A DNA stretch of 64,000 nucleotides from Symbiodinium natans (lineage: Eukaryota > Sar > Dinophyceae > Suessiales > Symbiodiniaceae), in contig CAJNDS010002726.1 of the NCBI GenBank assembly GCA_905221605.1, positions 1 through 64,000 on the forward strand, given 5' to 3'. The notes below the pieces were generated by a model. It saw nothing but the letters and a program-made list of their open reading frames with translations, ran no database searches and was not told the origin of the DNA. Positions 1 through 64,000 of this stretch are shown here, in pieces; within the stretch, counting starts at the first letter, position 1; the number at the start of each line of letters is the position of its first letter. Made by a program: the position numbers and the translations under genes.

Positions 1-3000
1 GAGAGAGAGAGCGGCTTGGGGGAGGTTGCGAGCAGTGCAGGGCGGAGAAATAGGGGGCTAGGGAAAGGGCCGCTTGAATATCCGAGTTCATGGGGGCAGG
101 GCTCTGCCGTAGGAGTACAAGCCACTCTGGGCTCGGGGGGGGCCGCTAATTTAGAGGGTGAGGCTCGGAGTGAGCCGCTAAGGGACTAAGGTGCCAAAAG
201 GGGGCCGATACCGGGCCTCCAACAGGTGGGGCTATGGCGGCCAATACGGTTGCCTGCGAGCGTTAGCAGGAACTGAGCAGCAGACGGACTGGGGCGCGCA
301 TCCGCGCGGGGGGCCACCCCCATGCCCCAAAGAAAGAACAACAAAGCGAGAGCCAGAGCAAGAGAGTGAGAGCGGGTGCGAATGCCTTTCTAAGAGCCGC
401 ATGGCCAAATCATCTAATGCCTCTACAACATGTATGACGTCTTGTGCAGAGGAGGCTATTTAGCAGGGTAGAGTCTTTCAGCCGGTGCAGGCTTCACAGT
501 GGCTTGCGCTGCGCTGGGCGCACCTGGGCTGGCATTGTAGATTAAATGAGGTTGGGGTGGCATGTGCTGTGGTAAGTGGGATCCTTACCTGCATCTTGGT
601 GGTGCCGCACGTGGTTCTTTGCGATTCCTGCCTGCTTTCTTCCCCGGCTCGGCCACAAGAGCGATACATCCTCCATCTTCCCTGTCTGTCTGCAGGCCTG
701 GGCGGGCCCTCAAACCATCGGAATCCCAACTCGGGAAAGGGCCTGCGAGGGAGCGTTGAAGTGTTTCAAGCCAGCGCACACTGCAGAAATCAACCCTAAG
801 CCCTATACCCTCAACCCTACAGATCCTTCTGAAAGCTCAAGACCCAAGGCACATGAAGCGCGTTTGTGTGTTCGCTTTGAGGAGATGATTCTGCCGCTGC
901 TGACCGGGCTCTGCTTCGACATTGAGGTGACATCTTTTGCCTTCGTGCAGCGGCTCGGCGGCTCTTGGCGCTTCTGGGGGCAAGAAGTTCGTCAAAATGG
1001 TCCCCCCAGGGCTGGGTCAGGTGATCCTTATAACCCCTTAAGTCCTAAGCCCTTAATCACGAACCGCTGACTTTCTGCTCTGCGGTTTCGAAGATTCAGG
1101 GTGAGCCGGTGTGTTCTTCATGTTCTTCGGTGTTGGGGTTCGGGGTTTCTTGACAAGGGAGCCGAGCTCTTGCGGACTTGTGTGCTCTTTTGCTTTCCAG
1201 CGCTCGATTCAATGATTCAAAAAGGGAGCAGTTTTTGCGGCCAAGGCTTGGAGCTCGATTCGCATCGGGTCCATGCAATCCTGCCCTAAACTCCAACACG
1301 CAACTTCCGGAAAGAATCTCAACCCGACACCTTGCCAAGCCCCCGTGACTCTAAAAAGTCTCTGAGCCAGAGCTTGAGCGTGCGTACCGAGTGCGTGCCC
1401 CCAACAGCAACCGCAACCTTGAAGAGATGTCGCTGATCAGGAGCTCCCCGAAATCCAAAGCCCGCGGAACCTTGCAGGATCTCATAGGCCTCTCACCCAG
1501 GAATTATGATATTATTGGAGTTTGCTCTTGTGAAGTCTGGCTTCGGGATTGTTAATTCTGTGACTTGGACCTTCAGGTTGGCTACCTGTGAAATTGAGGA
1601 CTGCTGACATGGAACTTTCATCAGTCCATTTGCCTCCAGGCTGGCCATTTGCTGCGGGTCGCTCTTCTTCTTCGCTTCGGTATGAGCAAAAAGCAACCCC
1701 GTGCGCAAGCCACACCTTCGGCGCGGTCGGTTTAGGATCTGAGTGCAAAGTAGGGGGGGGGGGGGGGGGGGGGGTGCAGGTGCAGGTGTCTCAAGAGGCG
1801 CAGTCTTTCATCAGCACCGTTGCGTATGCACTGAAGCACCATCGTGTGAGGAGTGAGCAAGCACGTATGTGAGTGAGAGCTCGGGAAGCGTGAGCAGCGA
1901 AAGGCTTAGACTTTGACCTTATTTATACAAAGGTGTCTTGGGGCCGGGCCTCGCCAAGGTCTTAACATCGGGCTTGCATATGCGAGCGGGTTTTTCTCGC
2001 ATTCAGCGGGCATGTCCAACAGATACGGATGCACTTTTTTCTTTTTTCGGTACGCATGTTTGTGCTTGTTGATGTATGCAGCTTGGTTTTCCGTACGCAT
2101 GTTTGTACTGGGTGTAAATTAAAACATACAGCGTTTTGCGCAGTGATAGAGGCCGTTCTTCTGATCGGTGGTTTGCAATCATTATGGGCTTGGGCGCTTA
2201 GGGTTCAGCGCTGCTTTGGTGTTCAGCAAGAGCCCGAAATTCGAAGCCCTTTTGCCTCCAAACTCAGCACCACTTTAGTCCTCTGCGTGATTTTTGTTTG
2301 AACTTCGGCCTTGGGGTTTTGAGACCAATGGCAATCGTTGATGTCAGGCCTTCAGTTGTGGAATAACTGGTGAGCTTGCCAGGCTTTGCCCGCCTGGCCT
2401 TCAGCACCCTTGATTGCCATGACTTAGAACCGCTAAGCCTAAGCCCTCAACTCTGAACCCTGCACTCCAGCTCGCCTAAGCGCTAGTCCCTACAATAATT
2501 CGAGCCCCAAATCCATTTCTCGATCTCTCCCGAGGCAGAGCCTCACAATCGAGTCAATGACGCCCAGCACCGCCTCAAAGGGCGGAGCCAAGGTGGTTCG
2601 CCTCAACCTGTACACCTCAAACCCTGATAATTTTCAGACCACCTCCTGGGACTTCGGTCACACTTGAGGATGTTGCTTTTCAGGCCAGCGTGGCATCTGC
2701 TGAACATCGTTTCTGTTGGCTCAGTCGGATCAGAACATGTGAAGATAGAAGGTTCTTTGTCCTTGCAGTGTATCCTCCTCACACCTTGAAGCACCCCCAT
2801 CCAAAGTTGCCCTTCCTCAATCCTAAACCATAGAAGCGAAAATCGACAACCAGCGCCAGGTCGTGCTGACGGGCAAGGGCTTCGCCACAAACCCGAAGCG
2901 ACACTTCGTGCGCAGGGGGGCCCAGTGACCAACATCAGCATGCAGGGGCCTAGCTCATTTCGGGTTTGGGGTTGCTATACAGTCTAGAGGGCTTTGGGGG

Positions 3001-6000
3001 GTTTAAAAGGTAAGGTTTGGGCTTCGAGTTGGATACCAAAAGTGTTCTTCAGGAGAGGTTGCTTGTTTTGAGGGAGTTCTCTGGGATCTTTGAGGCAGTG
3101 CATCCTTGGAGAGTGTATACCCGGAGCAGCACAGTTTCAAGCCCCATTCCCTGAATATGTGCTCAAACATCACGATCCTGGTGCCAGCAAGCCCGGTCGA
3201 GCCTGAACTCTCCTCCTACTCTCAGCTCTTGACCCCGGAGGTACATTGCACCAAGCCATGGGGCTTTAAGGCCCCTAATTGAGGGCGATCGCTTCTGCGT
3301 TTCCCGACCCTTGAGACCAAAACTGAAGGCTTCGACAGTGAGCCATGGAGGGTCTGCGAGCCCATGGAGTCCAGCTACACCTCGCTCACCTGTCCCGCAC
3401 TCAGGCGGTTGTTCTCCAAGAGCTTGTGAAGGCTGCGTCATCCCCAGAATCCCCCAGAATCCCAAGGTGCCGAAACGTGGACCCTTTTGTTTATCTCATC
3501 AGAGCAGCCGCTCTTGAGGCATGATGAACTACTTCAACCTCAACGAGGACTTGAGCAGCTGAAGCTGTTGCTGAAGCTGACTTCTTAACACCACTATCCG
3601 AAGCCCTTATCCACAGGTCAAGAGTCCAAGTCAGTCCGAAGCCAAACCCAAGCCGCGAAGACACAGGATGACACAGGGCTGGGTTCAGGGGGCTCACGAA
3701 TTTCCAGTCGAGGGGTTGAGGGTGCTCCTGCGTGGCGCGAGGACAGCGGCTCTGGTGGCAGCCGCCACGTCACCGTGAGCCTTTGGGACACGGAGGCCTT
3801 TGACAAAAATGGCACTGTGGTTTCAAGTCCAGGAAATGTTGAAATATACAACCCCTACTGACCTACTGTAGGCTTCCGACACCTTTTTTGCGGATTTTGC
3901 GGTGGGGAGCACTGAGGCACTGACGGCAAATAGCTCGCGCCAAGATGTTTCGGGCAGCGTAACCTCCTGCACTCCATTTGCTGACAAAAAAGCTCGCGCA
4001 AAAACATGGGCTGCTGTAGCTCTGCTGCAGCTCCCCCTCTTTGCATCCCGTGGCAGCCCGCCATCCCCTAAAAGAGGGTGGCTGATCAGAATACAGAGAG
4101 AATTGCACCAGAAGCCCTGAGCTCAACACCTGCAATGTTTGCAAGTAAATTGTCGCCTACCTAAGAGTCTGCTATCATGTGAGCCCGGTCGGATGAAGGC
4201 GAGCTTGAAGCTTGCATCTTGGGACGATTGTCGATTGGGTGAGTCTTGCATCCCAGCTTTTTCATCCGGAACCTCAGAGCTTGATGTCACACAAACCCCT
4301 TTGCTAAGAAGAAGTCTCAGCTTCAAGCCCAACCCCCCCCCGCCTCCCGCCCCCCTAAACTCCAAGCCACAAATTTCTCTTCCCGAAAAAAACGAGCCAG
4401 CAGTGGAGTGGGAGAGGCTCGGAGCCGTTGCGCGTTGTGCAGGTGGCCAAGGATCCTTTGAGCGCTTTCGGCTCCTCTGAAGCTGGTGGTCTCAGGCACT
4501 CTTCGGGGGTCTATGTGAGGGTCCCGGCAAGCTAAGAGGGCTAAGGTGCAAGTTGGAGAGGTTCCTGGGTGTTTCGCGTGCTTGGGCTCGAGGCTCGGGC
4601 TCTCAGCTCGAGGTTAAGAGATGTTAAGAGCACTTCCCGGAGTTGAAGGGGTTCTGGGCGGAAGTCGGCAATGAACCGTCTTGTCCCCAAGCCCCCATGC
4701 ACGACCAGGTGGGAGAACCACTACAACAGCTGGAATGTCATGAGCCAGGCGGGACGAAACGACTCAACAGTTAAGATAATTTATAGGAGAAACGTTAAGA
4801 GCATCTGAGCTTTCAAGGAGCCAGGACCTGAATCCTCAACTCCAAAACCACCAACAGGTCACTGACGCCTATATACAAAACCTCTGTAGTCCCGGAGTCC
4901 CTCTCAAAGGGTTCTTGAAGCCCAAGGTGGACAGCTTGTGGGTCGATTCCATTTTTGGGGCATAGATTGGGAGTGTGCCGTCTGGATGCTTTGTAGGCTG
5001 TGGGGCTTTCGATTCTCGGCTTTGGTGCTTCTTGGCGGCTTCGGAGACTGAAAGACCAGGGCTCTTACTCCTCCGATTAACTGTCGAATTAAAGCAGTGG
5101 CCCGACAGTTCTGCATGCTGAAAGGCAGGCCTTTGGCTTAGGCTCAATGGTTTGTGGGGTGCAAGCCTTCCCGAATCCCCGAGTTTCCATTGGGGCTGCT
5201 ACCCCAACAACTCCAAGCATGGAAGCCCGACGGGCACCGCCGCAGGAAGAGTGTGCATTGCGCTGCCTGACACGATCCGCACCTCGGTCATCTGGATGTC
5301 TTCCGGATTTCTGCAGGAACGAAGAAGCTCTTGTAGGGTTGTAAGCTAGTGAGGGTAAAGGCTTGGGGCAGGTTGGGGGACTTGAGGGCCTTGAGATCAG
5401 AACCCTGGGTTGCGCTTCCCAAATGCTTCAGCCTCACACCGCAGCCGGATTCACTTTCATCTGCCCTGCATTCTTTAAGTGATAATGCTAGCTTCCAGTA
5501 CAGGATGCCCGAAAAGTTTCCACATGAAGCCTGTGCGGGCTCATCATCAGCTCCGGGTTTACTGGGCTGGTCTGGATGGTTTCTTCGTCTTTTGCCCCGT
5601 TCAGGGCTGCCCAGGCTTAAGGCAGAAGTCTGCAGAGGTGTTCCTCAGGGAGCTGCAAAGAGCTCCAACTTGAAACCCACAAGTGGTGGGGCATGGCCAT
5701 ATCATGGAGGACGTGGGTATTTGGCAAGAAATCCCTGAGTGAGCTGGCCTTGTTCCCCCATGAACTAAGGTGCCCGAAAAAGCCCTCAGAACTTTGTTGG
5801 GGCCCGGACTCCAACAACTTAGGAAGCCCCAATGGCCCCAAATGAAGCGCTGAGGACTGCGCGTCCTTTGACTACTCCGCAAGGCTTGGGCCACTGGAGT
5901 GTGCATGTCGAAGTTCAACATCTTGGGAATGCGGGGCTTAAGGACATGCTTGGCAGCTCAGAAGTTCACCTGAATTCTCATAGCTGTCATAGCTGAGAGA

Positions 6001-6900
6001 TTTAAGGGCAGCTTGCCTCTTAAGTAGGCTTGTGGTTTGGGTTTAGGTGCACCGGCTGCACGGTTACTCTTTCATGAGAATCGAGTTGCCACGACTTCCG
6101 AAAATTTGTGGACAGTGGCAGGCACGGGTACTTGGACCCACAAACGTGATCTTGTCGTTAATGGGAGAATAAAAATTTGATATAAATTTGAAGACCTCTG
6201 GCGTTTCGTGAGTTTTGGGCTTGGAGATGTTTTGGGTGAATGTAAAGTTTTTATGGCAGCACCTCTCCAAGCCCCTCAGAAAAGAAAAACACAAAGTCGA
6301 TTTCAGATTTAGCGTGAGGGTAGATTTGGGACCTCCGGACCTCTTCCCGACTCTTCCCCCACGACAAATTTGCGTGCAGGTATCAGCGGTGCTACGGGTC
6401 CCGGAACTCCTTCACGCGCTGCTCAAATTGCCAGAATCAAGGCTGGATGGGGAGGTTCCGCGAACCTTTCAGTTTTGATGGTTAAAGCCGTCAACCGGAT
6501 CAACCTGCGTCAGCTCGCAGAAGCCTTCATAACTGGAGTCTCTCAGGGGCTTGAGAGAGTTAGGCTCGTAATTGGTGTGCCTTGGACATATGTTGCCGTT
6601 GTTATTGTTTCCTGTAAGCAAATCAAACGGGGCCACTACTTCTGCTCGAACGGGAGAGTTCCAGACCAGCCTTTCGGCCTTGTTGCGGCAGCTGTGCAGC
6701 CTTTGAATGTAGGTCAGTGAGGTGTGTGTGAGGTGTGTGGCCGACAAGGGCTTTATCACCTTGTTACGACCAAAAACTTGGATGGCCTTCGAACTTCCCG
6801 TGTACAGTCTGTAGGGGCCTATTGCGGCTTCAGGCCCAGGGAGAAAGCTCGGAGCCGCTGAAGTATGAGGGGCATTGATTCAGGGCCAGAGGTCTGCAGG
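1..6900. other. Stretch with no supportable gene
   Basis: Both strands were read for conserved motifs and for exon-like runs bounded by AG|G acceptors and GC, GA or GT donors, and nothing convincing was found. Open frames of 60-165 codons occur but carry no recognisable motif and often overlap in both orientations. The region holds a (GA)n remnant at 1-12, a run of 22 G at 1753-1774, and many short words of the CCCTAA/TTAGGG type scattered on both strands. Exons shorter than about 60 nt from unknown genes could be hidden here. Confidence 0.5.
1753..1774. repeat. Poly-G run (22 G)
   Basis: An uninterrupted run of 22 G on the + strand followed by a TGCAGG repeat. It has no coding interpretation. 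Confidence 0.95.
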
Positions 6901-6924
6901 CTCTTCGGGTCCCAGGGTTCTAAG

Positions 6925-7224
6925 TGACGCCCGGCAATTCGCTCCAGACCACCCCGACATGCGCTACTACGAGCGCCGGACGGAGGTTGGAGTCCGGTGG
7001 AGGGGGTTGAGTGGAAAGGGCCTACGGGTTGGAGTTTTGGGCTTGAAAGGGCTTTGGTCTCTGAACACGGTGAGGATGCTGCCGGAAACATGCCCGACAG
7101 CGTGGAAGTTGTTGTCTTGGATTTTCCCGTGAAGAATGCCACGATATGCCACGGTTGAGTCCTGACAGACAAGTTGTTGTTGTACAGCTTCCGTGAGGCT
7201 GTCGGATCTGTCCAGACCCTTGTT
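6925..7224 (+). CDS. Exon-like segments of an unrecognised gene
   Basis: Three short runs have protein-like composition and plausible splice edges: about 6925-6985 (contains RQFAPDHPDMRYYERRTE, followed by GT), 7072-7153 (contains PDSVEVVVLDFPVKNATICH, followed by GT) and 7168-7224 (contains DKLLLYSFREAVGSVQTLVF). I do not recognise the product. The segments are close together and on the same strand as every identified gene in the window, so they may be consecutive exons, but their phases have not been proven to join. Chance open reading is a real alternative. Confidence 0.35.
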
Positions 7225-7896
7225 TTCGCCTGAGCCCTCCGGCCTAAAGGGTAGGAATTCAATCCAACCCTGAACCCTATAAACACTTCAAGCCCTGTGC
7301 AAGCACAAGTCGGGCAGGTCACGCCCAGCGTCGAGGTGTCAGTGATGCCGGGAGCTTGAACGTGTTGCTTTTGAGTTCTAGCACGAAAAGGCCGTGGCAG
7401 AGTAGTAATGGGTTTTGGGCAGCTCTTTGTTTGCTATTTGGGCGTGCCTGTGCTCCTCAGACCACATCTCTAAGGTTTGGGCCCTCAACCATAAAGACGT
7501 GAGGCGATTCTGTCTGTTGATCCTGGCACACTTCGAGCCTAAACTGCTAAGCTGCGAAGCTTCCGGCAAGACGGTGTGGCATCTGCCGCGGGTTCCGGCG
7601 AAGATGAGCCACGCCCAACTCTTCGGGCATCAGGGTGTGGAGTGCTCGTAGTATTCTAGCACAATCTCTTGGGTGCTGTAGTCTGGAGAAAGCACCGCCC
7701 AGGCACTTAGTCTTGAACAACACGGCAGCAGCGCCCGCGATTCCGAAGCTACAAGTCAAACATCAACGTTCTCATGTGGGGGACTGCAGCTAGCGCCTGG
7801 ACACGTGTCGGCACCGGCATTCGCCTAATACCATCCTTGGGGACAGAGCGAGGCTTGAGCCAAGTTGCTACTAGTGTTATCCCCTCCCGGCTTTGA

Positions 7897-7950
7897 TCTC
7901 TCTCTCTCTCTCCCTCTCTCTCTCTCTCTTCTTCTCTCTATCTCTCTCGC
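7897..7950. repeat. (CT)n pyrimidine tract
   Basis: CT-dinucleotide tract with small interruptions, ending just before the acceptor-like GGGACTAG at 7961-7968. It could act as an unusually long polypyrimidine tract for the exon candidate that follows. Confidence 0.9.
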
Positions 7951-7968
7951 TTTTCTTTCTGGGACTAG

Positions 7969-8141
7969 GCTGGTTTGGAGTGTGCCACGACAGAAATGTG
8001 CAAGCCGAGTTGGACTCCCAAGACCAGCTGAGGTACGAAGTGCAGTTCAACTTCTGGAACTCGTACACTCCAGACATCGAGTTCATGTACACTGTGCCCC
8101 TCGGGAGAGCATATCAGAGTCTCCGAAAGGAGAGCGGGCAT
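7969..8141 (+). CDS. Exon candidate after a CT tract
   Basis: An acceptor-like AG at 7967-7968 follows the CT tract. It opens a frame of about 57 codons containing RNVQAELDSQDQLRYEVQF and NFWNSYTPDIEFMYTVPLGR, with a GT donor at 8142. The composition (aromatic, acidic, no low complexity) is that of a folded protein, but I recognise no family. It may belong with the exon candidates at 6.9-7.2 kb. Confidence 0.4.
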
Positions 8142-10676
8142 GTCCGAAAGGACTTTAGACAACCTTTCCCAAGCAGCCACAGCTTCAGGATCCCCATGGT
8201 ACATCATCCCGTCTCGGCCAAGAGCCCCCACACCCCAAAAGCCCTCAGCCCTCAGCCTGTGCCCAAGCCTCAAGCCCCGCAACCGCTAGGCGGTGTGTTC
8301 AGGGGCAACTCACAGGCTGCGTTATGCGCCCTAGTCTCCCTAAGCCCCACTGCGGCTGAGGCCGGCGTCTGTGCGGGAGGGCCTTCAGGCAACGGGGGTG
8401 CCCTCCAAAAACCTGCTCTCTGCTTGTTTTCGGGTTTGCCATGGAAGGCACAACTCAGCACTTTGTGCCAGACCTGTGATGTCTTGAGTCTCGACTTACC
8501 TCGCGACCGCTCCAAATTCTTGCCAGCATACATCTTCTTGGCATAATCTTCGCCTCTTCAGCGTTTTGAAGCTACGGGGGACAGGTATCGCGAAGTTTTC
8601 CTCCCCCCCCCCCCCCTCTTGGGCCACTCCCTCTCCAGGGCACAGCCACCGGCTGTGGTTCCGATGCGGCGGACCTGGCGGCCGGCAACAGCCGGGGATT
8701 CCAAGACTCGGGGGGGGTGAGTTTAAGGGCTTCATCGTCTAAACAGCTGTGAAGTGAGTTCAGCGGGGTCTAGCTGTGTGTCGTCGGTGACTCCCCCCCC
8801 CCCTCTGCAGACGACAGACCCGCAGCCTAACATGTCTTGCTAGTACACTTAGATACCGCGAAAGATTCTGCGCTTTTCGCAAAAGCTCTGAAGTTCTGCT
8901 TCGTGGCAGCTCTTGGAATTCAAGAGTGCGACAGCAGCAGCGAAAGACTTTGCACTTTCGGCAAATAAAGTCAAGGAAGACAGGAGAACCATGATCAAAA
9001 ACGTAGATTGACCCTGAGCCCTGATGCCAGTGGAATCCCTGCGGCCCTGTACACCTCTACCGAGCCTCTACCTGCAACGTGCGCTGGTTCAAGAGCTCAC
9101 TCTCGTGTGTCGAGGTGGCTGCTGTACCCAAGAGAACCCCTGCGGGGTCAATGAAGGCGCTGGGGGGCACTGTGGGCTGCAGGTCCAGAAATCGGGTTGG
9201 TTGAAGGAGTTTAGGGGGGGTTTCCAGACTCTGCAAGCTTTATGAGTTGAATGCGCGCCCTCTGCGAAAAGAGGCCTATGAAGGCAGCCTTCCACATTCA
9301 GGGCCCTGCTTTCATCTACAAAGGGTGCTGTGCCCACAGAAGGCATGTATGGTCGCAAACCATGAGCTCCCACAGTTCTGAGATTCCCGGGCTTGTAGAC
9401 TTGTCCGCCAGGCACCTGCAGCAACGACCTCCGCTGCGTTCTGTTCCCAGTTGTTAGGATATCCCATAGCCTCGAAGTTCCCGAGCGGCGCGGGGATTCG
9501 GGCCAATAGCAGTAGCATTTTGTCTTCATAACTAGGCCGGGCATGTTTCGCCTGCGGCGTGGCGGCGTAGGGGGTCTGAGACTGGGCCATCGGGTTTGGG
9601 CATAGGTTTTCATAGATGCACCGCACACTACAGTCCTACGCTCTTTCCCCCTCCCTCCCTCCTTCCCACACATGACTAGTTACACTGCGCCACTCCACAC
9701 CCCAGACTTAGCATAGCTTACCTTCCCTGCAAACCATGCCTCTGAACTTGTCAGCCTACAGACCCTGCTTGGTTACTGTTTTTACACGGCTACACTCCTC
9801 GACACGGCCCGAAACGCCGCTCCACACTCCGCGCAAAAATACAGCGACTTAGGACTCAGAGATGTAGGGTGACTGGAGGTGCTGAGGTTAGAAGCCGAAC
9901 TCCACATCCTGTAGTCTAAAGATTTGTGGGCGTTTTGAGGCTTCCAACCTCAAGTGCAGATCCTATGCCTGCAGCACCTTGGCCGATTTGGGGCTAAAGG
10001 GCTTGCGGAAGTTCAGGGCATTTCGGGTATGGTCACGATTGAGGGCTACGAGGAGAGTAGAGTGTCACTCAAGACGGCAATTTGAAGCCGGCCACAAGGA
10101 ACCCTTGCCTAGGGGGAGATGCAGTGACAGAAATGCTAGCTCAGCTGATGAACCCTCGCTAGCAGAGCTCATCCTGTCATCCCCAGATTTTCTGTGGCAG
10201 TAGGCCTGTTGGATGAGGCACTCCAAGGCATGAGCCTCACCTTTAGGTTGTCCGCTGAAAAAGGCTTCACCAGAGGGTCACCAGGGCAAGGCTTGATGTG
10301 GTCCAACCTAAGAATATAAACCCAAGGCCTGAAACGTTAAACGTTTGAACTTGGAACCCGAAGCCCGACTCGAACCTTCGTGGCCTTGCGCCTGAAACTC
10401 GAGGCCCGCGCAGCCAACTGACATAAAACACCGAAATGGCTCGTGTCCCCCAAGCGCTCAAGCCCCAAAGAAGCACATGTTTCGGAAAGGCTGGTCTGCG
10501 GCATCCGGAGACAACCTCCAGGTTGGCTGTGAAGAAGCTCTGTTTGTTGCTAAAGCAGCACTGGAGCCTAGAGTTCAAACTTTGGGTTCCAGAGAGCTTG
10601 GGTGGTTTTGGCCCAAGTTTAGGCTTTCTGTGCGAAGAGTGTTTTGCGTTTGAGGGGCCAGTAGGGTGGGGGACAA

Positions 10677-10901
10677 TTGTGCGGACATCTCGTTGTCGCC
10701 GTTGCGTTCTTCAAGCATCAGCCCCAAGCAGCCGCAATCCGAGCCGCATTGTTGGCATCCTCCCAGCCCATCAGCAGTTGCATATGCTATGGCCAGGATG
10801 CCTGCTGTGTCCTGGAAGGCAGCGACAACGGCTTCTCACAGCAGGTGCAGAGGGGTTGCATGGAAGCTTACGACTTGGAGTGTCAAGCACTTGGCAAGTG
10901 A
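10677..10901 (+). CDS. Exon candidate, cysteine-rich segment
   Basis: One frame reads through about 75 codons and includes PQAAAIRAALLASSQPISSC, CCVLEGSDNGFSQQVQRGC and MEAYDLECQALGK, with a GT-type donor context near 10,897. The paired cysteines suggest an extracellular or lumenal segment. A second cysteine-bearing run at about 11,490-11,590 (contains LPAIECFGVHARNCRANMV) could be the next exon. The product is unknown. The other two frames are also open here, so the frame choice rests on composition only. Confidence 0.35.
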   Translation: MCGHLVVAVAFFKHQPQAAAIRAALLASSQPISSCICYGQDACCVLEGSDNGFSQQVQRGCMEAYDLECQALGK

Positions 10902-11698
10902 TCCTCAGCCCGAAAGCTAATGGTCATTAGAGTCGGACGCCTGAAGTCCAGGACTCTGAAAGATTTCAGAGGAGATGCCCTCGCATTGAATCACAGCCTG
11001 AATCCGGCCTGAAGGCCTGAAACTCCCCCGCTTCTCACCGAAACAGCGTTTGTACCCAGAGCGGGAAGCTCAAGCTCCGGGAGGAGGGCTTGGGGTTCAT
11101 TCAAGGTGCCCAGAACCTTCCCTCAATTATTGCGAGCTTAAATCGTAGACCCTGTCCTGATGCGAGTTCTGACCGTGGCTCTTTCAGCCTCCAAGCTTCA
11201 GACTTGCGGCGGTCCATGGCCCCAAACCGCCCCAACGTTCAGCAACTGCTAAGCCCTTTCACGACATGGTTAGCATGTGATGCCCTGAACGGTCCACCGC
11301 TGAGGCCACAAACAAAACCCTGAGCCCTAGTCTAGTGAAGTCTAGTGGTCGCAAGTGGCGAGACCTAGCAGCCTCTTTTTGGGAGGATTTTGTTCAGGTG
11401 TTCGTTTTCGTTCTTGTCGGGGCTTGTTCACGAAACACCCGGAAAGCCCCCCAACCCCCAAGCCCCTAATCACCGACCGCCACTTCGCGTTCCGGGCGCA
11501 AGCCGCTGCCATGGGCGGCCAGGCGGGACTGCCGGCAATTGAATGCTTCGGGGTCCATGCTCGGAACTGCCGGGCAAATATGGTTCACTGTTTGGGTCGA
11601 GGGTTTGGAGTTCTGGTTTGTCATCCAGATCAGGGCTGTGTATATTTGGGTTCCCGAGTTGGGCATACGTGTCCAAGTGTGTATGTGTGTATGCACGT

Positions 11699-11943
11699 GT
11701 GTGTCTCTCTGTCTCTCTCTGTCTCTCTCCGTCGCTCTCTCTGCCTCTCTCTGTCTCTCTCTGCCTCTCTCTGTCTCTCTCTGTCTCTCTCTGTCTCTCT
11801 CTGTCTCTCCGTCTGTCCGTCTGTCCATCTGTCGGTCTGTCCGTCTGTCTGTCTGTCCGTCTGTCCGTCTGTCCGTCTGTCCGTCTGTGTGTGTGTGTGT
11901 GTGTGTGTGTGTCTCTGTCTGTGTCTCTGTCTGTGTGTCTGTA

Positions 11944-12034
<91 letters not shown>

Positions 12035-12195
12035 GTCTCTGTGTCTGTGTCTGTGTCTCGTGTCTCTGTGTCTCTGTGTCTCTGTGTCTCTGTGTCTCTG
12101 TGTCTCTGTGTCTCTGTGTCTCTGTGTCTCTGTGTCTCTGTGTCTCTGTGTCTCTGTGTGTGTGTGTGTCTCTGTGTGTGTGTGTGTGTGTGTCC
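11699..12195. repeat. Compound TCTG/TCTC/GT microsatellite
   Basis: About 500 bp of simple repeats in ordered blocks: CTCTCTGT units, then CTGTCCGT units, a GT block, a long pure CTGT block (about 11,945-12,032), a CTCTGTGT block (about 12,058-12,155) and a terminal GT run. All six frames are nearly open because the unit lacks stops, so the long serine-, leucine- and cysteine-only frames spanning it are artefacts. Confidence 0.97.
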
Positions 12196-12199
12196 GTAG

Positions 12200-13427
12200 C
12201 AGCCGTAACATAGTGTGTCGAGTATGTAGAATTATGCAAGATATGTACTTGTATATGTCTTTGTAAATTCTTTTGTATTCGTACGTATTTGTTCGTAGAA
12301 TCGTAGAATATCTGTTAACACGTATACATGTATCGTGAGAGCAGGCGCAACTTGATGGGGAGCTCAACTTGAAGCCGGGGAGGTCTCAGCCCTGGCGCGG
12401 CGTCTCGAGGCGCTCATGGGCGCAGGCATGTGTGTGTGTGTGAGCAACTCAAGACATGATTAAGAATTAAGACTCAGCACCAAATCACTCAATCATTCAG
12501 AGGAGCCAGAGCCAAAAGGCCGTGACACCTGCAGATTTAGTACTATCATGTTGAGGCGCGGCACCTCGCACGACCCTGGCACCGGTACACGCAGGAGGTC
12601 TCGACAGTGGGTTTCTTGAGCTTCGGGCAACGCCGGAACGCAGGCTGTCGACTGCTCTTTTGCCTTGGGCGACTCAGCGCCGCCATCTATTGAGGGTTCT
12701 GCTGCTCTGCTTGAAGCCCGAGCCACCAGCGCCGTTGGAGCCCAACAGCCCAAAAGGTCCCGAGCCTCCTGTGCCACCGGGGGTGCTGGGCCTCGAGCTC
12801 TACGAGCTGCTGGAGGCGAGGGCAGCACAGTCCTGCACTGGCTTGGACGTTTCTTTGCGGATGTGAGCCATTGGATAGTACATGATGGTATGGGTCTTAG
12901 TAGGGTTGCGACTCTAATAGTAATCATGAACTTAAGATCGTGTAACGCACCACGAAATGGTTAGGGGATGGCTCGTTCGTTGTATGGGTTCTGCGCTGCG
13001 GGCTGCAGGGCTTCAGGGTTTGCCCGGGGGCTCCAAGCGGCGGCTTCGTGGGTGTCACGGGGATTCCAGGTCGAAGGAGTGCAAGGTGAGGGCTTGTTGG
13101 CTCCTTGAGAGCTTGTGCAACGAGACACGGGCAGGCAATGCCTTGTGCGCGGGCGGTCTAAGTTCTTGTACAATTGTGCTTTTTGGTTCAGCTTGGACAG
13201 GTTCAGATCTGGCTTTTAGAGGTTTCGCGCACCATCATTTTAAGCCTGGTACGCGCAGCGAGTACCTTATTTTGAAATATAGGCGTCCTGTAGACACGCC
13301 TACGCCCGAGTTTCAGCCAGTTCTGGACTGAACACTTACAATCTGTAAAACCCTGCAGGCCACAGACGTTCGATCCCCCTTAAAGGGAGAAGTGGGCTGA
13401 GCTCTAGCGATAGAGCTGTGATGTTTA

Positions 13428-13428
<1 letters not shown>
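12200..13428. other. Intergenic stretch, one ambiguous open segment
   Basis: Between the microsatellite and the poly-G run I see no recognisable gene. The segment 12,600-12,960 is open in several frames on both strands, with alanine- and proline-rich translations and no motif, so no call is made. A short (GT)n lies near 12,427-12,441. Confidence 0.45.

Positions 13429-13458
<30 letters not shown>
13429..13458. repeat. Poly-G run (30 G)
   Basis: Thirty consecutive G on the + strand, 282 nt upstream of the start codon of the PAN-domain gene. It could form a G-quadruplex and may mark a promoter-proximal element, but that is inference. Confidence 0.95.
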
Positions 13459-13708
13459 CGGATGTTTTGTTTTTGTTGGTCTGGGCCGGTCAGCGGGGTT
13501 TTTGAAGCCCGAACAGGCCTCTGCATCCATGGGGCCGGAGCAGGTGCGCGTCGGAAGTCCAGGGTTTGCTCTATCCGATTGACTTTCCATGTTCCGGTGG
13601 TTTGGGTTTGCGTTGTGTTGGGGCTTTGGGATGATAGTGGCTGTCTAGCGTTGAATGATCACACCTCAGAGCCGCCATGCCCGCGTCGTGTTCGGTTCAG
13701 ACCGTTTG

Positions 13709-13722
13709 TAGGTAGCTACCTA
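13709..13722. promoter_or_regulatory. 14-bp perfect palindrome before a start codon
   Basis: TAGGTAGCTACCTA is identical to its reverse complement and ends 18 nt before the ATG of the PAN-domain gene. It could be a protein-binding site or lie in the 5' leader near the trans-splice acceptor. No function is shown by the sequence. Confidence 0.5.
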
Positions 13723-13740
13723 AGTTCAGTCAAGCAGAGA

Positions 13741-15240
13741 ATGCTTCGCACCGTTTGCATCCTCCTCGCCCTCCACAGCGGCACGGCCGAGCCCAGCAGC
13801 GATGCGGTGCCGACCTGTGCCAAGAAGGGTGTAACTTATGTGAGCGATGAAGATGCCAAGGGCACGCCCAATGCGGCATGGCTCTACACTCCAAAGATGT
13901 GTCAGATGGCCTGTTACATGAACCCAACCTGCAAGCATTTCTCGTGGAAGGAGGACTCTTTCCCCGGCGGTGCCTGCCAAATCTTCATGGGAGAGGATGT
14001 GCAGGAGAAGACCGATGAGAAGTCGTACAGCGGTCCAAGGGCCTGTGCGGGTGAGGCCCCAGTGAGTGGAGCGTCGATGGCCAGTGCTGGCAATGTCGAC
14101 AACTCGTTGAAACAATTCGAGAAGGATGTTTTCGACTTCCAGAAGTCAAACGAGGTCGGCAGCCAGGTCACCAGCATAACCCACCAGCTGAATCAGGCCG
14201 CACAGGATCTGGACCAGTTTGGAAAGGATTTGGCCCCGAAAATCAATCAAGCAAGCAGTGATCTGAGCCAGAAGGCTAGCGAGTTCCACAGCCAGGTCAA
14301 CCGAGTCGGACAGGATCTCACCAAGAAGGTAAATCAGGCCGTGGACGATATGACCAAGGAGGCCAATCAGGCCAACAGCGACCTGACGCAGCGGACCCAG
14401 GAGTTCAACAACCAGGCTGCCAATTTGGAACAGCAGCTCTCCCAGTTTGGAAAGGATTTGAGCCAGAAGGCCAATCAAGCCAGCACCGGACTGAGCAGTG
14501 ACCTGAGCCAGAAGGCAAAGGAGTTCCGCAGCCAGATCAACCAGTTGCGGCAGGATGTGACCCAGCAGACAAATCGGGTTGCGCACGATCTGACCCAGAA
14601 GGCCAATCAGGCCAGTAGCGACCTGAGCCAGAAGGCAAAGGAGTTCAACAGCCATGCCAACCAGCTCGGGCAGGATCTGACCGAGCAGGCCAATCAGGTG
14701 GGGGACGTGATGCAGTCCGCAGGGTTGAAGGCCAAGGAGGCCACCCAGGAGGCCACCCAGGAGGCCACCCAGGAGGCCCAGATGGCCCCGAGCGCCGACG
14801 AGGTCCTCGGCTCTGCGCCAGGCAGCTCGGGCAGCTCGGGCAGCTCGGGCGGTGGCGACAACACCATGACCTTCGGCGTAATCGGGGGGATCGCTGGTGC
14901 CCTTGCTTTGATGGGCGGCGCGTACTACTTCATGTCCGAAGATGGGAAGAAGAAGAAGAAGAAGTCCAATCGCTCAATGAAGCGTGGCGTCCAGGTGGAT
15001 GGAGCGCCCATGATCGAGGTGGCGCCGGAAGTCCGACAGGTCACCCCGCCGCAGGCCTTCCCGCAGCAGCTCCACAACCAGGTCCGGAATGTGATGACCT
15101 ACAACAGCCAGCAGTCGCCGCGGGCTGTGCCACAGTATTTTCAGGTGCCGCAACAAACCTATGCACCCCAGGCCTACCAACCTGCTGCCGCCTACCAGGC
15201 TACACCCCCGGCGACCTACCGGGGCGTCAATGTTTATTAG
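13741..15240 (+). CDS. Secreted/anchored PAN-domain, hendecad coiled-coil membrane protein
   Basis: A 499-residue intronless gene. The start was chosen at MLRTVCILLALHSGTAE, a typical short signal peptide; upstream in-frame sequence is non-protein-like. Residues about 24-104 hold six cysteines (26, 54, 58, 64, 79, 102) in a PAN/apple-like spacing. Residues about 115-340 form amphipathic helix in 11-residue steps (for example SDLSQKAKEFN, SHANQLGQDLT), rich in Gln, Asn and Asp, as in apolipoprotein or LEA-type hendecads. A Gly/Ser linker leads to a membrane span at about 379-399, then five lysines and a Gln/Pro/Tyr-rich tail that would be cytoplasmic. Likely role: a cell-surface or vesicle adhesion protein with carbohydrate- or protein-binding head and rod (inference from architecture). 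High GC and lack of introns set it apart from the other genes. The coding call is secure; the function is not. Confidence 0.9.
   Translation: MLRTVCILLALHSGTAEPSSDAVPTCAKKGVTYVSDEDAKGTPNAAWLYTPKMCQMACYMNPTCKHFSWKEDSFPGGACQIFMGEDVQEKTDEKSYSGPRACAGEAPVSGASMASAGNVDNSLKQFEKDVFDFQKSNEVGSQVTSITHQLNQAAQDLDQFGKDLAPKINQASSDLSQKASEFHSQVNRVGQDLTKKVNQAVDDMTKEANQANSDLTQRTQEFNNQAANLEQQLSQFGKDLSQKANQASTGLSSDLSQKAKEFRSQINQLRQDVTQQTNRVAHDLTQKANQASSDLSQKAKEFNSHANQLGQDLTEQANQVGDVMQSAGLKAKEATQEATQEATQEAQMAPSADEVLGSAPGSSGSSGSSGGGDNTMTFGVIGGIAGALALMGGAYYFMSEDGKKKKKKSNRSMKRGVQVDGAPMIEVAPEVRQVTPPQAFPQQLHNQVRNVMTYNSQQSPRAVPQYFQVPQQTYAPQAYQPAAAYQATPPATYRGVNVY
14746..14850 (+). repeat. In-gene tandem repeats (ATQE and GSS)
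   Basis: Within the PAN-domain gene, a 12-bp unit encoding ATQE is repeated three times, and a 9-bp GSS-type unit is repeated about three times shortly after. They form the linker between the coiled coil and the membrane span, and are likely length-variable. Confidence 0.85.
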
Positions 15241-16040
15241 TGCCCTGACCTGACACAGAATCTTCGTTTAATTCTGAGGCCTGCTAAACTTGTGTGCAAC
15301 AAGCACCTTGTACCTCTCTACTGTAAACCATTGTAGCCTACCACGCTCGCGCCTTGTTCGCGCCTTTTTGAAAGAGGTACCGAGGGCGTGAGCTGCAAGC
15401 CCACGTGGAGGACAGTAGTTAAGCAATTAAGTCGCAAAAGCGCCTTTAGTGACGAAAGCCTCCGTGCGGTGATTCCGCTTCCAGCGCTGGACTAAACGAA
15501 GTCTTCCTGGCCAAGAAGTGCCGTCGCTCACTGAAGTGACTTAGCTCGGAATGCCTGCGAGGCCTGTACAATCCTGTACATGTCCGACCTTTCATGGACA
15601 TTGAGCCCGCTGGGTTCCTGGTGTGGGCGGCGCTTCATTTTCAGACGGGAACAAGCTGGAAGGAACATGAAGGAACAAAGCTGCCAGGGGCATTTGCAGG
15701 AGCATCCTTGAGACCTGGTTTGGGTATCGCATGGTAACGCTCAAAAAAAGCCGCAGATCCCAAGTCTAATGTCGTGGTTTGGCCGTTCACGCACTTGGAT
15801 TTAGGGCAAGCACTCTCGAAAACCCGAGGAAGGGCGTCTGCATAAATGGTCACAGGACCCTCCGTTCCTGGTGCAGGTCGTGGCGTGGCAGCGCTGGGTG
15901 CAGACGCCCAACAAGGCCCGCTCCTCCTGGAGGGGGGTTTATGGCTCCCCAGGCTTGAAACGGTTTTTCGAAGATTGTTCACGGGGGTTCATTGAGGGTC
16001 ACAGTAGGGTTTGGCTCGGTTTTCAAGGTTTGGCTGCTTC
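15241..16040. other. 3' flank of the PAN-domain gene
   Basis: No gene is supported here. The segment after the stop has no AATAAA signal that I can see. Open frames on the minus strand at 15,641-15,982 have no motif and a composition like the rest of the intergenic DNA. Confidence 0.45.
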
Positions 16041-16180
16041 GGTGTGAATCTGGTGAAGGATGCTATGGCGGGTGTTTGGATGGGCTTGCGCTGCAGCAAT
16101 GCATCGAAACATGCGCAGCTGCAGCCTTGAACGTCAACCCGCTTTGTGTTGATTGGACTCTGCACCTGCGGATTCGGCCT
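16041..16180 (+). CDS. Exon candidate, cysteine-rich
   Basis: About 45 codons containing EGCYGGCLDGLALQQCIETC followed by AAAALNVNPLCVDWTLHL. The cysteine spacing suggests a small disulphide domain, but no family is recognised and the splice edges are not clear. Its relation to the exon train starting at 17.4 kb is unknown. Confidence 0.3.
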
Positions 16181-17338
16181 GAGCCGACTTTTTTCTACCG
16201 GTCAAGGGCTAAACACATCTTTCTCCGGGCAGCTGGGCATGCCAACCTGACTGAGCCTACATCAACCCTTTTCATCACGTCTTTCTCTCACATGTCACTC
16301 GCTCGATTCTCGACCCCCATTGGGTCTACAGGAATGATTAATATAATGCGTATGAAACGGCATATTTGAAATAGTGTTACTTGGTGTTTTCTGCGAGTGC
16401 GAAAGTGTAGTCCCCACGTCCTTGCCCAGGGTGCTCCAGCCACGGACGCAGTGATACCCTGGCATAAGCTGGCATCGCGGAGTGCAGTGCTTCTTGCCGA
16501 GGCAGGAGAGGTCTTCAGGACCATGGCCTCATTATGCGCTTGTGTTTCGGAGATCCCCTCTAGGTCAATGCCACACATCAGACATGAAAAGCGCAGTGTA
16601 AGGCCCCTTTGACCTCCCCACGAACCTAAGCCTGCAAACTCCTTTTTGAACCTATCTCGGGATCCCTAAGATCCTGATGTCCGAGAAAACCTAAACGCCT
16701 AGAGCTCTAGCGCTCGGAACTCCCCAAAGCACCAGAGCAAGAAAGCCGTCTGAACTCAACTATCTGAGCTCTCAGTCCTAAAGTCCTAAAGCCCTTTTTG
16801 AGCGGACTTCCCTAAAAGAGGCCGCCGCGGAAGCAGCTGAGCCAGCATCGGCGGAGGCCGTTGTTTGAGGGTTTCGGGGTTCAGGACTGGCTTTTGGGAT
16901 TTCGGCTAGGCTTTGCCTGGCTCATCAGGGCCAAGCCAAGGAGCCGGACAATGGTCCTGAAAGGCTAATCCGCAAGATCCCCCCCAATTGAGAATCCCCT
17001 GCAGCTCGCCTCGGCGCGCGCGCAGCCTGCCGGCGATGCCCCGCCGTGGCTGCTGCACCTCTGCCTCTTGGCCAAGACGAGCACTAGGCTTCGGCTCGGT
17101 TTTGTTTGTGTGAAGGGTTTTCGGCGTTCGAGTTGGTGTGAACCTTATCGGGTCTGTTTAAGTGCATGGGTTAGTTGGGTGGCAACTGAACGTCTGCAAC
17201 CAGAGGTGGCAAAGGTTGGCCAGCAAGAAGGCAGAGCCAGCGGCGAAAGCTTTTTGTCCAAAAGTAGACCTGATCAACCCTCAACATAGCCCCCACACGA
17301 CCATGCAGCTGTCGAAAACCGCCAACTGAACGTCTACT

Positions 17339-17365
17339 GTGCAAAACCCCTTGCGGGTTTTGCAC
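17339..17365. other. Perfect 11-bp inverted repeat
   Basis: GTGCAAAACCC, a 5-nt loop CTTGC, then GGGTTTTGCAC. It would form a strong hairpin in DNA or RNA. The 13-mer CAACTGAACGTCT occurs both just before it (near 17,320) and at about 17,187. The hairpin lies immediately before an exon candidate, so it may be the 3' end of an intron. Confidence 0.75.
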
Positions 17366-17366
17366 A

Positions 17367-20300
17367 GCCCCTTCTCCCCACGAAGGTCGCAACCTCGAGG
17401 CCCTGGATGCTGTCCTGTCGACGGTCGGGTCGACGGCGGCGGCCGGCCTGGCAGAGGAGGCGAGGGTCATGGGATGTCATGGGATGTCATGGGAGGTTTG
17501 CCTTTCTGAGGGGTCCAAAAAGGCTATGCTTGCAAAGATGTTGCAAGGGTTTGGGACGCCTGGAGAAGACCTTCAACACGGGGAGTCTGCTACGTGCGCT
17601 CCTGGGATTCACCGATCTTACCGCCTGGGTTGGCAGGTTTGCATTCGGCCTTTGCCATTCGGCTTCAGAGAACCAGGGCTCTTGGGGCATGCGTCGTAGG
17701 GGTTTGGGGACGCCCATGATCCCCTGAACTTCCTGAACTTTCTGAGACCCAGACCCCAGACACTCTGGCCCAAAGAGCCCGGCTTTCATGCCATCTTCGG
17801 CTCAGGGTTTCCGGCTCACTGAGAAACCTCCCGGGAGGTGTTGCCGAAGCTGGATGGCGTTTGGGACGTTCTGCCCCCACGCAGCACGAAGACTTTTGTA
17901 GCCCACTGCCCTAAACTCTAACGCCGCATGGTACCAAGTTTGTCGGCTCAACTCGCGCTTCCTGCGCGGCACGAGTTTTCACACCTCATGCGATGAGACC
18001 GCTAGCTGCTAGCTGCAGGGATCTGCACGGCTTAATTGTACAGAGCAAAGGATGTCGACAGCCTTCTTTTCTGCTTCGTAAAGTTGCAGCGTGATGCCGT
18101 TGAAAGGGGGTCCGTCCCAGCAGGAGTGTGAGGGGATATTTGCAGGAATTTGGCTGCCACCTTTGTGCCGATTTCCCATAAGGACCTTTGCAAGCTCTTC
18201 GCCTGACATCCCCAAACCAGCCCTCAAGGAGCCGCCATGCGCGGACATCGCTGTTGAAGCCCATGCCAGAGATCCGCTCTGTGGCACGCCGGGCGGGTCG
18301 TTCGAAGCATTCTCCGGGGGCATAGATGGTGCAGTGTCGCAACCCCCTCCACCGGCCCGCTCCGCAGCCCCCCACCGTGGGGTCAGAGATTCTGGAATGC
18401 TAGGGTTTGGAGTGTATATGCTCTTCAAGGGAAGGAGTCTTGAAGGTGTTTTTGAGGGTTTAGGGTTTTAGGGTTGTAAATTTATACACAGGGTGTAAGA
18501 TCTATACAGGGTCTGTGCCGACGCGGGACGCAGAACCATGCAAAAGGCTTTGGAGCATGGACAGCACCATCCATTGTTCCATGCCCATCAGGAGATAATT
18601 TGAAGGAGTAGTTAGAGTTACTAGTAGTTGGAATTGATTGAAATCTGGCTGTTACTGCAACCCTCCACCTCGAAGCTAGACAATCCGAACGCCAAGCGCC
18701 CAAAACCCAAAACCCACACCCGCCACGCCCGATACCAAGTTCCGAAGCTTCAGAGCCTCCGCTTGCACGCCAGTCCCTTCGTGACGAGCGCCTAGCTGCC
18801 GGTGACGTGTCGCGCGCGGCACCACGCGCTGCCGCGCCGCCACTGTGCCAGGAGCCTTGTGTCGGCGGTGAGGTTTTATCTTGGCTTTGGGCACCAGGTG
18901 GGTTTTGGGCAGGCTTCAGCTGCTTGCGTTGAATTGCCTGCTGCAAATCCAGGCCCGTTTCTATTCCAAGTCCCTCACATCCTTGTAGGAAGCTCTGCGG
19001 CTTCCCCTGCAGGCCTGCCTTTTGACTTTGGAGCTTTGTCTTAGTCGCTCTTTTGTTGGCAGGTAAGTTGTCAAGATGGATTGGGGAAGTATCTCCGTTG
19101 CTGACTGCAGGATGCGAGACTACGCGTAGCATGAAGTCATGATGCATTGCTTGTGAAAGTTGGATTGCGCATTCTGCCTGTGGAGTCATACCTGGCCCTG
19201 AGCTCCAAAACAGCTTTTGCCCATAGACCACAAGCCGTGCAAGTCCGTGCAAACTGCCGAGCTCTGACATCTTTCTCGCTCAACGCCCCGGGGGGCCCCA
19301 ACATCGTCTTCCTCTCTCTTTTTCTCTCCCTCTCCCCCTTCCCCCGTTTGTCTTGGACTTTTGGGGACCCGTGTACCCTTGCCTTGGTGCTCATCCTGGC
19401 AGATCCTGGCTCGCTGCTCCGAGCCCGGCCCCGAAGCCCGGCGCCCTACGCGCTGTTCATCCCCCCCTCTCTACACGCAAGGGAAGGGGGAGGCTTTCTT
19501 TTCTAGAGTTTAAAATTTTGAGCGTGAGTAAGTTGAGGAGGAGGAAGGTTGATCAACCCTGGATCTTCGGATCCTCTGAGTTCTTTGAGGTATTGGGTTT
19601 TGGGGTTGTGGTCGTTGTGGTTGTGTGTCGAAAGGAGCTGCTCGAGCCGCCATTTCGAGGTTCAGCCGCTCTTAGCTTGAGAGTTTCGAGTTTAGGGTTT
19701 AGGTTCAAGGCCTTGTTTACGGGGTTCAGTGCTGCACTCAAGAACGCGTCGCTTTGTAATCTCCAAATCATACCTGAGGGATTGTGCCTCACACACACAC
19801 ACACCCAACATGCTTGAACTAGACAAACAAAAGCTTAATTTTGACAAAGGCCCTTGGCGCTCAAGAGCTCGTGGACCTTGCCAGCGGAGCCGCTTGGCAA
19901 GTGCGGGCTACGAGTCCCAGAGAGCTTGGGTTTCTGGAGATTTTGAGAAGGTGTGGGCCGATCTTTGTACAGGCTGATAAATGTCACACCTTCCAAGGCC
20001 CGCCGAGACCACCCGCAGACCCGCATGCCCCATTTTTTCCACCACGGAGCGCCAAAGGACATGGCGCTGGCGGTGTGCAGCGCAGTCGCAGCCATGCGAG
20101 CCCCGGGCCGGGGCGCTCAGAGGCAATACGGGCAATCTCCAGAGCTCCTCCACTGGTGCTTTCACTTTGTGATTTTCTTAGCCCAGTATGTCTGTACGTC
20201 TGGGCGACCTCTAACTTCTTTTTCATTTCTGTGCTTTTGAAGTCTGCTTGGATTTCCTGGGTCTGTGAAGTGGCGGAAATTCCCGAGGGCAAATTGCAGG

Positions 20301-21105
20301 CCAGGCCAGCTGTGTACTTGGGTTTTAGCAGGCCTGAGAACCCTATAAAGCCCGTCTAAAGACCCTCAAGGCTCAAGGCCTCACCTAAAACTCGGACTGA
20401 AGAACCCAAAGCCCCCAAAACCCATCCAAACCGTAAACAAGCTCCCGAGGCAAGCGCGCCTCAGGTCGTTTGAGGCGAAGCCTCTGGCGGTCGCTGAAGG
20501 TGCTGCTTGTCCATCCGAATCTCGTGTGTTCGGATTGTAGTGCTGACTTAGCTGTTTATGGCAAGGGGCGGCACAGCATGGTGACTTTGCACATTTGCTT
20601 AGAGGCATTATAGGGCTTGGGGGCACGTGGCTGGTGATGAGTCTTCAAGGAGATTTCGTCGAGCCACGTTTTTGAAAGGGATAATAGTGGATAAATCTAT
20701 ATGGAAAATTTTCTCAATGCCGATTAAAAGGGACTGTAGGTTGCAGATTCTGAGCAGATTCGGAGGTTTTCACGGGTTGTGCCGTCGATGTTTCGGAAAT
20801 TCTAAGTTTTCGTTTTGCAGGAGCTGGCCAGCTGCCAGTACTTCTCTGCCAGCCTCTCCGGCAACAAGGAGCTCCCGCCATGGCATCCTTTCGGAAGTCG
20901 CAGCTGAGATCATAAAGGCCCCAGTCTTGGCTTGATCCTGACTAAAGGATCTAAAGGGCCGTTCGCAACTCCAAAATCTGGTTGCCCGATCTGCTGGCTT
21001 CAAAAAACTGGCCAGGACCGAAGCGCGGAAACTGCGCTGGAGGACCGCCCATACAGAAGAATGCTGCGGTTGCCGGGCTCGCTTCGCGTTGCCTCAACTT
21101 GGAAC
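17367..21105 (+). CDS. Multi-exon gene, helix-rich product, not recognised
   Basis: Candidate exons are 17,367-17,463 (NLEALDAVLSTVGSTAAAGL, AEEAR), 18,745-18,868 (LARQSLRDERLAAGDVSRAA, ending at a GGTGAG donor), 19,850-19,906 (ALGAQELVDLASGAAWQVR), 20,058-20,099 (DMALAVCSAVAAMR), 20,821 to about 20,885 (ELASCQYFSASLSGNKELPP) and about 21,020-21,105 (SAETALEDRPYRRMLRLPGS). The middle pair joins in phase 0 with a GC donor at 19,907 and AAAG|G acceptor, and 20,821 follows a clean TTTTGCAG, which matches the splice logic of the homology-verified genes here. The Ala/Leu-rich helices resemble an alpha-solenoid or ARM/RAP-like protein, but that is weak inference. Gene limits are unknown. Confidence 0.45.
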
Positions 21106-21109
21106 ACAC

Positions 21110-24080
21110 ACTGCATGCGCATGTGTGCCCTGCATGTGCACTGAGCTGTGCATGCTAGTGTCTTTCGATGCCCTTTCAACCCCGTCTGCATTTCTGGGAT
21201 GAAGGTATAAGCGTTCCTAACGCGGAAGCCACGTTGGTCAGGATATGGTTTCTGAACACCCGCCGTTCGCCCACGCCATGGCGGCGTGCCTAATACAGGC
21301 CAATCTCTTGCCATAAAGGGGAGTCGCAGGCTTGGGAATGGAATTAGGGTCCCCGCTTACTTGTTCTGACGCGCGTAAGCCCACGGGAATCTAAGGACTA
21401 GCTACTTTTCGGGCTCAGGGTTGGGGATCTGAGGGCACCAGCAGCGAGATGAGTAATCACAACTTTTCAAACCGATTGAGCGAACTCTCACCATTGCAGT
21501 GCTAATTAACAGAGGCACGCTACATCACGCTATTTTATGCATCTTGCGCTGCAATTACGAACCCGTGTCCACGGCTTGTGAGTTGCTTTGACTTCCAGTG
21601 CCTTCCCGCAGTAGCACGGTAGTAGCACGGTGAAGTGAAGCCTTTTGAGCCCGTTCTTCCTAGGACAAGGATACGATCCATGACAGTGACAGGCCGATGC
21701 CCTGGAAGCTTGCTGCGACGCTGCGGGGAGTAGCTCTGAGGTGGCGGGAGAAGATCAAGATTCAGGGGGCTGGAACAGTTTCTAGGTGTTGCTTGATGGA
21801 TCTTAGACGGGTGTCGAGATTGCCAGGTCTTGTGTTCTTGCTGTCAGAAATCAGGGTTCTGGCTTCAGGCTTGACACGTATTGCGTGCCCTAAGACAAGT
21901 GCTGACGCGAGCGACTATTGTCGTCAAGGGTGGGGGCTGCTGCAGGGGGCGGGGCCCGATGACGTGCTAGGTCACGGCGACATGCGATCTTGTGGCTAGT
22001 GCGGCCTGTTGTTCGGCCATTGCTTTCTTCGAAAGATGTTGAGTTGAGATCTCTTTGGTACCCTGAGCCTGAATTCTGAAGCCCCAGAAGTCCTGTCCTT
22101 GTCTGTCGGATCCTAACCGTTCAACCTCCCCATCAGGACACGATTTCTCGATTGAAGAATTCACGTGCTGAAGACTTTCATTTGTCAACCTGTAGTTTTG
22201 GAGTGGAAAGCTGCATAGGCCTAAGCTCCGAATTGAACCTTGGCCAGGCGGATGACCGACTTGTGATTGTTTCGGCCTGCCTGGAGCTTTTGCACAGTCA
22301 GCATCTCAGGTTTTCGGGGACGTTTCTTCTTGTTGTTGCTTTCCATGTCGGGTCGAATTGGGGCACATTCGGGCCGCTGGCTCATGTGCGACCTCGCTTC
22401 TTTTGGCTCATGTCGAAGGGGCCCTCGGGCCCTCGGGCTTCTGAAGGCCCTTTTTTCGGCTCAAAGTTGTTCTGGAAACTTGACTTGCGATGCTTGGGGG
22501 CCCTTGCAGGGAGACTGCTCATTGTCGAGGGGCCTGGTGGGTCTGGACACGAACCCATCACCCAACACTCGTAGAACCTACAAGCTGGATGTTTCTTGCG
22601 CCGAAGGGAAGAATTGAAGAAGCTTTACCGCAAGAAGCTCGCGTAAACTCTTCGATTCTCTCTTATCAGTCCCCAGAGACCCAACTCTCAGCCATCCAAG
22701 ACCTCGATGCCTCTTCCTTATACCACCGCCTGTGCGACACCCTGAAGTCCTAAACCTTCGCCCAAGTCGAGATTGAAGAAGCACCCTGGACCCAAAACAC
22801 CAAACAACCCTGACTTCTGAGGTTTCGGAAGCTGAACAGTGAACTTGCGAAGGTTCGAAGACTCCCCTTAAACACCTCTCACAGTGAGGCCTGTGCTCCG
22901 GACCTGGGCCCTGGGCGGCTGCGCGGCTGCTAGCTCGGCGTCCGCTCCCTACGCTCCCTATATAGAGCTATGGAGCTGTGGAGGGGAGGCGTGTCTACCA
23001 CAGGTTCTACTACGGTTCTACTACGGCAAGTTTTTCTGAACGGGGTTTGAGATTTGCGGGTATGTTGAATGAGTCCGTGAAGCCAAAGCGGGATAGCCCA
23101 AATCCTCAACAGCACTCCTGTCCTGTTCTGTTCTGAGGCATTGCCGTGTTGTGGCCACGATTTGGCTACCGCGTCCTTGCGCGCATCTCAGCATCGTGCC
23201 GCATATCGTTGAAAAAAGGCCTTGATAGGTATCCAAACCGAGAGACCACGCTGCACGCAACTCATGAAGTGGAACATCTGAATGCGCGGATGTAGCTGAG
23301 GGCCAAGATCAAAGGCCTTTAACATGTTAGTTTTTTTGAATAGTTTTTTCTTATTTCTTATAGGGGAAGTGAATCATCTGGCTCAAACACGACGTGTCCA
23401 TACAAGTAGAAGCTCAAAGCATTCTGTGTACAACATGTACCTGCATCAGTCTACTTTTCAAAACCTGTGTTTTCTGTTTTATACTTGCATCTTTATTCGT
23501 AGATGCATGTTTTCATATTTTGAGTAGACCGTCTGGGTGGCTGCCGTCTTTTAAAGCCCATTAGCATTCCGGGTACGGGCTCCAGGCGCCGCACTTGCGT
23601 CGGCTGCTGCACGCGGCGGAGTCGGGAGGTCTGGCGGCTTAGACATAAAATCCCGGAATCCCGAAGTTTAAGATCTGACTTTCAATCTATCTCGAGCATC
23701 CTCACTGTTAGTCTTGGGGGGCGCGGGCGGGTTTCACGAGCGAGTACAGGAAGCCCCGGGCGAGGACAACATCTGAGTCAAGAGTCAAAATCCGATAGCC
23801 CCCTCGCCCAGTGTGGGGAACAGCGAAACCCTACCCTTAAGTTCTTGAACCACTAAAGCCTTAACCGGCCGTCACTCAACAGTACATACATGACTTCCCT
23901 GTCCAGTTCAGTCAGAACTCGGTACCGGACAAGCTGTCGTCGTTGCCATTTCAGCTTGCAATCGAAATCATGCAAGCAAGAGTTGCGCACGGAGTGGTTC
24001 CCAAAGCCCGAATTAGGTGAGGATGCCTAAGGCTTCCTTGTCGGTAAGAACGCTTTCATATTCTGCCCTCCTGTGGAGGC
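21110..24080. other. Stretch without a supported gene
   Basis: A few open segments (for example 22,152-22,310 with SSELNLGQADDRLVIVSACL) could be exons, but they have no clear splice partners. The rest is typical intron or intergenic sequence with TTTAGG-like words. The unit GTAGCACGGT is tandemly duplicated near 21,612. Confidence 0.4.
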
Positions 24081-24087
24081 TCTGCAG

Positions 24088-26366
24088 CCCGAGCTGCACG
24101 CGAGCTGCGCCGGGACTTGCGGACTTTCGCCTGGCTGCTGTACCACGTGCCATGGCTTCCGACTTTGGGAACGGGCTTCATGGCTCATGGCGACCCCGAC
24201 GGTGGTCCCAAAATTTCTGAACTCACCCAGTCGATGGTTGAGGCGTGGAAACGGTGGCCAGCGTTCTTTCGGTTTGAGGCCCTGTTGCCTTGTCAGATAC
24301 CCCGCACCATCCAGGCTCCAGAGCTGAGCCCCTTCGCGCGCCCCCTGGCGGCCGAGGCCTCCGCATTTCAGGAATTTCAGGAAGTTTCAGGAACTCATCG
24401 AGATGTTGAGTGTAGAGATGTGTAGGGATTCGCGGTCGGTCACCAGAGGGTGGCGGGGATTTCAAACCTATATGTAAGGTGTGATATACGGTCTATTGGG
24501 GGCCTATTGTAAGGCTCCTCCTATCATCACTCTTGTCGAGCCGCCTGGCGCAGGTGGCCGCCCGCTGCGCGCAGGGTGGAATCGCCCCGGACTGTTTAAG
24601 GGAAGGGGAGATGCTTTTTGGCCACTCTGTTCCGCACTTTTGTGGGGCATGTAAGGTTGAAGGCGAAACCGGCTGCGCGATGATGCGTTGTTGCTTTGAG
24701 TTGTTGTTTTTGTTTTTGAAGCCCATAGAAAACTGTTCACGGTGATGCCATCCTCAGGTCCTGAGATAATTCTCATCCCCTCAAAACCCTTGCAACCACC
24801 TTGAATCCTCGAAGTCCTGCGCAGGAGACCCTGGCCACCGCTGTGGGCTGCGCGGCCAATGCCGGCGCACTGGGCATGGCCGAGGCGCACGTGGAGAAGC
24901 AGCAAGAAGCAGCCAGGGGTTCCCCACTTTCCTGTCAGAAGAGCGTCTGATGAGGTGGTCTGGTGGTCCTTACTTGGTACCCTTTGCCCCGCAAGCACCC
25001 GACACACTCCGTGCTCAAGTAAATCGTGGATCTTTCCATAACCAAAAGCCTGCCCTCATGAATGTTTCATTGCGCAGCAACGAGAAGTTTACATAGCAGC
25101 TGGTTTTGAAAGGCCTCGAAAGCCTAGCAACCTGAAGCCCATTCTCTTCTCCATAATCGCTCGCCGGACTCGTCAAGACTCAGAGAAATCCGCTCCTGTA
25201 GCCTCTCTGTATCCAACATACATTCGAAGTGTTCGTGGGTGGAAGCTGCCGTTGGATCGCGGTTTACACCACCGAAGCTCGCGATCAACTGATTTCAGGG
25301 CCTTGGAGTGTGGGCTTCCCAGAGATACTTCGAGCAGTGTGGATCCTTGCTTCATTACCTTCAGGTTTCTACAAAGGGGGAGCGGCCAGTCAAGCAAGGC
25401 CATGTGCATCGCAGCTACGGTAGCGCCAAGCTTTGTTCCTAACCCGAAAAATGCTTTGCAGCGGACGTCGCAAACAAAGGGCCCAAGGGGAAGAGCCTCG
25501 GTCTACGGAAGGCGGGCAGACCCGGTAAGAGGCAAAGATTGGGGCTATACATAGGGTTCTTTGACATGTTGTACGGCGACACCTGCACGTGCACAGGGGG
25601 CGGGCAAAGAGGCGTCGCTGCATGAGACCCTCGGGAACCTCGACCAGGCGGAAGTTCTTGTGGAATCTGGCAGAGCCATACAAAGCTGGGCAGAGCTACG
25701 CAGAGCTACGCAGAGCTACCCCTAAGCAAGATGCGCTTAAATTCAGTATGGGGAGCTGGAGTAATTTCTGGCGAGCGAGACATGTTTTTGATCGTGGTGT
25801 CTCTTGCAGCTGAGCATGCAAACAGTCCTGAAGAAAGTTTACGCCACGAACAAGGCAGGGGCAGATTGAGTGAGCCACAACCAGTGCATGCTGTGAACTA
25901 CAATGAGGGCTGAAGAGACATGCAAGTTGTTTGTGGGGCCGGAACCCAACCCAAATCATTCAAGTGATGCGATCGTCCGCAAAAGAACTTCCCCCTGTCA
26001 CTTGTCAGTGCCACTTCATCGTGGCTGAATGCACGATAATTCACACACCGGACTTGTTTAGCGTGGAGTCATTCGACAGCCCCAAACGACTTTACCCATC
26101 AAAGCCCCCTGAAATCTCAGCTCCCTGCACCAGCGAACCCTCAGGCCCTAAATGCAACAGTCTTGCAGGCCGTTAATGCCGCAAGCCCGAGAAACAACGA
26201 CCGAGCCGGAAGCCCCCAAATCCATACAAAGCTACACAAACCTCCACAAAGCCTTTACATAAACCTTCAACTATAGAAAGAAAGCCCTCCATGGGAAGGC
26301 CACAAAGTCGGCCGTGCAGCTGTGCCTGACTGAGGAGCTCGCGTTGAACCAAGCTCCCCAACTCCC
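24088..26366 (+). CDS. Multi-exon gene, product not recognised
   Basis: Candidate exons: 24,088-24,174 (LRRDLRTFAWLLYHVPWLPT), 24,541-24,646 (SRLAQVAARCAQGGIAPDCL, then REGEMLFGHSVPHFCG), 24,825 to about 24,912 (ETLATAVGCAANAGALGMAE, AHVEKQQEAA), 25,462-25,524 (DVANKGPKGKSLGLRKAGRP), 25,597 to about 25,700 (EASLHETLGNLDQAEVLVES, GRAIQSWAELRRA), 25,810-25,854 (LSMQTVLKKVYATNK) and 26,299-26,366 (ATKSAVQLCLTEELALNQAP). The joins 24,646/24,825 and 25,854/26,299 work in phase 0 with GC donors. The Ala-rich helical pairs, such as the 25,597 exon, look TPR-like, but no diagnostic motif is visible. It may be the same transcription unit as the 17-21 kb exons. The ends are not defined. Confidence 0.5.
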
Positions 26367-27789
26367 GTAAATTGGAAATGGGAGTCGGTGCAGCGACAGT
26401 GAGGCGAACGAGCACTGAAGCGCTAGGGCAGGAATGGGTTTCCAGGCTACTGGTGGGGTGGATGGCAGAGTTGGAATGAAGCCCTTCCCACAGCTGAAAA
26501 GAAGATCGATCGAAGGGTTTTGGAAGCCAGTGGGGGGGTTCAAAGCTTTCAAAGAGAATCGCAAATTTGTACCATGTTGTACGTCTGCCGCTCTCTCTGA
26601 GGAGTCCGACCAGCGCCTGTGGATTCTCGAGGCCTCGTTTCCCACATTTTCGGGCTTGTAGGCCTTTGTAGACCTGACCCCCAGAAAACAGCCCAAGCCT
26701 TAAGCGGAGTCCAAACACGCTGTACACGGACCACCTTGGCTCGTAGCAGCACATCGAAGTCGTAAAGGCACCTACATTCCGGCACACCCAGAAAGAAACC
26801 CCATGAAAACAAAAAAACAACTCATAGAAGCTCGCAGCCAGGATGCTTGGCCTGCCGTGGAATCCCTGGGATTGTGGCTGGGGCTGCCGACTTGGGGGGG
26901 TCAGATGTTGCTTTCGACCACTCTGCTGAAGCTACGAGTGCAAGCATTTACAATCTAACCCTCCCAGAGACCGATTTCGCGGCTCAGGTTCAGGCATTGG
27001 AGAGAATTTGCATCAAGGGATACTGCTTTCCGGGTATTGAGGCACGTGGATAAGTTTCAAGGTCTGCTTTGTGACTGAAAGCTCCGCCTGAAGTTCCCCG
27101 TATTGACTTTATATTGACTTTGGGGGCATCGGGCTTCGAATCGGCATTCACGTTCTAAGGAATGTTAGGATCAGTAGGTTGAATTGGTCGCAATGCAAAT
27201 GGATAGAAGGGAGCTGGGCCAAGCAGCTCAGACCCGGAGTTGACCGTGACCGCAACTGGGATCCTGACCACCCCCCCCTTCGAAGCCCTCAAACACCTGC
27301 GAAGGCACCCAACCTCTGCCCCGCGGATACCCCACAGGTGGCCCACGAGCGAGGACGCGGCACGCAGAGAGGCGGCTGCCTGGCCATGGTTTCATATGGT
27401 TTCATGTGTCCAGGAAGCTCCTGGTCCTAAGCCGTAAATCCTGACCAGCCCTAAGCTTGTTTTGCGAGGAGAATTCTTTGCGTTACGGGTCTCTAAGATC
27501 TAGCAGGCCTTGAGCAGCAGCCATCAAGATTGCGGCGCAAGTTGTTTGATCTGTAGGCCGTTTAAAAAGGAATATCAACTTGAGTTGAATATATATTCGC
27601 TGATTTCCCGACACTGCGCGAATTACCTGATACTCCCACAGCCGCTAAAGCCGCGGTCCCGGTCTGTCCGGTGGCGGCTTCTAAGTTCCCACTTTCGCCT
27701 TCGGGTGGGTAGTTGAGGAGATGAAGCCCTCCATGGATACTGGATGGTATCATGTGTGGAGAGAGAGTTTTGTAAGAACTTTTCTGTAT

Positions 27790-27945
27790 GGCTGAGCCGA
27801 GGACGTGGCGGCCATTGCGCGGCTGCAGCCCGAAGATGGCGGCGGCTTCAGCGCGGTGCTGCCAGGCGCATTCCACATGGCGCGTCATTTCACAAAGTGC
27901 TTCGGAGATGTCGAGTTTGCTGCCGGGCTTTCAAGGGCCTTAAGT
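27790..27945 (+). CDS. Exon candidate
   Basis: About 50 codons: EDVAAIARLQPEDGGGFSAV, LPGAFHMARHFTKC and FGDVEFAAGLSR. GC-rich third positions and the lack of simple repeats favour coding. No family is recognised. A smaller run at about 28,108-28,158 (RGGVDEAALLHYSP) could be the next exon. Confidence 0.4.
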
Positions 27946-28412
27946 GCGTTTAAGGGTTGCGCTGTGCTGAAAAAGGTTTGGGTTTCTTAAGAGAGTGTCT
28001 TTGGGCGTGGCTTTCTGCATATTAAGGTTTAAAGCTCAACGCAGGACCTCAACGTTTACTGTTGGGTTTTGATGACTCCCAGTCCAGGGTTGGTCGCAAG
28101 AAGTTAAGTTCGGGCTCGCAGCGAGGCGGCGTGGACGAGGCGGCTCTGCTGCACTACAGCCCCTGACCCCAGAAGCCAGCCTTTCCACGATTCGTACGCC
28201 CAGGGGCCAACCCTGAGCCTTTAACCCAAACATCCCCCGAGCAGACGAGTATCCTGACACCCCTCGGGCTCTTATTGTATCTTAATGTCATTCAGCTACA
28301 ACTTCAGGATTCAGCGTGTGTCCTGCATCCGTCAAGCCTAGACCCAAAGAGGCGCTACTGTACACATCCTACAAAGCCCGTGAGAAAACCGTCGAAACTG
28401 TCCTTGAAAGGA

Positions 28413-28894
28413 GATGGGCGTGGAGCTGGCAAAGGAGGAGCCCGCTGAAACCGAGGCGCCGGGCTCTGGGCCCTCTTACTCGAAATCCCGTGACGCTTTC
28501 GGCTTCAGGGCTTTCAAAGACTTTGCGGCTTGGGTAGGTTGGACTCCTGTTGGATTGGAGTGGGTTCTCTTTGGGACTTCGTGTGTGTTGGCATTTGATT
28601 ACTGCAGTCCTTCATAGGGATGCAACAAGCACGCACGGATCGTAAGACTTAAGAGTTTTGCCGAAAGAGAGTGCTTGGGTCTGGGGACAGCAGGCCTGCG
28701 TGGCCGAAGATGAGCCCAAAGTAGAAGACCCAGAGGCAGAAGACGCTCCTCGGCTCCGCTCTGCAAGGCATTTGATCAAACGACTCAACGTTGAAGAAGA
28801 CTGTGTTTGGGACTTCTTGCGCAGTCGCAGGACATGTTGTTTTTCCTTCAGAGCTTTTGCAGAGGACGCTCCAACAGAGTTAGCTTTAGAGTAG
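28413..28894 (+). CDS. Exon candidates, acidic segment
   Basis: Two runs: 28,413-28,480 begins with ATG (MGVELAKEEPAETEAPGSGP), and about 28,690-28,894 reads CVAEDEPKVEDPEAEDAPRL then RSARHLIKRLNVEEDCVWDF. Both are acidic, and might be the start of one protein. The reverse strand across 28,612-28,920 is also open (serine/lysine-rich, starting MSK), so strand assignment rests on the + bias of the whole window. Confidence 0.35.
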
Positions 28895-29639
28895 AGGACA
28901 GCACTTGAAGTCTTTGACATATCAAGAGGCCTCCGGTGTGCCCAAAGGCCCAGAAGACGCTACTCGTTCGGAAACGCTGAAATCTGAAAGCCCTGAGCTC
29001 CGGCTGGGAAACCTCAGACCCTGAAAGGCTCGGATCGGAAGGCCACATTGCGAGGTGCGACACACAGGCGAAACCGAACCTAATAACTTATCCGCGCAAG
29101 CCCAGACTCCGACGCCTCTGGATGCGGGGGATACCAAGCGGGTGGAGGGCAAGCTGCTTGGCGCAAGTTGCAGGTGCAACCATGTGCAAAAAGTGGGGTC
29201 TTAGGTCGTCGACACGTGAACCTCAAGTGAGGTTGAAGATGGAACCCGCATAGTGCATCTTAGTAGGGCCGAGAGTTGTTATCTTGTAGAGCGAAGGAGT
29301 ATAAAGAGACAAAGTAAGTCAGGCTGTTGTCAGGGTTTTGTTCGTCTGCGGCCAAGCCTTCAGCTTCGGTCGCTTGGCCAGAGGCCAGGGGTCGATAGCC
29401 ACCAGAGCGGCAACTTCTCGGGTTCACGACGGGGTGCATCCCTTCAGTTCGTAAAAAAGCATGTTTTTCTCTCTCGTGTTTTTTTTGTGCCCTTAATGTT
29501 TGGTTTGGTCCGCCTCCACAGGAGAGTTTTTGGATGTTTTCGGTTTCCCGACCCCCCAGCCCCCACCCCACCCCCACCCCCCCGGCACCTCCGGACAACA
29601 GACAGTCTGGGCACCAGGGCAGCCTGCGGTCCCACTTCA

Positions 29640-29726
29640 CAACTTACCCAGGCATTGCAAGGGCCAAATGTGCGATTGAAGCCTGAGGCACTAAGTCACT
29701 TGGAGCTGTCGCAGCGTGACCAAGTA
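29640..29726 (+). CDS. Exon candidate
   Basis: Reads SQLTQALQGPNVRLKPEALS then HLELSQRDQ and ends at a GT-containing donor (CAAGTAGAC). Composition is protein-like and the family is unknown. Confidence 0.3.
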
Positions 29727-30545
29727 GACTGCAGATCTGCTGGGCCCCCAAAGTCCTAGTTTGCTGCAAGCTCCTCAACATTAGCACCCAACCCCAGGCC
29801 CCAAGTCCTCCTCGAACTTCCAGCAGCCACATAACCACTGGGGTTTAGGCTGCAAGTGTCCGCTTCGTGTTGGCATGAGAAGGATTTGCTGGTTTGATTT
29901 TACGGGCAGCCAAGGCCCAGCGGCCCTCTAGGTGCCCTGGGCCAAGCGCCGCCAGAGCCAGGTGCCGCCGGCGGAGGCCCATGGCCACATCGGGTTGCAA
30001 GGGTAAGGGATATGCTCTTCGGCCTTCGGCGGAGCTTGGGTTTTTGATTTTGGAATGCGAACACCTTCCGCACCTCGAAGCCTTCCACCCTTGACCTTTA
30101 TCTGGGCTTCGAGCAAGCTAGAAAGGGCATCTCGGAATGCCAGTCACAAACCTCTGCATTTATCCTGAGACCCTGGAGAGTTGAGCTGCGCCTGAGCAAA
30201 GGTCAGCAAGGCCCAGTGCTCCTTAAGACTAAAGCCACTTGGATCACCCCAAGCACCTTGAGCAAAACACGCCTGTAAGAGCCCTGTGGCCATGTTCACA
30301 AAGACTTGCAAGAGGTGGCCGTGGGCTCTTCTCAGCTGTTTGCTCTGCGCGGCTAGGCTAAAGATTCGGTTGTTGGATTTCCTGTGTGATTTCAATCTGG
30401 TGACTTGCGTCTTAGACGCATACATATACGTATACATCGTACACATGTATATGTAGAACATCGATAAATCGTCAACCAAAATTCTCATAAACACATGCTA
30501 TGCGTTTATGATGGTTATGATTCAAGCTGAGAGACTTCGGGGAGT

Positions 30546-30824
30546 TTGAGCTTCAAGGCTCGGAAGGGATCAGGGTATGGGCGTGGGTTACGTAGAGGGC
30601 TCCTTTCAGCACTCCGCCGAGCCGCAGAACCCTTGCCCCTGGCGAAAGCACACAGTCCTTCCATGTCCTTCCCGCAAGAAATAGCTGACTATTGCTGGCA
30701 TGGAAGGGCGGGACTGACGATCAAGGCTGTCCCTGCTTGGGACGTGGCTAGGGTTCTCTGGATTCTATGGTCCGCGTGGTACTATGTGTTGCAAAAAGCC
30801 AATCAGTTTGACCCCCTTGCCTGA
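30546..30824 (+). CDS. Possible terminal exon with hydrophobic end
   Basis: A frame of about 90 codons that stops at 30,824. Its last third (AGLTIKAVPAWDVARVLWIL then WSAWYYVLQKANQFDPLA) contains a Trp-rich hydrophobic helix that could be a membrane span near a C-terminus. The upstream edge is not defined and there is no family match from memory. Confidence 0.35.
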   Translation: MSFKARKGSGYGRGLRRGLLSALRRAAEPLPLAKAHSPSMSFPQEIADYCWHGRAGLTIKAVPAWDVARVLWILWSAWYYVLQKANQFDPLA

Positions 30825-31616
30825 ACGCGATGAGGCCAGCGGACCTGCGCTGTGCGATTGACGGGCGCATTTGCACAGAGCCGAATCGCAGCACATAGCG
30901 CCGGCAGGGCTTCAGGGTCTGGAGGGTCCGTTGGGTCTGTCGGGTCTGGAGCGTCTTGCAGTTTGTTGGTGCCGGTTGGGGTTTTCGGGTTTTGCCCCAG
31001 GTTGGAAACTCGGTTTCTTGTTTAAGGTGCTGTGCACCGCCTGATCTTCCAAGATCAGTTTCATCTATTTTGGGCATCCCATTGACGGGTCTCTATATGT
31101 TTGGCATCGCTGGGGAGCCTTGGCTGCAAGGGCTGTGCTCCTCCAGGCCCATGTTGGCTGCGCCAGGAGGAGACCTCTTGGATGAAGCTTGGCACAGAAA
31201 TATTCGTACCCTAGTCTCCTCAAACCGACACAATCCTGGTTCCCCCCGCAGCACCGAAGCCCTGCAACAGCAGCAAGCTAAAACCCTGGATGCATGAATC
31301 TTGAGGTCCTCAGACCCTACTCTACACCTGTTGCTCATGACGTGAGCACAGAAAACACCGACACTTTTCAGCTCTGAATCCAGACAGAACCCCACACCCT
31401 GCCCAAGCCTTAGGTGTCCCAATTGCCCCTCTTGTGCGCGCGATTCTGCAAGTTGCATGTTGGGGATTTAGATGGTTGAAGGGACCTGCGTTCCGACAAC
31501 CGCTCGTCCCTCAGTCCTCAAGGTGCCTGATCTCCTTTGTCAGGGTGTTGGGGCAGTTGAAGAGTTTAGGGCAAAAAGCTTCTATCGTCAACCAACACTG
31601 GCGGCGATCCCCACTA

Positions 31617-31862
31617 AGGTTATTTACCAACGCTCTTCCATTATGTCTTGGCTGAGCCATCGCAACGTCTGCCCCGTCACTGGGGTTCCACTGAAGGTGT
31701 CCTGGCGCCGCTTTTGAAGGGGTGGATGGGGGTGAGGGTACTGGCTGGGGCTGCGAGGGGCATTCGTTGTACCCATGTCTCTCTCCTCACTGGGTCCCGA
31801 TGTTCATCTTGCCAGGTGGAGGACTTGCTGCCGGCATCCGTCGCACGCTTGCAAGCATGTCG
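31617..31862 (+). CDS. Second half of a U-box domain (two exons)
   Basis: Exon 31,617 to about 31,690 follows CTAAG and reads VIYQRSSIMSWLSHRNVCPV then TGVPLK. This fits the C-terminal half of U-box E3 ligase domains, whose consensus is TYERxxIxxWL followed by xxxPVTxxPL. A GT donor after AAG at 31,690 and the acceptor TTGCCAG lead to a second exon, 31,816-31,862, VEDLLPASVARLQACR, in the position where U-boxes have their closing LxPNxALR-type helix. The first half (CPIT...DPV) is not visible upstream in one piece and may be spread over micro-exons. If correct, the product is a ubiquitin ligase. The match is short, so the identification is moderate. Confidence 0.45.
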
Positions 31863-32340
31863 GGTTTAGTGTTTCAGGAAGAAGGTTTTTAGTGTGCCCT
31901 TCGGTTTGAGATGTGGGATGAAGGTTTCAGGTTTCAGGGCTTCGTGTTTCAGGGTTGAGTTTTGCTGTCCAGGTTTGAAGTGACAAACGGACGTCCTGCT
32001 GGGCACTCCCCTACAGCCTCGCCAAACCACCCAGGACCGGTGTCTGTCGTTGCTCCACTGGGCCGCGCGGCAGGGGTAAGATGCTCCCCGTTGCACCCTC
32101 CGTGGTTTACGGCAGGACGTCAGCAGCGCTGGCAAGCCCCTTATTCGACCTCCCCCACGTGGCCCAAAGCCACGTTTCATGCCCCAGAATCTTCAACAGC
32201 ATCGAACGGTGTTGAGGTGCAACTGTAAATTGTGTAGGTCAGGGCTTTCGTGTTCAGGATTCTGTTTTGTTGGGAAGGGGCGGGGTTTTGGTTTGGAGTT
32301 AAGGGCATCAGGGCCTCAGGGTATGTGGTCGTTTTGTGGA

Positions 32341-32440
32341 TGTTGCTATTGCTTCCGCCAGAGCTGCTGCTTGCAGATTTTTGTGCAAGGGAGACGGCCT
32401 GGACAGAGACCTCAGCACCCTTTCCTTACCCTGACAACCC
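32341..32440 (+). CDS. Exon candidate
   Basis: Reads DVAIASARAAACRFLCKGDG then LDRDLSTLSLP. A TGCTTGCAG inside it could alternatively be a true acceptor, which would shorten the exon. Product unknown. Confidence 0.25.
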
Positions 32441-33351
32441 CTAAGGCCCAACGTGGATTGTCTTCCAGCTTAAGTCCTTGTAACAAGATCCCGGGCCAGA
32501 CAAAAAACACGAAGAGAGCACCATGCATGGACTCTGTCCGGGCCTCTTTCATGCCTCTGTAGCTAGTGGTCAGCCGGTTCGTTTCAGGACCGATTGGCCG
32601 TTCAAAGGCCAAGGGTGCATACATGTTTAAGTGGCTTTGAGGATCCTGGATGAGTGTGAGCACTGGCACCTAATTTGCGTCTAGTTGTAGGGTCCAACGG
32701 TCCAACCCCCTCCAGCGCCAAAGCCCAGAGCCATCAGTCCCGAGTTCGCCTCCTAAGGAGGACCACCGCTCCCCAACCCTTCCCGGGTGCCTGCATCTGC
32801 CACTGGCTGGCACCGCGGCTTTGGTTGCAGCTTCACAAAAAAGGAAGGTTAGGCTTCAGATGGACTCTGATAGCTTCGGTGGCACTGGCAGTACACAGGA
32901 TTATTCGGGCCGCCGAGCTGCTAATGATTTACTTATCCTGGCCCTAGCCAGCCGAAACCAAAATCTGCATGTTTCGGGGGTCTTCGGGCCTTCGTCTTTT
33001 TGCACATCGAGTCAAGCAGCTTTTTTTGGGGGTCGCCTGGATGCCTGCATCCCCGCTTTGATGAAGGAGTGCCTAGAAACCCGAAGTTCCTTTGAAAACC
33101 TCAGCACCGCAAGTTCAGCACTTAAAGCTTCAATAGCTGCGAGCCACGGTTGCTTGTGTGGTGGCAGTGTGCAGAGCAAGTGCTCCGGCCGCTCTTCGTT
33201 TTTCGCCAGACTGCGACAAAAAAGAGTTGCTGTCGCTGCAAGCCTGTGGTGGGATTTTCTTGGTGTGTGCTTTAGTGCGTCAGAGTTCTCCTTTTTTGCA
33301 GGACCCTAAGTTAGATCACCAGTCACAACTAAAACCCTGAACACCTCGCAG

Positions 33352-33441
33352 GAGCGATTCTGGAGAGCTGGCGACCAGGTGTACTTGCGTGTGGACACGT
33401 CCCCTGGCGGAGTTCGTGGACTTATATGGAATGATCATGAG
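33352..33441 (+). CDS. Exon candidate with SH3/tudor-like strand pattern
   Basis: After the acceptor CCTCGCAG the frame reads ERFWRAGDQVYLRVDTSPGG then VRGLIWNDHE. The GDxVYLR and alternating hydrophobics suggest a small beta-barrel (SH3-, PWWP- or tudor-like), but the motif is too short to name. Neighbouring runs at 33,020-33,150 (DACIPALMKECLETRSSFEN) may belong to the same gene. Confidence 0.4.
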
Positions 33442-34033
33442 AAGGCTGACACTCTATTGCCGGGTGGGGGGTGTCCTCTGCATCATGGGCAGAGTTTGTC
33501 ATCTCGTATTTGCGGCTTGCAGATGCTGCTCTTAGCATCCTCAATCAGTTTGTGTTTCCTTCGTGGGGGGTGAGGGGCGATGCATTTTCGGAGCTTCACA
33601 GGCCCCAGAAACACATGTTTTCGAAAACCGGTCATTCGAAGCTTTTGTCTGCCCACCTGTCTGTCCTTCTGTTTGGTTGCCTTTGACGTGGTTCGTTTGT
33701 TTGTGCTAGGTTGGGTTCAGAGATCTGGGTGTGTTGGTCTCCTCAAAAAATCTGACAGTTCATTACTCAGGCTGAAGTTTGGCGGGGGTTGGCTCAGGGA
33801 CGAACTCCCTTTGGGAGGATGCAGCAGTTTAGTGCAAGAGCTGTCCGAAAGGACGATTCCACAGACATCGCAACAATCTTTGTGGCACATAAGCCCCAAG
33901 ACCTGGAATGTAAACAAAGCCGTCAACCCGAGCCTTCTGTTTCCACCCAAACCCTACTCAGTATGCTATGTGTTGGTTCATATGTGGCTGTTGTCTTGTA
34001 GAAGCCGTACCTCTAGTGCCTGAGCCGCAAATG

Positions 34034-34053
34034 CCCCCCCCCCCCCCCCCCCC
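34034..34053. repeat. Poly-C run (20 C)
   Basis: Twenty consecutive C on the + strand, with no coding meaning. Confidence 0.95.
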
Positions 34054-34059
34054 TGATGA

Positions 34060-36560
34060 GGGTCTCCGTGCCAAGGCTCGGTGACGACACGATGCTCACC
34101 GCAGGGTGCCGAGCATCACGGGGACCCAGCCATCTCGGTTGGGGTGGGAACGGGAAGGGGACAAAGGGCCGCTGTGGAGTTGTTGAGTTTGCAGTATACT
34201 GTCAAAGTGGTCCAGCGCCATGTTTCAGGTGGGCTGTTCTGCGTCTGCTCATCGACTACCAAAACAGCCGGAAGGGAAAGCCCTTTTCAATGCTCGACCC
34301 AGCGGGTCTGCAAGCCCAAAGCCCCACACTCCCAATTCAACTCTCTCCCCATCTTGTGAACTCCCACGGTCTGCACCCGCGGCTGAAGTCCCAAACCGAC
34401 GTACGCCAGAGTGTAATAGAAGCCCAGCAGCCTCGCGAAACCCTATGTAGGCCTTGATCAACGACCCCAGCAATGGCATGGTGAACGCACCTCGGCTAGA
34501 AGTTCATAGGGCTTCGGGCAAGCTGAAGAGGATTGAGGGGGTAGGAGATGTCGAGCTCCTCACGTAGAAGAATTTGTTTTGGGATCGCTCCGGATTTGGA
34601 AGTTCTGGGAACCCCCTGCCCCAAACCCTGCGACAAAGAGAACGGTCCGTGAAAGCCTAGACGTGCCTAGACCCTTCAGCTGGAGCGGAATCTCCAGTAT
34701 TCCAGTATTCCCAAGTGCCTGCTCTGCAGAATGCAAAGCCCATAGCCATAGCCTATACTCATAAACCCGAAAAGGCCCCGCCCAAGCCTTTCGGGATCGG
34801 GGTTCAGCATTCTAATTCCAGACTGTAGCTTTGAAAGGCCTGAAGGCCTGCCGAGTGAAAAGGATGTGTATCCGCTCGGGCTCAGGGCTTGAGGCGTTCG
34901 GTGTATGCTTTTCTTCTCCGGCCGTCTCAAAACTCGGAGTTCTGAGAACGGGTACCAGATTCTCTCATCCGAGGTATCCTTTGGGGGAGTCTGCCGGCCA
35001 CGCTTGGGACGTTCGGTGGCCTTCCGCCACCTCACGGGCTTCCTTGTTGGGTGGAACATCTTGGCCACAAGGTCTCCAGAAACAGAGATGATGTTAAAGC
35101 CAAGATCTTTGTGAAGTTTTGTCGCTTCTGATTCTCCGGTAGATCAAAGCCTTCCTTCCGGAGCAGAGAAGAGTAGCAGAGGCTTCTGCAAGTTGCCCGA
35201 GGTCCAAGGTCGCACGGTCGCACGCATCAACACGCAGTTCCAGTTCTTGCCTTAGTCTACGTAATCAGTGAGGGCCCAACACCCCGCCAAGCCCTAAACC
35301 CTATCTACAAGCCTCCAAACACTGAGTCTTTAGATCTACGAGCCAGGGAAACTGGGCCAGGGCTTCGGATGGACCACCCCCAGCTAAGGGTCCCTGTGAA
35401 ATTGGGAGGCCCATATGCCACAGCAATAGAAGATACACCCACCCAAGTACCTGGCATTATGCAGCAGGTGCTTCTTTTCCCTCATCATCTTTAAGCCGAA
35501 TTCCCTGCAAATCCTATCTTCAGAAAAGAAGAAAGCCATGTGCCAGGTCACGTGCCCTCTCGAGTCAGCACGCCAGTACTCTGGGCAGGCACACCTTTTA
35601 TAGGGTCCTCCCCGAGGCTTATTTTCGTGGTTTCTTAGGCTCAGAGCGATTGCGGCAAAGTGTCACTTCACCCTTGGTTCCTACACGGAGTATTTCACTC
35701 TCTTCCATGGCTATCTCCAGAACAACGAATACTATATGTAGCACACTATGCAAGCCCATACAAAACATGCCGTATCCATATAGATAGATAGATATATATA
35801 TATATATATTCGCTCGATTCAGATATCTGGCAAAGCAGGCTCTAAGAAAGGCGGAGATAGTTCAACCAGCTTTTAGGCGCGAAACTGAAATGCTCAGCAA
35901 GAGATTCTTCACCAGCAGCAATTTATGGCATCCAACCTAAATCAACACCTAAACATTACACCCACAACAACCGCTCCCAATACCCTGAACCACCCTAAGG
36001 GCCCCGGATCACCCTTGAGTGCAATTGGGTAATCGTAGAGCCACATCCTACCTCTTCGTGGGTTCCGAGCGGGCAGGTTTAGGTTTAGGCTAAACGCTAA
36101 AGTCTAAACCCTGACTCTCCCTAAAGTTTTTAACCCATTCCCACTTTCGACTCCCCGCCGAAATACACCGAATCCCTGTACAGTAGAGAACCCCCGAAAT
36201 AGGCACCAACTTTTTGGATAAGGCTGTGGTGGAGGGGGGGGGGGGTGGGGTGCGCCTCACAGGTTTGACGGGCCCAGGGTCTGCCTGAAGTGGGGACTTG
36301 CGGTTGAGGGTTTAGGGTTGATCCCTGAAAGCATCCAGAGTCATATAGACATTCGATTCCCAAAGTTTTCAGCGACCACAAAGACGAACTCGCCAGTCCT
36401 GGGTGGATCTTGGCTGCCGACTTGGGAACGTTCCTGGAGGTACGGCGGGTAGGGACAGAATTTGTGGCTGAGTCGAACTGTTGTGGAAGCTAGACAGGAG
36501 GGCGTGAGTTTTCTTCGTCGTTTGTCTGAAAGGGAGACCAAAGAAGTTCTCATGATATTC
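34060..36560. other. Stretch without a secure gene
   Basis: Open segments at 34,056-34,457 (contains RWAVLRLLIDYQNSRKGKPF) and 34,905-35,114 (contains SVAFRHLTGFLVGWNILATR) could be exons but lack defined splice edges. From 35,240 to 36,560 I see nothing coding. There is an (AT)n at about 35,778-35,810 and poly-G near 36,234-36,245. Confidence 0.4.
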
Positions 36561-36705
36561 TAAGCAGCAATGCAGGATGCTGTCAGTGGCTTGTTAGTGC
36601 GGCAAAATCGCAAGGTGCCTGCAGATAACATGGCACAGCTAGCAGCATTGCTAGGATCAGCTATTTCGCAACCTGGCCAGCAATGGGTCTGCATCTATCC
36701 ATGTT

Positions 36706-37965
36706 ATGCCGAAGCTGCGACTACCGCTGAAGCAGAGCTCTCGATCGTCATCGGGCGGCAGTTTGCATGCTACGCATGTCTCCCCGCAGCATGCATCCAA
36801 AGCATCCAAAGACTCTCCGTTGTTGGTCGACGCAAAAGGAGAGCGGCCTGCTTGGCTTCCCTATGAGGGACCTGGAAATCGTTATGTTGCACCTGAGATG
36901 TGGGCCATGTCAGCGACGCAGTTCCATGGCTTCATCGCCGCCTGTAAGTCAACCACTGTCTATGAAGGTCTTTCACAAAGGACGGAAGGCAAAGTCAACA
37001 TGTACGACATCTGCGAAACTTTCGTGAAGCCTTGGACAGCTGGCACTGGCAACAGCGTGGCCCTTCTCCTAAATAGTCAGAAGCCACTACCGGTAGAACT
37101 GATGATGTCACACGCCTGGGCAGAGGAGATCGACGAGTGTGCTGAGGCGCTCATGCTACACTTTGCACGCTACAACATCTTGGATAATACAGCTTGCTGG
37201 TTCTGTGTCTTTGCGAACTATCAGCCGGGCGACTGCTGGACAGTCCAGGACCAGCTTGCTCTGGATCCCTTTGGAAGAGTCTTATCTGCGATCAACGAGG
37301 CAGGCCGCCAGTTGGGTTTTGAAGACGCACGTCGTGGAATGGTCGTGATACACACCTCGGCATCAGAGGTTTACGAGCGTCTCTGGTGTGTTTTCGAGAT
37401 CGGGAAAGCCTCTCTGGAGGGTGTTCCGATTAGAGCCGCCTCTTCTTTTACCTACGTCCAGGCGCAGACAGGGAAAAGCAAGGAGAGCCTCAGAGTCCTC
37501 ACGGAAAATGCGAGGTGCTCAGTGCCTGAGGATGAAGAGCGGATTCGCGAGCTGTTGGTCAGTGAGTTCGGCGGCGCTCAGATGCTTAACAGCACAATCT
37601 GGGAGTTCCGCATGGCGATGATGAGCCAGATGGGATACGAGCTTCGCTCCGGTGCCTGGAAGGCCGTTCCGAACATGAGCTTCTTCCGGAAAGGCAAGAA
37701 TGCTGCAGCCGAGCTGATGGAGCTCCAGGCGGTGAGCCTGCAAGTGCTGGCACGAAGTGCTGCAGGAAGTAGCGATGAAGAGGGTTCTCGAGATGCTCGG
37801 GTTCCTCAAAGGAAACCCAAGATTCTCTATAGACCTTTACCTTTACAGCAAGATGCTTCGCCAAAACGCTTGAGCTCGACCTATCCCAGACCGGCTGCCA
37901 AGTTGCTCTGGTCACCAGCACCCTTATCCCCCACTCAGAGCCCCAACATCAGGCTGCAGGTGTAG
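36706..37965 (+). CDS. Conserved protist protein of unknown function (WxxxFANxQ / LWCVFE family)
   Basis: A 419-codon frame with clear protein character from about residue 45 onward. Visible blocks are VELMMSHAWAEEIDECAEAL (a buried strand then acidic helix), WFCVFANYQPGDCWTVQD, RRGMVVIHTSASEVYERLWC followed by VFEIGKA, and a C-terminal Ser/Arg/Pro-rich tail. I recall this block order from a large uncharacterised family in algae and ciliates. The SHAWxEE strand and LWCVFE helix recall a TIR-like fold, which is inference only. The start is uncertain: an ATG at 36,570 after CTAAGCAG opens another frame (NMAQLAALLGSAISQPGQQW) that could be a first exon joined by a short intron, for example through the CTCCCCGCAG acceptor at 36,781-36,790. 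Nearly intronless, unlike its downstream neighbours. Confidence 0.8.
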   Translation: MPKLRLPLKQSSRSSSGGSLHATHVSPQHASKASKDSPLLVDAKGERPAWLPYEGPGNRYVAPEMWAMSATQFHGFIAACKSTTVYEGLSQRTEGKVNMYDICETFVKPWTAGTGNSVALLLNSQKPLPVELMMSHAWAEEIDECAEALMLHFARYNILDNTACWFCVFANYQPGDCWTVQDQLALDPFGRVLSAINEAGRQLGFEDARRGMVVIHTSASEVYERLWCVFEIGKASLEGVPIRAASSFTYVQAQTGKSKESLRVLTENARCSVPEDEERIRELLVSEFGGAQMLNSTIWEFRMAMMSQMGYELRSGAWKAVPNMSFFRKGKNAAAELMELQAVSLQVLARSAAGSSDEEGSRDARVPQRKPKILYRPLPLQQDASPKRLSSTYPRPAAKLLWSPAPLSPTQSPNIRLQV

Positions 37966-38002
37966 AACGGGCCGAGGCAGGAAATGACCCAAAGACTGCA
38001 CC

Positions 38003-38281
38003 TTGAGACACATTAAGCAAATTGATTTCGATCATCCCCCTAATACCCTTATTGGTACTTTGCGGGATCCTCCGGAGTTTTTGCTCTCCAGCATCTTTCG
38101 CCCGGAAGACGTTTCGAAATCCGGCATCTATGCATTTCGAGTTCGGCACGTGGATGGTGTTTATGAATTATGGGAGGGCACATGTCACATTCAGGCCCAT
38201 GATGCAGCATCGAGTAAGAACATCATGCAGTCCAGACGACTTGCCGCAAACACCCTACGAATCGCTCGAAGCTCGTCCTGA
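38003..38281 (+). CDS. Short open frame just downstream, doubtful
   Basis: Thirty-seven nt after the previous stop a frame of about 92 codons contains HPPNTLIGTLRDPPEFLLSS and GIYAFRVRHVDGVYELWEGT. Composition is protein-like, but a second frame (38,022-38,351) is equally plausible. It could be a separate small gene or the 3' leader of the gene above. No family recognised. Confidence 0.3.
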   Translation: MRHIKQIDFDHPPNTLIGTLRDPPEFLLSSIFRPEDVSKSGIYAFRVRHVDGVYELWEGTCHIQAHDAASSKNIMQSRRLAANTLRIARSSS

Positions 38282-38289
38282 GTTTCCAC

Positions 38290-40500
38290 ATTTTGGCCGA
38301 GGGGTCTGCTCCCCCCCTCCCAACTCGGCTTTTGAAGCCAGGCAGGATTAATCCTGCTTGGAACGTATGTATGCTCTGTGAACTGCCGCATGTTTGTGCC
38401 CAAAGTGTGAGCTCCCGCCCAAACAAGAGATTTGCCCGATCCTGTTTGACATGTATGCCCTGTGAACCGGCGCCACAAAACGAGATTGACGTTTGCAGAG
38501 CAGGTTGGAGTTGAGTGGTGCTTCCTCGGCCTCGCCCTATTTCTTGGCAATGCTTCCTCGGCCTTGCCTTAATTATTTCCTGGCCGGAATCCCCTGTGCA
38601 AATCCCTGACCCTAAGAGCTTGACACGAGGCACTGCATCCCCTTTCAGTTGCGGAGGCTAGACTCTTCTGGGCTTCTCACTCGGCGGGATTCTCTGGCGT
38701 GCGTGGGATTCTGTGGCCTGGGATGTGCTGCGGGATTCTCGGCGGGTCCTTGGGGGTGGGCATCACGGGCGCGGGCCAGGAGATCGGGCGAGGATTGCAG
38801 GAGACCTGCACCACGAGCATAGTTGAGCTACAGTATGGCAGAACTCCACACCGAGTGTGAGGAACAAATCTGCGCAGACGAGTTCACTTTAAGGTGGTGT
38901 GCGAGTGTATATGGCATGAAATGACCCGTATATGCAATGTTACATAGCGGACCGGATGCAGCCCTGAACCTCAAGCAAGACTCCTCAAAGGCAGCACCCG
39001 ATAGATTCTCAAGTAATCTCGGTCTCAGTGTGGTTCGGGTTTATGAGAAAGTTAGGTCGTAAGGCTTCGCCTGCACCCGTTATGGACTTGAAGATCGGAA
39101 TGAGCACCTCCGGGAATCACAGAATGGGCCCAGAGTTCTCTCAGGCCGAATATCACTGCATCGGCAATGCCCTGTAGCAAATGTCCACACCTGACCTCAT
39201 GCAGCTTGCAAAGCTCTCAGATTTTCAGAAAATGAAGAGAAAGAGCACAGCGCTGCACGGATAGGCCTTGCAGTCCATCCTCAGCTGGAGGCCGTGGACA
39301 AAGGCGGGAGCAAAACATGGTTTGGGGGGTTTGGGGGGTGAGTTGCACATTTGAGAAGGCTATAGAGGACTCTTGATGCATTTAACCAAGGAGGGCAGAG
39401 GCGCGCCTAGCCGTAGAAGTTTTCGGGTTCGCTCTTGCTGTCATCTCGCGAAGGCTTTCCAGTGAGGTATGTGAATTGCAGTAATTACAGTGCTTGGCAA
39501 GCTTTCGAATGGTTCGCAATCCACAAGCTCAGGCCCAAAGTCACACGGCTACAAAGCTCTGTGCGCGATCCACAGCTGAAGCCCGAAAGAAGCGTCTGCC
39601 TACTGCCGTAGCATGGGCATTGTTGGGTCTCCTGCCGTGAGCCAGGTATGGCTTCGGAGGAGTCCACTTGGCCATGGCCTTGGGAGTGCTGGGCGGGCTC
39701 AGGACTCGAAAAGGACTCTATAAGCACTCTATAGGGCTCCTAGGTTTGGCATCAGTTGGGGGTTTAGGGGTGCCAGGGATGCGGATTTGAAGCAGGGCCA
39801 ACACCTCAGACTCAGGATTTCGGGTTGGGATTTCGGGAGTTCGGAGTTGTGGGCTTTAGAGCTTTGTGTATTCTTATATAGGGTTTAGCGTGGCTGAAAG
39901 CGGGTTGGAGGACTGACTATAGGGATCCCCAATCTAAGCCAAGCAGCGATGCCCACTTGGGAGTAGCGTTGACCCTTGGGTGATTCAGCCTTGCTCGGAA
40001 CCTCAGCGCTTGAAGCTTCACTGACCTGCAGACCCACTTAGCTCCCAGCCTCGTGCCACTCTTTCGCCATGGGAAACACCTGCTCCGAGCCTTCTGTGGG
40101 TGTGCTCGAGGCGGTCCGGGTGCACCCTGAACCTTTCAAGCCTGAGTCCCACTGTAATCGCTGAGGCGTCTGACAATCCGTAGGGCTCCAATTTCGTTTT
40201 CGGCCGGTGCAGGTGTCAGGGTTCGGGGTTCGGAGGGGCCACTGATTCTTCGCCTGGTGATTATCCAGATCTCTTGACAGTAGGGAGAAGGCCATATTGG
40301 CGGCACACAGATCTGTATCCGCATTTCCGAGGTCCTACGTTTTGGCGTTTCCAAAAAAGTGGTGTGGGGCTTTCGAAGATGCAGTTCCATTTTGACTGAA
40401 TGGTATTGTTGGGGCTTTCGGACTAACGTTCAAGTTCATAGCCCAGCTCCTACACACCCCGCAGCGCAAGTCTTTGGACTTTGTATTCTAGCTTCTTGCA
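38290..40500. other. Intergenic stretch without a supported gene
   Basis: Nothing coding recognised on either strand. The GGGATTCT word recurs at 38,680-38,750 and GTTTGGGGG-type words are scattered. The last 20 nt (TATTCTAGCTTCTTGCAG) look like a trans-splice acceptor for the WrbA gene that follows. Confidence 0.5.
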
Positions 40501-40505
40501 GCAAC

Positions 40506-43500
40506 ATGCAGCAACATTCCCAGGTGGCCATCCAGAAGGGCCTTCCCGCGCAGAAGAAGGCGGCAAGCCCCAGCGTCGCCATCGTTTACTACTCCACGTA
40601 CGGGCATGTGAAGGCGCGGGGTTTTGGGTGCTAAGGATCCGAACCTCAGCTGCCTTAATAACGTGCGTGCACGTAAAGGCTGGGGGGGGGGGTTGAGGGT
40701 TGAGCAAAGGAGGCCTTTTTTGGGCCAGTGAGTTGTCACTTCATGGAGTTCACACAAGGGTCATGCTGGTTCCTATGTTTAGGTGGGCTACGGGGCAATT
40801 CAGGGATTGTCATATTCTGTGCAGCAGGTCAGGAGAGCGTCCATTGCAGCTAGGGCTTATATAGGGCTGGGGGACCAACACCTCCTCAACCCATCCGGTG
40901 TTCCCATTGAGACCACCTGGAAAGGTCTTGGCAGATGAGATCAAGAAGGGCTTGGAGGCCACGGGCACCAGTGCGGACCTCTTCCAGGCTCCGCTTCAGA
41001 GATGTTGAGAGTGGGTCCAGTGTCTGGGGTTTAGAGGGGTTGGGGTTTGCGGGCCGAACGCCCTAAGACCAAAGTACTATCTACCCTCATACGTATTATT
41101 TCGGGACATGTGGATACCCAATTGGGCCTGGCCTGTACGGGGCCTCGGACTTGCCCTCATCGGGGCCTCCGCTCAGACTGTGCACCACGCGGGCGAAGGT
41201 GAGACTTAGAACTCAGAGCTGCTATGAGCTGCTTCCCCACTGAGAACGCAACCCAGCCGCCCCAAGTACCTCTAAGAACCCACCAGCCTGGGTAAACACC
41301 CCATGCGCACTCTTCGAAAGTGCTTGCAGACTGGGCAGGTGCCAGAGACCCTGCCGCCCACAGCTCTTCAGGCTTTGGGCGCACCCGAGACTTTGCAAAA
41401 AAGGGCTTGTGGCTTGTAGCGCTGGAGGAAGAAGAGGTATAGGGGCCTACATTACAGTAGGGTTCACGCAAGGCTTAGTTGCGTCTGAGAGTGTGAGGGC
41501 TGCAGGTCCGTGCGGGGAGGTGTGGAGCCTTGTCTGGGGGCAGAGAGCCCAGCAAAGCCTCCCTGGAGCCAAGGACAAGCCCGCTGACGTGATGCTTCTG
41601 GATCGTGCCTTCCTATCGGAGCTGCCGAAGTACGATGGGCATCTGGGCTCTGATTGGTTGAGGGCGTTTAGTTTCACGCGATTTCGGTGGCATGATGCGG
41701 ACGTTGTCTTCGCATATGTGAACTGCGCCGCATTGAAGCTGGGAAGGCTTTTGTGTGCAAGGCGAGGGACCCTGCTGCCAACACAGATCAAGCGCGCGGC
41801 ATCCCTTCACAAACTGATCAGAGACCAGCAAACCCCCCTCTTCAAGCAAAGCACTACTGGAGACTGGAGAGGTTCATGTTTGGAATGCCCACTCGCTTCG
41901 GGATGATGGCCTCGCAGATGAAGGCTGGCGGCTACTTTTCCTTCTAAACCCGAACGGCGGGAATAAGCCTTTTGCAAACCCCTGAATGCAGGTGTAAACC
42001 AGTGAGCTGTGCCGATGACGGATTCATGAAGCGTGCTACCTAGAAAGAGAGTAGCTAGGTGCAGTAGCTTGGCTCAGAACCAGGACCTTCCGCGGTTGCT
42101 TCTGAAACCTCTGCATCATTCCTACCACATCATCCCAGGCCCCTCAACAGTCGGGCTTAGCATTTTGTATGATTCCTCTGCATTGAGAGGCATTCTTTGA
42201 TGGCACCGGCAGCCTCTGGCAGAGCGGGGCTTTGGCAGGGAAGCTTGGCGCCACCTTCGCCACTTGGCAGCTTTTGGGGTTCCCCCAATTCCTCCTGCTA
42301 GAGGGGCTGTGAATTTCGGTGGCTTGGAAGGCCTTATTGTCCTTTTGGAAAGCCTACACGGAAAGGCGCTCAGCTTTGCCGAGGCAACCAGAGGTTTCGC
42401 CCAGGTCCAAGCTGCAAGACTCGAAAGGTGAGGATAGGCTTTGCCACCTGATTTATTTGTGCCGCTGAAACACGAAGCTTTAAAGAGTTTTTAGGCCCTT
42501 TACTCAGCCCTCACCGGCAGACGAACCCAAATTAAGGGCCCATATGTATGACTCGTGTGTGAAGCTGCCCCTGACCCGGCGAAAACCCAGGAGCCAAGCC
42601 CTGGAAGAAGCTATGGTATAGGAGGGAAGGGGGAAAAGGACGCCAAAGAATTTAGAGCATGGGGTGGACCATCCTCTCGAAGGACCCCACCCTTCCTCGG
42701 AGCGCCTCAAGGTCAGCACTGGCACACAGCAGGGGGGACAGGAGACCACGCACTTCACAGCAGCGGCTCGGCTCCTCTTACGGTCGCTCAGGGGTCCCTC
42801 TGATCCCTTGTTTACTTTTCCGCTCCGGCTGCAGAGTTTACGGACATTTCTGCACAACGCTTTCACGAGTTGAGGTGGTTGCAGAGGCTTTGCATGATAA
42901 ATTCGCAGTTTTGAGCGTCGGAATCGAGGGGTCTAGCCTGGTCGGGGCATTCAAGTGTCGGTTTCAGGGCTTAGTACTTAGGGTTTAGGATTTGCTATAC
43001 TCGTGCTGCAAGGCTCGTCCTAAATTCTGAAGTGTTGCTTGCATCCTAACATCTCGCAGCCATAGGGAGAAAAACAGTGTCCCTGCACAGGTCACCCAGC
43101 TTGTGCATCACGGCATGTGCTACGTGCCCTTGGGATACCAGGCGAGTCTCCATGGTGGCTCCGCGTTTTGAGATAGGTGGAGGCTTTCAGAAGGTGTCGC
43201 AGGCTCACGAATCACGCTCTTGTGGTTTGCTCGAGCATGGTTGCCGTGTTTTGCGTATCTGGTTTAGGCGTGTGGGTTTTGGGATGTCAGGCATTTATTC
43301 CTGCAGAGGGTTTGAAAACTTCATGTTCAAGGTCGGAGTGCTTCGCGGGTCAGGACTGTCACGTGGTTCCGTTCTTGTCTACGTATACTTTCCGGCGAAT
43401 ACAACAATGGTGATCAGAACCGGCAGATCTGCGAAATGGCTTGCCGCGTGACGTTTGTTTGACGAATTGGCGCTTAGCCATAGGACCCTTGCTTGACCCT

Positions 43501-44529
43501 CGGCTTTGCAACAACGCACGGCGCGGTCCTGCATGTCGCCAGGCGGGCGGCGACGGCCAGTTCGACCTGAATGAGATCCATGGCGGCTCTCCATGGGGCG
43601 CCAGCACCTGCTTTTGCAACTGTATGGATCAGGGGTACGTGTTGCCGGCCTTGCAAGTCGCAGAGCCGATTCTCACATTGGTGGTACAAAGGCTCCTCAA
43701 TTTGTTCACAGCCATAGCTGGCCAACTTCAGTCCCACACCCTGCTCAAAGAGGATGCTGCGGCCAATCGGATAGCATGGCAGAGACATGTATGGTCCCAG
43801 TGCATATTTGGCTTTGTTTCCAGTATTTCCAGGTGAGGCTTCTTGCCATGGTTCCGGTGCTTCTAAGCCCCTTTCCCTGGAATTCCCAAATTTTGGAGCC
43901 TCCAAAGCCTGTCCGAGGCACCTTGGCCGGAGCGGATGGCAGCCGCCAACCCTCAGCACCTTGGTCTCCGATGTAAAATCAGGGAGATGGCTGTAAGTGC
44001 TACCCCAAAGCTGCCCAGACTCATCGAGAGCTTGAAAAGGCGCTTCCAATTCAAAGCTCCCAAACCCCCCCAGCACCTTGGTCCTCGCAGCCTTACCCCG
44101 CGCGGCCGCACTTCGCTGACTTGTCCCCGGAATTCTCACTAAACTCCAGGCGCTCGAGCTGAAGATCGCCAAGAAGCAGGGCGAGGTCTTTGGCAACGCC
44201 GCTCGGAGCTGGATTTTGTTTGCTTTGAGGTGGAATTAAGGGCAGCGGTGTTTCGATCAAAGAGCTTGGGGGAGGCAGAGCCCTATGGTGACTTCTGAGA
44301 TGTGGGATGGGGCTGATGGGTTTCCAGGGTTTCCAAAGGGAATTTGAGAGAGGTCTTGTTCACGGAGTTCGCGTTACACAACCTTTCGTCCTTTCGAACC
44401 CGCCTGCAGCCCTTGAAATCAAAGGCCCGCCGAGCCCCCACCCCTTCACCTGTGGGCTTCAAGGCCGTGAAGCGTACGACCACTCCGGCGGCGGCCAAGA
44501 AGCCCAAGGCCAACGGGGTCCACGCTTGA
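40506..44529 (+). CDS. wrbA: WrbA/FQR-type NAD(P)H:quinone oxidoreductase, copy 1 (12 exons)
   Basis: Flavodoxin-like FMN enzyme that reduces quinones by two electrons with NAD(P)H, usually tetrameric and cytosolic. Exons by homology: 40,506-40,613; 40,925-40,987; 41,339-41,386; 41,574-41,638; 41,872-41,923; 42,190-42,258; 42,712-42,765; 43,091-43,141; 43,543-43,603; 43,918-43,955; 44,150-44,200; 44,464-44,529. They total 726 nt (241 aa), in frame. Visible motifs: VAIVYYSTYGHVK (FMN phosphate loop), FGMPTRFGMM, STGTQQGGQETT, LVHHGMCYVPLGYQ, EIHGGSPWGAST and AGADGSRQ. There is an N-terminal extension of about 23 residues, and a basic C-terminal tail (KRTTTPAAAKKPKANGVHA) beyond the usual end. 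Ten introns start GC, one GA; all end AG|G. The ATG lies 5 nt after CTTCTTGCAG, consistent with spliced-leader addition. Copy 2 follows directly. Confidence 0.95.
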
Positions 44530-44830
44530 CTCTCATGGTCTTATCGGCTTGGAGCTGGCGCGCATGGACATGCTCTTTGTTAGGCTTCGGGCTTGAGATG
44601 TAGATTAAGGTATGGGTCTAGGGGCGGTAGAGGATGTGCTGGTTTGGAGAAGGCCCTGTAACTGCAGCTTAAGGTTCAGGGCTTCAGTAAACCCAGTGAC
44701 CCAGTGTTACAGAAGGGTCTGCAAACTGGGACCTCAAGGCTGCAAAAGGGGGCAGCTGCGGACCTGCCCCTCCACGCACCAAGCCTCCAATCCTCCAACA
44801 CATTCAAAGCCTCCCGCCCCCTCCAAGCAG

Positions 44831-47800
44831 GTCTGCGTCGTCTACTACAGCACGTACCTTGGCCGGCTTTTGCTTTAAGTAGCTTCACCAATGGCTACAA
44901 GTTCATTGGTCGTTGGGGTCCACAAAAGCCAGCTAAGGTACGGTCACGTGAAGAAGCTGGCAGACGAAATCGCCGCCTCCATGAAGGAGCCCTGCCCGTG
45001 ATGCGCCCCTTAAGAACGGTACAGGTCAAATTATTTCCCATGCCCACGTTCAACAAATTGGCTGCTAGGTGTGGCCGCCAACCACGTGAGTCGGATTAGA
45101 GTAAGCGCGCTAGTACTGCGGAATGGGCTGCCCAGACAGGGTGCGTTTGGAATAGAAACTAGCGTCGAGTTGCCGTCGAGCTGCAGTAGCATCCACCACC
45201 CTCCTCTATTAAGCACGGACCTGGTGCAGGAGGAGGGCGTGACCGTGGATATGTTTCAAGCGCCCGAGCTTCTGGGTGCTGATGTGCTCAAGAAGATGCC
45301 TGGCGGAATCCAGGGCTTTTGACCCCAGCTTCTCATGGGAGTGGCTGGGGTTCGGCTGCGTTATTGTTGGAACACTGTTGGAACACTGTTGGAACTGTGC
45401 AAGCCTGTTGGGGCCTGTTGGGGGTTGATCAAAGTCGAGTCCAGCATCCCTCAAGCGCCCTCCAGCAGCAAACCCACCGGACTGGAGTGAACACATCCAG
45501 AAATTCCTGCGCACGAACGCCCTAAACATCTGCCCGAAGTCACCTACAGCCCCCCAAAGACACTACAACCCCGCACTCCATAGGATGGGTGCCCCTGCGA
45601 AGCCCTCGGACGCTGTCATGGACCACACGAAGGTCCAGCAGCTTGCGGCCCCTGGGTTTCGGATGGCTGCTTTTTTTTCAGAGGGTTTTCCACTCTCTGT
45701 TTTTGCAGTGAATAAGGGACCCGGGCGTGCGAGCCCAGAAGCGTCTTCAACCTTAAATTCAAGCCCATCTGGCAGCGTCGCAGTCCAAGGACTACGATGG
45801 CATCCTTTTCGGCATTCCTACACGCTTCGGCAGTGCTGCAGCTCAGTGTCTGGACTGCTACGAGCGAGGCTTGAGGTGATTCTGGCTCACACATCTCGAG
45901 TTTCTTCACGAGACCATCATCCTTGGGCCAAAAGCATGATAGGGCTACCGGGCCTGATGATTCGACCTAGGTAAGTGTGCACCCATCTGCCCGCATTTGA
46001 TGCATCGAAGTTTTTTGGCTGCTCATGGTGAGCTTGAATCTCTGAAGCCTTAGCACTCTGCAAGGTTTCAGTCCCCAACGCCCCACCTTAAGCACTTCTC
46101 TGAAAAAAACTCGAGGATGAAGGCCTTCTTTGACAGCACGGGCTCGCTTTGGCAGAGCGGCGCGCTGGCCGGGAAGCTTGGAAGGATTTGGAAGGGCTTA
46201 GTGCAAGGAATCGGGTGGCCAAGCTGGAGGCCCTTGCAACGACCCCTTCGCTTCTCTTACATAGAACACCTACGTCCGCATGAAGCGAGTATAAAAGCTA
46301 ACATGAAAGAAAGATCTTGGGAAGTAGGGTTTGGCTGTCCAGCCCAGGAAGTTGGCTGGTAGCTTCTGCAGCACCGGCACCCTCAACGGCGGTCAGGAAT
46401 CAACCCACATGACGACGCTGCCCCTGGGGCCAATGTTGTCATTGCTGCCATGGTTTTGGCGGCTTCCAGGTATGTTTTCAGGGCCGCTGTTTCGAGAATG
46501 GGGCATTGAAGCCCTTCTGGTTGAAGCTCCGGTTTTCAAGCATCATGCAAGCCGGGTAGCGCTCTAGTCACCCGGGGCATCCGTCTGGAGCCTGTCCAAT
46601 CCCATGAGCTTGGTTGTTTGAGGATGTTTGAGGAGGGTGAGGAACGCAGGGGCAAAAAACTTGTCATGTGAGTACGGGCTTACAGGATGTCAGGCTTTGA
46701 TTTTTTCGGCTCCGGAAGCGGGTCTGAATGCCCCAAGAGTGACGTCTTAAGGACCAACTTCGTGCACCACGGCATGATCTACGTTCCCCTCGGCTACCAG
46801 GCCATCTCTGAAGCCCTGGGTTGGAGCCCCTCTTAACATGCAAAAGAGCTCAGGCGGGAGTCTAGGTTGGGGATTGTCGGTTCAAGTTTTCGGCTTCAGC
46901 TTCTAAGTGAAGCTTCGGCCCACGATGGCCCACGCTGCAGGGAATAAGTGAGACGCAGAGGCGCTGTTAGATCCCAAGCTCCCACCGCTCGCTTGTCGGG
47001 TTCGTTAGAGTGGCCAGTGGAAAAGTATATGTATGTAATCCAGATCCTGGCAAAATCCTATTGTCTCATCACCAGTGCAACCTCTGTCCTGAAGGGGCTC
47101 AAAGCCTCAGCCTGCATTCGACGCCTACGACGATGAGTTTATTTATTAAGCTCCTCGGCAAGGCCGGAGGCGATGGGCAGTTCGACATGACCGAGATCCA
47201 CGGTGGATCGCCATGGGGCGCCAGTGCCGGGGCGAAAATGGCTTTATCCTTTCAAGGCCTTACGCCCTGGCTTTTTCGGGCTTGTAGCTTACACCGCAAT
47301 AAGTCCAGTCAAGCTCATGAAAGAGCCCCGAGTCAGCTGAGGCACCTTTGCTGGGGCAGATGGCAGCCGCCAGGCCAGCGCCATGGAGCTCAAGATTGCG
47401 CGCCGTCAGGGAAAGGCCGGGGGGAATCGAAGGGATGCGGGCACGATGTGGGCACGCTCTCTTTTGGTTAGCGCTGGCTCATTTCCAGCTCGTCGTTCCC
47501 GTGTTCTGCTAAGCCTATCTAAGCCAATCTAAGCTTTGTGATGATAGGATGTAAGGGTACTTTCGAAGGCCCGGGAAGGATATGCCAGATGCAAGAGATT
47601 GCTTGTCTTCTGATGCATGACATTAACAAATACTCACCCATGCCTTTTGGGACTCTCTTCATATGTGCCGCTTTTTGCATACAAGCTTGCTTTCGGGAAT
47701 CTCCGGTGGCATCGACTTTTTCCTCCATGAGGGCAAAGTACCGTTAAAGAATGATGTTTTTTTTTCACTTTTGAAAAGCTACTTGTGAACCGACTTTTTG

Positions 47801-47985
47801 ACGGAGCTTGGTTGTTGTATTCGATTGCAGGGGCTTACCTGAGTGTTCCTGACACGAACAGGGCCGGGTGAAGTTGGGCTTGCGGCCATGTGCGCAAGGT
47901 CTTTTTGTCCCGGATTTCAGGCAGAGTTGATGTTCTTCACACTTCGCAGGTCTTCGCATCGAAGGTGAAGCAGATGGTCAAGTGA
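44831..47985 (+). CDS. wrbA: WrbA/FQR-type NAD(P)H:quinone oxidoreductase, copy 2 (5' exon not found)
   Basis: Tandem paralogue of the preceding gene. Exons: 44,831-44,853 (VCVVYYST); 44,938-44,986; 45,230-45,294; 45,584-45,647; 45,790-45,845; 46,116-46,172; 46,348-46,419; 46,752-46,800; 47,163-47,223; 47,342-47,415; 47,950-47,985. They total 606 nt, in frame, ending SKVKQMVK. Motifs: YGHVKKLADEI, ILFGIPTRFGSAA, AFFDSTGSLWQSGALAGKL, STGTLNGGQEST, FVHHGMIYVPLGYQ, GGDGQFDMTEIHGGSPWGAS and FAGADGSRQ. The start exon is unresolved: sequence just before 44,831 is open (PPAPSKQ) but has no convincing ATG, so the first exon lies between 44,530 and 44,830 or the copy lacks one. Donors are GT three times, GA three times, GC four times. 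It lacks the basic tail of copy 1. An intron is missing relative to copy 1 between exons 10 and 11. Confidence 0.93.
45365..45398. repeat. Short tandem repeat in a copy-2 intron
   Basis: The 12-mer TTGGAACACTGT occurs about three times in a row inside the third intron of the second WrbA copy. Confidence 0.85.
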
Positions 47986-50900
47986 ATCATCGAGCCAGTT
48001 GGGCGTTCGCCCTCAAGGGATTTTCTTGGAGGCCACTATCGCTCACACTCGCTTCTGTTGTAGTTATCACTGCGTTGCAGTACGGATTTAGAGGGGGCAC
48101 AGTCATGTACTCCAGTACACCTTCGGTTGATTGTGATTCACTGTTGAGTAGATATATGCATGCAGTAGTTTTACTTAATACATACATACTATCTATACTG
48201 GTATATATATATATATATATCTGCATGCATGCATGCATGCATGCATGGGTGTTTGTGTGTGTGTGCGTATGGATGTAGAGACATGTACCTGCGTGTAGGA
48301 AGGGTCTTGAGCTTAGGTGTATGTAGGATGTACTGGTATGTTGTGCTCTCTCCATGTGAATGCAGCGTTGTTTGCTGCTGCGCCTCTCTGACCCTTCTCC
48401 TCGACTAACCCGCTAAGTCTTTAAGTAGACCAGCAATCTTGTTGAAAGTTACTGTGTACGGTGCTAAGATGTACTTGACAAGACGGTTTGGACATCGGTC
48501 GCCACGATGAGCTATTGATGTGTATGTTGCTGGAAGCCCCACACCGCCTTCAGCCTTTATTAAAGCCTTATCCCCTAAGACGGCTTAGGATTAGAACTCC
48601 TCAAGAAAACCCTTGACCAAGCCTGGCTGTTCTGCTGCAGGGTGCAACCTTAGCATGGACCGCCGGGCAGTTTGCAGTTCCCAAGTCCTGGCAACTGCCA
48701 AAGGCAGTTGGCATCGGATGATGTGGACCGCAGGAGCAGTCTCTGGAACTATGATGGGCTGCTTCTGCTCTTCTGCTCTTGTTCGGTTTTGCTCTCCCCT
48801 CTGCAATGGCTTAGGGCGAAAGGTGCAGGTTCCTGGACACATTATGGGCCTGCATTTACGTTCTTTCCCTTCTTCGAGACCTTGACAGAGCAGCGCTCTG
48901 TCCCAGTGCATCGAAGTTCTTACCAGCAAAGCAATGAGCTTCCAAAAAGGATTTCAAGCTTCGGCTGTTTGGCACTTCGGGAACCCCTGCGATGAATTCT
49001 ATCTTTGATAGATCCCTAAAACCCTTGCAGGCGCCGCTGCCCACCGAAACAAAGGTTCAAGTCTTCCCCCATACTGTATTGGGCGTCTGAAGCATAGGCG
49101 ATGTTTAGGCTAGAATGGCAGCTGGAAGTTCCCTCTCTCTGGGCTTCAGGCTTTCCCTGCAGTTCAGGCGGCTAAACTTGAACGCGTCTGTGAGTTTTGA
49201 AGCAGAAGCTGACCAGTCAGAACTGCACTTCGAAGGGCGTCGAAGGGCTGTAGGGCTTAGGCGTGGAAGCTAGCTTTTTTGCAGAACTTCCTTATCGTGT
49301 ACGAGGTAAAGTTCACCCCTTGCCTTCAGACGTGAGAGATCTGGTGGCGTAGTCTTTGCAACCAGCACTGAGTAGAAGAACACTTCAGAACCCCCGACCC
49401 CATGGACCCCAACTGCCGCCGTCAGAAACATCGAGTTTGTATACATTCTACTTTGAGACTACCCCTCCCACATGATCCCCCAAGTCCCTTGGCGCACTGC
49501 GTGCATTTATCTGCATAGTTGCAGCGGGATTTTGGAGGGGTCCAAGAGCCTTCATGTCAGGCTACAAGACCTATTATTTGGACCTTTTCACCCTCATTCT
49601 CCCATCCTGGCTTTTACCTTCTCGACTCAACAGATTAACTCCTAGAGACAAAGGTTATGACGGGAGAACATGAGGGGTGTCTTTTACTGCTGTTATTCCT
49701 GGTGTCATCATGAAGGTAATAAAGGTGCGGGGAGAGCGAGAGGTGAATATCAATTCTTATCTAAGGTTGATTAGGGCCCTTACATCCCTTCCAACCCCCT
49801 GCCCCCCCCCCCCTCCCCCCCCTTCCCGGTTCCTTCTTCCCTTCACAAGGCTCGTCTTGCCACTCAACATCACCGGTGCCGCGCCGGTGGGAGCATATGC
49901 AGGGATCGCCGGGGGCCCCCGGCTTCTTTTGCGAGTTTTTCAAGTTTGTTTTGTCACTCATTTCTTTTTTGCTGCGTGTTTTGTCAGGCAACTTATTCTT
50001 TGGATCTTCCACGAATAAACGTGTCTTACATTCTATAGTTGATTTTGTCTTTCCTTTGAGTCTCCATGCGGCATGCTCGTGCATTGTATTGAAGGCATTT
50101 GTCTATGAAAGGCCTCTTTCATAATGTATTCCTTCACAATCGGTTCGCTTTATTCATTACGAAACTAACATGAGCGCGCCCAAGGCACCTGTACATTGCG
50201 AGTCCTTGCACAACGTAAGCAAGGCATGCCCGCACTCCAAGGTCCCAGAATATGCCCCCCCCCCCCTCCCCAAACACATGTCCCTTAAGTCCAGTAGCAC
50301 CCAAGGCTGCTGGAAGCTCCCTCGGCGGAGGCTTTGGATCTTCATATGTGAGGGGCTTTCAGGGTTACGGGGCATGCCAGGGCTTTTGAAGCTGCTTCTG
50401 TTTATTTTTTCCTCAGATTGGGTTTCAGGGTGCCCTTTCAAAGGCCTTATGGCTGGTGAAGGCTCCTGAAGATCTGGGATCTGAAAGTTTGGAAAGGAGG
50501 TCGAAAGCTCCCTCAGTCCAGAAATCCAACCTGCAAGACCGCACGTGGTGCCTGGGACGGTGCTAAGTTGAGTTGCCCTTTCCTGGTCGGTCAGGTTTCC
50601 ATGGCAGCGGTAAGCAAGAACAAGCTTCGCTGCGGTTGAAAGTTGATTGCGATGTTGGGATTCGATCTTTTGCGCTGCTGACCTCGCTGTGAGGGGTTTG
50701 TGCTGTAGCTGTACACGCACTATAAATGTCTCGACAACTTTTGGAAGAGGACTGAAGCACAAGGGCGCCACCATTTATGGCTGTATGCACGGAGCATCAG
50801 TGCCAGATGGATGTAGGAGGGAGCTTGGGGATGACTTCAGGCTCCAGTGCCCTACAGGGGTTGGGGTTGCAAGCACTTTGCCTAAGAAGCTCCAGGCTGA

Positions 50901-51300
50901 CGACCGCAGCGCAGGGGAGCAGAAGCCCTGCGACAGCTTTCTGTTTTCATTCCCCGATTCCCCACACACGCGGCGACCTTCAAAAGCCGTGATAAAAGTC
51001 ACTGCCAGGATGGCGCCTCAACGTCACGGGCGTCGGCTTTGCCCCGCCACCCGGCCAAGGACCGTCGCTTCTCTACACCTTGAAAGGGCTCTGGGGCGGG
51101 GGTTGGGTTGAGTAGAGGGGTTCGACCTCGGCTGCATGCAGCCTCTTTAGTGCATTCACTGATTGTACTCGCCACAGTACGCCTACGATCGTGCAAGAAT
51201 GTTTTCACATGGAGTGTTTACACAAGTGCATACAGGAGTCCGGCAGTTTGCTTGAGAAGAGGAGCATTCCTTTGAAATCCAAAGCGCCTCCGATCATCGA
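47986..51300. other. Stretch without a supported gene
   Basis: No further WrbA copy or other known family is visible. Open frames at 48,613-48,995 (several frames on both strands) and 50,647-50,830 (contains RTINVSTTFGRGLKHKGATI) were considered but not called, because no splice pattern or motif supports one frame. A C-rich run lies at about 49,800-49,825. Confidence 0.45.
48201..48246. repeat. (AT)n followed by (GCAT)n
   Basis: About 20 nt of AT repeats, then about 25 nt of GCAT repeats and a GT-rich tail. The GCAT block is self-complementary. Confidence 0.95.
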
Positions 51301-51309
51301 CAGCCTACC

Positions 51310-51475
51310 CCAAGTGTATATGAGGTATATACATATATATATATATACATATTGTATATATATATATATATATATTATATGTATGTGTGTAAATACGTAT
51401 ATATATATATATATGTATATCTGTCTATATCTATATATATCTATATATATCTATCTATATATATATATATATTTG
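51310..51475. repeat. AT-rich microsatellite block
   Basis: About 165 bp of TA/ATATAC repeats with small interruptions. It is far more AT-rich than the rest of the window. Any tyrosine/isoleucine-only frame through it is an artefact. Confidence 0.97.
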
Positions 51476-51624
51476 TCCATACCCGCTCGGCGAGACTGCC
51501 CAACAAAGTATAAGACCTCTTAAATCGGCCTAGAATCTCCAACCATGGAGTGAAACATGCTTATGGTCCCACATGCTGAACCTTGACCGAGCACTTTTTG
51601 TGTTGAAGGGAGGTGGTATGAAGT

Positions 51625-51675
51625 AAGCATATCAGAAAGCATATCAGAAAGCATATTAGAAGCATATCAGGAAGC
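51625..51675. repeat. Short tandem repeat (AGCATATCAGAA)
   Basis: Four near-identical copies of a 12-mer AGCATATCAGAA, the third carrying a T for C change. The flanking DNA is not coding as far as I can see. Confidence 0.85.
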
Positions 51676-52307
51676 AAACAGCACATGAAGCGAGCCCACG
51701 CAGGCCCCGACGCCTTCGTCGAGGTTTCGGTCTGCGGGCGCCTCTGCGAGGTTGCCGCGGCCTTATGTTGATCAAGCATACTGATATGCTGCTTACTGCT
51801 TAGTGTCTTATGCTTCAAATAGGATTGTGGTTCTGAGATAGGGTTTGAGGTGTCCCTAAGGTCAGAAACTCTGAGTCTACATGCCCCGGAATCCTCAGCT
51901 GCACCTGAAGTCAACTAGCACGCGAGCCACGGCCTGAACTGACGGCAGCTAGGACGTTTTGAAATCTTGGACGGACACGTCAACCCCTTTTCCGAACAGG
52001 GGTTGGCTTCTTGTTCTAACCTTACGAGCACAGGCGCTAATGTCGACCCCAACACTGGCATTTTCCCATGGACTCTGTCGAACCCAAGGTTAGTACGATG
52101 TCTCCTTGTCTTGAGCCAAGGTCACTGGCGCCTACACTTGGGTTGAGTGCATCGTCCCCAATGCCAGGGGCTCGGAGGTCGGGGTGCGCCGTGGGAACCG
52201 CGAGACTGGAACAGAAGGTGGACCCGTCTAGTAAAGGAAGCGTAGCACTGAAAAACTACACTGCAAGAAAGTTCGAGGCTACTTGTGCATGTACATGTAC
52301 ATATGTG

Positions 52308-52329
52308 CATATATATATATATATATATT
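52308..52329. repeat. (AT)n run
   Basis: Short AT dinucleotide run preceded by alternating GTACAT words. About 90 nt downstream, at about 52,417-52,435, are three TTTAGGG-like units. Confidence 0.9.
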
Positions 52330-52573
52330 CAACGGCTACCGCCAGTGCCGCCGACCCCAGACAGGAGGGCCGGCGGCAGGCCGGCAAACCGCAGAGCCAG
52401 TACAGGCTCCGAGATTTAGGGTTTAGGGTTTAGGGCTGTAGCAAAAAGTATTTAAAAAGAATGAGTTCTATGTAGGGCAGGGCGCTAAGGGCGTGGGGGC
52501 GCGAGGGTTGGGCATGCACTGCAAGTGTGAGGGGGGTGATGAAGCAGGCAGCAGGCCTGTACTGTGTGAAAGC

Positions 52574-52735
52574 ATTGGGGGTGGGGGGGTGGGGGGGGGG
52601 GGGGGGGGGGGGGGGTTGGTGGGGGGGGTTGGGGGGGTGGGGTTGGGGGGGGGGGGGGGGGGGGTGTGGGGTGGGGGGTTGGTTGGGGGTGGGGCTGGGG
52701 AGCGTCCAGGGAAGAAGGGGGGGCGTGAGGCCCTT
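52574..52735. repeat. G-rich low-complexity block
   Basis: About 160 bp of G runs separated by single T, A or TT on the + strand. It encodes only glycine/tryptophan/valine in any frame and is not a gene. Strong G-quadruplex potential. Confidence 0.95.
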
Positions 52736-53263
52736 TAAATCATTGTATCAGTGAGAGGGGTGGTTGGGGGGGAGGCGCCACGAAACCCAGCAAACCCGGT
52801 CGGTTTCCAAGCGGCGACCACAGGTTTTGGGGAAACGGGCTGGCGTTCATTTCTTTCGTATATGGGTGCAAATGAACGCCGTTTTCTGTGGATCCCAGGC
52901 CCTCGAAAACCTTTCCAAGTCTTAAGAAAAGACTCAGAAGCCCTGATGTTGATGTGAGTCTGGCGTCCCTCAAAGCTGGATTGGACAGACTTTCATGATG
53001 CTCGCGCATTGCGTACTTGTTCTATGTTGGGTGCCCGACCTGAAGCCGTTGGCTGGTAGGCATGATATTGAAACGCACTACCGCGCGGGAAAAAGGTGAC
53101 GGCTTCATGCCTTGGCGTAGCCTTGTCCTGATGCGTAGTGGATGCCCTGTTGACAGAAACCCTTCCGTGGGGGTACCTTAACTAGCTTTCGTCCCAGGCC
53201 CTCACCCTCAAGTCCACAATTTGGTTCGGGAAGGCTGTGGATGTGGGGTTTTGGGAGGGGGGG

Positions 53264-54140
53264 ACTCCAGACTGCAGATTTCCAGAGCGAATCTGGAGCA
53301 CCCCAGACTCCAGACTCGAGATTTCCAGAATAAATCTGGAGTATCGGGGCCCTGGACTCCAGAATCTGGAGTCCGTTTTCTGGAGTCCGGGGCTCCGGTA
53401 CTCCCGTTTTTTTTTCTGGAAATCTGGAGTCTGGAGTCCGGGGTTTTTTGGAGCCCGGGGTACCCACACTCCAGACTCCAGATTTCCAGAATAAATCTGG
53501 AGTACCTCCAGACCCCAGACTCCAGATTTCCAAGTCCGTTTTCTGGAGTCCGCGGCCCCGGTACTCCAGTTTTTTCTTTCTGGAAATCTGGAGTCTGGAG
53601 TCCAGGGTACTCCACATTTTTTGGGGCCCGGGGTACCCAGATTTCCAGAATAAATCTGGAGTACCTCCAGACCCCAGACTCCAGATTTCCAGAACGAATC
53701 TGGAGCACCCCCAGACCCCAGACTCCAGATTTCCAGAATAAATCTGGAGTATCGGGAGTATCGGGATTATCGGGGCCCCGGACTCCAGAATCTGGAGTCC
53801 GTTTTCTTGAGTCCGCGGCCCCGGTACTCCAGTTGTTTTTTTTCTGGAAATCTGGAGTCTGGAGTCCGGGGTACTCCACATTTTTTGGAGCCCGGGGTAC
53901 CCACACTCCAGACTCCAGATTTCCAGAATAAATCTGGAGTACCTCCAGACCCCAGACTCCAGATTTCCAGAACGAATCTGGAGCACCCCCAGACTCCAGA
54001 CTCCAGATTTCCAGAATAAATCTGGAGTATCGGGATTATCGGGGCCCCGGACTCCAGAATCTGGAGTCCGTTTTCTGGAGTCCGCGGCCCCGGTACTCCA
54101 GTTATTTTTTTCTGGAAGTCAGGAGTCTGGAGTCCGGGGT
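53264..54140. repeat. Palindromic ACTCCAGA/TCTGGAGT repeat array
   Basis: About 880 bp built from the words ACTCCAGA and its complement TCTGGAGT, with GATTTCCAGAATAAATC and its complement-like partner. Larger modules repeat: the junction GTCCGTTTTCT recurs at about 53,371, 53,534, 53,797 and 54,066, so the last three modules are spaced about 263-270 bp. Each module carries a TTTTTTCTGGAA stretch, a GGGGTACTCCACATTTTTTGG segment and several inverted pairs. Both strands stay open in several frames because the unit lacks stops, giving long WSLESG-like translations that are not genes. No spacers of CRISPR type are present. Confidence 0.97.
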
Positions 54141-54169
54141 CCGTATTTTCCATATGCACGTTTAGGAAT

Positions 54170-55815
54170 TACGGTTTAGTGTTTGTTTTTTTGGGTTTGG
54201 GGTTTGGTAGAGTTTAGTGTTTAGGGTTTAGTGTTTAGTGTCTAGTGTTTAGGTTTTGGTTTGAAAGGTTTAGGGTTTACGTTTTGGGGTTGAGGGCTAA
54301 GCGACTTGGATAAAGTCTAAGCCCTAAAAAACCTTGTAATGATTAAGTGTTTAAACCCCTAAAGCACTGAAACCCCCATGTTGTTTGGTTTGGGGTTTAG
54401 GGCTTAGTGCTTAGGGTATAGGGTTCAGGATTGGTTTTTCGGGTTTAGGGTTTAGTGTTTAGGGTTTAGTGTGTAGGTTTCAGGGTTTAGTGTTTTGTGT
54501 TTAGGGTTGAGTATTAAGTTTAGGGTCTAGGGTTTAGGCTTAGGGTTTAGAATCAAGCTGCTTGGCTAAAGCCCTAAACCTAATAAAACCCTAAAGCATC
54601 TGAAACCCCGACGGGATTTTGGTTTCAGGTGTAGATTTAGTAGGGCTTGAGGTTCCGGCTGTGGGGTTTACTGTTTAGGGTTTAGGGTTTAGTGTTCAGA
54701 GTTTAGGTTGTAGGGTTTGGTGTGTAATGTTTAGGGTTTAGTTTTTAGGGTGTAGTGTGTAAGTGTTTAGGGTTTAGTGTTTAGGGTTTGGTGCTTATGT
54801 GTTTAGGGTTTCGTGTTGAGTGTTTGGGGTTTGTGGTAAGGGCTTAGTATTAAGTTTCTTAGGGTTAGTGTTTAGGGTCTAGTGCAGAGTGTCTAGGGTT
54901 TAGTGTTAAGGGTTTCGGGTTTGGTTTTTAGGGTTAAGGGTTTCAAGGAATTTCATAAATCTAAATGATCTGGGGAAGGCACCGGGGCTTCCCCAGACCA
55001 TTGTCAACTTAAAAAACCCTTCTGATTAGGGTTTAGGGTTTAGTGTTCAGGGTTTAGTGTGTATGGTTTAGTGTGTAATGTTTAGGGTCTAGTTTTTAGG
55101 GTGTTGCGTTTAAGTGTTTAGGGTTTAGTGCTTAAATGTTTAGGGTCTCGTGTTAAAGTGTTTGTGGTTTGTGCTAAGGGCTTAGTGTTAAGTTTTTAGG
55201 GCTAGTGTTTAGGGTCTGAGTGTTTAGGGTTTCGGGTTTGGTTCTTAGGGTTAAGGGTTTTAAAGAATTTTACAAATCCAACTGATCTGGGAAAGGCACC
55301 GGGGCTTCCCCAGACTATTGTCAACTTAAAAATTCCTTCTGATTAGGGTTTAGGGTTTAGTGTGCAGGGTTTAGTGTGTAGGGTTTAGTGTATAATGTTT
55401 AGAGTCTAGTTTTTAGGGTGTAGCGTTTAAGTGTTTAGGGTTAGTGCTGAAGCGTTTAGGGTCTCGTGTTAAATGCTTGGGGTTTGTGCTAAGGGCTTAG
55501 TGTTAAGTTTTCAGGGTTAGTGTTTAGGGTCTAGTGCTGAGTGTTTAGGGTTTAGAAGGGTTTTAAGGAATTTTACAAATTTACATGATCTGGGGAAGGC
55601 ACCGGGGCTTCCCCAGACCATTGTCAACTTAAAAAACCTTCTGATTAGGGTTTAGGGTTTAGTGTTCAGGGTTTAGTGTGTATGGTTTAGTGTGTAATGT
55701 TTAGGGTCTAGTTTTAGGGTGTAGCGTTTAAGTGTTTAGGGTTTAGTGCTTAAATGTTTAGGGTCTCGTGTTAAAGTGTTTGTGGTTTGTGCTAAGGGCT
55801 TCGTGTTAAGTTTTC
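54170..55815 (+). repeat. Degenerate TTTAGGG-like block with a nested ~310-bp tandem repeat
   Basis: About 1.65 kb in which most 7-mers are variants of TTTAGGG (TTTAGTG, TTTAGGT, TTAAGTG), reading in the G-rich orientation on the + strand. From about 54,950 a higher-order unit is visible three times. It contains GATCTGGGGAAGGCACCGGG then CTTCCCCAGA, at GGCACC positions 54,978, 55,295 and 55,598 (spacing 317 and 303). Each unit has a 10-bp inverted repeat (TCTGGGGAAG / CTTCCCCAGA; mismatch in the second copy) in otherwise telomere-like sequence. This looks like decayed interstitial telomeric DNA that was later amplified. Confidence 0.93.
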
Positions 55816-57080
55816 ATATTTATTATATTTTTATGTTTATGATGTAGATTTCGCATCTGTAGTCAGGATCTTAGCAGTCCACACGCACACACACACACAG
55901 AGCCCCAAGAGCCCTAAGCCTGAGCCCGTCGACCCGAGGTGACCACGCCGGAAGTTCTGGAGGGGTCCTCGGAAGCTGTCGCTCGCGGCCAAGATCCACT
56001 CTTAGGACCAGCTCATGGGCTTATTCTATTTTTTCCGGGTTGAGAGTTCGTGACTCGCGACCCTTTAACCCCAAACCGCACAAACCGACGAACCCATAAA
56101 CCCCCTTAACCCCTGCAAGCCTCTCACACCGTTCGAGCCCTGGACTGTCGAATTAGTCGGTTTCGGTCAGGGTGCATGACAAAGCAAGCCTTTCCCACTC
56201 GACTGCTTGGAGCTCAAGGCTCAAGTCCCAAACGCTGAGGAGCTCATGCCCGGCAATGCGCCAAACCGGACGGCTCTTCACACTAAATTATTACATATCA
56301 ATTCGATAACAGACACACTGCGAGCTGCGAGCAACAGCCAGAAGGTTAGAGTAGCGACAGTAAGCAGAAAGTTGGCCCGAGAGCTGCCTCCGCAAGAAGC
56401 CCGCTTTGAGCCCTTGAGATTAGTCCATTGCGCACAGAAGCGCAGAAACAGCAAGCACGGGATAACAGCGGCTCTGGAAACCAAGTGCCTTTAAATATGA
56501 GGCTTCTCCCTTTATGAATGCGAACCCATGGCGTCGTCCCTGGAGAGCATCCAGAGGCGCCGATCATCGCATTCGTGAGCTGGTGCTCGCGCAGCTTAGG
56601 ACCTCTAAGGCTCTGTGTCTTGTGCTCTAGAGAATGAGCAGCATGTGTCCGGCTACAAAGATGTGTGAGATTTAAAGGCTTGGTTGAGTGATTCGCAAAT
56701 GTCCTGTTGTGGCCCGAAGCCATCCCTTTGTCAACCCTATACTGTACCCCTGAACTCAACATAATAAACTGGTTAATTTCTGACAGGGCGGCCAGGAAGT
56801 TCGAGCGGTGGCTGCTTGGAGACATCGCACTTGGAGACATTGCACTTGCGACCACGCCAAAACACCAAAACAGTTGTGGTGTTGGGGGCCGGCTGCAGGG
56901 CTCATTGAGTGAGAAAGGCTTGGCAGGCCCCTCTCCCCCCCCCCCCCTCCCACCCAGGTCGACATGTTCAAACCACCCAGGGCGTTGTGGAGCCCATCCC
57001 AGTAGCATGCCTTTGGGTTGAGTCATGCCATTACTACGGGTTTCACCGCCAAGGCTGTTCTCCATTCCCTGTGCCTCCAA
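55816..57080. other. Region between telomere-like block and ALG3
   Basis: Contains a (CA)n at about 55,880-55,899. A segment near 56,370-56,425 (KLARELPPQEARFEPLR) could be a first ALG3 exon, since ALG3 proteins carry a polar N-terminus before the first membrane span, but this is not proven. Otherwise nothing is called. The frame at about 57,260-57,508 is open and protein-like but lies inside what should be an ALG3 intron. Confidence 0.4.
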
Positions 57081-57084
57081 GTGG

Positions 57085-60000
57085 GCCCTGCTGGTACTGC
57101 TGGCCGATGCCGAGCCTTGGCCAAACCACGCCTTGCGCCTGGGGGCCTTCTGGGGCTCTTGGGCTTATAGCAACGTATGCGCATGGGTATGGAGGTATAT
57201 GTACCTACAACATGATACGCGCATGTCTTGTCTTGTTCACATGTATATTGGTCATCCCCTCCATTGACCTACTTCTTCGCTGCCTCCTTGTCATGGAAAA
57301 GTTGGCCCGACTAACTTGTTGCAACATGTCCATGTGCTTCTGGGATTCAGATGAGAAGTCGATGGACAAATGCAAAGCGTTCGCCAAACCAACGCAAGTC
57401 TTGTTGTCACTCCTAAGGAAAGGTCAGTATTGTCAAGACGAACTTATGGAGTTTCTTGTTGCTGATGGCTCATTTCTGGTAGCTGGCCCCCTCCCTCATC
57501 TCTTATGAAGAGCAGAAGGGGCGCTCTCCTTTGCTAAGAAAATGGAAGACGAAACAAGGGGTGTCTTCATTCTGATATATTCTGATCATGCATGCTTAAC
57601 AGTCCGTTTCGAATGTCGCATTAAGATTATATACCTCATCGCGTATTGAGAACCAGCGGAACCTCTTTCCCAGAAGAGGCAGACTTTCTTATTTCCTCTT
57701 ATACGAAGTACTTGCCATTTCTATTGCGAACAGAGTCTTCTTCTGGTCAAACTTTCATCCTTTTGCGGCGATTAACGGCTCTCTGAAGCGAGAGCAACTG
57801 TTGCATGTTTCAAGATCGTAACGCCGTCGTAAAGCCCTTTTAGTGTCAGGGGAAAGAGAATTGCGTGATTGGGCAATTTAATTTGCAACACGTGTTTCTT
57901 TGGATTAAAGGGTCTTGCATCCCGAAAACCATTCCCTCGTGGCAGAAACTCAGAAAACTATGCCTGATTGTCGTCCGCTGTCTTCTTTCAGGATTTAGGC
58001 TAGGGTTGAAGGTTGCTTGCGCTAAATATGGCTTGTATCTGAGGGCTTGAGAGTTTTTTGGGATGTGGGGCTTTTGGGGTTGCTGAGAAGAGTATAGCTA
58101 GAAAATGCCAGCGAATCTCTCTGCGTGCTGTGCGAGCGATGCCCGACCCCCTTTTGCAATGTCCCAGCCTTGATCCCATGCAGTCTCCATGTCATGTGCG
58201 TTACACGCTTGAGGTGGAAGCTGTGGGCAGTAGTCATAGGGATACTTAGTAGCGCTTAGTAGTGACACTTAAGTTAGCCCACCTTTGCTGTCAAGAAGGT
58301 TCTCACGGCCGCTGTCGTCGCGAAGGTGCCGTTCACAGACATTGACTGGGAGTCATACATGGCCGAGGCGACGAGGGGTTGAGAGTTGCGGAATGTTTTC
58401 GACATCGGCTCTTAAGGGCCGAGATGTCTTTTGCAGTGCGACCCGCCGGACCCCACGTCTTAATCCTTTAACGCCCAAAATGAGTCTGCACGGTGAGGCC
58501 CTTATCTTCCAACCCAACTGACCCCGCGCATCTGTCCATTCACGCACCCGTTCTGGGGAAGGTGGACTTTGTGCTGGCAGGGCAGAATCTCGGCCACAAA
58601 GGGTCCGTAACCTGCAGTTGCCTGAACAATTCTCCGTCCTACAGACCCAACCTAACGAGTTGATCAGAATTCAAGGTCGCCAAACTTTGGAGTTCGCAGA
58701 ACTTCGGCTGTGGAACTCTAAAGGAGTCTCCCTCAAGACTGCCGACCTGGGTCTTCATGGGATTCCCAAGTGTGTAATTTCAGGCATGGTCTTCGTAAGG
58801 ATGGAGCATCCTGTGTTTTGCAATCTCGTTTTCCAAATCGGACAGTTCTTGGTAAGACGATCAGCTGATCAGCGTAGGGTTTAGGCTTGGGGCTTTGAGT
58901 GTAAGCTTAGGGGTTGTCAAGCTGCATAAGAGGGTTGGAGGGATGGTTGAAGGCTGCCCGGGTTCATAGACGTCTTAGGTTCGCAGTGCGCTTTTCAGCG
59001 CTTTCCAGGAGTAAGGGTTCCCGACTGTTGCCCGCTTGCGGAGAGCTCGGACCAGCTGAATTGTTCTCCCTGATTCTCACCTGGGCGCATATTGTCTGCC
59101 TGCACGGTGCCCTTGTCTGCCTCCGATTGATTGCAACCCACTGAAGCTGGGGCGTCCCTTTTGTTTGGGGGGGAGGGGAGGCGGGTGATTGCTGGGGAAT
59201 TGCGTTTACCATTGATCCAATACCAAACCCGACCACACCATGTGAACCTTCCAACACGACCCAAAGGCACCAGAACATACCAGAACCATGTGAGAACCTG
59301 TCATGTCGGCCCCCAAGTTCATTTAAGCCATAGCTTAAAGCCTTGATGCCTTCCACCTGCCAAGGTATGACTATCAGGAAATCACGAGCCCCAATGGGCC
59401 CATCGCCTATCCTGCGGGCTTTGTCTGGAGCTTTGGCCGCCTTGAAGTGTGGTAGTGCTAGTGACTGCTCGTGACATGAGTGATAGTCTATATGAAAGAC
59501 GGTATGAACGTCATGAGCGGCTCAGCCCTCAGGCGTAAATGACGAAGGCGAAGCATTTCGGTACAGGGAACCAGGCGCCAGAGACACCGAATCCGAGTGC
59601 TTCCAATCTTTGCCCACCCATGAGGTTCTACGGGGCGCTCCGGTGGGCTCGCCTGGAGGTTCGCCAAGTGCAGGCGCAGATGGTTTGCTGCTGTTTGGTC
59701 TTGTGTTTTGTGTGTGTTGGTGGACATGTGTAGGCTTTTGGTTGCTTACTTTGGCTTCTTCCAAAGCCTTTGTGTTTATTGCAGTGTAGTGCGCCTTGGA
59801 GGATAACCCTCAACTGGAGCTCGCGGTCACATCCTTCTCTCGTTTTTTCTATTGAGTCTCCGGGAGTTGTTGTCTAGCAGTCTAGCACTTGGCTTAGTTG
59901 GGGCGAGTCCGCGAGAAATGGAAGCTAAGCATTGGAGTCTTCTTCGATCACAAATTCAGCACAAGTTTTGGGCACAACAAAACATGTAAGTGGGCCCTGG

Positions 60001-63000
60001 GAATGTGAGTATCCCTGGAGTGCACCACCCAAGAGAATCCCTTCTTCCAGCATTTGAACTTCACAGACCGATCTTCTGCTTTCGCTGCTATACCGAGGGA
60101 GTGCCAAGAGCCCGACGGCTTCTGCGATCCGATGGCAACTGCACAACACTAAAGCCCCACGCGACATGTGATCAGCCTAGATTGACAACAGCTTGCCAGG
60201 CACTCTTTGCCGTGATTTATCTCGGCATGATGGTAGTGCTTCACCAGAGTCGCGGCTTCATCAACAGAGGGCTCAACACGAACGCAAGGATGTTCTTCAA
60301 TGTGGTTTGGGGTCAACTATTCTGGTACCTCACACTCGTGAAAGCGATTGAAATCTCTCGAGCCCTGCGGTCTGTTGGTCATGAATAACCAGGACAGGCA
60401 GGCCGTTCTCGAGCCCCACGCCTACAGCAGGAAAGCTCTTGGGTTGTGCCCAAAAGCTCTATGCTCCCCAACCGCTTAGGCTCTTCGTGTCGGAATGTTC
60501 CTTGAAAGCCCCGATGCCAGCATCCACATACATCAAGAAACAAGAAGGCACAAACCTGGGTTCGGATTGGGGGTCTTGCTAAACGCTTGAGCCCCTCCTG
60601 GCTTCAAGGATTTATCACCACGCGGGCGCGCCGCTGTGGGTCTTTGCGCTTTGCGTCTTGAGCAAGCGAGTTCATTCCGCGCCATCGCTGAGTTAGCACA
60701 CATCTACAGGGCTGCCTCTGTCATGGCTACACCTCCCAAGGCCCTGGACCCTCATCCCACAAAGCCCACTCTTGAATCTCCAGCCTAGAAAGCAACAACC
60801 CGACCTTGAATCCCAAGTGTTGCCAGAAATCTTGAACATTTTTGCATTCCATACAGTAGGGCTTTGAGGCCCTCAACCCGTACATCGCTTCAAGGTTTTC
60901 GTGCTGCGGCTCTTCAACGACGCGGTGGCCCAGTTCTTCTGCTATGCCGCGCTGCTCCTCTTCCTCCAAAGTTCCTTGGATTCCTTGGTAGATCTTTGAA
61001 GTCGCTTGGAGATCTGGGCTAGCCTCAATGGCAAGTCTGGTGTATGGCAGTACACAGCTCTGGGCCTTCTGTGAATTTTCAGACTGAAAAGCGACGCACC
61101 AAAGCCCTGCAGACTTCTAGACCCTGAGCCCTGCAAACTGTTGTAGTGTTGGGCGTCGCTGGCCTCGTTGGATGCGCGCCTCACGTGTTGCCAAGGTTTG
61201 GGTTACGGGTTCTAGAGCACCACAGCTCCTACTCGATAGGTCCTAAGACCCCCCAAAGCGCATCTGGAACCTACCAGGGCTCAATCACAGAGGGATGCAT
61301 GGGCTGCATGGGCTGCATGGGCTGCATCGGGGGGGGGGGGCTCCCTTTCAAGGAAGGCACCTGATGTGCTCACTGAGCTACTCGCTGGCAGCCCCTCGGC
61401 AGAGGCACAGATGCTGAGATTAGCAACGTTGGGCCCCTCACCTCCTTCGAATCTTTTGAGCACGTTGATCAGGACCTTCCTTGAACTGCTATACAGCACC
61501 TGGGTCGCTTCTGTTTCCAACTCCCCAATCAGAAGGCAAATTCTGAAAGTTGACTGGGCAGGGGCCAAGGTTTTTGCCTTCCAGCGTTTCTTATTTCTAC
61601 TACATGTAAGAGAGTCCCGGGAGAGTCCCGTTGGGGTTTGGTGTGGAGCGAGGTCAGCATCAAGATGCAGCCGTTGCTAATCTGCCCAGTGGATTCTGGG
61701 CTGCTAATGTCCATGGGTCGGATAGAGGTTCTGAGCCTTACAGTGGTAATGGGATTCAGATGGTCCTTGTTGGGCAGGGGCTGGTGTGCGAGGGCCGGGC
61801 TTGCTGCTTTGCACATTAGCCACAAGATCCTACCGCTGATGTTTTGCCAGCACAGCAACAGTCAAGTCTGGCACTTTTGCAGGCCTTCGGAAATGACCAC
61901 AGATTTGTTTAAGGGTCTTGGAACAGGCTAATGGCCAACTCTTGTAGGAGAACCCAACTTTGAGCAACCCAGTGCACCCAGTTATACCTCTTCATCAAAG
62001 AATATAGTAGCTTAAACTATAACAAGAGCCCCAAGTAAGGTGCTAAGCAGTTGTGAACCCTAAACCCTAAACCCTAAACCCTAAACCCTAAACCCTAAAC
62101 CCTAAACCCTAAACCCTAAACCCTAAACCCTAAACCCTAAACCCTAAACCCTAAACCCTAAACCCTGTACTTACCTCTTCCTACCACCCAGATGCAAGTT
62201 CCGAGCACTAGGGCAAGTTAAGACTGTAGCACAGGTGGGCCTGTGCTTGGTGGCCAGTGGCGGATGGTCTCATGCTTTGCTGTGTGGCTCAGCTGTATTT
62301 CCTGGTTGAGGCCTAATCCCCCGAACTGGCTCTACCTGAGATTGTTAAAGGCTTGGGATTTGCAAGCTGAGTGTTTGCGGCTTTTGGGGTGCCAGTGGAG
62401 ATGGAAGTTCAGGGGTTCGCAATGCAGATTGTAGCATTCCATAAGGGCCTGCAGATCTCTTCGGAGTCGCTCGTCATTTGTTGCTTCGGTTTTGTTGCTG
62501 CGGTTAGGTTTTCGGCGGCACATGGCTTCCACTCCAGGAAAGTTCGAGAAACCCTGAAATTTCCGACGCCACAGACCACTGCAACTAATCAAAGCCTTAG
62601 GCATCGCCTGCATGCTCGCTCTTCAGCTGGTTTTGGCAGTGCCCTTCCTCCATGCTCCCTGGACTACTTCTTGACGGGCTCTGTGAGCTTAGGCCTGAGG
62701 GTGTCAAAGGCTTAAGAGAGATGGCAAAAGGAACTGGGGCTTATGGGTTTCACAGTTTCACATTTCACAAACAGGGTTTTTCGCACCACCGCCAGACTTG
62801 CCCGAAGTTCGCAGGGGGCGGGTGGGGGGGGGGAAACATTCCTCGACCTTCAGGGCATGTTTGCGCCAGTATTGTCTTCGAACCCCCCCTGCAAAGCCGC
62901 CGCCGGACTCCGGAGCGACGAGGCCAACGCGCCGGCGTACCTTGGCCGCGCGTTTGGAGGCCAGCGTCCTACCAGTGCGCTTCTGGGGATGCCACCAAGT

Positions 63001-63598
63001 CTGATTGGAAGGCTCTCAGACTCAGACCCCACCACAGAAGCCCACCAAGCCGTTTGGAAGCCAGTATGACAGACAAAAACCGTTTAAACGACCGCGGAAA
63101 TCCCACCAAGCTCCCTTCCCGGCACCATACGGGGAAGCAAGCTGACAGGGCCTGGAGATCTGCAGCCGCTCTGGCAGCAGACAGAATATGGTGCGTGGTA
63201 TAGAAGCTCGGAGCTTGAAGATGCACGGAGTCTGGGCATCGGATTGGGGCATGTTGCTTTGTCAAACATCCGAAAAAAGGGAAGGTGAACCTCAGCCCCT
63301 GGAGCCCTGGCTTCTCGAAGCGCTGGATGTGCCCAGGCCTGCCTGGTCGGTCAATTGGCGCTTCCTCCCGGAGGCCTTTTCCAAGAACACAGGCAATTAC
63401 TTCGGAGGGGGCTATTCGAAGTTCTGTAGACCTAAATCTCGTAAGATTACATCCGCTACTCCGATCAAATGCTATGACTTTGGTTTGGGGGGCGTTGCGT
63501 CCACAAGATTCTCAAGGCGGCTTGTCTTCATGGGTGTTCGTTTGGGTTTGCAGGCGCTCTTCTCGAGGAAGGAGCTCTCGATCCTGCTGCTCCTGGCC
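57085..63598 (+). CDS. ALG3: ALG3, dolichol-P-Man:Man5GlcNAc2-PP-dolichol alpha-1,3-mannosyltransferase (3' end outside window)
   Basis: ER membrane enzyme adding the sixth mannose to the N-glycan precursor from dolichol-P-mannose. Exons by homology: about 57,085-57,113 (KWALLVLLADA, tentative); 58,299-58,367 (VPFTDIDWESYMAE); 58,562-58,581; 59,365-59,427 (GPIAYPAGFVW); 59,625-59,673; 60,200-60,246; 60,609-60,678 (SKRVHS); 60,895-60,970 (VFVLRLFNDAVAQFF); 61,353-61,390; 61,653-61,683 (VSIKMQPLLI); 61,793-61,818; 61,883 to about 61,901; about 62,595-62,653 (LQLVLAVPFLH); 62,923-62,963 (APAYLGRAF); 63,337-63,373 (WSVNWRFLPE); 63,554 to about 63,598. The DIDW, YPAGF, VLRLFND, KM and VNWRFLPE blocks are ALG3 signatures in the right order. 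The joins near 61,901/62,595 and 62,963/63,337 are 4-5 residues shorter than in animal ALG3, so a micro-exon may be missing. The C-terminal third is beyond the window. Confidence 0.9.
62056..62166 (-). repeat. Interstitial telomeric array, (CCCTAAA)~16
   Basis: About 111 bp of perfect CCCTAAA units on the + strand (TTTAGGG on the minus strand), bounded by unique sequence on both sides. It lies within the intron between ALG3 exons at about 61,901 and 62,595. The orientation is opposite to the degenerate block at 54.2-55.8 kb. The near-perfect units imply recent insertion or homogenisation. Confidence 0.98.
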
Positions 63599-63599
63599 A

Positions 63600-64000
63600 T
63601 AGCCTCAGAGTCTGCCTCCAACCCGAAAAGATGCTGTCAGCTGCATGCTGGTGTAAGGCAGTGTAGGCATTTTTCACAGAGAGTTCATGACACCTGGAAC
63701 TAAATAAAGCATGAAGGTAGTGCTTGAGCCTTGCTTTTCTGAGCCTTGACTTGAGTGCCATCTCACGTCCTACACCCTCAGCCTAGGAGAGTCGAAGAGC
63801 ATGAACCAAAAACCCTAATGCTCAACATGCTCAACCTGAGTTCCCAATACCACCCACAAGCCTGAAGATCGTAATCATCCGGCACAAAGACCAACAAGTA
63901 ACCTCCGGTGCTTTGCACAAGTTCTCGCTGGTCTAAGACAATCCAGCTGCTATAGTGGGGTTGAAGGGTGTGTGGGGGCTTAGGCAGGTCCCTGAACCTA
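63600..64000. other. Probable ALG3 intron to the window end
   Basis: The expected next ALG3 block (NFIGxxxSRSLHYQFYxWY type) is not present here, so the gene must continue beyond 64,000. The sequence has the G/T-rich to C/A-rich mix of other introns in this window. Confidence 0.5.

Follow-up and report, generated by a model that had tools for sequence, protein, structure and literature searches.

One fused gene for a double-domain WrbA protein in Symbiodinium natans, with many introns probably gained independently in its two halves

How do two adjacent copies of one flavoprotein gene come to share almost none of their intron positions? The question is raised by a locus in a 64,000-nucleotide stretch of DNA (the window) from Symbiodinium natans, a coral-symbiont-type alga, in which a preliminary description had placed two adjacent WrbA genes. 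The corrected spliced model instead gave one gene, at 40069-47985 on the + strand, with 24 exons and 23 introns and a spliced product that is a 442-aa double-WrbA protein. Our reading, which we hold at a probability of about 0.8, is that this single gene for a tandem-domain WrbA arose by an old duplication and fusion, after which each half collected its own introns, many of them introner-derived.

A single gene with two WrbA domains

The gene model was supported by comparison with related proteins. Two proteins aligned to the spliced product with zero gap columns. P0003, a genome-derived predicted protein of Symbiodinium sp. CCMP2456, is identical at 400/442 positions; P0007, identical at 349/442, is a 442-aa ORF from contigs of ≤1571 bp, which leave no room for introns like those of the gene. 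As a third check, P0002 gave 399 identities and 33 gap columns; only one of its gaps was close to a junction (≤4 aa), that of intron 1, where the P0002 N-terminus differs. All 23/23 introns of the corrected model begin with G, end with AG and are followed by an exon beginning with G. The model, checked by gap-free alignment to P0003 and P0007, is as follows (slashes within peptides mark intron positions).

Exon 1, 40069..40110, +: MGNTCSEPSVGVLE, true start
Intron 1, 40111..40523, +: GC-AG; previously overlooked; holds ATG 40506
Exon 2, 40524..40613, +
Intron 2, 40614..40924, +: HVK/V, GC-AG
Exon 3, 40925..40987, +
Intron 3, 40988..41338, +: FQ/V, GC-AG
Exon 4, 41339..41386, +
Intron 4, 41387..41573, +: GAP/D, GA-AG, repeat GAGA, GACA
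Exon 5, 41574..41638, +
Intron 5, 41639..41871, +: inside YDG, phase 2, GC-AG
Exon 6, 41872..41923, +
Intron 6, 41924..42189, +: QMK/A, GC-AG
Exon 7, 42190..42258, +
Intron 7, 42259..42711, +: ATF/V, GC-AG, repeat GCCA, GTCA
Exon 8, 42712..42762, +
Intron 8, 42763..43090, +: TA/V (previously after TAAA), GC-AG; 2 nt off the intron 20 position
Exon 9, 43091..43141, +
Intron 9, 43142..43542, +: GYQ/A, shared position 1, GC-AG, repeat GCGA, GCGG
Exon 10, 43543..43603, +
Intron 10, 43604..43917, +: A/S, phase 1, shared position 2, GC-AG, repeat GCAC, GCAC
Exon 11, 43918..43955, +
Intron 11, 43956..44149, +: PS/A, GC-AG, repeat GCAC, GCGC
Exon 12, 44150..44197, +
Intron 12, 44198..44463, +: GN/A (previously after GNA), GC-AG, repeat GCCG, GCCG
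Exon 13, 44464..44508, +: linker AVKRTTTPAAAKKPK
Intron 13, 44509..44830, +: linker intron between halves, GC-AG; contains TGA 44527-44529
Exon 14, 44831..44853, +: second WrbA domain begins
Intron 14, 44854..44937, +: ST/Y, 84 bp, GT-AG; GTAC direct repeat
Exon 15, 44938..44986, +
Intron 15, 44987..45229, +: MK/E, GA-AG, repeat GAGC, GAGG
Exon 16, 45230..45294, +
Intron 16, 45295..45583, +: KK/M, phase 2, GA-AG, repeat GATG, GATG
Exon 17, 45584..45647, +
Intron 17, 45648..45789, +: QLA/D, GC-AG
Exon 18, 45790..45845, +
Intron 18, 45846..46115, +: AQ/M, phase 2, GT-AG
Exon 19, 46116..46172, +
Intron 19, 46173..46347, +: AG/K, phase 2, GA-AG, repeat GAAG, GAAG
Exon 20, 46348..46419, +
Intron 20, 46420..46751, +: TL/T, phase 2, GC-AG, repeat GCCC, GACC
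Exon 21, 46752..46800, +
Intron 21, 46801..47162, +: GYQ/A, shared position 1, GC-AG, repeat GCCA, GCCG
Exon 22, 47163..47223, +
Intron 22, 47224..47341, +: A/S, phase 1, shared position 2, GT-AG
Exon 23, 47342..47415, +
Intron 23, 47416..47949, +: QGK/V, GC-AG
Exon 24, 47950..47985, +: ends VFASKVKQMVK*, stop 47983-47985

Two full WrbA domains and a short linker thus lie in one ORF, as in double-WrbA dinoflagellate proteins. The claim of two adjacent genes fails on the gap-free alignment to P0003 and P0007, which includes the linker; of the proposed duplicates, two WrbA halves from an old duplication remain, while separate neighbouring genes do not. Two tandem genes served by separate promoters or spliced-leader sites now seem scarcely credible: copy 1 read onward does reach an in-frame TGA, an in-frame ATG (44612) with an open stretch lies upstream of copy 2, and tandem genes occur in dinoflagellates, but fused ORFs of equal length, linker included, align without gaps, and two full domains are present in 40/120 homologues among the matches listed. 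The fusion was overlooked because of the intronic stop and a GC donor, a warning that tandem "paralogues" of dinoflagellates may be single genes.

Several alternative signals were rejected. The ATG at 40506, previously taken as the start, is inside intron 1; an MG start occurs in 27/40 doubles, and a start at 40069 agrees with P0007, which begins MGNTCSA. The TGA at 44527-44529, taken as the stop of copy 1, is intronic, lying in the overlooked linker intron. An ANG/V junction (GT donor) for the linker and a GAP/QSLPG junction for intron 4 gave way to the corrected model and its GAP/D acceptor (exon 5 from 41574), which fit P0003 and P0007 without gaps, as does the QLA/D junction, with exon 18 beginning at 45790. 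Elsewhere in the 64-kb window, tblastn found no further WrbA copy (5/45 matches outside 40000-48000, best E 0.66), and there was no match to Rfam at gathering scores or to phages by megablast; among viral contigs, 6 pattern matches yielded 0 confirmed genomic relatives.

By sequence, both halves count as WrbA-type NAD(P)H:quinone oxidoreductases, each scoring above the curated cut-offs (TIGR01755, 202.5 and 206.8 bits against 132.5; NF002999, 218.8 and 225.8 bits against 141). The AlphaFold model of P0003 (pLDDT 89.3, pTM 0.90) has a flavodoxin-like WrbA fold and is nearest to WrbA/Pst2 structures. Each half is thus a full-length member of the WrbA/Pst2/FQR1 family (TIGR01755; PDB 3b6i, 5mp4), although there are two domains per chain here and the 14 matched PDB sequences are single-domain, with 188-232 aa. 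Both domains would be expected to bind FMN and to reduce quinones by two electrons. WrbA is normally an oligomeric flavoprotein, and the fusion would act as a built-in dimer, perhaps attached to a membrane via N-terminal acylation of the MG start.

Age of the duplication

Homologues were collected with an uncorrected 447-aa model, which differs from the final one in the N-terminus and a few junctions. The doubles include three labelled Amphidinium massartii transcripts among the matches listed. A search with the C-half gave 3132 proteins, most entries without an organism name; among the best 120 of the 3132, the only named stand-alone single-domain dinoflagellate relative was P0123 (Effrenium, 227 aa); it falls inside the N-half clade and probably represents a fragment of a double. 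A tree was built from the N- and C-half of every full double (41, the 40069-47985 product included) and 41 chosen one-domain rows, with partial-domain doubles (e.g. P0013, P0014, P0017, P0042) excluded from the tree and from pair counts. The C-halves formed a clade with bootstrap 100, Amphidinium included; the N-halves stood apart from them with a bootstrap of only 47, and N and C together received 100. Five one-domain rows (P0052, P0121-P0124) were placed within the N or C clades, probably as fragments of doubles. Four doubles (P0045, P0047-P0049) formed a sister group in which their own halves paired together (bootstrap 73), a possible sign of a second duplication or of homogenisation.

Between the halves of our gene, 4-fold silent sites are saturated, with 25/66 matching against 22.1 at saturation. 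The tree would put the duplication before the split of Symbiodiniaceae and Amphidinium, and the double WrbA appears old and widespread in dinoflagellates. Judging from homologues and tree, duplication and fusion of a single-domain WrbA gene would have taken place in an early ancestor of the dinoflagellates. We found no paper on the double WrbA of dinoflagellates (second search judged by titles, among the matches listed). A comparable case is that of Symbiodinium long soluble peridinin-chlorophyll proteins (Reichman and Vize 2014, PMC4201569), in which a short gene was likewise duplicated and fused, with later, independent intron gain in dinoflagellates; those genes have two introns in the clade B long form, one in the clade A short form and none in the others studied, compared to 23 here in a WrbA flavoprotein.

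Four-base repeats at the introns

Positions +1..+4 of the introns tended to repeat +1..+4 of the downstream exon, and no further. Across the 23 introns, +2..+4 agreed at 37/69 positions (19.8 permuted, P<5e-5), while matches at positions 5-14 were at background level. At least 3/4 bases matched in 13/23 introns (4.5 expected, P=5e-5), the repeat being exact in 5/23 and 3/4 bases matching in 8 more. The signal was separately present in introns 1-12 (P=0.006) and introns 14-23 (P=0.002); position 2 by itself gave P=0.05 only, and the upstream offset -4 gave P=0.028 as one among 26 offsets tested. The introns also have a 5' consensus CTNGG at +5..+9. In a window-wide scan for this target-site duplication (TSD) pattern, the + strand including the gene gave P=0.03, and outside the gene there were 18 cases against 13.9 (P=0.12).

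Introners of Symbiodinium microadriaticum, as presented in Fig. 2B of Gozashti et al. 2022 (PMC9860276), have 4-bp TSDs, an element-borne 3' splice site and a 5' site from the TSD. The introns described here are alike in their direct repeat and in this division of splice sites, a 4-bp TSD with the 5' splice site in its upstream copy being found as a group signal, and by analogy the signature would mark element insertion. They differ from the introners of that figure in that a clear terminal inverted repeat is present in only 1/23 introns and in that no intron-intron similarity or multi-copy family was found within the 64-kb window. Introner elements of Amoebophrya, as characterised in Farhat et al. 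2021 (PMC7789003), similarly have border direct repeats of 3-5 nt and non-canonical donors, but are defined there by inverted repeats of 8-20 nt, clear here in one intron.

That one is intron 14, the clearest introner candidate of the gene, with GTAC flanking both sides and a terminal inverted repeat of 15 bp (13/15). Across all introns, pairing between the two ends of the same intron was not significant (P=0.10-0.56); in a looser local test introns 5, 13, 14 and 18 (4/23) reached P<0.05, with ~1 expected, and intron 14 alone stood out (0/200 shuffles, modest given 23 tests).

After fusion, each half would thus have gathered its own introns, many via transposon-like introner insertion. The introner would duplicate a 4-bp target beginning with G. 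The AG of the 3' splice site would come with the element and the 5' splice site from the upstream target copy, so that the donor is GC, GA or GT as set by the exon bases.

Intron positions in the two halves

Of the 21 positions in the preliminary description, 19 were correct, with GNA off by one codon and TAAA off by two, and the list lacked the introns at 40111-40523 and 44509-44830. Its observation that only GYQ/ (phase 0) and A/S (phase 1) are common to both halves held in the corrected model, as did the different donors at A/S, GC (43604) and GT (47224). Chance tests used 22/23 introns (11 x 11 positions), excluding intron 1, which lies outside the domains. The 2 exact coincidences compare with a mean of 0.21 under uniform random placement (P=0.016), 0.45 if sites begin with G (P=0.069) and 0.77 if they begin with G and follow A/G (P=0.17); they thus exceed uniform chance, but not clearly G-restricted placement. 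Few shared positions are expected because the duplication of the halves is old.

The coincidences beyond uniform chance would suit differential loss, in which the ancestor had introns at all the positions of both halves and about 50% of them then disappeared from each. We consider this improbable, since such a union of positions would be 20 introns per ~200 codons, with 7 nearest pairs just 2-19 nt apart, and the 4-bp repeats in both halves suggest insertion after the halves diverged. Sliding, in which identical ancestral introns would have moved a few bases separately in the two halves, is very unlikely. Introns 8/20 are 2 nt apart and 6/18 are 7 nt apart, and the mean nearest distance between the halves' introns is mildly small (13.3 nt against 24.5-26.8 expected, P=0.03-0.07), which is what remains of the claim that positions are often within a few codons; the 6/11 within 12 nt are not significant (4.1-4.6 expected, P=0.19-0.29), offsets of 11-36 nt in 7/11 are long for sliding, and the introns lack sequence similarity to one another. 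The earlier conclusion that most introns were gained or moved independently rested on a wrong premise of two neighbouring genes, but the repeats in both halves do support independent gain of many introns in the fused gene. Ancestral loss may account for the remaining ones.

Because the fused duplicate places two copies of one coding sequence under identical expression and in an identical genomic setting, it allows a comparison of intron gain inside a single gene. It is close to an even proposition that the two shared sites were inherited from the pre-fusion gene or copied by gene conversion, the rest having been gained; this concerns the shared sites only and is compatible with a fused gene that acquired introners. 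Both sites lie in the most similar block of the halves (36/40 aa identical), and other doubles have long identical runs between halves (40 aa in P0012, 29 aa in P0011). Against it, third-position matches in that block (20/36) are similar to the rest (50/95), introns 9/21 and 10/22 have no common sequence, and, more weakly, intron 10 retains a perfect GCAC repeat, like a young insertion. More tentatively, all introns within both domains may have been gained after fusion, the shared positions being parallel introner insertions into the same preferred target, in which case the fused gene would be a natural replicate experiment on introner landing sites.

A fused gene and its splice junctions

The gene model was obtained by reading through 39500-48800 with six-frame translation, building a first exon model and correcting it with guidance from relatives. 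The corrected gene has 24 exons (40069-47985, 1329 nt including the stop, 442 aa). Its product aligned without a single gap column to P0003, a predicted protein of Symbiodinium sp. CCMP2456 (400/442 identities), and to the 442-aa homologue P0007 (349 identities), making 23/23 junctions consistent with two relatives; the contigs of P0007 (≤1571 bp) are too short for such introns, as expected for cDNA. The preliminary description had proposed two adjacent WrbA genes. These are instead one fused gene, as the stop that terminated its first copy lies within the 322-nt linker intron and the alignments to both relatives are gap-free. The first exon model recovered nearly all of the intron junctions listed there, but the first exon, encoding MGNTCSEPSVGVLE, had been overlooked. 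Since an MG start is found in 27 of 40 homologues with two WrbA domains (hereafter doubles; 22 at residue 1, 5 behind an upstream extension), N-acylation of the window protein is possible, judging by sequence. Donors were GC in 16 introns, GA in 4 and GT in 3, and every acceptor (23/23) was AG followed by G. GC/GA-AG borders make up 25-74% of introns in Symbiodiniaceae, as stated in an excerpt of PMC11453091.

Double-domain homologues and age of the duplication

A protein search with the first, uncorrected 447-aa model spanning both copies matched 1122 proteins, of which the best 120 were examined. With this joined query, none of the top 13 matches (420-663 aa, query coverage 92-100%) was a single-domain WrbA. 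A domain profile built from 14 single-domain relatives detected two full-length WrbA domains in 40 of the best 120 of 1122 matches, and only P0052 among the first 52 matches listed had fewer than two domain stretches by this profile. Several of these matches bear labels of transcript collections (mmetsp or eukprot: P0015, P0019, P0022, P0025, P0026, P0030, P0033, P0039, P0049), three of them (P0022, P0025, P0026) under taxid 160604, Amphidinium massartii. For P0041 (Skav203068, the prefix for Fugacium kawagutii), the source-given name lists 463 aa encoded by a locus spanning 1504 bp; this leaves ≤112 nt for introns, so that, going by the name line, a paralogue of the double WrbA may have next to no introns.

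The two domains of the window protein share 65% identity (131/201), compared to 94% (N) and 93% (C) with their counterparts in P0001 of S. microadriaticum. Judging from the closest relatives, the window probably derives from a Symbiodinium-like alga. In a tree of 123 domains, C-halves from Symbiodiniaceae, Amphidinium and others formed a single clade (bootstrap 100), N-halves fell apart from it (bootstrap 47), and both together formed one clade (bootstrap 100). Four-fold sites of the window halves (n=66) gave 25 matches, with 22.1 expected at saturation. Based on these identities, the tree and the saturated sites, the duplication is old, and differing intron positions need no special explanation. 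In part of PMC4201569, sPCP genes are described as a single fusion followed by independent intron gain.

Sister to the joint clade (bootstrap 100) were the doubles P0045 and P0047-P0049, whose own N- and C-halves cluster together (bootstrap 73). This group may have undergone a second duplication or homogenisation. WrbA-type proteins that are long or double also occur beyond the main group: these four, P0053 (Gymnopilus) and, among the matches listed, P0213 (Sphenostylis) and P0219 (Morella). The fungal P0053 suggests separate fusions.

Probable intron gain and shared positions

The first bases of each intron were compared one by one with those opening the following exon, with permuted pairing as reference. 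Matches at positions 2, 3 and 4 numbered 11, 14 and 12 of 23 versus 7.3, 6.3 and 6.3 permuted (P=0.05, 0.0007 and 0.008), and identity was at background level from position 5. At least three of four bases matched in 13/23 introns (4.5 expected, P=5e-5) and all four in five (0.7 expected, P=4e-4). With linker intron 13 omitted, the signal was present separately in introns 1-12 and 14-23. The same 4-bp repeat layout characterizes S. microadriaticum introners, transposon-like elements that create introns; as described in part of PMC9860276, the element supplies the 3' splice site and its 4-bp target-site duplication (TSD) the 5' site, which would account for the variable donors here. Intron gain in dinoflagellates is thought to be driven by introners, according to an excerpt of PMC11453091. 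CTNGG was common at intron +5..+9 (C 16, T 13, G 18, G 15 of 23), and intron 14 (84 bp) has GTAC on either side, and its extreme ends form an inverted repeat (13/15). Three results weigh against a full introner interpretation. Over all introns of the gene, own-end pairing was not significant and no two introns were alike. A window-wide scan for the TSD pattern was weak, with 26 hits on the + strand (18.6 expected, P=0.03), 18 outside the gene (13.9 expected, P=0.12) and no signal on the - strand. Many of the introns could be old ones that have since eroded.

Comparison of 11 N-domain with 11 C-domain positions (linker intron assigned to the C side, intron 1 omitted) confirmed that exactly two coincide to the base, as originally noted; introns 8 and 20 lie 2 nt apart. 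Uniform placement predicts 0.21 coincidences (P=0.016 for two), placement before G 0.45 (P=0.069), and placement before G and after A or G 0.77 (P=0.17). Because the excess over chance fades under these constraints, the two positions may have arisen by parallel insertion, been inherited or been transferred by conversion. The block containing both is identical between halves at 36/40 residues; its third-position matching is ordinary (20/36 versus 50/95 elsewhere), so recent conversion within the window gene is not indicated. The preliminary description was largely right about the introns, though not about there being two genes. Independent gain of many introns finds support in the 4-bp signature, and parallel insertion is one of several possibilities for the two shared sites. 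In P0012 and P0011 the two WrbA halves match without a difference over stretches of 40 and 29 residues, making these proteins candidates for gene conversion between domains.

Other features of the window

13414-15237, + strand: open stretch of 608 codons, possibly a large exon, whose Pfam similarity (apolipoprotein/coiled-coil) is weak and falls below the cut-off
52575-52700 and 53314-54029: poly-G array, plus arrays built from a CCAGACTCCAGATTTCC-type unit of 44 bp
54208-55814: TTTAGGG-like tandem repeats of interstitial telomere type, long and degenerate, part of them organised into higher-order units of ~300 bp

Part of intron 8 is similar to 54394-54508, inside the TTTAGGG-like repeat region.
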